From positions 1 to 45,814 of the forward strand of contig CADACD010000019.1 of NCBI GenBank assembly GCA_902786365.1: a stretch of 45,814 nucleotides of DNA, given 5' to 3'. Position numbers and translations under genes: made by a program. This document shows, one piece after another, positions 1 through 45,814 of this stretch. The stretch comes from an uncultured Lachnospiraceae bacterium. GTDB lineage: Bacteria > Bacillota > Clostridia > Lachnospirales > Lachnospiraceae. Under the pieces are notes generated by a model, which worked only from the letters and a program-made list of their open reading frames with translations, was not told the DNA's origin and ran no database searches. Within the stretch, counting starts at the first letter, position 1. Each line of letters begins with the position of its first letter.

Positions 1-226
1 AATTATACCAAATCAGATGGTTTCATGCTATTTTTATGCCAGTTATTATTGAATTTTCAAGGTGCATAGGCACTTATTCAAGTGCGAAGTTTGAGTTATT
101 AATAAACAGACTTAGTACACTGCATGGCTCATTATATCACATCTTTGTAATTTATGGGTGGTAAAATTGGGGAATGTGTGTTAAACTTATGAAAGTTTTG
201 TTACACAACAAGTAAAGAGGGATAAC
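1..226. other. Left-edge intergenic sequence
   Basis: AT-rich sequence before the first gene. I see no convincing coding frame, tRNA or strong hairpin. The only clear signal is the ribosome binding site AGAGGGATAAC just before the ATG at 227. The promoter of the first gene is not obvious and may lie here or to the left of the window. Confidence 0.4.
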
Positions 227-1126
227 ATGAAACAAAAGAATGTTGGAATTTTTTATATTATTATGGCAGCCTTTTTCTTTGCATTAATGAGCTTTTTTGT
301 AAGGAAAGCAGGAGATTTGCCTACTATGCAGAAAGCATTTTTCAGAAACGCAGTTGCAATGGTGATTTCATTTGTAATGCTCATAAGAAGTGATGAAGGA
401 TTCAAGATAAAAAAGGGAAGCATATTTGGACTCAATATGAGATCTGTATGTGGTACAATTGGTCTTATCTGTAATTTTTATGCAGTTGACCATATGAATA
501 TATCAGATGCGAATATGCTCAATAAATTGTCACCGTTTTTTGCAATTATCATGTCGGCTTTTATACTGAAAGAAATGGCAACAGGATTTGAATGGAGCAT
601 GGTTGTGCTTGCTTTTATTGGAGCACTTTTTGTAGCAAAGCCATCATTTAATGTGGAGGCGATTCCGGCACTGATTGGAGCGGTCGGAGGACTTGGAGCC
701 GGCACAGCTTACACGTTTGTGAGAAAACTTGGCAAGCAGGGAGAAAGAGGACCGGTTATTGTAATGTATTTTTCAACATTTTCAAGTTTAGTCACACTGC
801 CATTTTTTATATTTGGTTATCAGACTATGTCAATAAAGCAAACATTATTTCTTCTTTTTGCAGGCTGTTCGGCTGCAGGAGGTCAGCTAAGTGTAACAAA
901 GGCATATACAAAAGCTCCCGCAAAGGAGATATCTGTTTTCGATTATTCTCAGGTGATATTTGCTGCAATACTTGGATTTCTGTTTTTGAACCAGACGCCT
1001 GATATCTATAGTATGATTGGGTACATAATCATTATAGGGGCAGCAGTGATAAAGTGGAGACATGGGATGAGAGTTGATGAACAGGATAGAAAAGTGAAAA
1101 GCAATGAAGAGACATTTGATGGATAA
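227..1126 (+). CDS. EamA/DMT-family transporter
   Basis: A 299-residue, highly hydrophobic protein that should form about ten transmembrane helices, arranged as two EamA repeats (roughly residues 8-138 and 148-278). The length and repeat architecture fit the drug/metabolite transporter superfamily, whose members export or import small metabolites across the cytoplasmic membrane. The segment FFVRKAGDLPTMQKAFFRNA after the first helix is typical of the family. The C-terminus is a short charged cytoplasmic tail. The start at 227 is supported by AGAGG six bases upstream. The mraY-like gene follows 87 bases downstream on the same strand with its own ribosome binding site, so cotranscription is possible. 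Substrate cannot be told from sequence. Confidence 0.88.
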   Translation: MKQKNVGIFYIIMAAFFFALMSFFVRKAGDLPTMQKAFFRNAVAMVISFVMLIRSDEGFKIKKGSIFGLNMRSVCGTIGLICNFYAVDHMNISDANMLNKLSPFFAIIMSAFILKEMATGFEWSMVVLAFIGALFVAKPSFNVEAIPALIGAVGGLGAGTAYTFVRKLGKQGERGPVIVMYFSTFSSLVTLPFFIFGYQTMSIKQTLFLLFAGCSAAGGQLSVTKAYTKAPAKEISVFDYSQVIFAAILGFLFLNQTPDIYSMIGYIIIIGAAVIKWRHGMRVDEQDRKVKSNEETFDG

Positions 1127-1213
1127 TTTGTCAAATTGTTAAACTAGATAATAAATAAAATTGATGAATGAAAAAAGACCAAAGGTCAATAAAGTTGATG
1201 GAGGAAATGACGA

Positions 1214-2179
1214 ATGATAACATATTTTTTTGAAAATGCAGTTTTTGCAACTGTAGCATTTGCAGGAATTCTTTTTGCCTTTGTACTCACATGTCTGCTT
1301 TTGTGGAAATGTACAAAGATACTTCCGAGAGATATGGGAAGACAGTATGCACATGATGGAGCATTATCAGCAGGAAAACCGAGAGGAGCAGGGTTTATCT
1401 TTGTCCTTGTGTTTGTAATGACAGCAGTTATTTTTGCAAAAATTAATAAGGAGATAGTAATTTATCTGATACTTGTTATTGCTGCCATGCTCACAGGATT
1501 TTTTGACGATTGCGCAAAGACTCCATGGGGAGAATTAAAAAAAGGCATATTAGATTTAGTGATAGCCATTATGCTTGCAGTAACATTTTTAAATTTTAAT
1601 GATAATACAATATTGATTGCGAGTGCAAACAAATATGTTACTATCAATAAGATTGTGTTTGGTGTGTTAATTGTTATTCTTGTCTGGGTATCTATCAATG
1701 TCACCAACTGTTCTGACGGTGTTGATGGGCTTTCAGGAACACTGACAATCATTACACTTGGAACAATTTTTGTGATTGACTATATCAAACAGATGGATAG
1801 TGATTTTTCATATCTCATCCTTATGTTTATCATCAGTATTTTAGGATATTTATGGTTCAATGCGACACCTAGTAAGATGCTGATGGGCGATGCAGGTTCG
1901 AGAGCAATGGGATTGTTTATTAGTATTGCAGTATTAAAATGTGGTTCACCGGTTTTGTATCTATTAGTAGCGGGAGTATTGATTGTGGACGGTGGTCTTG
2001 GACTTGTCAAGGTTTCACTGATGCGATTTTTAAAAATAAAGATTTTGAAAAATGTAAGGACACCGATTCATGACCATGTAAGAAAAGTCTGGGATTGGTC
2101 AAATACACATACTGTATATAGATTTTCGATCATTCAGATTATTCTTTCAATGATAGCAGTGTTTTTGGTTTGGAAGTAA
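1214..2179 (+). CDS. MraY-like phospho-MurNAc-pentapeptide transferase family protein
   Basis: A 321-residue polytopic membrane protein of the MraY/WecA polyprenyl-phosphate phospho-sugar transferase family. Family landmarks in order are GKPRGAGF near residue 56, LTGFFDDCAKTPWGELKK with the acidic DD pair near residue 98, NCSDGVDGLSG near residue 164, MLMGDAGSRAMG near residue 225, and RTPIHDH near residue 286, which matches the histidine-rich cytoplasmic loop that distinguishes MraY from WecA. Known MraY enzymes move phospho-MurNAc-pentapeptide to undecaprenyl phosphate to make lipid I. There is no mur or division cluster around it, so this may be a second, stand-alone paralogue rather than the main mraY. 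GGAGG sits about ten bases before the ATG. Confidence 0.85.
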   Translation: MITYFFENAVFATVAFAGILFAFVLTCLLLWKCTKILPRDMGRQYAHDGALSAGKPRGAGFIFVLVFVMTAVIFAKINKEIVIYLILVIAAMLTGFFDDCAKTPWGELKKGILDLVIAIMLAVTFLNFNDNTILIASANKYVTINKIVFGVLIVILVWVSINVTNCSDGVDGLSGTLTIITLGTIFVIDYIKQMDSDFSYLILMFIISILGYLWFNATPSKMLMGDAGSRAMGLFISIAVLKCGSPVLYLLVAGVLIVDGGLGLVKVSLMRFLKIKILKNVRTPIHDHVRKVWDWSNTHTVYRFSIIQIILSMIAVFLVWK

Positions 2180-2277
2180 ATATAAGAAGTTGGCATGACA
2201 GCCGGTATCTTTCAGTTATGACAGTGAATGGATTTGAGTTGTTAATTGTGGCTAGTAGATAGGAGTTGAAGTTAGTT

Positions 2278-3063
2278 ATGATATATTATTTTTCAGGCAC
2301 AGGAAATACGAAGTTTGTGGCGGATTTTTTGGCAGACCGACTGGGTGACGAAGTGGTTTCTATGAATACTCTCATCAAAGAAAAGAAGAATATTGATGAC
2401 CGTTCAAGGACGCCTGTAGTTTTTGCGGCACCAATCTATGCATGGAGATATCCTCTGGTGGTTGAAAATCTAATAAAGAATGCCAAGATTAACCGAAATA
2501 AAAAAGTGTACTTTATTGCGACATGTGAATCACAGTATGGAAAGACCGATGTTTATTTAAAGAAGATAGCAGAGAGTATTTCAGTGACATATATGGGATT
2601 TGCAGCATTACATATGCCTAATAACTATATTTTTGGAGGGAAAATTGCTACTCCTGAGGAGACAGATGAAATATTAACCGATGCATTGCCGGAACTTGAA
2701 AAAATTGCACATAAGATTCAAAATAACAGAAAGCTTTCAGACAAAAATAATACACCTGTGGCGTTTTTGATGTCAGGAGCCATCAATACAGCAATGTATA
2801 AATTTATGGTGAGCAGCAAAAATTTTAAGGTATCGGATAAGTGTATTTCGTGTGGAAAATGCGAGAAAGTCTGTCCAATGAATAATATCAAAATGGAAAA
2901 GGGAGAACCGGTATTTGGAGAGAATTGTACATGGTGTTTTGGCTGTATTGAGAGATGCCCGAAGAAGGCCATAGATATCAAAGGAAAAACAGAAGGAAAG
3001 CGAAGAAGTGTCTGTCCGGAATATAAGGTGTGGATAAAGAAGAAGAAAAACGAAAACAGTTAA
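2278..3063 (+). CDS. EFR1-type flavodoxin-ferredoxin fusion protein
   Basis: About 261 residues with an N-terminal flavodoxin-like domain (MIYYFSGTGNTKFVADFL, a phosphate-binding SGTGNT loop) and a C-terminal dicluster ferredoxin. The cluster motifs are CISCGKCEKVCP and CTWCFGCIERCP, each CxxCxxCxxxCP, so two 4Fe-4S clusters are expected. This is the EFR1 architecture found in many clostridia; it is a cytosolic electron carrier and the partner is unknown. I prefer the ATG at 2278 over the upstream in-frame TTG at 2266 because family members begin with MIxYFSGTGN and AGGAG lies 12 bases upstream, whereas it directly abuts the TTG. It is monocistronic, ending at a strong terminator. Confidence 0.88.
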   Translation: MIYYFSGTGNTKFVADFLADRLGDEVVSMNTLIKEKKNIDDRSRTPVVFAAPIYAWRYPLVVENLIKNAKINRNKKVYFIATCESQYGKTDVYLKKIAESISVTYMGFAALHMPNNYIFGGKIATPEETDEILTDALPELEKIAHKIQNNRKLSDKNNTPVAFLMSGAINTAMYKFMVSSKNFKVSDKCISCGKCEKVCPMNNIKMEKGEPVFGENCTWCFGCIERCPKKAIDIKGKTEGKRRSVCPEYKVWIKKKKNENS

Positions 3064-3082
3064 AACATAATAAGATAAAAGA

Positions 3083-3122
3083 AGGCAGCAGATAAGAAAA
3101 ATCTATCTGCTGCCTATTTTAT
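3083..3122. terminator. Intrinsic terminator between convergent genes
   Basis: A perfect 12-bp inverted repeat (AGGCAGCAGATA and TATCTGCTGCCT) with a 9-base loop and an AT-rich T tract after it. It lies 19 bases after the EFR1 stop and 30 bases before the end of the opposing lipoprotein gene, so it probably serves the plus strand and may also act on the minus strand. Confidence 0.85.
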
Positions 3123-3152
3123 TACATTAAAATTGTACTTGTATAGAATATT

Positions 3153-4466
3153 CTAGCGTTTTCCATGATTACCGCCGCCGTTAAAGTCGCCACCTTTATC
3201 GCCAAAGCCTCCGCCCATCATGCCGGCAGGAATTTCACTGACTTCTTCACCGTTAATAATAATTGTACCACCATTAAATTCAGCAGTCCTGTCATAGTCA
3301 AATGATGACATTGTTGCAGTGATATCAATAGTACCGCCATTGACATAAATACTTCCATTTGCATCAATGGCATCAGTATCACCCTGTCCCATTACAACGG
3401 TAATATCACCACCATTGATTTCAATCACAACATCATAGATAGAAGTATTGGCTGATGCGTTGATACCATCATCAGAAGCTTCAATATAGATAGTTCCACC
3501 ATTAATCTGGACATAAGTTGCCTCAATACCTTCAGAAGAAATAATGTGAAATGTACCGCCATCAATCTGGACAACGGTTGTTCCCTGAATACCATCGCTT
3601 GTAGCTGTGATATTGAAGGTACCGTCTGAAATATAAATCCAGCCGAGTGTGTTGTCATCATCATTTTCGCAATGAAGAGCATCTTTGCTTGAAGTGATAT
3701 TAAATGTTCCGCCACAGATACTGATAGAATCATTTGCTTCAATAGAATCTTTTGCAGATGTGATAGTATAAGTACCACCTGTAATCTTCATGTCATCTTT
3801 TGCAGAGATACCATTTCCACTTGTTGAATTAATTTCAAGTGTTCCGGTACCGTTTAAAACTAGGTCATCTTTTGAAAAGATAACAGCATCTGTATTGGTA
3901 TCTCCGTCAGAAGTAAAAGTACCTGTGACAGAAAGGGTGTTGTCACTGCCTGTGGTAGTGATGAAACATTTGTCAGCTGAAACTACATAGATAGCAGGAA
4001 AATCATCGTTTGTAATGTTGACCCCGTCAAGAACCAACTGTACCTTGTCCTGTGTGTCAGCTGCAACTCTGATAGTACAATTTTTGGCTGAACCGCTAAT
4101 TAAATAGACACCTTCTGTTGTAATATCAATTATCTGCCCATCTGCAATATTAATCGTTTCTGCATCAGATACATCGGCTGTCTGCTCAAGGTCTCTATTG
4201 CTGAAAATATCAGATGTATCAAGAATCCCTGATGAGTTTGAAGATGAACTGCTGCCGGATGTATTTTCAGATGAACTGTTTCCAGTTGATGAAGAATTAT
4301 TTCCGTCAGATGAATTAGTGTTTGATGAACTGTCAGAACTGCTGACTGTCTCATTATTATTGTTTGAAGATAAACTGTCAGAAGAACCGGAACTGCCACC
4401 ACAGGCGGTTGCCATCATGCATACTGCAAGTGTTATAGCGGCTATATACATTTTATGCTTTCTCAT
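3153..4466 (-). CDS. Surface lipoprotein with beta-helix carbohydrate-binding-like domain (DUF4353)
   Basis: About 437 residues. The start at 4466 (MRKHKMYIAA) is chosen because GTGAGGTAAT lies just upstream; an earlier in-frame ATG at 4493 has no site. A short hydrophobic segment ends in MMATACGG, a lipobox with the lipidated cysteine near residue 22. Next comes a very Ser/Asn-rich linker to about residue 80, typical of a wall-spanning spacer. The rest is a chain of short strands with the recurring pattern GGTxxIxxxxDGIxA, for example ITGGTYTITSAKDSIEAND and INGGTIYIEASDDGINASA, the signature of a right-handed parallel beta-helix in the DUF4353 family. The tail is Gly-rich and basic. Such proteins often accompany CotH-like proteins, but none is here. 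The ligand is unknown. Confidence 0.82.
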   Translation of the reverse strand: MRKHKMYIAAITLAVCMMATACGGSSGSSDSLSSNNNNETVSSSDSSSNTNSSDGNNSSSTGNSSSENTSGSSSSSNSSGILDTSDIFSNRDLEQTADVSDAETINIADGQIIDITTEGVYLISGSAKNCTIRVAADTQDKVQLVLDGVNITNDDFPAIYVVSADKCFITTTGSDNTLSVTGTFTSDGDTNTDAVIFSKDDLVLNGTGTLEINSTSGNGISAKDDMKITGGTYTITSAKDSIEANDSISICGGTFNITSSKDALHCENDDDNTLGWIYISDGTFNITATSDGIQGTTVVQIDGGTFHIISSEGIEATYVQINGGTIYIEASDDGINASANTSIYDVVIEINGGDITVVMGQGDTDAIDANGSIYVNGGTIDITATMSSFDYDRTAEFNGGTIIINGEEVSEIPAGMMGGGFGDKGGDFNGGGNHGKR

Positions 4467-4520
4467 ATCAATTACCTCACTTTCCTTTTGCATTCTTTTT
4501 GTTAACTTATATCAGAGCAA

Positions 4521-4550
4521 ATTGTATCATATATTTTTAATACAAGTCAA
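4521..4550 (-). promoter_or_regulatory. Predicted promoter of the beta-helix lipoprotein gene
   Basis: On the minus strand TTGACT (4550-4545) and TACAAT (4526-4521) are separated by 18 bases. Transcription would begin about 50 bases before the chosen ATG at 4466. A second TTGACA overlaps just upstream, so the exact -35 is uncertain. Confidence 0.5.
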
Positions 4551-4674
4551 ATGTCAAACAGACATTTTCAGATGGTTTTCAGATTTTTCAGATGATTGTC
4601 ACATATCAGAACAGAAGTCTTTCATTATCCCTATAATTATGATAAAATATATCCATTGAATTAGGAATAAATAA

Positions 4675-5370
4675 GTGGAGAAGTTAGAGGAACATAAGAA
4701 TATGGAATTGGATAATCAATTGAACAAACAGGTAATTGGCGAAGATATAAAAAATCTGGGTGAAAACTATAAGACAGCAGATGTGGACAGACTGATTAGA
4801 AGATATGTGAAAGAAAAGTGCGATGTTTCGTTTCTGCGAGAGGATATTTTAAAAGAGCAGCAGTATCATAGAATTTACTTTTATGTGTCACTAAAACAGA
4901 TAAAAGATGTGAATGATAGAATGGAGTTTATCAATCATAATCTTTTGTTTTCTGACTGGTGGCATACTGACCAATTGATAAAATATGTAGATACACTTCC
5001 ATTTGAAACAGCACTTACATATGCTGAAAAGTATGTAATGGATGATGATCTTTTTATCAGAAGATGGGGATATGTCATGTTCATCTCAAAGTTATGTAGA
5101 GATAAAGAACATTTAAAAGACATTCTTGCACTCCTGCATGATGATAACGAACATTATGTTATTATGGCTGAGGCATGGCTGATGGCAGAGCTTGCCATTT
5201 TCTTTCCGGATGAAATGCTTGCATGGTTTCAAAATGAGAATACTTTGAAATACAACATTAATTCGAAAGCAATTCAGAAAATTTCTGATTCTTATAGGAT
5301 TAGTAATGAGTATAAAAAACAGTTTAAAGAACTCAGAGAGTATTTAAAAAATCGGGCAGGGAATGATTAG
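4675..5370 (+). CDS. AlkD-like HEAT-repeat DNA alkylation repair family protein
   Basis: Up to 231 residues, almost entirely helical. The middle part matches the DNA alkylation repair (AlkD/DUF912) family: FSDWWHTDQLIKYV near residue 98, DDLFIRRWGYVMF near residue 124, and YVIMAEAWLMAELAIFFP near residue 160. In characterised AlkD enzymes HEAT-like repeats grip DNA and excise cationic alkylated bases. The usual N-terminal motif before the WW region is poorly conserved here, so activity is not assured. The long frame begins with a GTG at 4675 that has only a weak site (AGGA); an in-frame ATG at 4702 preceded by AGAGG is an equally good start giving 222 residues. The MATE gene downstream has its own promoter. 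Confidence 0.75.
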   Translation: MEKLEEHKNMELDNQLNKQVIGEDIKNLGENYKTADVDRLIRRYVKEKCDVSFLREDILKEQQYHRIYFYVSLKQIKDVNDRMEFINHNLLFSDWWHTDQLIKYVDTLPFETALTYAEKYVMDDDLFIRRWGYVMFISKLCRDKEHLKDILALLHDDNEHYVIMAEAWLMAELAIFFPDEMLAWFQNENTLKYNINSKAIQKISDSYRISNEYKKQFKELREYLKNRAGND

Positions 5371-5378
5371 AAATCAAT

Positions 5379-5406
5379 TTGACATTTACAAAACAAGTAT
5401 TATAAT
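5379..5406 (+). promoter_or_regulatory. Strong promoter of the MATE exporter gene
   Basis: A consensus TTGACA (5379-5384) and a consensus TATAAT (5401-5406) with a 16-base spacer, starting nine bases after the preceding stop codon. The predicted start near 5413 leaves a very short leader of about 14 bases that holds little more than the GAGGTG ribosome binding site. Confidence 0.75.
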
Positions 5407-5426
5407 GTTTTGTTGAGGTGAAAAAA

Positions 5427-6755
5427 ATGTTATTTTCAAAAGAGGACTTACGAAAACTGATTATTCCGCTTATGATAGAGCAGCTTTTGGCAGTGACAGT
5501 GGGACTTGCAGATTCACTGATGGTTTCAAATGTGGGTGAATCTGCGATATCAGCGGTTTCGTTGGTAGACGCAGTAAATATACTGATATTGAATATATTT
5601 GCGGCACTTGCCACAGGAGGAGCTGTTGTTGCAGGACAGTATCTTGGGAGCAGAAATCCGAAAGAGGCATGCAGGGCAACGAATCAGTTATTGATTTTTA
5701 ATACATTTGCAGGAATTGTGATTATGGCAATGATGTATCTTGGAACGGATTTTATTCTTACAAGGGTGTTTGGAAAAATCGATGCAGATGTAATGGATTT
5801 TTCAAAGAGATATATGTTAATCGTCATGGCAGCAGTTCCATTTATTGCGATATACAACAGTGGGGCAGCGATTCTTAGGACAATGGGAAATTCAAGTTTG
5901 TCTCTCAAGATTTCAATTGTGATGAATATGCTAAATATTATTGGAAATGCAGTACTTGTCTATGGATTTCACTTTGAGGTGGAAGGTGTTGCGATTCCTA
6001 CATTGGTATCAAGGCTTGTAGCGGCAGTGTGTGTTCTTGTGATACTGCGAAATCAGAAACTGACACTGCATTTTAGTAAACCATTTTCGTTCAGACCGGA
6101 TTTTCGCATGATAAAAAAGATTCTGTACATAGGTGTGCCAAGTGGAGTGGAAAACAGTATGTTTCAACTTGGAAAAATATTACTGCTAAGCCTTGTGTCG
6201 GGATTTGGAACAGTACAGATTACTGCCAATGCTGTGAGCAATACGATTGCCGCATTTGAAATTCTTCCTGCCTCTTCTATTGGACTGGCACTTGTCACAG
6301 TTATCAGTAGGTGTGTCGGTGCAGGAGATTATGAACAGGCGAGATATTATACAAAAAAAATGATGAAAATGGCATATATATGGATGGCGGTTGTGAATAT
6401 TGGATTTATCATTTTGCTCCCACAGATTATGCGGATTTACAAATTGTCTGATGCAACATCAGAGGCAACTACCAATATACTATTGCTGCATGGAATCTGT
6501 GCGATATTTTTGTGGGCATCATCTTTTACGCTTCCGAATGTGTTTCGGGCAGCGAATGATGTGAAATATACCATGGTGGTCGGTGTGTGTTCCATGTGGT
6601 TTTGCAGAATTTTGTTTGGAATTTTTCTTGGAAAATATATGGGCTTAAAGACAATTGGAATATGGATAGCCATGATCATTGACTGGGCAGTGCGGAGCGG
6701 ATTTTTTGTGTACAGATATATAAGTGGAAAGTGGGAATATAAAAAGATGGTTTAG
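5427..6755 (+). CDS. MATE family efflux transporter
   Basis: About 442 residues with roughly twelve hydrophobic segments and the internal two-fold repeat of MatE domains (about residues 10-175 and 235-400). Family-typical sequences include GLADSLMVSNVGESAISAVS near residue 28 and LATGGAVVAGQYLGSRNPKEA near residue 60. MATE proteins use a sodium or proton gradient to export organic cations and drugs. The ATG at 5427 is preferred because GAGGTG lies six bases upstream; the in-frame GTG at 5418 is inside that site. The gene is followed immediately by a hairpin terminator and then the convergent helix-turn-helix gene. Substrate is not predictable. Confidence 0.9.
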   Translation: MLFSKEDLRKLIIPLMIEQLLAVTVGLADSLMVSNVGESAISAVSLVDAVNILILNIFAALATGGAVVAGQYLGSRNPKEACRATNQLLIFNTFAGIVIMAMMYLGTDFILTRVFGKIDADVMDFSKRYMLIVMAAVPFIAIYNSGAAILRTMGNSSLSLKISIVMNMLNIIGNAVLVYGFHFEVEGVAIPTLVSRLVAAVCVLVILRNQKLTLHFSKPFSFRPDFRMIKKILYIGVPSGVENSMFQLGKILLLSLVSGFGTVQITANAVSNTIAAFEILPASSIGLALVTVISRCVGAGDYEQARYYTKKMMKMAYIWMAVVNIGFIILLPQIMRIYKLSDATSEATTNILLLHGICAIFLWASSFTLPNVFRAANDVKYTMVVGVCSMWFCRILFGIFLGKYMGLKTIGIWIAMIIDWAVRSGFFVYRYISGKWEYKKMV

Positions 6756-6762
6756 AAAGTAG

Positions 6763-6799
6763 AAATAGTGGGACAGTTAAAATAGTCCCACTATTTTTA
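6763..6799. terminator. Bidirectional intrinsic terminator
   Basis: Perfect 12-bp stem (AAATAGTGGGAC and GTCCCACTATTT) with a 10-base loop, flanked by T-rich sequence on the plus strand and A-rich sequence on the other side. It separates the convergent MATE and helix-turn-helix genes. Confidence 0.85.
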
Positions 6800-6813
6800 T
6801 TAAATGATAGAAA

Positions 6814-7254
6814 TTAGTCTATCAAAAACAGTTTTTCCTCATGTTCAAACAATCTGTCGTTGATGTTTGCAATATCATATACTTTATTGTTGATGCAGAT
6901 GGCAATAATGGCATCGCGGTTATCTTTTGGATAAAGCGGTCGATGCCCAAAAATCTCAAGAGTACGTTTTGTCATTTTCAGATCCATATGGGCAGCAAGG
7001 CAGATGAGAATGACATTATCTCTTGAAGGATTTGTTTTTTTTCCGGATAAAATATCGTATATGTAGGATTTGGAAATATATCCTTGACATTCTTTGACGA
7101 TAGCAGACGCCTTGATATCATGTGTTGAAAAGTATTTTGAAAAATGCTCACTTGCAGAATTAGAAAACTGGTGGTCTGCAAGAAATTCATCTAAATCATC
7201 GATGTGTGTCTGATTTAAAATATTGAGTAGTGAAGTTGTAGAATCTGTGTTCAT
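6814..7254 (-). CDS. Divergent helix-turn-helix (Xre-like) protein beside a Ser/Thr kinase
   Basis: A 146-residue soluble protein. The centre (about residues 45-100) reads as an Xre/Cro-type helix-turn-helix: IVKECQGYISKSYIYDILSG followed by KKTNPSRDNVILICLAAHM resembles the recognition helix and following helices of this fold. The C-terminal third (FGHRPLYPKDNRDAIIAICI) is common to small clostridial proteins of this kind. The N-terminal 40 residues are acidic and unassigned. It is transcribed divergently from the kinase at 7458 across a 203-base gap with promoters facing both ways, which suggests that it regulates, or is controlled by, the kinase; that link is an inference from position. 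GAAAGGAC supports the start. Confidence 0.7.
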   Translation of the reverse strand: MNTDSTTSLLNILNQTHIDDLDEFLADHQFSNSASEHFSKYFSTHDIKASAIVKECQGYISKSYIYDILSGKKTNPSRDNVILICLAAHMDLKMTKRTLEIFGHRPLYPKDNRDAIIAICINNKVYDIANINDRLFEHEEKLFLID

Positions 7255-7303
7255 TTCATGTCCTTTCGATATTGTTTTTTGTAAGACATTTCTAATTGAT
7301 TCA

Positions 7304-7333
7304 ATTCTACTAAATAATTGTGTTCTGTGTCAA
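7304..7333 (-). promoter_or_regulatory. Predicted promoter of the helix-turn-helix gene
   Basis: On the minus strand TTGACA (7333-7328) and TAGAAT (7309-7304) are 18 bases apart. The expected start is about 45 bases before the ATG at 7254. Confidence 0.6.
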
Positions 7334-7387
7334 TATTGCTTTTTTTCTGAAATTTAAATTATTTTTGTATTCCAACATCATAATATA

Positions 7388-7416
7388 TTGAAATAATTCA
7401 GCGCTGATACTATAAT
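7388..7416 (+). promoter_or_regulatory. Predicted promoter of the Ser/Thr kinase gene
   Basis: TTGAAA (7388-7393), a 17-base spacer and a consensus TATAAT (7411-7416). It faces away from the helix-turn-helix promoter, with about 55 bases between the two -35 boxes. Confidence 0.65.
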
Positions 7417-7457
7417 ACAAAAGACTATGTATAAAAGATAAATTCATGAGGTGACAA

Positions 7458-8609
7458 ATGACTTTGAAGGAAGAGTACAAGATATCTTGTTATGAAGAGT
7501 TGACAAAACTGTGTGAAACAAAAGAAGTATATCTTGTGAAAAATATAGAAAATAACAAACTGTATGTGAAGAAAAAACTCAGTTTATATAATAAAGAAAT
7601 ATATGAAAGATTGTCAAAAGAAAAATTAGAAAATATTCCTAAGATTTATATGACAGTAGAAGATAAGGATGAATTGATTGTGATAGAGGAATATATTCAT
7701 GGTCAGACATTAGCTGAAATTTTAAAAGGAGACACAATCCAGGATGAGAAACAATCGATTGATATTATGATTGGTATTCTTATGATATTGGAACAATTGC
7801 ATCATATGCAACCACCTGTTATACACAGAGATATCAAGCCACAGAATATCATGATAAGTAATGATGGAATAGTAAAATTGATTGATTTTAATGCATCGAG
7901 AAGGCTTTGGCGAGATGCGGTTGAAGACACTTATTTTATGGGAACTGTGGGATATGCGGCACCGGAACAGTATGGTTTTGGACAGTCCGATGCACGAACT
8001 GATATTTATGCGTGTGGTGTGATGTTAAATGTGATGTTAACAGGCGAATTTCCGAAAGAAAATTTGTATGATGGGAAAATAGGAAAAATAATAGAAAAGT
8101 GTACAAGGCTGGAAAAAACAGCAAGATACCAGTCGACAGAAGAATTAATAGAAGAGTTGGAAAATGTGAATAGTTCCTATCAGATAATTGATAATATGAA
8201 TGAAAAAGAAATTAAAATTGAGGAAAGCGGTGTCAGTAAAGAGGTGGTGAATGATAAACTCCGGTTTAGGAAATGGCTGCCGGTGGGATTTCGTACATTT
8301 GTATGGTGGAAATGTATATTAGCTTTAATGGGATATTTTTTCATTATAAAAACTGTTTTCGAGACAGTATGGCATGATAAAGACGGATCGTTGATGACTG
8401 GAATAGAACTTTGGATGAATCAGATAACCGAATTGATCTTATTAGTCGGATATGTGTTTTATATAGGTAACTATGCAGGTATACGGGACAGATTGAAGCA
8501 TTTTGAAGAGAGAAAGGTATTAAATGTTATATTGGATATTTTGTATCTTATCATATTTTCGGTTGGAATTGTAGCAATTTGCGTGATGGGGGAGATGTTT
8601 TTTTGTTAA
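7458..8609 (+). CDS. Membrane-bound Hanks-type serine/threonine protein kinase
   Basis: 383 residues. Residues 10-250 form a eukaryotic-like kinase domain: candidate beta-3 lysines at 38-40, catalytic loop VIHRDIKPQN with the HRD at 123-125 and the metal-binding Asn at 130, LIDFNAS at 141-147 in place of the usual DFG, activation segment ending GTVGYAAPEQY, and DIYACGVML for helix F. The N-lobe has no visible GxGxxG loop. A charged linker follows, then three hydrophobic segments (about residues 285-300, 320-340 and 355-380), so the kinase domain precedes the membrane part, with no extracellular PASTA domains. The neighbours (helix-turn-helix protein, zinc-ribbon/DUF4352 protein) suggest a small signalling module. 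Target unknown. Start supported by GAGGTG upstream. Confidence 0.88.
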   Translation: MTLKEEYKISCYEELTKLCETKEVYLVKNIENNKLYVKKKLSLYNKEIYERLSKEKLENIPKIYMTVEDKDELIVIEEYIHGQTLAEILKGDTIQDEKQSIDIMIGILMILEQLHHMQPPVIHRDIKPQNIMISNDGIVKLIDFNASRRLWRDAVEDTYFMGTVGYAAPEQYGFGQSDARTDIYACGVMLNVMLTGEFPKENLYDGKIGKIIEKCTRLEKTARYQSTEELIEELENVNSSYQIIDNMNEKEIKIEESGVSKEVVNDKLRFRKWLPVGFRTFVWWKCILALMGYFFIIKTVFETVWHDKDGSLMTGIELWMNQITELILLVGYVFYIGNYAGIRDRLKHFEERKVLNVILDILYLIIFSVGIVAICVMGEMFFC

Positions 8610-8634
8610 TGGTTATCACATTAATGAATGATAA

Positions 8635-8674
8635 TACTAAAAAAAAGTCCACTGTATAGAGGACTTTTTTGTTT
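8635..8674 (+). terminator. Intrinsic terminator after the kinase gene
   Basis: Stem AAAAAAGTCC paired with GGACTTTTTT around a 10-base loop, followed by further T residues. It lies about 30 bases after the kinase stop, so the zinc-ribbon gene downstream probably has its own promoter. Confidence 0.75.
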
Positions 8675-8768
8675 TGTTTATTTGCTATAATTTAATGGTA
8701 AACATTTCTAATTTAAATGATAAAGAATGAACTAAGTAAATTTGACAGTGAATGAATGGAGGATTGTT

Positions 8769-9437
8769 ATGGGAGATAAACAGAAGAACGGTAAAATGAA
8801 AACATGCAAGTATTGTCAGAGTGAAATACCGGCAAAAGCAAAAATCTGTCCAAATTGCCGAAAGAAACAAAAGAGGATAGGGAAATGGATAGTAATAGCG
8901 ATTGTTATTATTATAATAATTGCAGCAGCAAGCTCTGGTTCGGGTAAGGATGAACCTAAAAAAGTGGGAGAAGTAAGTGGAAGCAGTGGAGAAGGAAGCA
9001 GTAATAATGGAGGAACTGATAACAAACAAAATCAGGAAGTAAATGATAGTGGATTTAACGTAGGTGATATCGTTGAATCGGAAAATTTAAGAATTACATT
9101 TATATCAACATCAGATTATACATCGGATAATCAGTTTTTACAGCCAAAGGAGGGATATAAATATATTCAGGCAGAATTTGAGTTTGAAAATATAGGAAAA
9201 AACGACGAATTTGTAAGCGAAGTTGATTTTTCATGCTATGCAGATGGATATGATATGGAAGAAAAATACTTTGATGGTGCGTCTCTTTCAGCAACTTTAT
9301 CAGCTGGTAAGAAAACAAAAGGGGCAGTATTTTTTGAGGTACCTGCTGATGCAAAAGAGATTATTCTTGAATATGAGACAAATTATTGGACAGAAAAAAA
9401 GATTGTCTTTAATGTGTTAAAGACAGAGGGAGAGTAA
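8769..9437 (+). CDS. Zinc-ribbon, membrane-anchored DUF4352 protein
   Basis: About 222 residues. A short cytoplasmic N-terminus carries a zinc ribbon CKYCQSEIPAKAKICPNC (CxxC...CxxC), then a basic stretch, one transmembrane helix rich in Ile/Val (about residues 42-62), a Gly/Ser/Asn-rich linker to about residue 100 and an extracytoplasmic immunoglobulin-like DUF4352 domain. The segment FLQPKEGYKYIQAEFEFENI is characteristic of DUF4352. The ATG at 8769 follows GGAGG by five bases; an in-frame TTG upstream lacks a site. The cytoplasmic zinc ribbon and outside beta-sandwich could transmit an envelope signal, possibly with the neighbouring kinase, but nothing direct shows this. Function unknown. 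Confidence 0.8.
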   Translation: MGDKQKNGKMKTCKYCQSEIPAKAKICPNCRKKQKRIGKWIVIAIVIIIIIAAASSGSGKDEPKKVGEVSGSSGEGSSNNGGTDNKQNQEVNDSGFNVGDIVESENLRITFISTSDYTSDNQFLQPKEGYKYIQAEFEFENIGKNDEFVSEVDFSCYADGYDMEEKYFDGASLSATLSAGKKTKGAVFFEVPADAKEIILEYETNYWTEKKIVFNVLKTEGE

Positions 9438-9473
9438 ACAGGTCAAAAAGTATTATTTATCGTTAAAAAGTAA

Positions 9474-9502
9474 TTGCACAAAATCCACAATCTGTTTATA
9501 AT
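9474..9502 (+). promoter_or_regulatory. Predicted promoter of ddh
   Basis: TTGCAC (9474-9479), a 17-base spacer and a consensus TATAAT (9497-9502). Transcription would start near 9509, leaving a leader of about 108 bases before the ATG at 9617. I see no lysine riboswitch consensus in that leader. Confidence 0.65.
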
Positions 9503-9616
9503 GTTAGTTAGCAACGCCTAATTAATGGCAGAAATTGCAAATTTGTGAGGAAAGGAAACGGATTATTTATTTGTCATCAAGATAAATATATAATTTCAAA
9601 AAAGGTAAAGCAAAAA

Positions 9617-10597
9617 ATGAAAATCGGAATTTTAGGATATGGTAATCTTGGAAGAGGCATTGAGTGTGCAATCAAGCAGGCTGATGATGCAGAGCTTGTA
9701 GCAGTATTTACAAGAAGAAATCCTGATGATGTCAAGATTTTGACAGAAGGAGTGAATGTTTATTCTGTATCAGAAATTGAGGCACACAAAGACGAGATAG
9801 ATGTCCTTGTTCTCTGTGGAGGAAGTGCAACAGATTTGCCGGAGCAGACACCTGAATATGCAAAGTATTTCAATGTCATTGACAGTTTTGATACACATGC
9901 AAGAATCCCTGAGCATTTCGCAAATGTAGATAAAGCAGCAAAAGAAAATGGTCATACAGCACTCATTTCATGTGGATGGGACCCGGGAATGTTCTCGCTC
10001 AACAGATTGTATGCCAATGCAATTTTACCACAGGGTAATGACTATACATTCTGGGGCAAGGGTGTCAGTCAGGGACATTCAGATGCCATCAGAAGAGTGG
10101 AAGGTGTCAAAGACGGAAAGCAGTACACAATTCCTATTGACAGTGCATTAGAATCAGTCAGAAATGGCGAAAATCCTGAACTTACAACAAGACAGAAACA
10201 TTTAAGAGAGTGTTTTGTTGTGGCAGAGGAAGGTGCAGACTTTGCAAAGATTGAGGATACAATCAAAAATATGCCAAATTATTTTTCAGATTATGATACA
10301 ATTGTTCATTTCATCTCAGAGGATGAGTTAAAGGCTAACCACAGCGGTATTCCTCATGGTGGTTTTGTTTTCAGAACAGGTGTGACAGGTTGGAATGGTG
10401 AGAACAAGCATGTGATTGAGTATAGCTTAAAACTTGATTCAAATCCGGAGTTTACATCATCTGTTATCCTTGCATATGCAAGAGCAATCAATAGACTTCA
10501 TAAGGAAGGTGTCAATGGATGTAAGACGGTATTTGATATTGCACCTGCTTATTTAAGTCCATTATCAGGTGAGGAACTTAGAGCACATATGTTGTAA
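9617..10597 (+). CDS. ddh: meso-Diaminopimelate D-dehydrogenase
   Basis: 326 residues, the usual length for this enzyme. It makes meso-diaminopimelate in one NADPH-dependent step from tetrahydrodipicolinate, feeding lysine and peptidoglycan synthesis. The N-terminal Rossmann motif is MKIGILGYGNLGRGIECAI, followed by VAVFTRRNPD, which fits NADPH binding. SCGWDPGMFSLNRLYANA near residue 123 and FWGKGVSQGHSDAIRRVEGV near residue 146 are strongly diagnostic. The start at 9617 matches the conserved family start; an upstream in-frame GTG at 9545 would add 24 non-conserved residues. The site before the ATG (AAAGGTAAAG) is modest. The gene stands alone behind a good promoter. Confidence 0.93.
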   Translation: MKIGILGYGNLGRGIECAIKQADDAELVAVFTRRNPDDVKILTEGVNVYSVSEIEAHKDEIDVLVLCGGSATDLPEQTPEYAKYFNVIDSFDTHARIPEHFANVDKAAKENGHTALISCGWDPGMFSLNRLYANAILPQGNDYTFWGKGVSQGHSDAIRRVEGVKDGKQYTIPIDSALESVRNGENPELTTRQKHLRECFVVAEEGADFAKIEDTIKNMPNYFSDYDTIVHFISEDELKANHSGIPHGGFVFRTGVTGWNGENKHVIEYSLKLDSNPEFTSSVILAYARAINRLHKEGVNGCKTVFDIAPAYLSPLSGEELRAHML

Positions 10598-10637
10598 AAA
10601 TGTGTATACTTGAAAAGGAATATATTGATTAAAAAAT

Positions 10638-10676
10638 AAGCCTTCATATATTTAATAGTATATCAGAAGGCTTAAT
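10638..10676 (+). terminator. Hairpin after ddh, probable terminator
   Basis: Perfect 9-bp stem (TAAGCCTTC and GAAGGCTTA) around an AT-rich loop of about 20 bases, roughly 40 bases after the ddh stop. The trailing sequence ATTTATGTATTTTTC is only moderately T-rich, so efficiency is uncertain. Confidence 0.55.
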
Positions 10677-10937
10677 TTATGTATTTTTCTGACTATGTTG
10701 TCACCATTAAAACTCTTTTCATATATGATTGAGCTATAAAATGGTTAAAAATATATTGACATTTCTGAACCAGTTTTGCTGATTGTACTTTCACTGCTTT
10801 TAAGTGCTGATGTAATGTTTAAGAATGTAGTATCAAAATTGTTTTTGAAATTGATAATTTATCACATGTTTTTCAGCCGTTTATGTAGTATTTTGTCTAA
10901 GAAAATGAAAATTACTAAAAGTTTTATATTTTCTATA

Positions 10938-10966
10938 TTGAAAAAAATGCAGCAACTCTTTATAAT
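10938..10966 (+). promoter_or_regulatory. Predicted promoter of the Rpn-family nuclease gene
   Basis: TTGAAA (10938-10943) and a consensus TATAAT (10961-10966) are separated by exactly 17 bases, about 80 bases before the start codon at 11046. Confidence 0.6.
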
Positions 10967-11045
10967 AAATTATATACAGATTTTTGATGGAATATCAAAA
11001 AGAAGGCAATGAAGGATGCAATGATTATATGCGAGGGGGATAAAT

Positions 11046-11978
11046 ATGTCTGCAATACAAAGAAAACACAAGGACAGACTCTTTCAGAAATTGTTTGGGG
11101 ATGAGTCTAACAGGAAAAATTTATTGTCACTATTTAATGCACTGAATCATACTAATTATACAGATGAAAATGATATGGAAATTAATACCATAGATGATGT
11201 TATTTATATGGGAATGAAGAATGATGTGTCGTGTATGCTGGATAATTATATGACTTTAAGCGAGCATCAAAGTACATTTAACCCGAATATGCCCATAAGA
11301 GGACTGATGTATTTTGGAAGGCTATACGATAAATATATTAAGCGGAATGGACTTAATTTGTATAGCGAAAAACTTCTAAAACTTCCAACTCCTAAATATT
11401 TTGTTTTGTATAATGGAGATATGAATACACCGGATATAGTGGATTTAAAATTATCAGACTCATTCATTCATAAAGATGAGAATAATCATTTTGAATGGAC
11501 TGCTACGATGGTAAATATCAATTATGGACATAATAATGGATTGCTTAATTCATGTATCATCTTAAAAGAATATTCGATTTTAATTTCTAAAATAAAAAGA
11601 AATTTGAAAAATGGACTTGATGTAGAAATAGCAGTTAATAGGGCGGTGGATGAATGCATTAATGAAAATATATTGAGAGAATATTTAATATCACACAAAG
11701 CAGAGGTGGTAGGTATGTGTATAACGGAATATAATGAGCAGGAAACTATGTATGCATTGAAACAGGAATGGTTTAATGATGGTGTTGAAACCGGCATTAG
11801 ACAAGGAATTGAACAAGGAATTGAACAAGGAAAGGAAGATGGACTTAAATCGCTTGTCAAGATATTGAAGAAATTTATGTCTGATATTGATACCATTTAT
11901 AAAACAGTTATAGAAGACGAAAATTTTTCAGATGTCACTTATGAACAAGTAAAAAAATATTATGATTCCGAACAGTAG
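11046..11978 (+). CDS. Rpn family recombination-promoting nuclease/putative transposase
   Basis: 310 residues. The start (KHKDRLFQKLFGDESNRKNLLSLFNALN, with conserved KDRLFQKLFG) and the motif NDVSCMLDNYMTLSEHQST near residue 60 match the PD-(D/E)XK nuclease fold of the Rpn/PDDEXK_2 group, with D and ExQ as likely metal-binding residues. The C-terminal GIRQGIEQGIEQGKEDG repeat is another hallmark of the family, which is widespread and often multicopy in Lachnospiraceae. Escherichia coli RpnA-type proteins are DNA endonucleases that stimulate recombination. The gene appears intact, with AGGGGG nine bases before the ATG. No terminal repeats or partner transposase were found, so it is not called as an insertion sequence. 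Confidence 0.85.
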   Translation: MSAIQRKHKDRLFQKLFGDESNRKNLLSLFNALNHTNYTDENDMEINTIDDVIYMGMKNDVSCMLDNYMTLSEHQSTFNPNMPIRGLMYFGRLYDKYIKRNGLNLYSEKLLKLPTPKYFVLYNGDMNTPDIVDLKLSDSFIHKDENNHFEWTATMVNINYGHNNGLLNSCIILKEYSILISKIKRNLKNGLDVEIAVNRAVDECINENILREYLISHKAEVVGMCITEYNEQETMYALKQEWFNDGVETGIRQGIEQGIEQGKEDGLKSLVKILKKFMSDIDTIYKTVIEDENFSDVTYEQVKKYYDSEQ

Positions 11979-12019
11979 TACCGAGTGATAATCAGTGTCG
12001 GAAATATGAAAAAAAAATC

Positions 12020-12048
12020 TTGACTATAAAAATAGAATATGCTATTTT
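12020..12048 (+). promoter_or_regulatory. Predicted promoter of the proS T-box transcript
   Basis: TTGACT (12020-12025), a 17-base spacer and TATTTT (12043-12048), with TGC directly before the -10 box (extended -10). It lies upstream of the T-box stem I, as expected for the proS leader. Confidence 0.55.
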
Positions 12049-12124
12049 ATAGAAATAGATTCATTTTAAATCATTTACAAAGACAATTCCACTTTTGGAA
12101 ATGATTTGGTTATTGATACAGAAA

Positions 12125-12446
12125 TATAGAAAATGACGTTGAAGAGAAATAGTAGATATTATAGAGATTATCAGAGAGAAGATGGTTGGTGAGAATCTTT
12201 AGTCAGATAATATTGAACCAGTCTCAGAGTCTTGAGCGGAACAGATAACAGATGGTACATGAAATGTTGGGAATCACAACTGCAAGATATGCTACACGTT
12301 ATCTAAGTAAGTTTCAACGGATTTCCACCGTTACAGGGAAAAGGTATATTGTACCTGATGAGAGCAGATTGATTCTGAATTTAGGTGGTAACACGGATAA
12401 GCATATTCGCCCTAAACTGACTGAGAATGTCAGTTTGGGGCTTTTT
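12125..12446 (+). promoter_or_regulatory. T-box leader (proline) controlling proS
   Basis: All core T-box elements can be read. Stem I contains CAGAGAGAAG and the distal GGTTGGTGAGAATC motif; ATTATC and GATAAT pair just above the specifier loop, where GAA-CCA places a proline codon CCA at 12218-12220. The conserved T-box AGGTGGTAACACGGA is at 12383-12397 and ends with TTCGCCCT. TTTAGG (12380-12385) can pair with CCTAAA (12411-12416) in the antiterminator. In other clostridia such leaders read through when uncharged tRNA binds both specifier and T-box. The proline specifier agrees with the downstream proS. The 5' boundary is approximate. Confidence 0.93.
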
Positions 12447-12447
12447 A
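12409..12447 (+). terminator. T-box terminator hairpin
   Basis: GCCCTAAACTGAC pairs with GTCAGTTTGGGGC (13 pairs, one of them G-U) around a 7-base loop and is followed by TTTTT. Its 5' arm shares CCCTAAA with the antiterminator, so the two folds exclude one another. Confidence 0.92.
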
Positions 12448-12556
12448 ATTTTTATAATTAGAAAATTTTTAGGAATTTCCTAATGGTTTTATGATATTGA
12501 TGAAAGGTCAAAATTTTGATTTATCAAAAATAATGTAGAAAAAGGAGAGAAGAAAA

Positions 12557-13990
12557 ATGGCAAATGAAAAGAAATTGGTAGAAGCGATTACATCAATGGA
12601 AGATGACTTTGCACAGTGGTACACTGATGTTGTGAAAAAGGCAGAATTGATGGGATATTCAAGCGTAAAAGGTTGTATGATATTCAAACCGGCAGGATAT
12701 GCTATCTGGGAAAATATACAAAAAGAGCTTGACAGAAGATTTAAAGAGACAGGTGTTGAAAATGTATACATGCCAATGTTCATACCGGAGAGTCTGCTGG
12801 AGAGAGAAAAAGACCATGTAGAAGGATTTGCTCCGGAGGTTGCATGGGTGACAATGGGAGGACTTAACAAACTCCAGGAAAGATTATGTGTTAGACCTAC
12901 TTCTGAGACATTATTCTGTGATTTTTATAAAGATGAGATTCAGTCATACAGAGATTTGCCAAAGATTTACAATCAGTGGTGTTCAGTTGTAAGATGGGAA
13001 AAAGAGACAAGACCTTTCTTGCGCTCAAGAGAATTTTTATGGCAGGAAGGTCATACGGCTCACGCAACAGCAGAGGAAGCTGAAGAGAGAACACAGCAGA
13101 TGTTAAATGTGTATGCCGATTTTTGTGAGGAGGTTCTGGCAATTCCTGTAGTAAGGGGAAGAAAGACGGATAAAGAAAAATTTGCAGGTGCTGAGGCTAC
13201 TTATACAATAGAGGCACTTATGCATGATGGAAAAGCACTTCAGTCGGGTACAAGCCACAACTTTGGTGACGGATTTGCAAAGGCGTTTGGAATCCAATAT
13301 ACAGACAGAGATAACAAGTTGAAATATGTTCATCAGACATCTTGGGGAATGACAACAAGATTAATTGGGGCGGTGATTATGGTACATGGCGACAACAGTG
13401 GACTTGTACTGCCACCAATGATTGCACCTGTTCAGGTTGAGGTCGTACCAATCATGCAGAAAAAAGAAGGTGTACTTGAAAAATCTTATGAAATCAGAAG
13501 TATGCTTTCTAATTTCAGAGTGAAAGTTGATGATAGTGACAAGAGTCCGGGCTGGAAACGTTCAGAGCAGGAGATGAGAGGAATCCCACTTCGTGTTGAA
13601 ATAGGACCAAAGGATATTGAGGCAAATCAGGCAATTATCGCAAGAAGAGACACAGGTGAGAAGATAACAGTTTCAATTGATGAATTGACAGAAACAGTGG
13701 CACAGCTCCTTGAAACAATGCAAAAAGAAATGTTAGAGAGAGCAAGAACACACAGAGATGCTCACACATCAGTTGCTCTTAATTATGAGGAATTTAAGAC
13801 AGCAGTAGAAGAGAAACCTGGATTTATCAAAGCAATGTGGTGTGGAAATCAGGAATGTGAGGATAAGATAAAAGAAGAGACGACTGCAACATCAAGATGT
13901 ATGCCGTTTCATCAGGAACAGCTCTCTGATGTGTGTGTATGTTGTGGAAAGCCGGCAAAAACGATGGTTTACTGGGGAAAAGCATATTAA
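12557..13990 (+). CDS. proS: Prolyl-tRNA synthetase, short (eukaryote/archaea-like) type
   Basis: 477 residues, a class II aminoacyl-tRNA synthetase that charges tRNA-Pro. It lacks the editing insertion of the long bacterial form and has the C-terminal zinc-type domain of the short form: CGNQECEDK, then [18 protein letters not shown], ending in the typical tyrosine. Class II motifs include [20 protein letters not shown] (motif 2 region begins near residue 112), [20 protein letters not shown] and [10 protein letters not shown] (motif 3 region). GGAGAGAAGAAAA precedes the ATG. It is transcribed alone behind the proline T-box. The end of the gene faces a repeat-rich convergent gap. Confidence 0.96.
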
Positions 13991-14038
13991 ATTTCATAGG
14001 TAATATCAAACTTCATAGGTAAAAATTCAATAAAATGA

Positions 14039-14125
14039 GGCTGCTGTATTAAAGTAATGGTTATTGTTCATGTCGGTTAGTCCGGCTATGAATAATAACA
14101 GATAGTAATACTTAATACTGCAGCC
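14039..14125. repeat. Long hairpin element A
   Basis: An 87-base imperfect palindrome in the gap after proS. The outer arms GGCTGCTGTATTAA and TTAATACTGCAGCC pair with one mismatch, the middle arms pair (GTTATTGTTCAT with ATGAATAATAAC), and the apex GTCGG-TTAGT-CCGGC forms a small stem. It has no T tract right after it. Its ends resemble those of the element at 36665-36762. Confidence 0.7.
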
Positions 14126-14130
14126 GTATT

Positions 14131-14218
14131 ATTTCAATTTAAAATACTCGTATCATTTCAATTTAAAATACTCGTATCATTTCAATTTAAAATACTCGTA
14201 TCATTTCAATTTAAAATA
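14131..14218. repeat. 24-bp tandem repeat, 3.7 copies
   Basis: Three identical 24-base units beginning ATTTCAATTTAAAATACTCG at 14131, 14155 and 14179, then a partial fourth unit of 16 bases ending at 14218. There are no spacers between units, so it is not a CRISPR array. It lies in the convergent gap, six bases after the long hairpin. Confidence 0.95.
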
Positions 14219-14241
14219 TATCGCAAAAAATCTATACAATA

Positions 14242-16197
14242 TTACAGTTTGTATATCAGAACACCATTATGGTGTAATTCTTTATTTTTATATTCAAGCG
14301 CAAATATAATATTATTTTTGCTGATATCGATAGGAATTGAAGTTTTATCACAATTGATAATCACCATATATTCATTTCCTTCATCATCTTTTCTTATGTA
14401 GCTGATGACACGCGAATATTGAACTGGTGAAACTGACAATATAACGGAAGAATTATCCGGCGATTCATTCAAAATCTCATCTGTGGAATCATCTGATAAC
14501 TGAGCAGAGGCCTCATTTGGTAATTGGGCAGAAATCTCGTTTAATAATTGTGCAGAAGCCTTGCCTGACGTTTCGCCAAAAGGTGTTGAAGGTTCTTCCG
14601 GTAGTGAAATGATTGAGGCAATATCAACAAATTCATAGTCATTACTTCGAAAGGCAGGAATTGTTTTTCGAAGATTTATCAATTTTTTTATGATGCAAAT
14701 TTTATCATAATATTCGCCTTTCATAATCTGTGTCCAAGGCATACATCTTCTGCTGTCAGGATCATAGCTTCCTTCCAATGCGATTTCAGTACCATAATAG
14801 ATACATACTGTACCCGGCATTGTGAAAAGAACGCTGAGCTGCTGATAAAATTTTGGAATACTTTTCAATTTTGTGACAAGCCTTATGGTATCATGCGAGT
14901 CTAACAGGTTAAATAATACTTTATTCACCTGTTCGGGATATCTTGTAAAACATCTGTTAATTGCATATTCAAAGTCGGTTGAAGTCTTTGTATTATCAAG
15001 CCAGAAATCATTGACACCATCCGTAAAAGGGTAGTTCATGACAGAGTCAAACTCATCCCCTCGAAGCCATGGGATGGAATCATGCCATGTTTCTCCAAGA
15101 ATGTAGAAATCAGACTTTAAGGCTTTGAGTTTTCTATGCATTTCTTTGCAGAGAGTATGAGAAATTTCTCCGGCGACATCAAGGCGTATTGCGTCAATAT
15201 CATATTTTTTAATCCATGAAGTAATTACCTTTAAAATATAGTTAATTACTTTTGGGTTATTTGTATTCAGTTTTGGCATACCATCTACAAAGGCAAAAGC
15301 ATAATAATTTCCATTCTTCGCATTTCTTCCGGGTTTTGTGAGTGGCCATTTGTTTATCATAAACCAGTCATAAAATTTTGATTCCGGACCATTTTGAAGT
15401 ACATCCCGCCATGGCTTGAAAAATGCTCCTGAGTGGTTAAATACGCCATCCATCATGACACGGATACCACGTTCGTGCGCATTTTTTACCATGAGAGCCA
15501 TATCTTCGTCTGTGCCAAAATGTGGGTCAATTTTTGTATAACTTGCGGTGTCATATTTGTGGTTACTTCTGCCTTTGCAGATTGGTGTGAGATAAATGCC
15601 TGTAATGCCAAGTTTGCTTAAGTAATCAAGTTTGCTTGTGATTCCGGGAATATCCCCGCCATAGAAATCCATGTGATGAACAGATTTATCAGGTGCACGC
15701 CATGGTTTTACATTTTTTGGATCAAGGTCTTTATTACCATTGCAGAACCGGTCTATGAAAATCTGATACCAGATAGTTTCATTGACCCAATTTGGAGTGT
15801 GGATAATATCAGAAGGATTCATCCATGGGAAAGTGAATAACTGTTGGCGGCCGGTATAAGATTTTACTTCATCAGGTGTATAAAAACGATCCTCATACAG
15901 ATAATATTTTTCAGCCCCACTTTCAATTAAAAAGTAGTAGGCGAGCCTTTTGAATTCCGGTTTGATTCTGGCAGTCCATAAGATATGATTTTCAAGATGC
16001 TTTACTTCGCACATATCTAATGGTGTGCCAATCAGACGATGGTTGCCTCCCATGATACCGGTCTTGAAAGGATCAGTATGTAAAAGAGTAACTTTATCGA
16101 TATCGTAACCTGTACGAATGGAAATAACAATGGTGTCTTCATCAAGGCAGTAGCAGTAATTATCCTGACAACGATGAAAAATAGCTGATAAATTCAT
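14242..16197 (-). CDS. GH13 alpha-amylase/neopullulanase-like glycoside hydrolase
   Basis: 651 residues without a signal peptide, so probably cytoplasmic and acting on imported malto-oligosaccharides. An N-terminal beta domain like CBM34 (about 1-120) precedes the catalytic barrel. Conserved GH13 regions are DGVFNHSG (250-257), DAIRLDVAGE with nucleophile Asp340, ILGETWHD with acid/base Glu369, and LLDSHDT with Asp436. The C-terminal beta domain is interrupted at about 543-593 by a low-complexity insert with three 8-residue SAQLxNE-type repeats. AAGGAGG precedes the ATG. The CYTH gene lies only 24 bases upstream on the same strand, so the two are likely cotranscribed. Exact specificity (neopullulanase, cyclomaltodextrinase or maltogenic amylase) is uncertain. 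Confidence 0.9.
   Translation of the reverse strand: MNLSAIFHRCQDNYCYCLDEDTIVISIRTGYDIDKVTLLHTDPFKTGIMGGNHRLIGTPLDMCEVKHLENHILWTARIKPEFKRLAYYFLIESGAEKYYLYEDRFYTPDEVKSYTGRQQLFTFPWMNPSDIIHTPNWVNETIWYQIFIDRFCNGNKDLDPKNVKPWRAPDKSVHHMDFYGGDIPGITSKLDYLSKLGITGIYLTPICKGRSNHKYDTASYTKIDPHFGTDEDMALMVKNAHERGIRVMMDGVFNHSGAFFKPWRDVLQNGPESKFYDWFMINKWPLTKPGRNAKNGNYYAFAFVDGMPKLNTNNPKVINYILKVITSWIKKYDIDAIRLDVAGEISHTLCKEMHRKLKALKSDFYILGETWHDSIPWLRGDEFDSVMNYPFTDGVNDFWLDNTKTSTDFEYAINRCFTRYPEQVNKVLFNLLDSHDTIRLVTKLKSIPKFYQQLSVLFTMPGTVCIYYGTEIALEGSYDPDSRRCMPWTQIMKGEYYDKICIIKKLINLRKTIPAFRSNDYEFVDIASIISLPEEPSTPFGETSGKASAQLLNEISAQLPNEASAQLSDDSTDEILNESPDNSSVILSVSPVQYSRVISYIRKDDEGNEYMVIINCDKTSIPIDISKNNIIFALEYKNKELHHNGVLIYKL
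14488..14559 (-). repeat. Three 8-residue repeats within the GH13 gene
   Basis: Codons 547-570 encode ASAQLLNE, ISAQLPNE and ASAQLSDD in tandem, each 24 bases. The DNA copies have diverged. They lie in an Asp/Glu/Ser/Pro-rich insertion that is not part of the GH13 fold. Confidence 0.75.
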
Positions 16198-16221
16198 TTT
16201 TATAGTCCTCCTTCGAATATT

Positions 16222-16674
16222 TTATGTATGATGATTGTTGCAGCTGCTTAAATAACTGTTGTGATATTTCTCATCATAAGTGACATCTTCTTCGAACCAT
16301 TCGGGTGCTTTGAAATTTTGTGCTTCATCAGTGGTCTGAAATTCGACTTCAGCAATGACTAATCCACTAAATTTACCTTCAAATATGTCAAGTTCAATAG
16401 TATATGAAAGATAAGGAATCAGATATCTCTTTTTTGTAATAATATTGCCATCAGCTTTTTTTATCAGATGTTCATAGGCTTCTTTTGTCAGTGGCAGGTT
16501 ATATTCTTCTCTTGCAAGAAACCCTTTTGCCTTATATGTTAAATAATATTCATTGTCCTGTTTTCTTATGCGGATTACCGGTCCGGTACAAAGATATGCC
16601 TGTTCAATTTCGTGGTAACTGACATTCTCAAGGTCGGGCAGTGATTTGATTAAAAATTTACGTTCTATTTCCAT
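16222..16674 (-). CDS. CYTH domain protein (triphosphate tunnel metalloenzyme family)
   Basis: 150 residues, the size of compact bacterial CYTH proteins. It opens with MEIERKFLIK, the ExExK metal-binding signature, followed by RIRKQDNEYYLTYKAKG (basic residues lining the tunnel), KKRYLIPY, and IELDIFEG and VIAEVEFQ, which supply further acidic ligands. Members hydrolyse triphosphate-containing substrates such as inorganic tripolyphosphate or, in a few cases, make cAMP. The start is set by AGGAGGAAC before the ATG. It is the first gene of a probable two-gene minus-strand unit with the GH13 gene. The link between the two is unexplained; the substrate is not predictable. Confidence 0.85.
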   Translation of the reverse strand: MEIERKFLIKSLPDLENVSYHEIEQAYLCTGPVIRIRKQDNEYYLTYKAKGFLAREEYNLPLTKEAYEHLIKKADGNIITKKRYLIPYLSYTIELDIFEGKFSGLVIAEVEFQTTDEAQNFKAPEWFEEDVTYDEKYHNSYLSSCNNHHT

Positions 16675-16773
16675 AAGTTCCTCCTACAACTAAAAAATCT
16701 GATTTTATTTTAACATATTTTATAGGGTAAAAGCTACCTTTTCATATAGAAAAAGCAATTTTAATACCTTTTA

Positions 16774-16802
16774 TTGACACAAAGGAGAATTGGTCGTATA
16801 TT
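16774..16802 (+). promoter_or_regulatory. Predicted promoter of the two-component/ABC operon
   Basis: A consensus TTGACA (16774-16779), a 17-base spacer and TATATT (16797-16802). The predicted leader before the response regulator start at 16870 is about 60 bases. Confidence 0.65.
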
Positions 16803-16869
16803 ATGAATAATTATCATGACAGTTATTTGCTCAAAAGCATAATACTTTAAGAGTAAAAGAGGTGACAAT

Positions 16870-17532
16870 ATGTTAGACATCATTATAGTAGAAGATAATA
16901 AAGAAATAGGGACTCTTCTCAGTGATTTTTTAAGGAAAGAAAATTATATTGTAAGTGTAGCTCAGACAGGAGAAAAGGCACTCTCATTGTTTGAGCGTTA
17001 TGGTGCGAAACTTATTATATTGGATATTATGCTTCCGGGCGTGGATGGATTTGTTGTGTGTTCTAAGATTAGGGAGAGTTCCAATGCCCATATTCTCATC
17101 GCCAGTGCCAGAACAACGAAGGATGATAAGCTAAAGGGGTTGAATCTGGGGGCGGATGACTATATTGAGAAGCCTTATGATATTGATATTTTATTGGCAA
17201 AGATTAAGGGGATATTCAAGAGAAAATACGCAGTAGATGAATTGGTTGAGGAAAATATCCGGTTAAATACTGTAACCAATACCATGTTTGTGAATAATCA
17301 GCCGGTCGAATGTACGATTAAGGAATTTGAACTGTTAAAATTACTGATGGAAAACAAAGGTGTCACATTAAAAAAAGAGTACCTCTTTAACAATATCTGG
17401 GGAAGTGACAGTGAATCAGAGATGCAGACATTGACAGTTCATATTAAGTGGCTTCGTGGAAAAATTGAAAAGAATCCAAAGAAACCGGATCATATTATAA
17501 CAGAGTGGGGAGTGGGATATCGGTTTGAATAA
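16870..17532 (+). CDS. OmpR/PhoB-family response regulator
   Basis: 220 residues. The receiver domain (1-115) has the acidic pair VEDN near residues 7-10, the phosphoacceptor Asp52 in IILDIMLPG, and the conserved Lys in DYIEKPYD near residue 100. The C-terminal winged helix (about 125-220) ends with the typical GVGYRFE. It would activate or repress transcription in response to the kinase encoded next, whose TTG start overlaps the last eight bases of this gene. Regulators of this set usually control the adjacent ABC transporter, often for antimicrobial peptide defence. GAGGTGACAAT precedes the ATG. Confidence 0.93.
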   Translation: MLDIIIVEDNKEIGTLLSDFLRKENYIVSVAQTGEKALSLFERYGAKLIILDIMLPGVDGFVVCSKIRESSNAHILIASARTTKDDKLKGLNLGADDYIEKPYDIDILLAKIKGIFKRKYAVDELVEENIRLNTVTNTMFVNNQPVECTIKEFELLKLLMENKGVTLKKEYLFNNIWGSDSESEMQTLTVHIKWLRGKIEKNPKKPDHIITEWGVGYRFE

Positions 17533-18742
17533 TTATCGAAAATTTGTGCTGACTGTGCTTTTTCTGGAGATTGTGCTGTTCATTGGATGTAATCTGGTGG
17601 CAGGCAGAGTTTTGCATGGTGAAGGAGACCGGAAATACAGGGTAGACGTTGAACGGGCAGTAGAGGAAATGAAGCAGGGAGTCTCTGCGAAAGATATTGA
17701 TTTAGAAAAATATGACACCATCACTGACATCAGATTATTTGTGGCAGAAGAAGTATGTCAGGAGGATTATATGGTGGAAGAAGTGGAAGGAACTCTATAC
17801 CGATTTTGCTATCGTAACAATGAATATAAGCAATACAGGATGTTTATTTATCGACTAAACCTATTGATAGTGATTTGCTTTTTGTTTATTGATATTTTAT
17901 TGTGGTATATTGAAAGAAAAGTCATTACCCCATTTCAGAATATGAACAGACTGGTGACGGAACTAGCTAAGGGAAATCTATCGGTACCTTTGAAGGAAGA
18001 GAAAAGCAGATTCTTTGGAAGATTTTTGTGGGGGATAGATATGCTTAGGGAGACGCTAGAGCAGAATCGGGAAAGAGAATTAGAACTGCTCAAAAAAAAT
18101 AAGACAATACTTCTTTCTATTTCCCATGATATCAAGACCCCATTATCTGCCATTGATCTATATACAAGGGCACTATCGGAGAATTTATATGACAGCAGAG
18201 CCATTACAGGAATTGAGAAAAACATAAAAGAAATTAAGAAATACATAGATGAGTTAGTGACAGCATCCAGAGAAGATTTTCTGCATTTAGAAGTTCAATG
18301 TAAAGAATTTTATTTAAAGGAAATGATGAAGATGATTATCATCTATTATAAGGAAAAGATGATGCAAAATCATACAGAATTTGTGGTGGATGAGGTGGAA
18401 AATTGTCTATTGTACGGTGATCTTGACAGAGCGGTAGAAGTTCTGCAGAATGTCTGTGAGAATGCATTGAAATATGGTGATGGAAAACAGATTCATATTT
18501 CCTTTGACGAAGAAGAGGACTGCAAGTTGATTACAGTAGAGAATAGCGGATGCAGTTTAAAAGAAGAGGAATTTACTTATATATTTGACTCCTTTTATCG
18601 TGGCAGCAACAGTGATAAAGCAAAGGGAAGCGGATTGGGACTTTATATCTGTAAAAGCATTCTGCACAAGATGGATGGAGAAATTTTTGCCAAAGAGAAG
18701 AATGGGATGTTTGCAATAACCGTTGTGTTGAAAAAGAAGTGA
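17525..18742 (+). CDS. Sensor histidine kinase
   Basis: 405 residues starting at a TTG that overlaps the response regulator end, a sign of translational coupling. There are two transmembrane helices (about 5-25 and 110-132) flanking an outside sensor region of roughly 85 residues, then a HAMP-like linker and a catalytic part: phosphoacceptor His in SISHDIKTPLSAIDLY near residue 202, N box NVCENALKYGDG, and G box KGSGLGLYICKSI. It should phosphorylate the preceding regulator. The larger sensor loop differs from the very short loops of BceS-type kinases, so direct ligand sensing is possible. The ABC permease follows after a 180-base gap with a hairpin. Confidence 0.92.
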   Translation: MNNYRKFVLTVLFLEIVLFIGCNLVAGRVLHGEGDRKYRVDVERAVEEMKQGVSAKDIDLEKYDTITDIRLFVAEEVCQEDYMVEEVEGTLYRFCYRNNEYKQYRMFIYRLNLLIVICFLFIDILLWYIERKVITPFQNMNRLVTELAKGNLSVPLKEEKSRFFGRFLWGIDMLRETLEQNRERELELLKKNKTILLSISHDIKTPLSAIDLYTRALSENLYDSRAITGIEKNIKEIKKYIDELVTASREDFLHLEVQCKEFYLKEMMKMIIIYYKEKMMQNHTEFVVDEVENCLLYGDLDRAVEVLQNVCENALKYGDGKQIHISFDEEEDCKLITVENSGCSLKEEEFTYIFDSFYRGSNSDKAKGSGLGLYICKSILHKMDGEIFAKEKNGMFAITVVLKKK

Positions 18743-18757
18743 TTTTTTCCTGAAAAA

Positions 18758-18805
18758 CTTAAATGTGATGCTTGAAGAGAATAGGGGACTATGACCACAT
18801 TTAAG
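18758..18805 (+). promoter_or_regulatory. Inverted repeat between the histidine kinase and permease genes
   Basis: Perfect 10-bp arms CTTAAATGTG (18758-18767) and CACATTTAAG (18796-18805) separated by 28 bases. There is no T tract after it. It could be an mRNA stem-loop that sets expression of the transporter relative to the kinase, or an operator for the response regulator; sequence alone does not decide. Confidence 0.5.
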
Positions 18806-18923
18806 GATTATTTAATAATTACCATGATATATTTCTGATAATGCGAATGAAAAGTATCATTCAAAAGAAATATAGTGTTTTATTTGGTATTCGGCAGTAT
18901 GAAGCCGGGAAAAGGAGCTTTCA

Positions 18924-18944
18924 ATGTATTTTAATATTTTATAA
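18924..18944 (+). other. Interrupted original start of the permease gene
   Basis: AAAGGAG, then ATG at 18924, opens a frame MYFNIL-stop (TAA at 18942-18944) that is in phase with the permease. Reading past the stop gives RDLKRKKT and then the M at 18969. From memory, related permeases begin with a sequence like M(Y/F)xxIxKKDLKRKKTMN, so this looks like the ancestral N-terminus with a codon changed to TAA. Confidence 0.8.
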
Positions 18945-18968
18945 CGGGATTTAAAGAGAAAAAAGACC

Positions 18969-21284
18969 ATGAACACCATCTTATTATTGTTCACTATACT
19001 GGCATCGATGTTTGTAGCCAGCGGTCTTAATAATGTTATTACTGTAATGAATGGAACGGATTATTATTTTGATAAGGCTGGGGTAGGAGATTATGTGATT
19101 ATTACTCAGAATGGAGATGGTTGTGTTACTGAGATTTTAGAAAATTCAGAAAATGTAGATAGTTATCGGACAGAACAGGTTTATTTTGTGGATCAGGATA
19201 ATATTACTGTTGACAGTGGGAAAGCGAAAACAAAAAATAATTTAGTGATTCTCCAATCTGTTGAAAACGAGGGGATTGATTATTTTCTATCGGATAACAC
19301 TAAACTTACACAGGTAAACAAAGGTGAGATTTATCTTACAGTGGGTTTCCTTGAAGATAATCAATTGGAAATAGGGGATGAGTTGCAGATTGATATCGGA
19401 AACACTGCTATGAAATTCAAGATTGCAGGAGAAATCAAGGATGCATTTTTGGGTTCGGAAATGATGGGAAATGTTAGGTTGATTATCAATGAAGAGGACT
19501 ATCAGATATTCGCACAGGATGAGACTTTGACATTATATTCCGGTACTATTTTTTATATTGAATCTGACAACGTTAAATCTTTAGCTTCGGAATTGACAGA
19601 AGCTTCTCACATCATGTTTGATGGTGACAGAGCCACATTAAAGATAACTTATGTGATGGATATGATTGTGGCAGTGATTGTGCTGGTACTGAGTGTGTGC
19701 CTGATTATTGTGTCATTTGTCATTCTCAAGTTTGTGATTACGTTTACCATCAATGAGGAATTTCGTGAAATTGGTGTGATGAAGGCCATTGGTATCAGGA
19801 ATAGAAAAATCAGAAGTCTGTATATGACGAAATATTTGGCGGTGGCTGTAGCTGGCGGTATTATTGGAATGTTTTTCAGTTTTCCGTTTGGTAATATGCT
19901 GATTCAATCTGTTTCAAGAAAAATGGTCTTAGGCAATGACAATGGTTATCTGATGAATGTGATTGGTACACTGTTAGTCATTCTTATGATGATGGGATTT
20001 GCTTATCTTTGTACCGGCAAAGTCAACAAGTCTACACCGGTAGACGCTATTCGAAGCGGACAGACCGGAGAACGATATAAGCAGAAAAGTGTATATCGTT
20101 TAGGAAAAGCCCGCACAGGAAGTTCGCTGTATATGGCGGTCAATGATGTGGTGAGTTCGCCAAGAAGATTTATTACCATTATCTTATCTTTCTTCCTTTG
20201 CTCTCTGTTTGTGCTGGGGGTAGTGCTCTGTGTAGATACAATGAAGAGTAAGAATCTTATTAAAACATTTGGAAAGGAAGCAGATGTGTACATTACAGAT
20301 TCTAAGCTGGTACGAATTGGATATATGAGCGAAGAAGGAAATGAGACCTTAAGAAAAAAATACAGTGAAATAGAGAATGACCTAAAAGCGGCAGGGATGC
20401 CTTGTAAGGTCAGCATGGATGTCTGGTATAAATATATTTGTGAATTTGGTGGAGAGTCCTATCATATTACCTTTCAGCAGAATACGGAAGTAAAGGCATC
20501 AGAATATGAGTACACAAAGGGAACTGCACCACAGAATGCCAATGAGATTGCCATAACACCATCGGTTGCAAAGATGCTGGGAGTAAAGATTGGCGATAAG
20601 ATTACTGTGGACTTTGGAGGAGAGAAGAGAGCGTGTCAGGTGGTGGCCTATTTTCAGAGTATGAACCAGTTAGGAAAAATCATAAGACTTCACGAGGACG
20701 CGCCGACAGATATGAAGTATTGTAGTGCATTAATGGCATTTTTAATTGATTTTGACGATCATCCAAGTGATAAGGTTATCAGGGAACGAATTGATCAGAT
20801 CAAAGAACTTTATAATATTGAGGGGGTACATGATGCGGCAGGTTACTGCGTAGATTGTATCGGTGTGGTTGATACCTTAGATGCAGTGAGTAAGTTTCTG
20901 ATGGTGATTACAGTAGTAGTGGTGATGTTAGTCACTATTTTGATGGAGAGAAGTTTTATCTCTGATGAAAAGGGACAGATTGCTTTGTTAAAGGCGATTG
21001 GTTTTAAGGACGTAACCATTATCAAATGGCATGTGTACCGGTTTATGATTGTGGCATTTTTATCAGAAATTCTGGCAGTGATACTTACCATGCCCGTGAC
21101 CAGACTCTGGTGCGATCAAATCTGGAAGATGATGGGTGCTTTCAATGTGAAATACTATTTTAATCCCTTAACACTGATATTGATTTACCCTGGAATTATT
21201 TTGCTCATTACCTTAATGACAGCATTTGTGACAGCTTTGTATACAAAGAAAATCAGTAGCAGGGATATCGTGAATATAGAATAA
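18969..21284 (+). CDS. FtsX-domain ABC transporter permease
   Basis: 771 residues from the ATG at 18969. A first membrane helix is followed by a large outside domain (about 30-215), three helices forming an FtsX domain (about 225-360), a cytoplasmic linker, another helix near 400, a second outside domain (about 430-625) and a second FtsX unit (about 640-765). The FtsX-typical EFREIGVMKAIGIRNRKI and QIALLKAIGF segments are present. This fits the MacB/FtsX-like mechanotransmission class used in export or peptide resistance. The start is weak (only AAAGAG upstream), while a strong site serves the ATG at 18924 that runs into a stop after six codons. Translation may restart at 18969 and lose about 15 basic cytoplasmic residues, or the gene may be damaged. 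Confidence 0.87.
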   Translation: MNTILLLFTILASMFVASGLNNVITVMNGTDYYFDKAGVGDYVIITQNGDGCVTEILENSENVDSYRTEQVYFVDQDNITVDSGKAKTKNNLVILQSVENEGIDYFLSDNTKLTQVNKGEIYLTVGFLEDNQLEIGDELQIDIGNTAMKFKIAGEIKDAFLGSEMMGNVRLIINEEDYQIFAQDETLTLYSGTIFYIESDNVKSLASELTEASHIMFDGDRATLKITYVMDMIVAVIVLVLSVCLIIVSFVILKFVITFTINEEFREIGVMKAIGIRNRKIRSLYMTKYLAVAVAGGIIGMFFSFPFGNMLIQSVSRKMVLGNDNGYLMNVIGTLLVILMMMGFAYLCTGKVNKSTPVDAIRSGQTGERYKQKSVYRLGKARTGSSLYMAVNDVVSSPRRFITIILSFFLCSLFVLGVVLCVDTMKSKNLIKTFGKEADVYITDSKLVRIGYMSEEGNETLRKKYSEIENDLKAAGMPCKVSMDVWYKYICEFGGESYHITFQQNTEVKASEYEYTKGTAPQNANEIAITPSVAKMLGVKIGDKITVDFGGEKRACQVVAYFQSMNQLGKIIRLHEDAPTDMKYCSALMAFLIDFDDHPSDKVIRERIDQIKELYNIEGVHDAAGYCVDCIGVVDTLDAVSKFLMVITVVVVMLVTILMERSFISDEKGQIALLKAIGFKDVTIIKWHVYRFMIVAFLSEILAVILTMPVTRLWCDQIWKMMGAFNVKYYFNPLTLILIYPGIILLITLMTAFVTALYTKKISSRDIVNIE

Positions 21285-21302
21285 AATGAAACCGGGGAAA
21301 AG

Positions 21303-21337
21303 GTCATACGTTTCATGCCAGTATGAAAAAGTATGAC
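21303..21337 (+). promoter_or_regulatory. Stem-loop between permease and ATPase genes
   Basis: Interrupted stem: GTCATAC (21303-21309) pairs with GTATGAC (21331-21337) and the inner TTTCAT pairs with ATGAAA around the loop GCCAGT. Only three T residues follow, so it is at most a weak terminator or a processing/stabilising element ahead of the ATPase gene. Confidence 0.55.
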
Positions 21338-21385
21338 TTTAGGAACCACAAAAACATGTGTTATAAGATATGAAAAAGGAGAAAA

Positions 21386-22153
21386 ATGATGGTAAATATT
21401 TTAGAAGTGAGAGATTTGTGTAAAACTTTTGTAGTAGATAAAAGACAGAATAATGTGTTAAAAAATGTGAATTTTCAGATGGAGAAAGGAGATATGGTTG
21501 CTGTTATGGGACCATCTGGTTCGGGTAAATCTACCTTGTTGTATTCGGTATCCGGGATGGATGTGCCTACCAGCGGTACAGTGCTTTTTGACGGAAAAGA
21601 GATTACCAGGCTGACAGCTAATGAACTGGCACAGATAAGGCTTGAGGAGATGGGTTTTATTTTTCAGCAGATGTATATGATGAAGAATCTTACCATCATG
21701 GACAATATCCTGCTTCCGGCGATAGAGAGCAAGAAGTCTGAGGAGAGTAGAAAGGAAAAAGTAGAGAGGGCAGAGGAACTTATGAGAAAGCTGTCTATTA
21801 TTGATGTTGCTGACAATGATATTAATGAAGTATCAGGTGGACAGCTTCAGAGAGCCTGCATCTGCCGTAGTATGATAAATCGTCCGAAATTATTGTTTGC
21901 GGATGAGCCGACAGGTGCCCTTAACAGGTCTGCTTCTAAAGAGGTTATGGAAGAACTGGTAAAATTAAATAAAGATGGAACCACGATTATGATGGTTACT
22001 CACGATGCAAAGGTAGCTGCAAGATGTAAAAGAGTATTATACATTGTAGATGGCAGTATCAAGGGAGAGTATGCAGCGCCGACAGAAGAGGGGATGTCCG
22101 AAAGTGACAGAGAAAGGCGGTTGAATAATTGGCTGATGGATTTAGGCTGGTAG
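21386..22153 (+). CDS. ABC transporter ATP-binding protein
   Basis: 255 residues with a complete nucleotide-binding domain: Walker A GPSGSGKST near residue 43, Q loop region MGFIFQQMYMM, signature VSGGQLQRACICR near residue 150, Walker B LLFADEPTGALN near residue 170 and the H-loop MVTHD. It is of the MacB/LolD-like class that pairs with FtsX permeases, so the partner is the permease encoded immediately upstream. Here the order is permease then ATPase, with a 101-base spacer carrying a hairpin. AAAGGAGAAAA precedes two adjacent ATG codons (21386 and 21389); either may be used. The C-terminal 30 residues are charged and poorly conserved. Confidence 0.93.
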   Translation: MMVNILEVRDLCKTFVVDKRQNNVLKNVNFQMEKGDMVAVMGPSGSGKSTLLYSVSGMDVPTSGTVLFDGKEITRLTANELAQIRLEEMGFIFQQMYMMKNLTIMDNILLPAIESKKSEESRKEKVERAEELMRKLSIIDVADNDINEVSGGQLQRACICRSMINRPKLLFADEPTGALNRSASKEVMEELVKLNKDGTTIMMVTHDAKVAARCKRVLYIVDGSIKGEYAAPTEEGMSESDRERRLNNWLMDLGW

Positions 22154-22180
22154 TTACTGTTCAAAAATAAAAATATGTGC

Positions 22181-22186
22181 TATAAT
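22181..22186 (+). promoter_or_regulatory. Extended -10 promoter of the DJ-1 gene
   Basis: TGCTATAAT, an extended -10 with consensus TATAAT at 22181-22186. The matching -35 region is poor (TGTTCA 17 bases upstream), as is common for extended -10 promoters. Confidence 0.45.
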
Positions 22187-22245
22187 TCCAAGTATTACAC
22201 ACTGTATAAAACAGAAAATATGATGAAGAAATGGAGCAGTAAGAT

Positions 22246-22794
22246 ATGAGTTTAGTTTATGTATTTTTGGCAGACGGATTTGAAGAAATTGAGGCGTTGG
22301 CAGTTGTTGATGTGCTAAGACGTGCCAAAATAGAAACAAAGACAGTTTCGATAAGTGACAAGCATGAAGTGTCAGGTTCACATAAGATTGAAGTGAAGGC
22401 AGATTTGCTATTTGAAGAGGCAGATTTTGAGAAAGCAGATTTACTTTTCCTTCCGGGAGGAATTCCGGGAACACCAAACCTTGCAGCACATAAAGGTCTT
22501 ACAGAGCAGATACTTAGATTTAATGAACAGGGAAAAAATTTAGCAGCAATATGCGCAGCACCTAGTATTTATGGAGAATTGGGACTATTGAAAGAAAAGC
22601 AGGCAACATGCTATCCGGGGTATGAGGAGAGTTTGAAAGGTGCAGTTCCTACAGAGAAAAAGGTAGTCACAGCAGGTAATATAACAACGGCAAAAGGAAT
22701 GGGAGTATCAATTGAACTCGGACTTGAACTTGTCAGAGTGTTAGACAGCAAAGAAAAAGCAGATGATATTGCAGATAAAATACAGTATTTATAA
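22246..22794 (+). CDS. DJ-1/PfpI family protein (YajL/ThiJ-like)
   Basis: 182 residues, the full length of this single-domain family. YVFLADGFEEIEALAVVDVLR at the start contains the conserved Glu (residue about 15), and AAICAAPSIYG near residue 105 holds the reactive nucleophile-elbow cysteine. LLFLPGGIPGTPNL is also typical. Family members act as glyoxalase III or deglycase-like enzymes and protect against carbonyl stress; which activity applies here is not clear. The gene has its own extended -10 promoter and sits between the ABC transporter and tig. Confidence 0.9.
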   Translation: MSLVYVFLADGFEEIEALAVVDVLRRAKIETKTVSISDKHEVSGSHKIEVKADLLFEEADFEKADLLFLPGGIPGTPNLAAHKGLTEQILRFNEQGKNLAAICAAPSIYGELGLLKEKQATCYPGYEESLKGAVPTEKKVVTAGNITTAKGMGVSIELGLELVRVLDSKEKADDIADKIQYL

Positions 22795-22805
22795 ATTTGT
22801 TTAGT

Positions 22806-22870
22806 ATTATCCGTTTTTTTATGGATAAATCTATATTTTTGTCTAATTTTTTGGAATAAAAAATATAGAC
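22806..22870. terminator. AT-rich hairpins after the DJ-1 gene
   Basis: Two adjacent inverted repeats: TTATCC with GGATAA around a T-rich loop, then CTATATTTTT with AAAAAATATAG around a loop of about 17 bases. They lie between the DJ-1 stop and the tig leader and may terminate transcription weakly. Confidence 0.45.
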
Positions 22871-22959
22871 TAAACTATTTTGGTATGATATAATACCATG
22901 ATGTGACATTGCCTTTTTATGGAAATTTTGATATATAGCAGAATGGAGGAAATTGTAAA

Positions 22960-24246
22960 ATGAGTTTACAGGTTGAAAAGCTCGAGAAGAATATGGCGAA
23001 GCTTACAATAACAGTTGAAGCAGATGAGGTTGAGAAGGCTATAGAGAGAGCTTACCAGAAACAGAAGTCAAAAATTAGCATCCCTGGTTTTAGAAAGGGT
23101 AAAGTACCTCGTAAGATGATAGAGAAGATGTATGGAACAGGAGTTTTCTATGAAGATGCTGTTAACGACATGATACCTACAGCTTATGAAAGTGCTGCGA
23201 ATGAGAGTGAATTAGAGATAGTTTCACAGCCAAAGATTGATGTAGTTCAGATAGAGGCAGGAAGTGATTTTATATTTACAGCAGAAGTTGCTGTGAAGCC
23301 TGAGGTTGAGCTTGGCGAATATGCAGGAGTTGAAGTTCCAAAGTCAGATATAACAGTGACAGAAGATGAGATAACAGCAGAAATTGACAAGGAAAGAGAA
23401 CAGAATGCAAGAATTATCACTGTTGAAGACAGAGCTGTAGAAGATGGTGATATGACTACAATCGATTTTGAAGGATTTGTAGACGGAGTTGCATTTGAAG
23501 GTGGAAAAGGAACAGATTATCCTCTGACAATCGGTTCACATTCCTTTATCGATACATTTGAAGAGCAGCTTATCGGAAAGAATATTGGTGAAGAGACAGA
23601 AGTGAATGTAACATTCCCAGAGGAATATCATGCAGAGGAATTAAAGGGCAAGCCGGCATTATTCAAGGTTACAATCAAGGGAATTAAGAAGAAAGAATTA
23701 CCTGAACTGGATGATGAGTTTGTAGAGGAAGTTTCAGAGTTCTCAACAGTTGATGAATACAAAGAAAGTATCAGAAAGAACATACAGGAAAAGAAGGAGA
23801 CAGAAGCAAAGGCTGCTAAAGAAGATGCAGTTATTGCAAAGATTATAGAAGGTGCGACAATGGAGATACCTGAACCGATGATAGACGCACAGGTGAACCA
23901 GATGGCGCAGGATTTCGCAAGAAGACTTACTTCACAGGGACTTTCACCGGAACAGTATTTCCAGTATACAGGTACAACAGCACAGCAGCTTCAGGAACAG
24001 ATGAAGCCACAGGCTGTTAAGCGTATTCAGAGCAGACTTGTACTTGAGGCGATAGCAGCTAAAGAAAACTTTGAAGTTACAGAGGAAGAATTGGACAAAG
24101 AGATAGCAGATATGGCGGCAGCTTATCAGATGGAAGCTGACAAGTTAAAGGATTTACTGACAGACACAGACAAAGATAATATGAAGAAAGATATTCAGGT
24201 AAAGAAGGCAGTTGAGTTTGTAACATCAAATGCTAAAGAAGTATAA
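22960..24246 (+). CDS. tig: Trigger factor
   Basis: 428 residues, full length for this ribosome-associated chaperone and peptidyl-prolyl isomerase. The N-terminal ribosome-binding domain contains the signature ISIPGFRKGKVPRKM near residue 38. The FKBP-type isomerase domain (about 150-245) includes GDMTTIDFEGFVDGVAFEGG. The C-terminal helical arms (about 260-428) form the chaperone cradle. GGAGG lies about ten bases before the ATG. It is followed by clpP, clpX and engB on the same strand, the usual firmicute arrangement that couples nascent-chain folding with proteolysis. Confidence 0.97.
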   Translation: MSLQVEKLEKNMAKLTITVEADEVEKAIERAYQKQKSKISIPGFRKGKVPRKMIEKMYGTGVFYEDAVNDMIPTAYESAANESELEIVSQPKIDVVQIEAGSDFIFTAEVAVKPEVELGEYAGVEVPKSDITVTEDEITAEIDKEREQNARIITVEDRAVEDGDMTTIDFEGFVDGVAFEGGKGTDYPLTIGSHSFIDTFEEQLIGKNIGEETEVNVTFPEEYHAEELKGKPALFKVTIKGIKKKELPELDDEFVEEVSEFSTVDEYKESIRKNIQEKKETEAKAAKEDAVIAKIIEGATMEIPEPMIDAQVNQMAQDFARRLTSQGLSPEQYFQYTGTTAQQLQEQMKPQAVKRIQSRLVLEAIAAKENFEVTEEELDKEIADMAAAYQMEADKLKDLLTDTDKDNMKKDIQVKKAVEFVTSNAKEV

Positions 24247-24290
24247 TCTATAGCAGGATTTGCAAGCATTTATATTATAATAAAAATAAT

Positions 24291-24310
24291 GGGTTCGCGT
24301 TTGCGAACCC
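24291..24310 (+). promoter_or_regulatory. Perfect hairpin between tig and clpP
   Basis: GGGTTCGC-GTTT-GCGAACCC, eight perfect pairs with a four-base loop, GC-rich against an AT-rich background, 26 bases before the clpP ATG and without a T tract. It is not a CIRCE element and not a CtsR box. It may be an mRNA processing or stability hairpin, or a regulator binding site. Confidence 0.7.
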
Positions 24311-24336
24311 TAAACTGGAATAAGGAGGGTTTCGAT

Positions 24337-24918
24337 ATGAGTTTAGTACCTTATGTCATTGAGCAGACAGGAAGAGGCGAAAGATCATATGATATTTATT
24401 CAAGACTTTTAAAGGACAGAATTATATTTTTAGGGGAAGAGGTGAATGAAGTTACAGCAAGTCTTGTTGTAGCACAGCTTTTATTTTTAGAGTCAGAAGA
24501 TCCTTCAAAGGACATTCATCTTTATATTAACAGTCCGGGTGGATCTGTTACAGCAGGTTTTGCAATCTATGACACAATGAACTATATCAAATGTGATGTG
24601 TCCACAATATGTATTGGTATGGCAGCAAGCATGGGAGCATTTTTGTTATCAGGCGGTGCGAAAGGAAAGAGACTTGCACTTCCAAATGCAGAAATTATGA
24701 TTCACCAGCCACTTGGAGGAGCACAGGGCCAGGCAACAGAGATTAAGATTGTAGCTGACCACATCCTTAAGACACGTAAAAAGTTAAATGATATCCTTGC
24801 AAAGAATACAGGAAAACCGATAGAAGTAATAGAAGTGGATACAGAAAGAGACAATTATATGGATGCATATCAGGCGATGGAATACGGCTTGATAGACAAA
24901 GTTATTGAAAATAGATAA
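24337..24918 (+). CDS. clpP: ATP-dependent Clp protease proteolytic subunit
   Basis: 193 residues. The Ser-His-Asp triad sits at the canonical places: Ser98 in GMAASMGAF, His123 in IMIHQPLGG and Asp172 in ERDNYMDA. The start [20 protein letters not shown] is the typical form with a short propeptide. I choose the ATG at 24337 because AAGGAGGGTTTCGAT lies directly upstream; an in-frame ATG at 24289 would place the hairpin within the coding region. Forms tetradecameric barrels that work with ClpX, encoded next. Confidence 0.97.
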
Positions 24919-25025
24919 GAATTTATATTGTTAATGTGTAGATGTTATTGTCAGTTGCATAGAATGATTATACAGTAAAGAGAATGAAAATATCATTTAT
25001 ACATTAACAGAATGGAAGGAAAAGT

Positions 25026-26297
25026 ATGGCAAGAAATGAAGAATGCAGATGTTCTTTCTGTGGCAAGCCGGAATCAAAGGTAAGAAAGTTGCTTGCCGGA
25101 CCGGCAGGCGTTTTTATTTGTGACGAGTGCCTTGATGTCTGCAATGATATCATGGAAGAAGAACTTGAATATGATTCAGACGGAAGTTCTGAGTTTGACA
25201 TTAATTTATATAAACCAAAAGAAATTAAAGAATTTCTTGATGAATATGTTATAGGTCAGGAAGAGGCAAAGAAAGTATTATCTGTTGCAGTATATAACCA
25301 TTATAAGAGGGTTTTAGGAAAAAATGATCTGGGTGTTGAGATTCAGAAGAGTAATATACTTTTACTTGGACCGACCGGTTCAGGAAAGACATATCTGGCT
25401 CAGACACTTGCAAAGATTTTGAATGTTCCGTTTGCAATTGCTGACGCAACAACACTTACTGAGGCAGGATATGTCGGTGAAGATGTTGAAAATATTCTTT
25501 TAAAAATCATACAGGCAGCTGATTATAATATTGCAAAGGCCCAATATGGAATTATCTATGTCGATGAGATTGATAAGATTACTAAGAAAGGTGAAAATGT
25601 TTCCATCACACGAGATGTATCGGGTGAAGGTGTACAGCAGGCGTTGCTTAAGATTTTAGAGGGAACAATAGCTTCTGTACCGCCACAGGGTGGAAGAAAG
25701 CATCCGAATCAGGAAATGTTACAGATAGATACAACGAATATATTGTTTATCTGTGGTGGTGCATTTGACGGACTTGAAAAGATTATCGAAGCAAGAATGG
25801 ATAAGAAATCAATAGGATTCAACAGCGAACTTTCGACAAGAAAAGAAGATACGATAGATGAATTATTCCCATTAGTGATGCCACAGGATCTTGTGAAGTT
25901 CGGTTTGATTCCGGAATTCATAGGAAGAGTTCCTGTCAATGTGGCATTAGAGTCTTTGGATAAAGCTTCACTTATCAAGATTTTAAAAGAACCAAAGAAT
26001 GCTCTTATTAAGCAGTATAAGAAACTGTTCGAACTTGACAGTGTGAATCTTGAATTTACAGATGAAGCAGTCGAAGTGATAGCTGATAAGGCGATTGAAA
26101 GAAAGACAGGAGCGAGAGGACTTCGTTCTATCATGGAAGATGCACTCATGGATATTATGTATGAGATTCCATCTGACGAGACGATAGAAAAATGTGTTAT
26201 CACAAAGCAGGTAGTAGAAGATGGTGCCGAACCTGAACTTGAGAGAATAGATGAAAAAGAACTCAAAAGACTTGGTGCAAAAAAGAGGTTTGTATGA
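25026..26297 (+). CDS. clpX: ATP-dependent Clp protease ATP-binding subunit
   Basis: 423 residues. The N-terminal zinc-binding domain has CSFCGK and CDECLDVC. The AAA+ core includes Walker A GPTGSGKT near residue 120, the pore loop AGYVGEDVE, Walker [11 protein letters not shown], the RKH loop in GGRKHPNQ, and the sensor region PEFIGRVPV, which carries the arginine. It unfolds substrates and feeds them into ClpP. The last codons overlap engB by four bases (ATGA), pointing to coupled translation. GGAAGGAAAAGT precedes the ATG. Confidence 0.97.
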
Positions 26298-26878
26298 TAA
26301 TAAAAAATGCAGAACTAGAGACTGTTTGTGGTATTACAAGTAAATTACCCGTCAATGAGCATCCTGAAATTGCATTTGCAGGGAAATCAAATGTAGGGAA
26401 ATCATCATTAATCAATGGTTTGCTTAACAGAAGAGCACTTGCAAGAACATCAGGACAGCCGGGGAAAACACAGACAATCAATTTTTATAATGTCAATAAA
26501 GAATTATATTTTGTTGATTTACCGGGATATGGATATGCAAAGGTATCAAAAGAGGTTCAGAAAAAATGGGGTGATATGATAGAAAAATATCTGAAAACCT
26601 CAAAGCAGTTAAAAGCGGTGATGCTCTTGATTGATATAAGGCATGAACCATCAGCAAATGATAAAAATATGTATGAGTGGATTGTTTATCATGGATTTAA
26701 TCCGATTATCATAGCGACGAAGCTTGATAAAATTAACAGAAGCCAAATACAAAAGCACATCAAGATGATAAAAACATCACTTAATGTGCTTCCAGATACT
26801 ATTGTAATTCCGTTTTCTGCTACGACAAAACAAGGACGAGATGAAATATTAGATACTATTTCATCAGTGATTTCATAA
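26294..26878 (+). CDS. engB: Ribosome biogenesis GTP-binding protein YsxC/EngB
   Basis: 194 residues, a small TRAFAC GTPase needed for large ribosomal subunit assembly. GTPase motifs are complete: G1 [11 protein letters not shown] near residue 30, G2 [14 protein letters not shown]3 DLPGYG, G4 TKLDK and G5 FSATTKQG. It starts within the clpX stop codon region and ends in a convergent 23-base overlap with the DUF4364 gene on the other strand. No terminator is seen between the two convergent genes. Confidence 0.96.
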
Positions 26879-27377
26879 TAAATTTATATATATCCTGACT
26901 GGCGTCTTTCCATTGGTTACACATGGAGGACGCCACTTCTTTTGTTGGAACAGACAGATTAATCTCTATCAAAGTTCCCTGTCCCTCTTTTACCTGACAA
27001 TGAACAATATAGTCTTGTGTTGTTGCGGACTTATAATAATCAGCAATTGTACCAACCTCGTTTCGAAGTTCATATTTATTTTCCATGAGATAAATATCCA
27101 TATCATCTACAATTGCTCCCGGAATTTTGTTGACGAAAAAGCCGAGAGTTTCACTTCCCTCTGAAGTTATATGATAATAAGAGGTATTACGAACAGTTTC
27201 AACACTTATCAGATGTGAATCTATAAGCTCATTAATTACCTGCTGTAATGTGAAATAGCTTGTATAATTTTTTTCTGAAAAAAATTCTGTGAGCTGGGCA
27301 TTGGTGAGTGGAAAATTAACTTTATTAAGCATATATAAAATAATTAGTTTATATAGTGTTGATGATTCAAGAACCAT
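26856..27377 (-). CDS. DUF4364 family protein, winged-helix-like
   Basis: About 173 residues. The start at 27377 (MVLESSTLYKLIILYMLNK) is set by AAGGAGGTATAAAA just before it; earlier in-frame ATGs lie inside the radical SAM gene. The N-terminal 75 residues look like a winged helix (TLQQVINELIDSHLISV followed by YYHITSEGSETL). The remainder resembles the rest of the DUF4364 family, common in clostridia and of unknown role; DNA binding is a reasonable guess. It overlaps its upstream neighbour by 11 bases and convergent engB by 23 bases. Confidence 0.85.
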   Translation of the reverse strand: MVLESSTLYKLIILYMLNKVNFPLTNAQLTEFFSEKNYTSYFTLQQVINELIDSHLISVETVRNTSYYHITSEGSETLGFFVNKIPGAIVDDMDIYLMENKYELRNEVGTIADYYKSATTQDYIVHCQVKEGQGTLIEINLSVPTKEVASSMCNQWKDASQDIYKFIMKSLMK

Positions 27378-28290
27378 TTTTATACCTCCTTCCCTGAATA
27401 ATATGATGTTCTCTAAAATAGTTGTTGATATAGTTAAGAACTCTTTTTTTGTCAGCACTCCATAAAGGCGCAATTAATTCTCTTTTATTTCCGTCGCCGG
27501 TCATCCTGTGAATGACAATATCGGGACGAAGATTTTCTATACAGGCTGTTAAAATTTCTGTGTATTCCTCAAGTGATAATACATCAAAATGATTGGATTC
27601 ATTCAAATAATAATCAGCCAAATCGGTGTTTTTCAATACATGTAATAATTGGAGTTTTACACCATTAATCGGAAAATTGTTTAAATATCTGACAGATTGT
27701 ATCATATCTGTAGAACTTTCGTATGGAAGTCCGATAATCAGGTGAACCACAATGTTTATATTGATTAATGAAAGAGCAGTTACAGCACTTTCAAATACAG
27801 ATAAATCATAGCCACGTCTTATAAAGGAAGCAGTATGCTCATGTATTGTCTGAAGTCCGAGTTCAATAAAAACAGGCTTGGTACTGTTAATTTCTGATAA
27901 TAAATTTAATATATCATCATTCAGACAGTCTGGTCTTGTGGCGATTGATATACCGACAATATCTTCGGGAGATATTGCTTTGTAAAAAATTTTTCTTAAG
28001 TATTCTACGGGAGCATATGTATTCGTAAATGCCTGAAAATATGCAATAAATTTACCAGAACTGCATTTTTTTGAAATACGTTTTTTTGCGTCTTCAATTT
28101 GTGCTGAAATGGGTAAAGTATGAGATGGAGTGAAATCTCCGGAACCGCCAGAACTGCAAAAAATGCAGCCGCGGGTTCCTAAAGTCCCATCTCTGTTTGG
28201 ACAGGTCATGCCTCCATTTAAAGAGAGTTTGTAAACTTTAAAGCCAAAACGCTCTCTGTAATATTTATTTAGAGTGTATATTTCTTCCAT
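27367..28290 (-). CDS. TIGR01212-family radical SAM protein
   Basis: 307 residues. The start of the protein holds LSLNGGMTCPNRDGTLGTRG and then CIFCSSGGSGDF, the spaced cysteines that bind the radical SAM 4Fe-4S cluster in the TIGR01212 (YtqA-like) group. Later segments, VGISIATRPDCLND, FIELGLQTIHEHTASFIRRG and HLIIGLPYE, are the conserved barrel strands shared with Elp3-like and oxygen-independent radical SAM proteins. The substrate is unknown; a tRNA-modifying role has been suggested for relatives. It starts inside the last 26 bases of the malic enzyme gene, so the two are probably translated together. Confidence 0.9.
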   Translation of the reverse strand: MEEIYTLNKYYRERFGFKVYKLSLNGGMTCPNRDGTLGTRGCIFCSSGGSGDFTPSHTLPISAQIEDAKKRISKKCSSGKFIAYFQAFTNTYAPVEYLRKIFYKAISPEDIVGISIATRPDCLNDDILNLLSEINSTKPVFIELGLQTIHEHTASFIRRGYDLSVFESAVTALSLININIVVHLIIGLPYESSTDMIQSVRYLNNFPINGVKLQLLHVLKNTDLADYYLNESNHFDVLSLEEYTEILTACIENLRPDIVIHRMTGDGNKRELIAPLWSADKKRVLNYINNYFREHHIIQGRRYKNGS

Positions 28291-29443
28291 CTGGTTCGAT
28301 ATTATCCATTACAGCTTTGGCTACAGCGTTTTTCACTTCAGGGTTAAATGCTTCAGGAAGAATGAAGTCTTCACAGAGTTCATCATCAGTAACAAGACCG
28401 GCGATTGCTTCGGCAGCAGCAAGTTTCATTTTTTCTGTAATCTGTGAAGCACGGCCTTCAAGGGCGCCTTTGAAGATGCCTGGAAAAGCGACAACATTAT
28501 TGACCTGATTCGGGAAGTCTGAACGACCTGTTCCGACTATTCTTGCACCGGCAGCTTTGGCAACATCCGGCATGATTTCAGGGACAGGGTTGGCCATTGC
28601 AAGAATGATAGGTTCAGCATTCATGGATTTGACCATGTCAGCTGTCACAACATCAGGGGCTGATACACCGATAAAAATATCTGCGTTGACAAGTGCGTCT
28701 TTCAGTGTTCCAGTGATATTTTCCGGATTTGTGATAGAAACCATAGACTTCTTCATATCGTTAAGGTTATCGCGGCTCTCGCTGATGATGCCTGTTGTGT
28801 CACATATGATGATATTTGTAAAACCATAAGAGAGTAAGAGCTTTGTGATGGCAATACCAGCGCTTCCGGCACCGTTTACAACGATTTTACAATCGTCCTT
28901 TTTCTTACCAGTGATTTTTAAACTGTTGATGATTGCAGCTAAAACGACGATAGCAGTTCCGTGCTGGTCATCATGAAATACAGGAATGTCAAGAAGCTCT
29001 TTGAGTCTTGATTCGATTTCAAAACATCTTGGAGCAGAAATATCTTCAAGGTTGATTCCACCGAAAGCAGGTGCAATATTAACTACGGTTTTAATAATTT
29101 CCTCAGTATCCTGTGTATCAAGGCAGATAGGAAATGCGTTAACATCACCAAACGATTTGAATAAGACAGATTTTCCTTCCATTACCGGCATAGCGGCATA
29201 TGGACCGATATTGCCAAGACCAAGTACGGCACTTCCGTCAGAAACGACTGCGATCGTGTTAGACTTGATTGTGTATTGATAAGCGGCTTCCTGATCTTTT
29301 GCTATTACTTTACAAGGTTCGGCAACGCCCGGTGTATAGGCAAGTGCCAAATCCTCTCTTGTTTTAATTTCACATTTTGACTCTGTAGTGAGTTTTCCGC
29401 CCCATTCTTCATGGAGTAATAAAGATTTTTCGTTAGTTGTCAT
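28265..29443 (-). CDS. NAD(P)-dependent malic enzyme (oxaloacetate-decarboxylating)
   Basis: 392 residues, matching the short bacterial malic enzymes that convert malate to pyruvate and carbon dioxide. Motifs in order are LALAYTPGVAEPCKVIA, SDGSAVLGLGNIG, PVFHDDQHGTAIVVLAA (metal-binding Asp pair), IVVNGAGSAGIAITKLL (dinucleotide fold) and GRSDFPNQVNNVVAFPG. It is the first gene of a minus-strand run with the radical SAM and DUF4364 genes, all overlapping. AAGGAATTTATC precedes the ATG. Cofactor choice is not certain from the sequence. Confidence 0.94.
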   Translation of the reverse strand: MTTNEKSLLLHEEWGGKLTTESKCEIKTREDLALAYTPGVAEPCKVIAKDQEAAYQYTIKSNTIAVVSDGSAVLGLGNIGPYAAMPVMEGKSVLFKSFGDVNAFPICLDTQDTEEIIKTVVNIAPAFGGINLEDISAPRCFEIESRLKELLDIPVFHDDQHGTAIVVLAAIINSLKITGKKKDDCKIVVNGAGSAGIAITKLLLSYGFTNIIICDTTGIISESRDNLNDMKKSMVSITNPENITGTLKDALVNADIFIGVSAPDVVTADMVKSMNAEPIILAMANPVPEIMPDVAKAAGARIVGTGRSDFPNQVNNVVAFPGIFKGALEGRASQITEKMKLAAAEAIAGLVTDDELCEDFILPEAFNPEVKNAVAKAVMDNIEPDGRNIHSK

Positions 29444-29977
29444 GATAAATTCCTTTCTTATATTGTTATGGATATGTATTTTTAATAAATTAATAAACAG
29501 AAAAACTGCAAGGTTACTATTTGATACTGTGATGATGCTTCATCAAAGCAGAACCCTATCTGTTATAATAGCATATTATTTTTAAATTAGCACTATCATT
29601 TTAAAAAAAATTGTAGTATAATAAAAAATATGTTATTATCCAAATGAGTTTTTAAGCTAGAAATGTGAATATTAACATGAATGTTGGAAATCAAATCTAA
29701 TATCAGCATATCATTTAAGACATCTCCCAAGAGCATTACAAATTTCATAATAATTCACAATGATTCTCAATATGTTGGAAACAGGCATTTTACCTGAACC
29801 GGCAGTTTTTGTGATTGTCTGTTTTTTTCGTTTTTAAGTATGAAATATATTTTTGAATAAACAGGTATGTATTAGACAATTAACAATTGTAACAGAGATT
29901 TGTATCTGCATTGAAATAATAATCAGGAGTTGTATTAAGCAGAAAAGGAGAAGGGATATTTTATCCGTAGTGAAAGC
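29444..29977. other. Divergent intergenic region between malic enzyme and rho
   Basis: A 534-base AT-rich gap that must hold promoters for both directions. TATAAT-like sequences occur near 29562 and 29620 on the plus strand but lack clear -35 partners. A small palindrome ACAATTAACAATTGT is at 29876-29890. No open reading frame with a ribosome binding site was found. The last part is the rho leader. Confidence 0.4.
29945..29977 (+). promoter_or_regulatory. Unusual rho translation start region
   Basis: A strong AAGGAG at 29945-29950 lies 27 bases before the rho ATG, too far for normal use. Between them GGATA-TTT-TATCC (29954-29966) can fold into a 5-bp hairpin that would bring the site about 14 bases from the ATG. 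A weak GTGAAAG just before the ATG is the alternative. Confidence 0.45.
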
Positions 29978-31378
29978 ATGCGAGAAAAATTAGAAACATT
30001 ACCGGTTAAGGAATTACGGGAAATTGCCAGACAATTGAATATTAAATCTGTGATGAAGTTGAAAAAGACAGAACTGATAGAGGAAATTATCATGGCATCA
30101 TCGACGACTGAACCGGAACAGACAAAAGATAAGATGGAAGGTAAAAAAGACAGTATGGAAAGCGATGCTAAGAGTGAAGACACAATGGAAAAAGATAGGA
30201 CGGAAGAAAAAAAGAAGTTTATGATTGAAGAAAATCCGGAACCGGAAGTGAAAGAGGAACCGATTATTGCTGAGGGTATTTTGGAGGTTATGCCTGACGG
30301 ATATGGATTTATCAGATGCGAGAACTTTCTTCCGGGTGAGAATGATGTATATGTATCACCTTCACAAATCAGAAGATTCAGGCTGAAGACAGGTGATATA
30401 TTAAATGGTGATATGCGTCAGAAAAATATCAATGAAAAGTTTGGTGCTATGACACACCTGAATAAAGTGAATGGAATTTCAGTGGAAAATATGCAAAGAA
30501 GAACAAATTTTGAAGATTTGACACCGATATTTCCCAATAAACGTCTCAGAATGGAAACAAGCAAGGAGAATATGGCGGCAAGAGTTGTAGATTTGATATC
30601 ACCTATCGGAAAAGGGCAGAGAGGAATGATAGTTTCACCGCCAAAGGCAGGTAAAACAACGCTATTAAAGCAAATTGCAAGCTCAATATTAGTAAATAAC
30701 CCTGATATGCATATGATTATTCTTTTGATAGATGAAAGACCAGAGGAAGTAACCGATATCAAAGAGGCGATACAGGGCGACAATGTAGAAGTAATTTATT
30801 CAACATTTGACGAATTGCCGGAACATCACAAGAGAGTTTCGGAGATGGTAATAGAAAGAGCAAAAAGACTTGTCGAGATGAAGCAGGATGTCATTATATT
30901 GCTTGACAGTATCACAAGACTTGCAAGAGCTTATAATATGACAATTCCGCCATCAGGAAGGACTTTATCAGGAGGACTTGATCCGGCAGCACTTCATATG
31001 CCAAAAAGATTTTTTGGGGCAGCAAGAAATATGAGAGAAGGCGGAAGTCTGACAATTCTTGCGACAGCACTTGTCGATACAGGAAGTAAAATGGATGATG
31101 TTGTGTATGAAGAATTTAAAGGAACAGGAAATATGGAGCTTGTGCTTGACAGAAAATTGCAGGAGAAAAGAGTATTTCCGGCAATTGATATCGTAAAATC
31201 AGGAACAAGACGGGAAGATCTGTTGTTGTCAAGTGAGGAAATGGAAGCTGTTTTTCTGATAAGAAAAGCAACTAACGGAATGAAAGCAGATGAGTCGGTG
31301 GAAAAAATTCTTGATTTGTTTGCAAAAACGAAAAATAATCGGGAATTTGTTCAGAATATAAAAAAATGCTTGCATTAA
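29978..31378 (+). CDS. rho: Transcription termination factor Rho
   Basis: 466 residues. An N-terminal helical Rho-N domain (MREKLETLPVKELREIARQL) is followed by a highly charged insertion of about 55 residues rich in Lys, Glu and Asp (about 45-95), as seen in many clostridial Rho proteins. Next are the cold-shock-like RNA-binding domain (GILEVMPDGYGFIRCENF) and the RecA-type motor: Walker A SPPKAGKTTLL near residue 225, LLIDERPEEVTD, the Walker B region DVIILLDSITRLARAYN, and the R and Q loops (GGLDPAALHMPKRFFGAARN). It acts as a hexameric RNA translocase that ends transcription. rpmE follows with its own promoter. Confidence 0.96.
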   Translation: MREKLETLPVKELREIARQLNIKSVMKLKKTELIEEIIMASSTTEPEQTKDKMEGKKDSMESDAKSEDTMEKDRTEEKKKFMIEENPEPEVKEEPIIAEGILEVMPDGYGFIRCENFLPGENDVYVSPSQIRRFRLKTGDILNGDMRQKNINEKFGAMTHLNKVNGISVENMQRRTNFEDLTPIFPNKRLRMETSKENMAARVVDLISPIGKGQRGMIVSPPKAGKTTLLKQIASSILVNNPDMHMIILLIDERPEEVTDIKEAIQGDNVEVIYSTFDELPEHHKRVSEMVIERAKRLVEMKQDVIILLDSITRLARAYNMTIPPSGRTLSGGLDPAALHMPKRFFGAARNMREGGSLTILATALVDTGSKMDDVVYEEFKGTGNMELVLDRKLQEKRVFPAIDIVKSGTRREDLLLSSEEMEAVFLIRKATNGMKADESVEKILDLFAKTKNNREFVQNIKKCLH

Positions 31379-31398
31379 TTGTTGCTATGTGATATAAT
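31370..31398 (+). promoter_or_regulatory. rpmE promoter overlapping the rho stop codon
   Basis: TTGCAT (31370-31375), a 17-base spacer that includes the rho TAA stop, and a consensus TATAAT (31393-31398). It gives rpmE a transcript of its own with a leader of about 67 bases. Confidence 0.7.
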
Positions 31399-31472
31399 TT
31401 AAAAGCTGTTTTTAGAAATATGATTGGCGAAAGCCATTAGCATATCATTAATTTGTAGAGAGGTGAAGTGAG

Positions 31473-31682
31473 ATGAAAGAAGGAATACATCCAACATACT
31501 ATCAGGCAAAAGTAGTTTGCAACTGTGGAAATGAATTCGTGACAGGTTCAACAAAGGAAGATATCCATGTGGAAATCTGTTCAAAATGTCATCCATTCTA
31601 CACTGGTCAGCAGAAAGCTACAGCGGCTCGTGGTAGAATTGATAAGTTCAATCGTAAGTATGGTATGACAAGTAATAAATAG
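31473..31682 (+). CDS. rpmE: 50S ribosomal protein L31, zinc-binding type
   Basis: 69 residues. The four cysteines (CNC near residue 16 and [10 protein letters not shown] near residue 36) make this the zinc-containing form of L31 rather than the cysteine-free form used in zinc starvation. [15 protein letters not shown] and [12 protein letters not shown] are characteristic. AGAGGTGAAGTGAG precedes the ATG. It follows rho, as in many firmicutes, and ends at a hairpin terminator. Confidence 0.97.
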
Positions 31683-31693
31683 GTCTGAAATAT

Positions 31694-31753
31694 AAAGGCT
31701 GTCACTAGGTAGCTTCTGTTTTTTATGGAAGCCGTTTGTGGCAGCCTTTCTTT
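31694..31753 (+). terminator. Terminator after rpmE
   Basis: AAAGGCTGTCAC pairs with GTGGCAGCCTTT (one unpaired base) around a loop of about 33 bases that itself contains GGTAGCTTC and GGAAGCC, able to form an inner stem. TTTCTTT follows. The outer ends resemble the long hairpin elements at 14039 and 36665, but this one is shorter and behaves like an ordinary terminator. Confidence 0.75.
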
Positions 31754-31815
31754 AGATTTTATGGTAGTAGGACTTTGAACAGTGACAGAATTTCATAGCA
31801 AAAGAGGTGTTATTG

Positions 31816-32793
31816 ATGAAGAGTTCAGGGATAGGCGGACAGGCAGTACTGGAAGGTATCATGATGAAGAACCAGGATAAATATGCAGTAGCTGTCAGAA
31901 AGCCTGATAAAGAAATTGAAGTATGTGTCAAGGATTACAAGTCATTTGCCAAAGGCAAAAAGATATTCAATCTTCCGTTTATTCGCGGTGTATTTAGCTT
32001 CGTTGATTCTCTTATTCTTGGAATGTCTACACTTATGTATTCTTCGCAGTTTTACGAGGATGAGGAAGAAGAAACTAAAAAAGAATCAAAGAATGAAAAA
32101 AATTCTCAAAAAAATTTAGATAATGCATTTAAAGAAAAGTCAGAAAGTGTTATAATGACAGTAACGGTTATTTTTTCGGTCATTTTAGCATTGGGACTTT
32201 TTGTAGTTCTGCCAAGTCTTATTTCGGATTTTGCAAAGAAGAAATTTGAAATTTCATCATATACAGTGGTAGCAATTATAGAGAGTGTAGTTAAGCTGAT
32301 TTTATTTTTATTGTATATTATACTTATTTCCAGAATGGAAGATATTCAAAGGACGTTTATGTATCATGGAGCGGAACATAAATGCATAAACTGTATTGAA
32401 CATGGTAATGAGCTTAATGTTGAAAATGTTTTGAAAAGTTCCAGACTTCATAAGAGGTGCGGAACAAGTTTTTTATTTCTTGTAATGGCTGTCAGTATTA
32501 TATTTTTTATCATGATACCTGTACAGCAGCCGGCACTTAAAATACTTGTAAGATTGTTACTCATCCCGGTTATCGCAGGAGTATCATATGAGGTTTTGCG
32601 GTTTGCAGGAAGTCATGATAATTTTTTAGTGAAAATAGTGAGCGCTCCGGGACTTGCATTACAGAAACTGACAACAAAGGAACCGGACAGTGACATGGCA
32701 GAGGTTGCAATTAAAGCAGTAGAGGCCGTTTTTGATTGGAGAGAATATCTAAAGAATTTTGAAGAAGATGAACCGGAGAAGAGGTTAAAATAA
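31816..32793 (+). CDS. DUF1385 (YqhQ-like) membrane protein
   Basis: About 325 residues. The N-terminal SSGIGGQAVLEGIMMKNQDKYAVAVR matches the DUF1385 signature GGQAVxEGVMM, and MYHGAEHKCINCIEHG (about residue 187) with RLHKRCGTSFLFLV is the second conserved block, with a Cys/His pattern suggestive of metal binding. Four or so transmembrane helices lie between and after these blocks. A charged Glu/Lys stretch near residue 85 separates the parts. Function is unknown. It lies between rpmE and prmC-prfA, a common clostridial arrangement. AGAGGTG six bases before the ATG at 31816 makes this start better than the GTG at 31807. Confidence 0.88.
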   Translation: MKSSGIGGQAVLEGIMMKNQDKYAVAVRKPDKEIEVCVKDYKSFAKGKKIFNLPFIRGVFSFVDSLILGMSTLMYSSQFYEDEEEETKKESKNEKNSQKNLDNAFKEKSESVIMTVTVIFSVILALGLFVVLPSLISDFAKKKFEISSYTVVAIIESVVKLILFLLYIILISRMEDIQRTFMYHGAEHKCINCIEHGNELNVENVLKSSRLHKRCGTSFLFLVMAVSIIFFIMIPVQQPALKILVRLLLIPVIAGVSYEVLRFAGSHDNFLVKIVSAPGLALQKLTTKEPDSDMAEVAIKAVEAVFDWREYLKNFEEDEPEKRLK

Positions 32794-32892
32794 TTTTGTT
32801 TTAAATTTTGTTCTTAATTTTACAATAAAACATTAATTATGAAATGATTTGTTGTAGAGAATGGCGGGGAATGAAAGAGTGGTGGTATTTAG

Positions 32893-33765
32893 ATGAAGTA
32901 CGCCGAGATGGTAAAGCAAGGACAGATAAGATTATTTAAAGCAGGTATCGTGGATGCAGATACCGATGCCTGGATTTTATTGGAGACAATTTGTTGTGTT
33001 TCACAAGTGGATTATTTTACTAAAATGCATAATGAAGTGCCGGATGATGCAATGCAGGCATATTTTAAAGCAATTGACAAGAGAAGTACGCATTATCCGC
33101 TGCAGTACATTATTGGTGAATGGGAGTTTATGGGGCTCAGATTCAAAGTGAATGAAAGTGTACTGATTCCTAGACAGGATACGGAATTGATTGTGGAAAC
33201 AGCAATGCGGATTATTGATGATTTTTACAGTGAGCAGGAAAGAACAATAGATGTAATTGATTTATGCACAGGAAGTGGCTGTATTGCGATTAGTCTTGCA
33301 AAAAAATTTGATAATGTCAATATGCTTGGTACTGATATTTCAGCAGATGCATTACATCTTGCTAAGGTAAATGCAGAGCTGAATAAGATAGACAATGTTC
33401 AGTTTATTAAGAGTGATTTGTTTTTAGAACTTGAGACAGATATGGATTCAAGACATAAGGAGTTTGATATGATTATATCAAATCCGCCATATATCAGGTC
33501 GAAAGAGATTGAAAAGCTGATGCCGGAAGTCAAGGACTATGAGCCAAGAATTGCTCTTGATGGCGATAAAGACGGACTTGTATTTTACAAAAAGATATGT
33601 GCACAAAGCCGCAATCATTTAAGAAAAAAAGGATGTCTTATTTTGGAAATAGGATATGATCAGGCAGAGGATGTTACCGATATTCTGGAAAAGAATATTT
33701 ACAGGAATATACAGGTAATCAAGGATTGGTCAGGAAATGACAGAGTGGTGGTAGCATATAGATAA
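32893..33765 (+). CDS. prmC: Peptide chain release factor N5-glutamine methyltransferase
   Basis: 290 residues. An N-terminal helical bundle (1-85) carries the release-factor binding part, including YPLQYIIGEWEFMGLRF and VLIPRQDTEL. The SAM-dependent methyltransferase domain has VIDLCTGSGCIAISLA as motif I and the catalytic SNPPYIRS near residue 197 that binds the target glutamine. It methylates the GGQ glutamine of release factors, and its substrate RF1 is encoded directly downstream. The ribosome binding site (GGTGGTATTTAG) is weak. Confidence 0.95.
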   Translation: MKYAEMVKQGQIRLFKAGIVDADTDAWILLETICCVSQVDYFTKMHNEVPDDAMQAYFKAIDKRSTHYPLQYIIGEWEFMGLRFKVNESVLIPRQDTELIVETAMRIIDDFYSEQERTIDVIDLCTGSGCIAISLAKKFDNVNMLGTDISADALHLAKVNAELNKIDNVQFIKSDLFLELETDMDSRHKEFDMIISNPPYIRSKEIEKLMPEVKDYEPRIALDGDKDGLVFYKKICAQSRNHLRKKGCLILEIGYDQAEDVTDILEKNIYRNIQVIKDWSGNDRVVVAYR

Positions 33766-33899
33766 TACTATCTGGTAATGCTTAAGACTATCGGTTTGTT
33801 GCTGAATTATGTTTATCAGTAATCTTATGGATATATGATATAACACATAAACAGCATGAATACTTAATTACATGGATATAGAGTAATTTGGAGGAATAT

Positions 33900-34976
33900 A
33901 TGTTTGACAGATTAGACGATCTACTAAGAAGATATGAAGAATTGATGTTGGAATTAAATGATCCTTCTATCGCTAATGATCAGGTAAGATTTAGAAAATT
34001 GATGAAAGAACAGTCGGATTTGACGCCGATTGTTGAGGCATACAAAGAATACAAAGAATGTAAAGAAACGGTTGAAGAAAGTCTTGCAATTCTTGACGAG
34101 GAAAGTGATGAGGAAATGAGAGAGCTTGCCAAAGAAGAATTGAATGAAGCAAAGGCGAGAATCGAAGAGCTTGAAAGACAGATAAAGATATTGTTGCTGC
34201 CAAAGGATCCGAATGATGACAAGAATGTTATCGTGGAAATCAGAGCCGGTGCAGGCGGTGATGAGGCAGCATTGTTTGCAGCAGAAATCTATCGTATGTA
34301 TGTCCATTATGCAGAGACAAAGAGATGGAAAGTTGAGTTGATGGAATTTGAGGAAATCGGTATAGGTGGCATGAAGAATGTTACATTTATGGTAACAGGA
34401 AACGGAGCATACTCGGTTCTTAAATATGAATCAGGCGTACACAGAGTACAGCGTGTGCCAGAGACAGAGTCTGGTGGTAGAATCCACACATCAACGATAA
34501 CGGTTGCAGTGATACCGGAGGCAGAAGAGGTAGATATACAGATTGATGAAAAGGATATCCGTATTGATGTAATGCGTGCATCAGGAAATGGTGGACAGTG
34601 TGTCAATACAACGGATTCCGCTGTTCGATTAACACATTTTCCGACAGGTATTGTGGTATATAGCCAGACGGAAAAGTCACAGCTACAGAATAAGGCAAAA
34701 GCATTTGCACTACTTCGTTCTAAGCTTTATGATATGGAGTGCCAGAAAGCGCATGATGCAGAGGCTGAGGCAAGAAGAAGTCAGATAGGTACCGGTGACC
34801 GTTCAGAGAAAATTAGAACATACAACTTCCCACAGGGACGAGTGACAGACCACAGAATCGGACTCACACTTTACAAGCTTGACAAGATAATGAATGGAGA
34901 TATCCAGGAAATTATCGATGCATGCATTGCAGCTGACCAGGCAGCAAAACTTAGTAAGTTAGATGAAAGTGCATAA
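33900..34976 (+). CDS. prfA: Peptide chain release factor 1
   Basis: 358 residues, a typical RF1 length. The N-terminal coiled-coil domain is followed by [22 protein letters not shown] and the RF1 signature [18 protein letters not shown]. The GGQ loop is present in [18 protein letters not shown]; the glutamine is the PrmC target. The ATG at 33900 follows GGAGG by five bases; the in-frame TTG at 33888 overlaps this site and is rejected. It terminates translation at UAA and UAG. Confidence 0.96.
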
Positions 34977-35068
34977 GAAAGCATACGGATTCGGAAATAA
35001 AGGCATATTTTAGAATTCACACATCAAACGGTTTTCATAAAATATTACCATTAACAATAATAGAGTCA

Positions 35069-35132
35069 AAAAAATCAGAATATTAGTCAGAATATCAAAA
35101 GTATATAAAAAATTGATATTCTGATTTTTTTT
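35069..35132 (+). terminator. Terminator after prfA with duplicated 5' arm
   Basis: TCAGAATATCAA (35087-35098) pairs perfectly with TTGATATTCTGA (35113-35124), followed by eight T residues. A second copy of the left arm, AAAAAAATCAGAATAT (35069-35084), lies just upstream and can pair with ATATTCTGATTTTTT instead. Either pairing gives a terminator-like fold. Confidence 0.85.
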
Positions 35133-35231
35133 AGTGTTAGAAGAAAAAAGATATGAATGTCATCTTTTGCAGTAGACAATTTAGAGATTCTGCATATGAT
35201 ATTAATGTAAGCATATTAAGGAGAATATTTT

Positions 35232-36602
35232 ATGCAGGGTTTTAATCCGTTTGAGGAGACACCATTGCCTATTGAGAAAATTTTGATGGATTGGAATATG
35301 ATGTATCCAAAACCATATAATAAAAATACAGTGGATCCTTATACAAAGACAAGGATTATATTGATGAATGGTACAGAGTTTGAGGCACAGTGGTTTTCAA
35401 GAAATTTTTCAAGACATTGTGAGGATAATGATATCAGAAGAGAACTTGCGTTGGTCCGAAGAAGTGAGCAACAGCAACAAAAAAGGATATCATGTCTTAA
35501 GCCGAAAGATGAAACAATCCTGGAACATACCATTGGATATGAGCAGCTGGCGGTGGATTTGACAGCAGTTCTTGCACTTGATGAACCGGATTGTAATGTG
35601 AGAAATGCACTTAATTTTGCACTTCTTGAGGATTTTGACCATTTATACAGATATTCCAATCTGTTGAATCTTGAATATGGGGAATATCCTGAAAAACTTG
35701 TAGGAGGGTATACCGAGATTATGCCGGCGAGACCGACAATCTCTGAACACCGTCATCCATGTGACAGTATCTTCAAATATATTAATAATGAAACGGCCGA
35801 GATGAGGACAAAACTGCATGTTAATATTATTACTGCCGCAGAACAGCAGACGATGAATTATTATATGAATGTGGCACCGTTCTACTGCAAGTCTGATGTG
35901 GGAAGAAGATTGTATCAGGAAATCGGCATGATAGAGGAAGAGCATGTAAGCCAGTATGAGAGTCTGAAAGATACGAGAGTGACTTGGCTGGAAGATTTGC
36001 TCATGCACGAATATACGGAATGTTACTTATATTATTCATGTATGATGACAGAATGTGATAACAGAATCAAGAATATCTGGGAGGAATGTCTTGTTCAGGA
36101 AATTGCACATCTTCATAAAGCAAAAGAATTACTTGAAAAATATGAAGGAAAAGAATGGCAGGAAGTAATCCCTTGCGGAACATTTCCGGAGGTTTTAAAA
36201 CTTGGACCGAATATTGAGTATATCCGTGATATCATAGCAACCACAACAGGTAATACGCAAAAATGTGAAGATGTAGTTGCTATATTTGATTTGCCACCAA
36301 ATGCTGATTTTTATCAGTATCAGAATATTGTAAACGGGGATGTGAACAGTGTGGCAAGTCACAGAATCATTGACCAACATATCAGAAGTATGGGAAGAGA
36401 TTACAGATATGAACTGGGACCGAATCCGCTCATTTCCTTGAGGAACAGAATGATGGATAATACTAATCTTGCACGAAATCCTAAGGCAACACCGATGTCG
36501 TCTACAGTTGCCGGAAAGACTTCGGATTGTAGAAGGCGACCGATGCCAATGCCTCCTATGCAACGCTCTATGAGGCAGGGAGATAGAGAAGGCAGACGAT
36601 AA
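35232..36602 (+). CDS. Ferritin-like (rubrerythrin-type) diiron protein of unknown function
   Basis: 456 residues, no signal peptide or membrane helix. Residues 94-300 are long helices with ferritin-like metal motifs: Glu104 and an incomplete D134xxH137; Glu204, E235EEH238; Glu260/Glu263; E290IAH293. The last four positions follow the canonical order E, ExxH, E, ExxH for a dinuclear iron or manganese site in a four-helix bundle. EEEHVSQYESL resembles rubrerythrin and bacterioferritin helices. A polyGln/Arg stretch near residue 80 and a Met/Pro/Arg-rich C-terminus (about 430-456) are unusual. There is no rubredoxin domain. AAGGAGAATATTTT precedes the ATG. It could be an oxidase, a peroxide scavenger or a metal store; I do not know. 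Confidence 0.7.
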   Translation: MQGFNPFEETPLPIEKILMDWNMMYPKPYNKNTVDPYTKTRIILMNGTEFEAQWFSRNFSRHCEDNDIRRELALVRRSEQQQQKRISCLKPKDETILEHTIGYEQLAVDLTAVLALDEPDCNVRNALNFALLEDFDHLYRYSNLLNLEYGEYPEKLVGGYTEIMPARPTISEHRHPCDSIFKYINNETAEMRTKLHVNIITAAEQQTMNYYMNVAPFYCKSDVGRRLYQEIGMIEEEHVSQYESLKDTRVTWLEDLLMHEYTECYLYYSCMMTECDNRIKNIWEECLVQEIAHLHKAKELLEKYEGKEWQEVIPCGTFPEVLKLGPNIEYIRDIIATTTGNTQKCEDVVAIFDLPPNADFYQYQNIVNGDVNSVASHRIIDQHIRSMGRDYRYELGPNPLISLRNRMMDNTNLARNPKATPMSSTVAGKTSDCRRRPMPMPPMQRSMRQGDREGRR

Positions 36603-36664
36603 AGATAAATAGGACTTTGATAAAAAAATGATGAACATTATCAAAAATTTCAGTTGATATGAAT

Positions 36665-36762
36665 GGCTGTTGCATTAAGCAAGACAACTATCATTTATAG
36701 TGTTATGGAAATGAAGTTAACATTATGGTATAGTACTGTTAATAATGCTTAATGTGGCAGCC
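36665..36762. repeat. Long hairpin element B
   Basis: A 98-base imperfect palindrome after the ferritin-like gene. The outer arms GGCTGTTGCATTAAGCA and TGCTTAATGTGGCAGCC pair over 17 positions (three G-U), and inner segments (TATAGTGTTA with TAACATTATGGTATA; ACTAT with ATAGT) continue the stem. TTTT follows the right end, so it may also terminate transcription. The ends resemble element A at 14039-14125. Confidence 0.7.
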
Positions 36763-36810
36763 TTTTGGATAATGGTTAAAATTTGGTATGAAAGAAAGGA
36801 AATTTTTAAA

Positions 36811-37431
36811 ATGGATAACAGAGAAAAAATGGACAAACAGTTTGAATTTTGCAGGGAGATTGATAAGGAAAAGTTTATCGGAAGACAGACATATTTAACA
36901 GACGGAATCAGAAAAGAAAATGATGCAGAACATGCATGGCATATGGCAGTCATGGCATTAGTGCTAAGTGAATATTCAAATGAAAAGATAGATTTGCTAA
37001 AAACAATAGCCATGATACTCATGCATGATGTAGTAGAGGTAGATGCGGGAGATACTTATGCATATGATGAGGAAGGCAAAAAGACACAGGCAGAAAGGGA
37101 AATGAAGGCAGCACAGAGATTATATGGTATACTGCCGGAAAGCCAGACAGAAAAATTCAAAAATTTATGGCTGGAATTTGAAGAACAGAAAACACCAGAG
37201 GCGAAATTTGCAAGGACAATGGACAATATTCAGCCGCTTATGTTAAATGCGGCCAACAATGGAAAAGCATGGGAAGAGCATGGTGTTCATTTAAGCCAGA
37301 TATTAAAGAGAAATGAAAAAACAATGGAAGGATCAAAAGAATTGTGGGAGTATGCAAGAGAAAATTTTATTAATCCAAGCATAGAGAGCGGAAAAATTGA
37401 TACATCTGTTGATATTAGCGAAAGAATATAG
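36811..37431 (+). CDS. HD-domain hydrolase (YfbR-like)
   Basis: About 206 residues. The metal-binding HD pattern is visible as the His in ENDAEHAWHMAVMAL near residue 43, MHDVVEVDAGDTYAYD near residue 72 and a later Asp in TMDNIQPLM, as in the HD_3/YfbR-type family of 5'-nucleotidases. These dephosphorylate deoxynucleoside monophosphates; other substrates are possible. The ATG at 36811 (MDNREKMDKQ) is chosen because AAAGGAAA lies upstream and because the longer frame from 36745 would run into hairpin element B. Confidence 0.87.
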   Translation: MDNREKMDKQFEFCREIDKEKFIGRQTYLTDGIRKENDAEHAWHMAVMALVLSEYSNEKIDLLKTIAMILMHDVVEVDAGDTYAYDEEGKKTQAEREMKAAQRLYGILPESQTEKFKNLWLEFEEQKTPEAKFARTMDNIQPLMLNAANNGKAWEEHGVHLSQILKRNEKTMEGSKELWEYARENFINPSIESGKIDTSVDISERI

Positions 37432-37465
37432 GGGAAAACTATATGTAGTTATCAATAAAAGTTTG

Positions 37466-37494
37466 TTGACAAAAAAAATGCAATATGCTATTCT
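37466..37494 (+). promoter_or_regulatory. Promoter of the apbE-led electron-transfer operon
   Basis: Consensus TTGACA (37466-37471), a 17-base spacer and TATTCT (37489-37494) with TGC before it. The start is predicted near 37501, giving a leader of about 140 bases before apbE. Confidence 0.7.
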
Positions 37495-37511
37495 ATGCGA
37501 GGTAGATTTAT

Positions 37512-37532
37512 CTAACGCATGTTAGAAATGAC
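37512..37532 (+). promoter_or_regulatory. Putative operator in the apbE leader
   Basis: Overlapping palindromes just after the predicted transcription start: CTAAC-GCAT-GTTAG (37512-37525) and GTTA-GAAA-TGAC (37521-37532). TGTTAGAAATGAC is matched at 12 of 13 positions by TGTTAGAAATAAC in the promoter of the wall-anchored FMN protein at 43367-43379. Confidence 0.5.
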
Positions 37533-37549
37533 ATGTATAAGTTAGAAAA

Positions 37550-37575
37550 AGATAACCTGTTTTTTATGGTTATCT
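37550..37575 (+). promoter_or_regulatory. Hairpin in the apbE leader
   Basis: AGATAACC and GGTTATCT form eight pairs around a T-rich 10-base loop. No T tract follows. It may protect the mRNA or attenuate; there is no match to the FMN riboswitch consensus that I can see. Confidence 0.4.
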
Positions 37576-37642
37576 CACTAAGAAGATTATATTACTAAAA
37601 ATATTACTGCTTATATAATATATTTTAGAGAGGCATTTTTAA

Positions 37643-38770
37643 GTGAAAGAAAAGAATAATCTAAGAAAAACTTTATCTGTATTCATATGTGTCGCATGTT
37701 GCTCATTATTTGTTTCATGTGGTAATTCTAACACAGGTAATGCAGATAAAACAAAAGATAATGAGTCAGGAATTTCTGCTTCAGAAATTGATAAAAAAAA
37801 CGGCGGGAATAATGATGATGACTACGCTGCGAGCAGAGACATATTTGCCATGGATACATATATGACTGTAAAGGCATACGGAAGTAATGCTGATGAAGCC
37901 GTGGAAGAAGCAATTAAAGAGATTGAAAGACTTGACGGAATGTTGTCAGCAACTGATAAAGATAGTGAGATTTACAAACTTAATATGAATCAAGGTGGCA
38001 GTTTATCAGAGGATGTTTCCTATCTGATTGAAAGATCAAAAGAAATCTATGAAAGTACGGAAGGAACGTTTAATATTGCCATATATCCGATTGTTGAAAA
38101 ATGGGGATTTGCAAGCGGAGATTACAATGTTCCAACACAGGATGAGCTTAATGAACTGTTAAAAGATACAGATTTCTCAAAGGTAAATTATGATAAAAAC
38201 AACCAGTCTTTGTTATATGAAACAGAAACAATGAAAATTGACCTTGGCGGAATTGCAAAGGGATATACTTCTGCAAGGATAATGGATATTTTTAAAGATT
38301 TGGGAGTTACAAGCGGAATCGTAAATCTTGGAGGAAATGTGCAGGTACTTGGAACGAAAACGGATGGAAGTGACTGGAAGGTTGCGATTCAGGATCCACT
38401 TGATGAGGATAGTTATATTGGTGTATTAAAGACACATGATAAAGCAGTAATTACATCGGGGGGATATGAGAGGTATTTTGAAAAAGATGGAGTGAGATAT
38501 CATCATATAATAGATCCAAAGACAGGATATCCGGCGGACAGCGGACTTATTTCAGTGACTATTGTGTGTTCGGACGGAACTATGGCCGATTGTCTTTCTA
38601 CCTCTCTTTTTATCATGGGAAAAGATGAAGCAATAGCATATTGGAAAAAACACAGTAGTGAATTTGACACAATTTTATATACAGAAAATAATGAATTGCT
38701 TGTGACAGAGGGAATAGCAGATCAGTTTACCAGTGAATTAAATATTACAATTATTAATGATGATAAGTAA
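37643..38770 (+). CDS. apbE: Exported FAD:protein FMN transferase (ApbE lipoprotein)
   Basis: 375 residues starting at GTG, with AGAGAGG upstream. The signal peptide ends in LFVSCGN, a lipobox with Cys26, so the enzyme is tethered outside the membrane. A charged spacer leads to the ApbE domain (about 65-370): IFAMDTYMTVKAYG, MKIDLGGIAKGYTSARI, GIVNLGGNVQVLG, HHIIDPKTGYPADSG and DCLSTSLFIMG. ApbE enzymes take FMN from FAD and attach it to a threonine in proteins with an SGAT-type motif. Five such motifs are encoded in the next two genes and one more in the wall protein at 43436, so these are the evident substrates. It heads the operon to 43270. Confidence 0.95.
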   Translation: MKEKNNLRKTLSVFICVACCSLFVSCGNSNTGNADKTKDNESGISASEIDKKNGGNNDDDYAASRDIFAMDTYMTVKAYGSNADEAVEEAIKEIERLDGMLSATDKDSEIYKLNMNQGGSLSEDVSYLIERSKEIYESTEGTFNIAIYPIVEKWGFASGDYNVPTQDELNELLKDTDFSKVNYDKNNQSLLYETETMKIDLGGIAKGYTSARIMDIFKDLGVTSGIVNLGGNVQVLGTKTDGSDWKVAIQDPLDEDSYIGVLKTHDKAVITSGGYERYFEKDGVRYHHIIDPKTGYPADSGLISVTIVCSDGTMADCLSTSLFIMGKDEAIAYWKKHSSEFDTILYTENNELLVTEGIADQFTSELNITIINDDK

Positions 38771-38791
38771 AATTGGGAAATGAGGTATAAT

Positions 38792-40840
38792 ATGAAGAAA
38801 AAAATATCAGTATTTGCACCGATACTTTCAGTAGTTTTAGTTGGAAGCTGTATAGGTATTTCATTAACAGGATATAGTGCACCTGTATATAAAGTGCAGG
38901 CGTTTGAAGGTAATTTAACCCAAAATGTTGATACAAATGAACAGGATAAGAAAAATAAAGAACACTCGGAAGCTGATAATGAAGATATGGAAAATAGCAA
39001 AGCTCAAAGTCTGAATGTTAATGGATGTTTTGATTTGGAAGATGGAGTGTATGAGGGAAGTGGAACAGGATTTTCCGGTATTGTCAGGGTTGCGGTTGAG
39101 ATAAAGGATAAAAAGATTGTAAACATAGAAGTTATCAGTAACGAAGATGATGAAGCATTTTTTAACAGGGCAAAAGGTGTAATAGCTAATATCATAGCAG
39201 GTCAGAGTACTGATGTAGATGTAATATCTGGAGCAACATACAGTTCAAGAGGTATTATAGAAGCTGTTAATAATGCTTTAAAGATAAATGGTACTTCACA
39301 GGGGAATGGTTCTAATACAAATATCAATTCCAATAATCGGGAAAATAGTAATCAATCATCAAACATCAATGAGGTACTTGAAACACTAAAAGATGATGAA
39401 AAACTTAAGGATGGAATATATTATGGAACCGGAACCGGATTTGCAGGAGATTTAACTGTGAAGGTAGTAATTGAAGGAGGAAAAATCATATCAGTTTCTA
39501 TTGTTTCAACAAATGATGGAGATGATTTTATTGCAAAGGCATCCGCTATATTAACAGATATTGTGAACAAACAAAACCTTGATGTAGATACAGTGTCAGG
39601 AGCAACATATAGTTCAAGAGGCATTATACAAGCAGCGGCAAATGCGATTAAACAGGCAGTTGTAACGGACAGTGCAGATGTGTTGAATGGATATTATGGT
39701 GAAGAAAATCGTAGTCAGAATAATGTAAATTCCGGTGGTAATAGTGGAAAAACATCAAATAATACCGATGGAAACTCTATACATAAAGCAAGTGATTCGG
39801 TATCGGAAGGAAATATACCTTATATTGATGGTATTTACTATGGAACCGGGGATGGATTTTCAGGTGAGGTCAAAGTTTCTGTAGAGATAAAAAATCATAC
39901 AATAAGAGCAATCAATGTGATTAGTACAGAAGATGATGCAGCATTTTTTGATAGAGCAATAAGCCTGGTTGATGAAATGTTAGAAAAACAGGAAACAAAA
40001 GTTGATACTGTATCAGGTGCAACATTTAGTTCAGAAGGAATTATTGATGCTGTTAATGACGCTCTTGCAGCAGCGAAAAAGGCAACTGAAGAAGCAGAAA
40101 GAAAAGATGGCAGCAGTCAAGACGCAAAAGATAATGAAAGTTCACAAAACATTAATGATAAAGAAAATACAGGTGACAAAGAAATTACAGATATCAATCA
40201 GAATACAGATGACAATGAAAATGATAAAGACATTTCAGAGGATGGAAAAGATGACAACAAAGAAAATCAGGATGATAGCAAAGTACAATCCAATGTTTAT
40301 CATGATGGTACATATTTAGTAAATGTCATTTGTGTGCCTGATGAAGATGAGATGTTTGAAGAGTACCATCTTTCAATGAACGTAACCATAGAATCAGATA
40401 AAATTGTCAATATTACAGATGTTGCAGGAGATGGAGAATTGTCAAATAATACTTATATAAAGAGAGCGTCAGTTGGAACATCGAAACTGAAAGGAATGAT
40501 AGATAAAATCATCGAGACAGGTTTGAATGAAGAAATTGATACAGTATCAGGAGCAACATGTACATCAAAATCCATTATAGAAGGTTGTAAAGAGGCATTT
40601 GAAATTGCAAAGATTGAAACTGATAGCGATAATTCAAACGAAAATCCTGAAGAAGATAATCATTCAAATGAAGACAACAATTCAATAAGTATTCTATATT
40701 TGAGTAATCAAAAAGCAAATGAAGAACAGAACGGAGGAGTAGAGGGGTTATATATTGATTTGACAGAAGTTGATAAACAAAAAAGGTTCAATAGTCTGCA
40801 ATTGAAGGATGTAAACAATCTGCTGAGTGGAGGTATATGA
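38792..40840 (+). CDS. Exported protein with four covalent FMN-binding domains
   Basis: About 682 residues. GAGGT six bases upstream favours the ATG at 38792 over that at 38780. An N-terminal hydrophobic segment (about 5-30, with VGSC as a possible lipobox) exports or anchors it. Four FMN_bind domains follow, each opening with a DGxYxG-type segment and closing with the flavinylation motif: VISGATYSS near residue 147, VSGATYSS near 268, VSGATFSS near 407 and VSGATCTS near 585. The threonine of SGAT should carry FMN. Asn/Asp/Lys-rich linkers separate the domains, the longest (about 440-500) before the fourth. No sortase signal or C-terminal helix is seen. It resembles a stretched PplA-type electron shuttle. 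It ends just before the next FMN gene. Confidence 0.93.
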   Translation: MKKKISVFAPILSVVLVGSCIGISLTGYSAPVYKVQAFEGNLTQNVDTNEQDKKNKEHSEADNEDMENSKAQSLNVNGCFDLEDGVYEGSGTGFSGIVRVAVEIKDKKIVNIEVISNEDDEAFFNRAKGVIANIIAGQSTDVDVISGATYSSRGIIEAVNNALKINGTSQGNGSNTNINSNNRENSNQSSNINEVLETLKDDEKLKDGIYYGTGTGFAGDLTVKVVIEGGKIISVSIVSTNDGDDFIAKASAILTDIVNKQNLDVDTVSGATYSSRGIIQAAANAIKQAVVTDSADVLNGYYGEENRSQNNVNSGGNSGKTSNNTDGNSIHKASDSVSEGNIPYIDGIYYGTGDGFSGEVKVSVEIKNHTIRAINVISTEDDAAFFDRAISLVDEMLEKQETKVDTVSGATFSSEGIIDAVNDALAAAKKATEEAERKDGSSQDAKDNESSQNINDKENTGDKEITDINQNTDDNENDKDISEDGKDDNKENQDDSKVQSNVYHDGTYLVNVICVPDEDEMFEEYHLSMNVTIESDKIVNITDVAGDGELSNNTYIKRASVGTSKLKGMIDKIIETGLNEEIDTVSGATCTSKSIIEGCKEAFEIAKIETDSDNSNENPEEDNHSNEDNNSISILYLSNQKANEEQNGGVEGLYIDLTEVDKQKRFNSLQLKDVNNLLSGGI

Positions 40841-40847
40841 TACGGCT

Positions 40848-41327
40848 ATGAAAGATTTAATGGTTAGAATATTTAGTGTTTTGTTAATCGTAATAGCACT
40901 AATAGGATATAACATGACGGTGCAGGTTAGAGAAAAAGATAATGAAATCGCAAAGATTAATTCACAGCTTCAGTATTCAAAGCAAGAAGCGGAATATTAT
41001 AAAACACAATTTATAGAACTAAGTGGTATTGAAGAAGAAAATAAAGAAAGTGAATCTAAGTATAATGATGGCATTTACGAAGGAACTGCTATGGGATTTG
41101 GTGGTGATATAACCGTTTCTGTAGAGATTGAAAATGGAAGTATTAAAAGTATAAATGTCACTAAGGCAAGTGGGGAAGATGGAGCTTACCTTGAGATGGC
41201 GAAGGACATTATCAATAATATTATAGAAGCAGGAGATGCCGATGTGGATACAGTCAGCGGTGCAACATTTAGTTCAACAGGAATCAAAAATGCAACTATA
41301 GAGGCACTTAGCAGTGCAGAAAAATGA
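40848..41327 (+). CDS. Membrane-tethered single FMN-binding domain protein
   Basis: About 159 residues: an N-terminal transmembrane helix (about 5-22), a short coiled coil (about 25-55, VREKDNEIAKINSQLQYSKQ) and one FMN_bind domain (about 70-159) with DGIYEGTAMGFGGD and the flavinylation motif TVSGATFSSTG near residue 140. It resembles RnfG/NqrC-type subunits in layout but lacks their partners. It likely passes electrons between the membrane Fe-S protein encoded next and the multi-FMN protein encoded before. The ATG at 40848 is my choice, although GGAGG is 14 bases away; a GTG at 40827 would overlap the upstream gene and that site. Confidence 0.9.
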   Translation: MKDLMVRIFSVLLIVIALIGYNMTVQVREKDNEIAKINSQLQYSKQEAEYYKTQFIELSGIEEENKESESKYNDGIYEGTAMGFGGDITVSVEIENGSIKSINVTKASGEDGAYLEMAKDIINNIIEAGDADVDTVSGATFSSTGIKNATIEALSSAEK

Positions 41328-41349
41328 TTAGAATGGAGCAATTATTACT

Positions 41350-42228
41350 ATGCAGAAAGAAAAAATAGATATAAGAAATCTGTCAGTTAAGCAGAAGAAA
41401 AAATTACATATTTATTTAAGAGCTGTAATACAATTGTTATATTTTATTTTTCTGCCATCAGCATTTACAGCAGGGTTTGCAGGTATAAAGTATATATTTA
41501 CACAGATTGGTATAGGAAATGAGATTACTATAACATCGTTCATGACAGTGCTAGTTGTACTTTGTCTCTACACGATTGTATTTGGAAGATTTTTCTGCGG
41601 TTTTGCATGTGCATTTGGAACACTTGGAGAAGCTGTCAGGGCATTTTATGTCTTTATGTGCAAAAAATTAAAGAAAAAGCCGATTACGATAGGAACAAAA
41701 GTGGCAGGATACTTATCATACATAAAATATGTCATATTAACGGGTATTGTCATATTATGTTTCAAAGGTTCTTATTCGGTTATGCAGGGTAAAAGTCCAT
41801 GGGACGTATTTTCCATGCTGCATGCGAGAAATTTTCGATTTGAGAGATATACAGTCGGAGTGATAGTTCTTATACTTTTGGTTGTAGGAATGTGTTTTCA
41901 GGAAAGATTTTTCTGTAGATTTTTTTGCCCGATGGGTGCTGTATTTTCAATACTTCCTGTACTTCCGTTTTTCTCACTTCACAGAGACAGAGAAAATTGT
42001 ATAAAGAATTGTACAGCGTGTACAAGAAAATGTCCTGCCGATATTGAACTTCCAAAGAAAGGTTCATTAGAGGTAAGAGGAGATTGTTTTCAGTGCCAGA
42101 AATGTATCGACACATGTCCAAAGTCCAATATACACTGTGGAATACATGTGTTTAAAGGAAATGAAGTATTGTTTACATTATTCAGGGCAGCACTATTGTT
42201 TTGTCTGTTTATGTGGATTGGATTGTAA
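41350..42228 (+). CDS. NapH-like membrane polyferredoxin (4Fe-4S)
   Basis: 292 residues with about five transmembrane helices. Two membrane-edge motifs, FFCGFACAFGTLGEA near residue 82 and FFCRFFCPMGAVFS near residue 190, are the CxxxC(P/A)xG pairs of the NapH/NosR/RdxA group. Between the fourth and last helices lie two cluster motifs: CIKNCTACTRKCP and CFQCQKCIDTCP, for two 4Fe-4S centres, plus a further Cys in NIHCGIH. Proteins of this group take electrons from the quinol pool or cytosolic donors and hand them to extracytosolic acceptors. Here the acceptors would be the flavinylated proteins encoded just upstream. The NusG-II gene starts 11 bases after this stop. Confidence 0.9.
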   Translation: MQKEKIDIRNLSVKQKKKLHIYLRAVIQLLYFIFLPSAFTAGFAGIKYIFTQIGIGNEITITSFMTVLVVLCLYTIVFGRFFCGFACAFGTLGEAVRAFYVFMCKKLKKKPITIGTKVAGYLSYIKYVILTGIVILCFKGSYSVMQGKSPWDVFSMLHARNFRFERYTVGVIVLILLVVGMCFQERFFCRFFCPMGAVFSILPVLPFFSLHRDRENCIKNCTACTRKCPADIELPKKGSLEVRGDCFQCQKCIDTCPKSNIHCGIHVFKGNEVLFTLFRAALLFCLFMWIGL

Positions 42229-42239
42229 AAAAACATTGT

Positions 42240-42695
42240 ATGATGATAGATAAGGATATAAAAGTGAAAAAGAAAGATATAATTTTAGGAATAACCATTA
42301 TAATAATTGGACTGATTCTAATGTTTGTTATGAAATTATATAACAATTCACAAGGCGATGAGGTCATTATTAAAGTAGACGGAAAAATATATGGAAAATA
42401 TTCTCTTGATAAAAATCAGGAGATTGAAATAGATACAGAATATGGACATAATACTGTATGTATTGAAAATCGAAAAGCTTACATGAAAGAAGCGGATTGT
42501 CCTGATGGGTATTGTAAACATCAGGGACATATAAGTAAAGGCAATCAGACAATTGTATGTCTGCCACACAAGCTCGTTGTTGAGATAAAGGTGAATGATA
42601 AATCATCAGGTGATAATGCTAAGTTGGGAAATAATAATGTTAGCAAAGACAATGATTCTGAAGACGAGTTGATTCCGGATGCAATAGTAAAATAG
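42240..42695 (+). CDS. NusG domain II-containing membrane-anchored protein
   Basis: About 151 residues: one N-terminal transmembrane helix (about 12-32), then a NusG-II beta domain outside the membrane with the signature EADCPDGYCKHQGHISKGNQ and TIVCLPHKLVVEI, including three conserved cysteines. The last 40 residues are Asn/Asp/Ser-rich. In many firmicutes this family is encoded next to a Gx transporter and an ApbE protein; from memory, the Listeria extracellular electron transfer locus has the same pair (EetA/EetB). Start choice is uncertain: no clear ribosome binding site precedes the ATGs at 42240 and 42243, so coupling to the preceding gene is likely. Confidence 0.82.
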   Translation: MMIDKDIKVKKKDIILGITIIIIGLILMFVMKLYNNSQGDEVIIKVDGKIYGKYSLDKNQEIEIDTEYGHNTVCIENRKAYMKEADCPDGYCKHQGHISKGNQTIVCLPHKLVVEIKVNDKSSGDNAKLGNNNVSKDNDSEDELIPDAIVK

Positions 42696-42769
42696 AATGA
42701 TAGAAATACAATGTCTCTTTGGCGAGAAGCAAAAGGGCACAATGCATATTATATGTGTGGAGGTATAGG

Positions 42770-43270
42770 ATGAGTAAAAAAGTTGCATATTGTGCAATAT
42801 TGATTGCACTTGCGATGATATTTAGCTATGTTGAAGCTGTGATACCTGTCAATTTCGGCATTCCGGGAATAAAGCTCGGTGTTGCCAATATTGTTGTAGT
42901 GGTGGGGCTTTATATCATAAAAGCAAGAGAAGTGTTTGTCATATCAGTAATAAGAATTATTTTAGTAGGAATACTTTTTGGAAATGTTATGTCGATTTTA
43001 TATAGTCTGGCTGGTGGAATTCTAAGTTTGATAGTAATGTTGTTAATGAAGAAAATGAAAGGATTTTCTATAGTTGGAGTCAGTATTGCCGGCGGGGTAA
43101 GCCACAATGTGGGGCAGCTTGCCGTTGCTATTGCGGTTGTGGAAAATCTTAAATTAATTGCATATATTCCGGTTCTTTTAATTGCAGGGGCAATTACCGG
43201 TTTTATAATTGGAATTCTGTCATCAAAGATTGTACCTGTTATGAAAAAAGAAGTTGAGAAAGTAGTATAG
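42770..43270 (+). CDS. Gx transporter family protein (heptaprenyl diphosphate synthase component I-like)
   Basis: About 166 residues, nearly all hydrophobic, with five or six helices. VEAVIPVNFGIPGIKLGVAN near residue 18 and GVSHNVGQLAVAI near residue 112 are diagnostic of this family, which resembles ECF-type substrate-binding membrane components despite its historical name. It may import or flip a small precursor such as a flavin or quinone head group for the electron-transfer system; the substrate is not established. GGAGG lies six bases before the ATG at 42770, so the longer frame from 42719 is rejected. It is the last gene of the operon. Confidence 0.9.
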   Translation: MSKKVAYCAILIALAMIFSYVEAVIPVNFGIPGIKLGVANIVVVVGLYIIKAREVFVISVIRIILVGILFGNVMSILYSLAGGILSLIVMLLMKKMKGFSIVGVSIAGGVSHNVGQLAVAIAVVENLKLIAYIPVLLIAGAITGFIIGILSSKIVPVMKKEVEKVV

Positions 43271-43330
43271 GGTACTCTGTGAACAGTAACCTATAGGAAA
43301 AATCAATAGTAACTTTAATAAATTTACTAA

Positions 43331-43359
43331 TTGACAAATACAAAATAGTTAGTTATACT
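43331..43359 (+). promoter_or_regulatory. Promoter of the wall-anchored FMN protein gene
   Basis: Consensus TTGACA (43331-43336), 17-base spacer and TATACT (43354-43359). The predicted transcription start is near 43366, about 70 bases before the start codon. Confidence 0.75.
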
Positions 43360-43390
43360 TAACTACTGTTAGAAATAACTGATAACAGTT
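43351..43390 (+). promoter_or_regulatory. Cluster of palindromic operator-like sites
   Basis: Three palindromes with four-base centres overlap the -10 box and transcription start: AGTTA-TACT-TAACT (43351-43364), GTTA-GAAA-TAAC (43368-43379) and AACTG-ATAA-CAGTT (43377-43390). The middle one matches a site in the apbE leader. The arrangement looks like repressor binding; the family is unknown. Confidence 0.55.
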
Positions 43391-43435
43391 AAGTATCTAA
43401 TATAAAAAAATTGTATGTATGAAAGGAGCATATAC

Positions 43436-45487
43436 ATGAGGAAAAACAAATTAATATCTTCAGTGTTGACATTGGCAATGGTGTTTAATTTGTTACCTGT
43501 ATCCGCTTTAGCTGAACCGGCAGAAGTGAAGTATAAAGACGGAATATATACAGGAACAGCTACAGTAAAAGATGTCGATGGAGATTTTGATGATTACAAA
43601 CTTACAGTTGAAGTAAGTGTATCAGATGGTAAAATTACAGATATAACAGCAGAACCTGACGAAAGCGAATATTCGGACGATAATGATGCATATTGGAATT
43701 ATGCAATCAATGGTCGTAAGCGTTCAGGCACATTTTATGAGAGTGTTATCAGTCAGATTATCAATAATCAGAATACTGATGCTGATGCTGTATCGGGTGC
43801 GACATGTACATCAGATGCGATTATAGAGGCAGTTAAAAATGCATTAGCTGATGCTGTTGATTCATCATCAGAAACAGTTTCATCGGGATATGCACTTGTG
43901 AATATTCCATATGATAAGTTCTACGGTGCAGAAGGCACAACAAACTTTGATACAGATGCCATCAGTTCGGCAACAAACAAAGTTGGAAATTATGGAAAAG
44001 CCGGTGGAGCAGAAGATGGAAGTGTAACAGCAGTCGGTGGAGAAAACGGAGCACATCTTGAAGGTGTGACATGGCCTGTAAAGGTAAATGATATATCTGC
44101 ACTGAAGGCACTTGGCGGTGTAGAAATCACAGATGAGAGCAAGGTAACAGTAGCAACAGCCAAAAAAGGAAAGACATCAGCTACAGAACTTGAAGGAGCA
44201 GCAGCACTTACAGAGGCACCTGCATATTCCTACTATATCCTTACAGAGGAACCGGACTATTATGTAACTCTTGATATTGACGGTGAAACAGTAGAATTTT
44301 CAGGACTTGTAGGAGAGGTTAAAGAACTTGATAAGCTTGATGTAGATGTATCGTATGCAACACACTGGGGTGATGTTCGGTTCGACTTTGCAGGAGCAGA
44401 GGAAGTGGCTGATAAGCAGGTTAATGCAGTAGTCATCACAGCAGATGATGGAACAACAGGCGGACTTGTACATCTTTATAACATTTGGTCATACAATTCA
44501 CTTGCATGGAATGTGGCAAACGTAAAAGGTCTTGACGGAGTGAAAGTGACAAATATCCGTTACTACTGCAATGACAAGGAAGGTAACTATTATGTATATG
44601 ATTATCCTGTAGAACTTGATATTCTTCCGATTTATACAGGAGAAGTTACAGCAGCATTTGCAGATGACAGTACAATTACATTAGCAGGACTTCCAGATGA
44701 TATCAAGAATCCGACAGCTACAGTTTACTATACATCAGGTGAAAGAGGAGCAGCTTATGAATACCTCACACCTACACATATCGATCCGGAAGACGGAGAT
44801 GTTGAACCAGATACAACAGAGGTAGTAGATGGAAAGATAGCTTTGGCAGAGAAACCTGAGAATGGAAAGACGTATACAATCGTTATCGGAAGTGATAACT
44901 ATGTTGCAATCACAGTTAGTGCTAAGACAGCATTAGAAGCAGCTGTAGACACAGCAGAGGCTATTGATTCAGATAAATATACAGACGAAACAGTGGAAGC
45001 ATTGAATGAAGTATTAGAGAATGCGAAAGAAATACTTGCAAAAGAAGATGCTACTCAGGAAGAAATCGATGCAGCAACTGCTAAGGTAAATGAGGCAGTG
45101 GAGGCACTGGTGGAAAAGACTGAAGAGCAAAAAGAAGATGACAGCAAGACAGAGGATGACAGCAAGACAGAGGATGACAGCAAGACAGAGGATGACAGTA
45201 AGACAGACAATGACAAGAAAACAGATGCTGATGAGAGCAACACGGATAATACCGGAAGTGATAAGTCATCTGATGATAAGCAGGCAGATAATACAAATGT
45301 AACAGATAATAATTCTAAGACAGATAATAATAATGTCGCACCGGCTACAACTACTAATACAAATATTAATACTCCTGTTAAGACAGGTGATAATACAAAT
45401 ATTTGGGGAATATTTAGTGCAATCATTGTAGCACTTGGTGGCTTAGGACTTTCAATTAAGCTCAAAAAGAAAGAGACAGAAGAATAA
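43436..45487 (+). CDS. Sortase-anchored surface protein with FMN-binding domain
   Basis: About 683 residues. A signal peptide ends near LPVSALAEPAEV. Residues 25-140 form an FMN_bind domain with DGIYTGTATVKDVDG and the flavinylation motif AVSGATCTSDAII near residue 130. A long middle part (about 145-480) begins with a related but degenerate DAISSATNK and includes beta-rich domains I cannot name. A FIVAR-like helical domain (about 500-560) follows, then four DDSKTE repeats, an Asn/Thr/Asp linker and the cell-wall signal PVKTGDN, a hydrophobic helix and KLKKKETEE. The sorting motif departs from LPxTG (TPVKTG). It should bring a flavin to the outer wall surface. AAGGAG is seven bases before the ATG; it has its own promoter and terminator. 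Confidence 0.92.
   Translation: MRKNKLISSVLTLAMVFNLLPVSALAEPAEVKYKDGIYTGTATVKDVDGDFDDYKLTVEVSVSDGKITDITAEPDESEYSDDNDAYWNYAINGRKRSGTFYESVISQIINNQNTDADAVSGATCTSDAIIEAVKNALADAVDSSSETVSSGYALVNIPYDKFYGAEGTTNFDTDAISSATNKVGNYGKAGGAEDGSVTAVGGENGAHLEGVTWPVKVNDISALKALGGVEITDESKVTVATAKKGKTSATELEGAAALTEAPAYSYYILTEEPDYYVTLDIDGETVEFSGLVGEVKELDKLDVDVSYATHWGDVRFDFAGAEEVADKQVNAVVITADDGTTGGLVHLYNIWSYNSLAWNVANVKGLDGVKVTNIRYYCNDKEGNYYVYDYPVELDILPIYTGEVTAAFADDSTITLAGLPDDIKNPTATVYYTSGERGAAYEYLTPTHIDPEDGDVEPDTTEVVDGKIALAEKPENGKTYTIVIGSDNYVAITVSAKTALEAAVDTAEAIDSDKYTDETVEALNEVLENAKEILAKEDATQEEIDAATAKVNEAVEALVEKTEEQKEDDSKTEDDSKTEDDSKTEDDSKTDNDKKTDADESNTDNTGSDKSSDDKQADNTNVTDNNSKTDNNNVAPATTTNTNINTPVKTGDNTNIWGIFSAIIVALGGLGLSIKLKKKETEE
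45137..45208 (+). repeat. 18-bp tandem repeat coding for DDSKTE
   Basis: Four copies of an 18-base unit beginning GATGACAGCAAGACAGAG at 45137, 45155, 45173 and 45191 (the last with two substitutions), within the wall-spanning linker of the surface protein. The copy number may vary between strains. Confidence 0.92.
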
Positions 45488-45526
45488 TTCTTTAAATTGT
45501 TTTTAGGATTAAATAGTTTTATAATG

Positions 45527-45567
45527 AAACAGCTTTGGCAGCGATAAAGGATGCCAAAGCTGTTTTT
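45527..45567 (+). terminator. Terminator after the wall-anchored FMN protein gene
   Basis: AAACAGCTTTGGCA pairs perfectly with TGCCAAAGCTGTTT around an 11-base loop and is followed by T residues. Confidence 0.92.
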
Positions 45568-45609
45568 GCTTTTCACTATTGAGAGGTTGTTTAATGGAAA
45601 ATACAGATT

Positions 45610-45785
45610 AAGGCAATACCGCACAGAGATAGTGCCACAGCTGCGCAGTAGATTCTTTTGTCAGATCGTATCAGAATACTGCAGGAATACTGACGTATTT
45701 CAAGGGATCATGGTACAAGCTGACGGAAAAAGATCAAGCAGATGTGGCGCTGAGCCGTAAGGCGAGCTTTGCGCGGTGTTGCCTT
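45610..45785. mobile_element. Possible miniature inverted-repeat element
   Basis: Ends AAGGCAATACCGC (45610-45622) and GCGGTGTTGCCTT (45773-45785) are inverted repeats matching at 12 of 13 positions, 176 bases overall. Inner inverted matches (GTGCCACA near 45633 with TGTGGCGC near 45743) continue the symmetry. Base composition is richer in G+C than the flanks. No transposase is encoded. A target duplication cannot be judged because the right flank nearly reaches the window edge. Confidence 0.45.
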
Positions 45786-45808
45786 AGCTTCGGCTGCGAC
45801 AAGGCAAC
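45778..45808. repeat. Hairpin at the right edge
   Basis: GTTGCCTT (45778-45785) and AAGGCAAC (45801-45808) form a perfect 8-bp stem around a 15-base GC-rich loop. The left arm is shared with the right end of the possible inverted-repeat element. Confidence 0.7.
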
Positions 45809-45814
45809 CTCACC

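Follow-up and report, generated by a model that had tools for sequence, protein, structure and literature searches.

The seven-gene flavin locus described here, found in the window (the whole 45.8-kb stretch of DNA analysed, from an uncultured Lachnospiraceae bacterium), probably encodes a surface flavin reductase that the cell turns on when iron runs short and that, with ferredoxin or flavodoxin as its electron source, supplies Fe(II) for uptake. The resemblance of its DNA switches to those of iron-uptake genes suggests a part in obtaining iron and not in general respiration. The architecture of the locus is already published; what is new is its likely purpose, as indicated by the operator.

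The seven ORFs are intact, and ORF checking, Pfam searches and a motif scan bore out an earlier note on this DNA, made from the letters alone, which had described a seven-gene flavin locus with six SGAT motifs in three proteins (Table 1). Six genes are tightly spaced and are followed by a wall-type FMN gene with its own promoter-like site. Likely starts were read by us as in-frame ATG codons following a ribosome-binding-site-like stretch (38792 for the four-FMN protein, 40848 for the single-FMN protein, 42770 for EetB and 43436 for the wall protein); for the likely NusG-II start (42240), the ribosome-binding site is not clear. With these starts, genes 1-6 are separated by 7-74 bases. The gap ahead of the wall gene reaches 165 bases and holds TTGACA-17-TATACT, so this gene probably belongs to a transcript apart from genes 1-6. 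Single promoter-like sites are weak evidence, since the scan of the region found 76 of them against 40.5 expected. The terminator scan was little informative, its 2 sites (one on the coding strand within the NapH-like gene) not exceeding chance (3.2 expected).

Table 1. Features of the flavin locus and of its putative control regions (positions in the window)
Feature	Position	Strand	Evidence
Promoter-like site of the apbE operon, TTGACA-17-TATTCT, TG ahead of second hexamer	37466..37494	+	promoter scan
Operator-like site 1, core GGTAG-N6-CTAAC (GTTAG-N6-CTAAC with one change), just 3' of the -10 hexamer	37499..37518	+	score 13.4, second best in window
Operator-like site 2, core GTTAG-N6-ATAAC, 40 bases past site 1	37539..37558	+	score 14.8, best in window
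ApbE-family FAD:protein FMN transferase, lipobox-like motif, GTG start	37643..38770	+	Pfam ApbE, E=9e-90
Exported protein, four FMN_bind domains, four SGAT sites	38792..40840	+	Pfam, motif scan
Tethered protein, single FMN_bind, one N-terminal membrane segment, one SGAT	40848..41327	+	Pfam, motif scan
NapH-like polytopic Fe-S protein, two Fer4_5, C-terminal 2x[4Fe-4S] region	41350..42228	+	Pfam, relatives
EetA-type protein, one membrane segment	42240..42695	+	Pfam NusG_II (PF07009), E=3e-34
EetB-type protein, ECF-S-like FAD exporter subunit	42770..43270	+	Pfam PF07456 (Hpre_diP_synt_I, 'Gx transporter'), E=5e-41
Promoter-like site of the wall gene, TTGACA-17-TATACT	43331..43359	+	promoter scan
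Operator-like site 3, core GTTAG-N6-TTAAC, overlapping the -10 hexamer	43346..43365	+	score 12.1, fourth best in window
Operator-like site 4, core GTTAG-N6-CTGAT, 20 bases past site 3	43366..43385	+	score 11.2, fifth best in window
Wall-type protein, one FMN_bind, one SGAT, beta-rich module, FIVAR, PVKTGD-type anchor	43436..45487	+	Pfam, NCBIfam, structure model

Scanning the seven proteins for [S/T]GA[S/T]x[S/T] gave exactly six matches, all of the type D-x-[VTA]-[VI]-SGAT or similar and distributed four, one and one; ApbE would attach FMN to the six SGAT threonines. The four-FMN protein has a hydrophobic segment near its N-terminus and, as an exported protein with several FMN_bind domains, is of the multi-flavinylated kind. 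The NapH-like protein matches Fer4_5 (PF12801) at 40.5 bits (cut-off 22), has six hydrophobic segments and 12 cysteines invariant among 15 relatives and, being encoded beside ApbE and FMN_bind genes, has the setting of a NapH-like flavinylation system. Its scores fall below the NCBIfam cut-offs for NapH proper (78.2 bits against 213 for TIGR02163, 72.5 against 234 for NF007013), and by this measure it is a distant relative of NapH, not NapH itself. A PDB search with its predicted structure (mean pLDDT 83.8) gave no match at E<=0.001. NapH-like matches occur in 70 of 200 genomes of the family, that of the window included. The 20 relative loci were taken near the top of this list, so conservation is shown for its upper part; lower matches mostly cover the ferredoxin-like end only.

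The NusG-II protein and Gx transporter of the earlier note are present and correspond to EetA and EetB. In Listeria, EetB is described as an ECF-S-type subunit exporting FAD that feeds the ApbE-type enzyme, and a clean eetA deletion is reported to have no electron-export phenotype (PMC9973259). The pair is thus more likely to ensure cofactor supply than to act as a wire. PF07456 matched once in the genome of the window, at the EetB-type gene only.

The evidence for an iron-related purpose comes from the promoters. An operator model of 20 bp (GTTAG-N6-CTAAC) was trained on 21 sites outside flavin loci, near feoAB, flavodoxin and P-type-ATPase genes. Four of its five best sites in the window fall in the two promoters of this locus, with imperfect scores (11.2-14.8 against 15.3-20.4 for the training sites). 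Where two sites lie within 60 bases of each other in the 80 related loci, as 21 pairs do, a spacing of 20 is the most frequent (6 pairs). Three stretches of the window's genome served as a negative control, each of about 3 kb, around the Rnf-type genes, a second apbE and an MsrQ-like FMN gene; no site in them scores above 7.4. Other patterns were discarded. A first operator guess, with the wrong spacing, matched one place only. The corrected 25-base pattern had two exact matches, both in this locus, and with up to three mismatches gave 33 matches against 78 in the reversed control. An inner dyad, CTAAC-N4-GTTA, was below control in 10 of 10 genomes and results from the tandem arrangement of sites. 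The alternative of a short RNA hairpin was tentatively set aside because the listed sites keep their five-base arms but differ in the middle.

In the window and the 20 relative loci together (372,772 bases), TTAG-N6-CTAA occurs 24 times, against 0-5 times for every other spacing of these arms from 0 to 15. Twenty-two of these sites lie within 260 bases upstream of an ORF (called mechanically, some calls being spurious), and none is in the window's own locus. The model found 150 sites in the 80 related loci; 71 loci have at least one, and 36 of the 59 that could be tested have one ahead of apbE. The corresponding means for 60 permuted models are 13, 11.6 and 0.4 (maxima 31, 25 and 3). After removal of 8 loci already present in the discovery set, the values are 136 sites, 64 of 72 loci and 31 of 52 (permuted means 11.5, 10.1 and 0.3; maxima 28, 22 and 3), these 72 loci being outside discovery and training and sharing no DNA with the training set. 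A site of score 12 is absent upstream of apbE in 23 of the 59 testable loci (21 of 52 in the smaller set). In the same way, the 500 bases following NapH(-NusG-Gx) hold no site in 44 of 76 loci, many of which have one elsewhere. It should be emphasized that this test is not fully independent, since promoters of flavin loci supplied the pattern in the first place, and the training sites were then gathered with it. Furthermore, the strict pattern gave genome-wide counts near those of the reversed control (125 against 85 in eight genomes, palindromes being counted on both strands; 17 against 15 in the genome of the window), so the case rests on the placement of the sites. Seventeen stretches were taken from these matches for their clustered or perfect sites and therefore do not represent a random sample.

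In the window's own genome, the palindrome also precedes feoA/feoB, a DtxR-family gene (PF01325 and PF02742) and a DUF3793-flavodoxin-DUF2325 operon. FeoA, FeoB, flavodoxin and Fur-family genes together form a typical iron-limitation set. The locus thus has operator-like sites in common with feoAB, as in a DtxR-type iron regulon, its own sites being degenerate. In 10 of the 80 related loci, dtxR, fur, feoAB or P-type ATPase genes adjoin the flavin genes. For example, a single operator separates apbE from a divergent dtxR in L149 and from divergent feoAB-type genes in L196; dtxR-feoA-feoB-fur follows NapH in L210, and L223 carries dtxR, fur and an ATPase/DUF6110 pair. In the others, feoAB (L208, L212, L220) or ATPase genes (L177, L214, L225) are near the flavin genes. 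The query-set search found no nearby iron gene of these kinds in the remaining 70 loci.

The metal sensed could be manganese, since the best NCBIfam models of the DtxR-type repressor, although below cut-off, are MntR. The operator could then belong to a manganese or broader-metal regulon of MntR type, with the flavin chain serving another extracytosolic reduction, for instance of wall enzymes or thiols. Sites upstream of a ZIP-type gene (our label) and of multidrug-type ABC genes go in this direction; ABC and ECF transporters of unassigned substrate also have sites ahead of them. However, FeoA, FeoB and flavodoxin genes also carry sites and Fur-family genes adjoin, and we give this explanation very little credence.

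Concerning the electron donor, no UbiA-family prenyltransferase (PF01040) was found in any of 13 genomes (that of the window and 12 of the 20 relative genomes, chosen by us), while controls were positive in 14 of 14. Self-made menaquinol is therefore unlikely as donor and the reading of a quinol-fed NapH is weakened; exogenous quinones may serve. Between 35232 and the end of the window, where nine proteins were scanned, none was an NADH dehydrogenase. These results bear on the view of the earlier note, according to which the locus rids the cell of reducing power by passing electrons to iron or organic compounds outside, in a dissimilatory or fermentation-balancing way, as in Listeria extracellular electron transfer (EET). 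The EetA/EetB-type, ApbE and FMN proteins are indeed those of Listeria-type loci, and for Clostridium, the reduction of iron plaque by a NosR-ApbE module has been proposed (PMC13134045). Without an NADH dehydrogenase or UbiA-family match in the sets searched, and with operator-like sites common to iron uptake, such export appears unlikely. Thus, the acceptor of the earlier note, iron or a soluble organic compound, is narrowed toward iron assimilation by the operators shared with iron genes and by the iron-gene neighbours.

The wall-type protein carries a weak anchor signal, PVKTGD in place of LPXTG. This anchor reaches 19.6 bits in Pfam (cut-off 20) and 17.3 bits with TIGR01167 (cut-off 15.9), a hydrophobic segment is present, and the genome has 7 sortase matches. 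The best structural match of its model (mean pLDDT 73.7) is Tp47 of Treponema pallidum (E=1.3e-8). This likeness is only suggestive, as TM-scores are low (0.31 and 0.35), the rmsd is 7.9 A and a sequence profile of the beta-rich module did not find any Tp47 chain. A count of the 'wall' gene in 49 of 53 related loci was set aside, being inflated by the FMN domain within the query. A Shr-like haemoglobin-interacting domain exceeds its cut-off (22.3 bits) in three of nine wall proteins scanned (L039, 39.1 bits; L041 and L042, 25.2 bits each) and, separately, in L223 (32.1 bits). The same starvation-induced reductase could hence act on haem or on protein- or siderophore-bound iron caught by wall proteins. 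However, the window's own wall protein and the other five of the nine have no such domain above cut-off, and a small Shr-like domain need not imply haem binding, which makes this substrate distinctly improbable.

The preferred reading, a reductase for iron uptake, can be laid out as follows. When the metal is scarce, a DtxR-family repressor would leave both promoters. EetB, EetA and shared ECF parts would export FAD, from which ApbE would load the six threonines with FMN. The NapH-like protein would receive electrons at its 2x[4Fe-4S] end from a low-potential carrier of the cytosol, either reduced ferredoxin or the flavodoxin encoded behind the same operator. After crossing the membrane, electrons would reach first the tethered FMN protein, then the four-FMN protein and lastly the wall protein, which would reduce Fe(III) or an iron complex, Fe(II) entering via FeoAB. 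The path from membrane to wall proposed in the earlier note is plausible, and its account of the composition and flavin sites is borne out. Gene content, flavin-site motifs, the operator-like sites in common with iron genes, the linkage to such genes in some relatives and the lack of a UbiA-family match in the 13 genomes are read from sequence, whereas flavinylation, repression, the order of electron flow, donor, acceptor and the metal sensed are deduced.

An iron-type operator would give a purpose to one NapH-like multi-flavinylated type, found in many Clostridia, and predicts when the locus is switched on. This would explain how fermentative gut anaerobes without quinone synthesis gain access to ferric iron. 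A broader proposal, on which we are almost evenly divided with a slight lean to doubt, is that anaerobic Clostridia, well-known gut commensals included, commonly meet iron starvation with a surface ferric reductase that needs no quinone and runs on ferredoxin or flavodoxin, with a flavin wire across the thick wall, a Tp47-like terminus and co-control with feoAB and possible iron-storage genes. The commensals named in it are Faecalibacterium prausnitzii, Coprococcus and Eubacterium ramulus.

Among known systems, the Listeria monocytogenes EET locus (EetA, EetB, FmnA, FmnB, PplA, demethylmenaquinone) shares EetA/EetB (PF07009, PF07456), an ApbE-type enzyme and SGAT-type FMN domains with the locus studied here, which differs by its NapH-like protein, by the lack of a clustered NADH dehydrogenase gene and by the lack of a UbiA-family match (PF01040, for demethylmenaquinone synthesis) in the genome. 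The Clostridium NosR-ApbE module also links ApbE, with a NosR-type protein, to Fe(III) reduction, but its FMN domains are within NosR and it is proposed to be respiratory and quinone-fed (PMC13134045). Flavinylation was proposed for iron assimilation in PepSY- and MsrQ-like reductases, some PepSY-like clusters being Fur-repressed (PMC8238504); these have a haem-type membrane protein instead of an Fe-S NapH-like protein and a DtxR-type operator. Huang et al. 2024 (PMC11334425) linked flavinylation-type cytochromes to ferrosome iron handling, their subject being DUF4405/FezC cytochromes rather than NapH-like clusters or their regulation.

The closest systems are the NapH-like flavinylation systems (Meheust et al. 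2021, PMC8238504), with a PF12801 Fe-S membrane protein near ApbE and FMN_bind. The NapH-like protein in place of Ndh2, which the earlier note took for a separate variant, is therefore not new: 2465 such clusters are in print, 539 of them with a separate FMN gene, and some NapH-like systems have eetB close by (PMC9973259). In PMC8238504, iron assimilation is tied to MsrQ-like, PepSY-like, DsbD/DUF3570, NQR/RNF-like and P19 clusters, the main text does not contain 'FeoB', and the NapH section concerns respiratory oxidoreductases. Multi-flavinylated clusters with several FMN domains per protein, FIVAR-type wall partners and a proposed cross-wall path are described there as well (Fig. 6), with a role said to be 'generally unclear'; here, one type of these clusters is tied to an iron-type operator.

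The seven ORFs that the earlier note had assigned to the flavin locus are all intact, in the proposed order and on the + strand (ORF check), and the six SGAT motifs, spread over three proteins, are recovered by a motif scan. Pfam matches are ApbE for the first gene, four FMN_bind stretches for the second (FMN4), one for the third (FMN1), Fer4_5 with a ferredoxin-type tail for the fourth (NapH-like), NusG_II for the fifth and Hpre_diP_synt_I for the sixth, while the wall-type protein matches FMN_bind, FIVAR and, weakly, an anchor. Using likely starts, genes 1-6 are spaced by 7-74 bases; a gap of 165 bases, with its own promoter-like site, precedes the wall gene.

A NapH-like match is found in 70 of 200 genomes of the same family, own genome included (E<=1e-10), and is absent at this threshold from G182, the sole other genome of the genus among the 200 listed. 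ApbE, multi-FMN, tethered FMN and NapH-like proteins occur together in 14 of 20 fetched loci; the others are truncated at contig ends (L045, L052), have no ApbE match nearby (L047, L055) or belong to a fused NosR-like type (L057, L058). In a wider set of 80 related loci, 53 are at least 12 kb long, among which 45 have ApbE, FMN4 and FMN1 matches, 30 a PF07456-type match and 22 a NusG-II-type match. Hosts of these 80 loci include Coprococcus comes, Coprococcus catus, Eubacterium ramulus, Ruminococcus callidus, Oliverpabstia intestinalis, Hominisplanchenecus faecis, Thomasclavelia saccharogumia and Faecalibacterium prausnitzii. All 15 aligned NapH-like proteins keep the same 12 cysteines, four in the two membrane motifs and eight in the C-terminal region.

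Side-by-side reading revealed a palindrome, GTTAG-N6-CTAAC, in many flavin-locus promoters. Its core, TTAG-N6-CTAA, occurs 24 times in the window and 20 loci, against 0 to 5 for any other spacing from 0 to 15; no such exact match falls within the window's own locus, where every site has at least one mismatch. Genome-wide, 125 matches versus 85 for a reversed control were counted in eight genomes, and 17 versus 15 in the window's genome. Seventeen stretches, picked among these matches for clustered or perfect sites, hold feoA, feoB, DtxR-family genes, DUF3793-flavodoxin-DUF2325 operons, Fur-like genes, ECF and ABC transporters and a gene pair for a P-type ATPase and a DUF6110 protein that may be ferrosome-like (FezAB); the site stands directly in front of many of their genes. 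Ten proteins from these stretches were checked against Pfam (eight from own genome, two from genome G026). In four own-genome stretches (L133, L134, L135, L136), ABC transporter genes and two ECF-type transporter sets have the operator in front of them, with Trep_Strep confirmed by Pfam for L135; metal complexes may be the substrates.

The 21 training sites of an operator model came from seven stretches that carry feo, flavodoxin/DUF2325 or ATPase genes, and all lie outside the flavin loci. As they had been gathered with a pattern that flavin loci themselves first revealed, the test is not fully independent. The two promoters of the locus hold four of the five best sites of the whole 45.8 kb (Table), all scoring under every training site. 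The sites at 37499 and 43346 are placed on or just downstream of -10 hexamers, where repressor sites often sit. The pairs are spaced by 40 and 20 bases; among close pairs in the 80 loci, a spacing of 20 is seen most often (6/21). These loci contain 150 sites, with at least one in 71 loci and an apbE-proximal one (from 350 bases before to 60 bases after the estimated start of apbE) in 36 of 59 testable loci, 23 apbE promoters having none. Sixty permuted models gave means of 13, 11.6 and 0.4 (maxima 31, 25 and 3) for sites, loci and apbE-proximal sites, and block-shuffled sequence 15 sites. Removal of the 8 loci that repeat discovery loci leaves 136 sites, in 64 of 72 loci and apbE-proximal in 31 of 52 (permuted means 11.5, 10.1 and 0.3; maxima 28, 22 and 3); none of these 72 shares DNA with the training stretches. 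A site is present within 500 bases after NapH(-NusG-Gx) in 32 of 76 loci and absent in 44. In own genome, no site above 7.4 occurs in the stretches of about 3 kb that surround its Rnf-type genes, its second apbE and its MsrQ-like gene.

Furthermore, iron-type genes lie near the flavin genes in 10 of the 80 loci (Table; five Pfam-checked). The other 70 have none at E<=1e-8, only weak or unrelated transporter, DUF3793 or ZIP-type matches.

Table. Operator-like sites, genes and iron-type neighbours of flavin loci
Stretch	Position	Feature	Operator (score)
Window	8742-9437	ORF
Window	9505-9524	Between the flanking ORFs	GTTAG-N6-CTAAT (12.2)
Window	9545-10597	ORF, looks like diaminopimelate dehydrogenase
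Window	35232-36602	456-aa protein, two genes upstream of apbE
Window	37499	apbE promoter	13.4
Window	37539	apbE promoter	14.8
Window	42770-43270	PF07456 (EetB-type) gene
Window	43346	Wall gene promoter	12.1
Window	43366	Wall gene promoter	11.2
L149 (uncultured Dorea)		dtxR divergent from apbE	one between
L196		Distant feoB-type gene divergent from apbE	one between
L210		dtxR, feoA, feoB, fur after NapH
L223		dtxR, fur and ATPase pair
L208, L212, L220		feoAB
L214, L225 (F. prausnitzii)		ATPase pair
L177 (R. callidus)		ATPase
L225	5038-6354	Tp47_a/Tp47_c protein	precedes the gene

The 456-aa protein has stretches that by eye look ExxH-rich and ferritin-like; it matches no Pfam family over cut-off and no NCBIfam family.

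Concerning the electron donor, self-made menaquinol or demethylmenaquinol is unlikely, since a UbiA-family match is absent from 13 of 13 genomes (own genome plus 12 from the fetched set of 20) and present in 14 of 14 controls. Exogenous quinones could still serve, as reported for Lactiplantibacillus. Given the 2x[4Fe-4S] tail of the NapH-like protein, a natural candidate is ferredoxin, or the flavodoxin of what appears to be a shared regulon.

The remaining FMN_bind matches of own genome are one RnfG-like and one MsrQ-like protein (labels assigned by reading sequences and neighbours), and one further ApbE is encoded about 3 kb away from that RnfG-like protein. Because the PF07456 gene of the locus is the genome's only one and FAD export should be needed by the Rnf-type complex as well, the locus may supply FAD to Rnf flavins too, whose flavinylation would then depend on this EetB-type gene.

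The middle region of the wall protein recurs, in one or two copies, in large surface proteins of other loci; 4 of 9 such proteins scanned have strong Tp47_a and Tp47_c domains (L039, L042, L048, L044). Tp47 is also the first structural match of the predicted model of the window's wall protein, with a low TM-score, which hints at a common fold and is not taken as function. Tp47_a/Tp47_c proteins recur in or beside flavin loci, some directly behind an operator. A link of Tp47-like proteins to flavin electron transfer is possible.

The earlier note had suggested a separate variant. The architecture instead belongs to known kinds, since published work already describes the NapH-like class of flavinylation-associated systems and multi-flavinylated clusters with FIVAR wall partners (PMC8238504), as well as EetB as FAD exporter and eetB beside NapH-like systems (PMC9973259). 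What would be new is the purpose: judged from sequence, the locus fairly probably encodes an iron-type, probably repressor-controlled surface reductase, a reading whose confidence is slightly reduced by the presence of discovery loci in the test set and by the use of the discovered pattern to gather training sites. The shared operator and the linkage are read from sequence; what we infer is flavinylation, the order of electron flow, the donor, the acceptor and which metal is sensed. In the main texts of the part of the open-licence literature covered, no NapH-like cluster of this sort was found to be tied to iron uptake or to the control of iron uptake. For membrane proteins other than NapH-like, published work describes flavinylation in iron assimilation (PMC8238504) and a flavinylation-ferrosome link (PMC11334425), and a NosR-ApbE module of Clostridium is proposed to act in Fe(III) reduction (PMC13134045).
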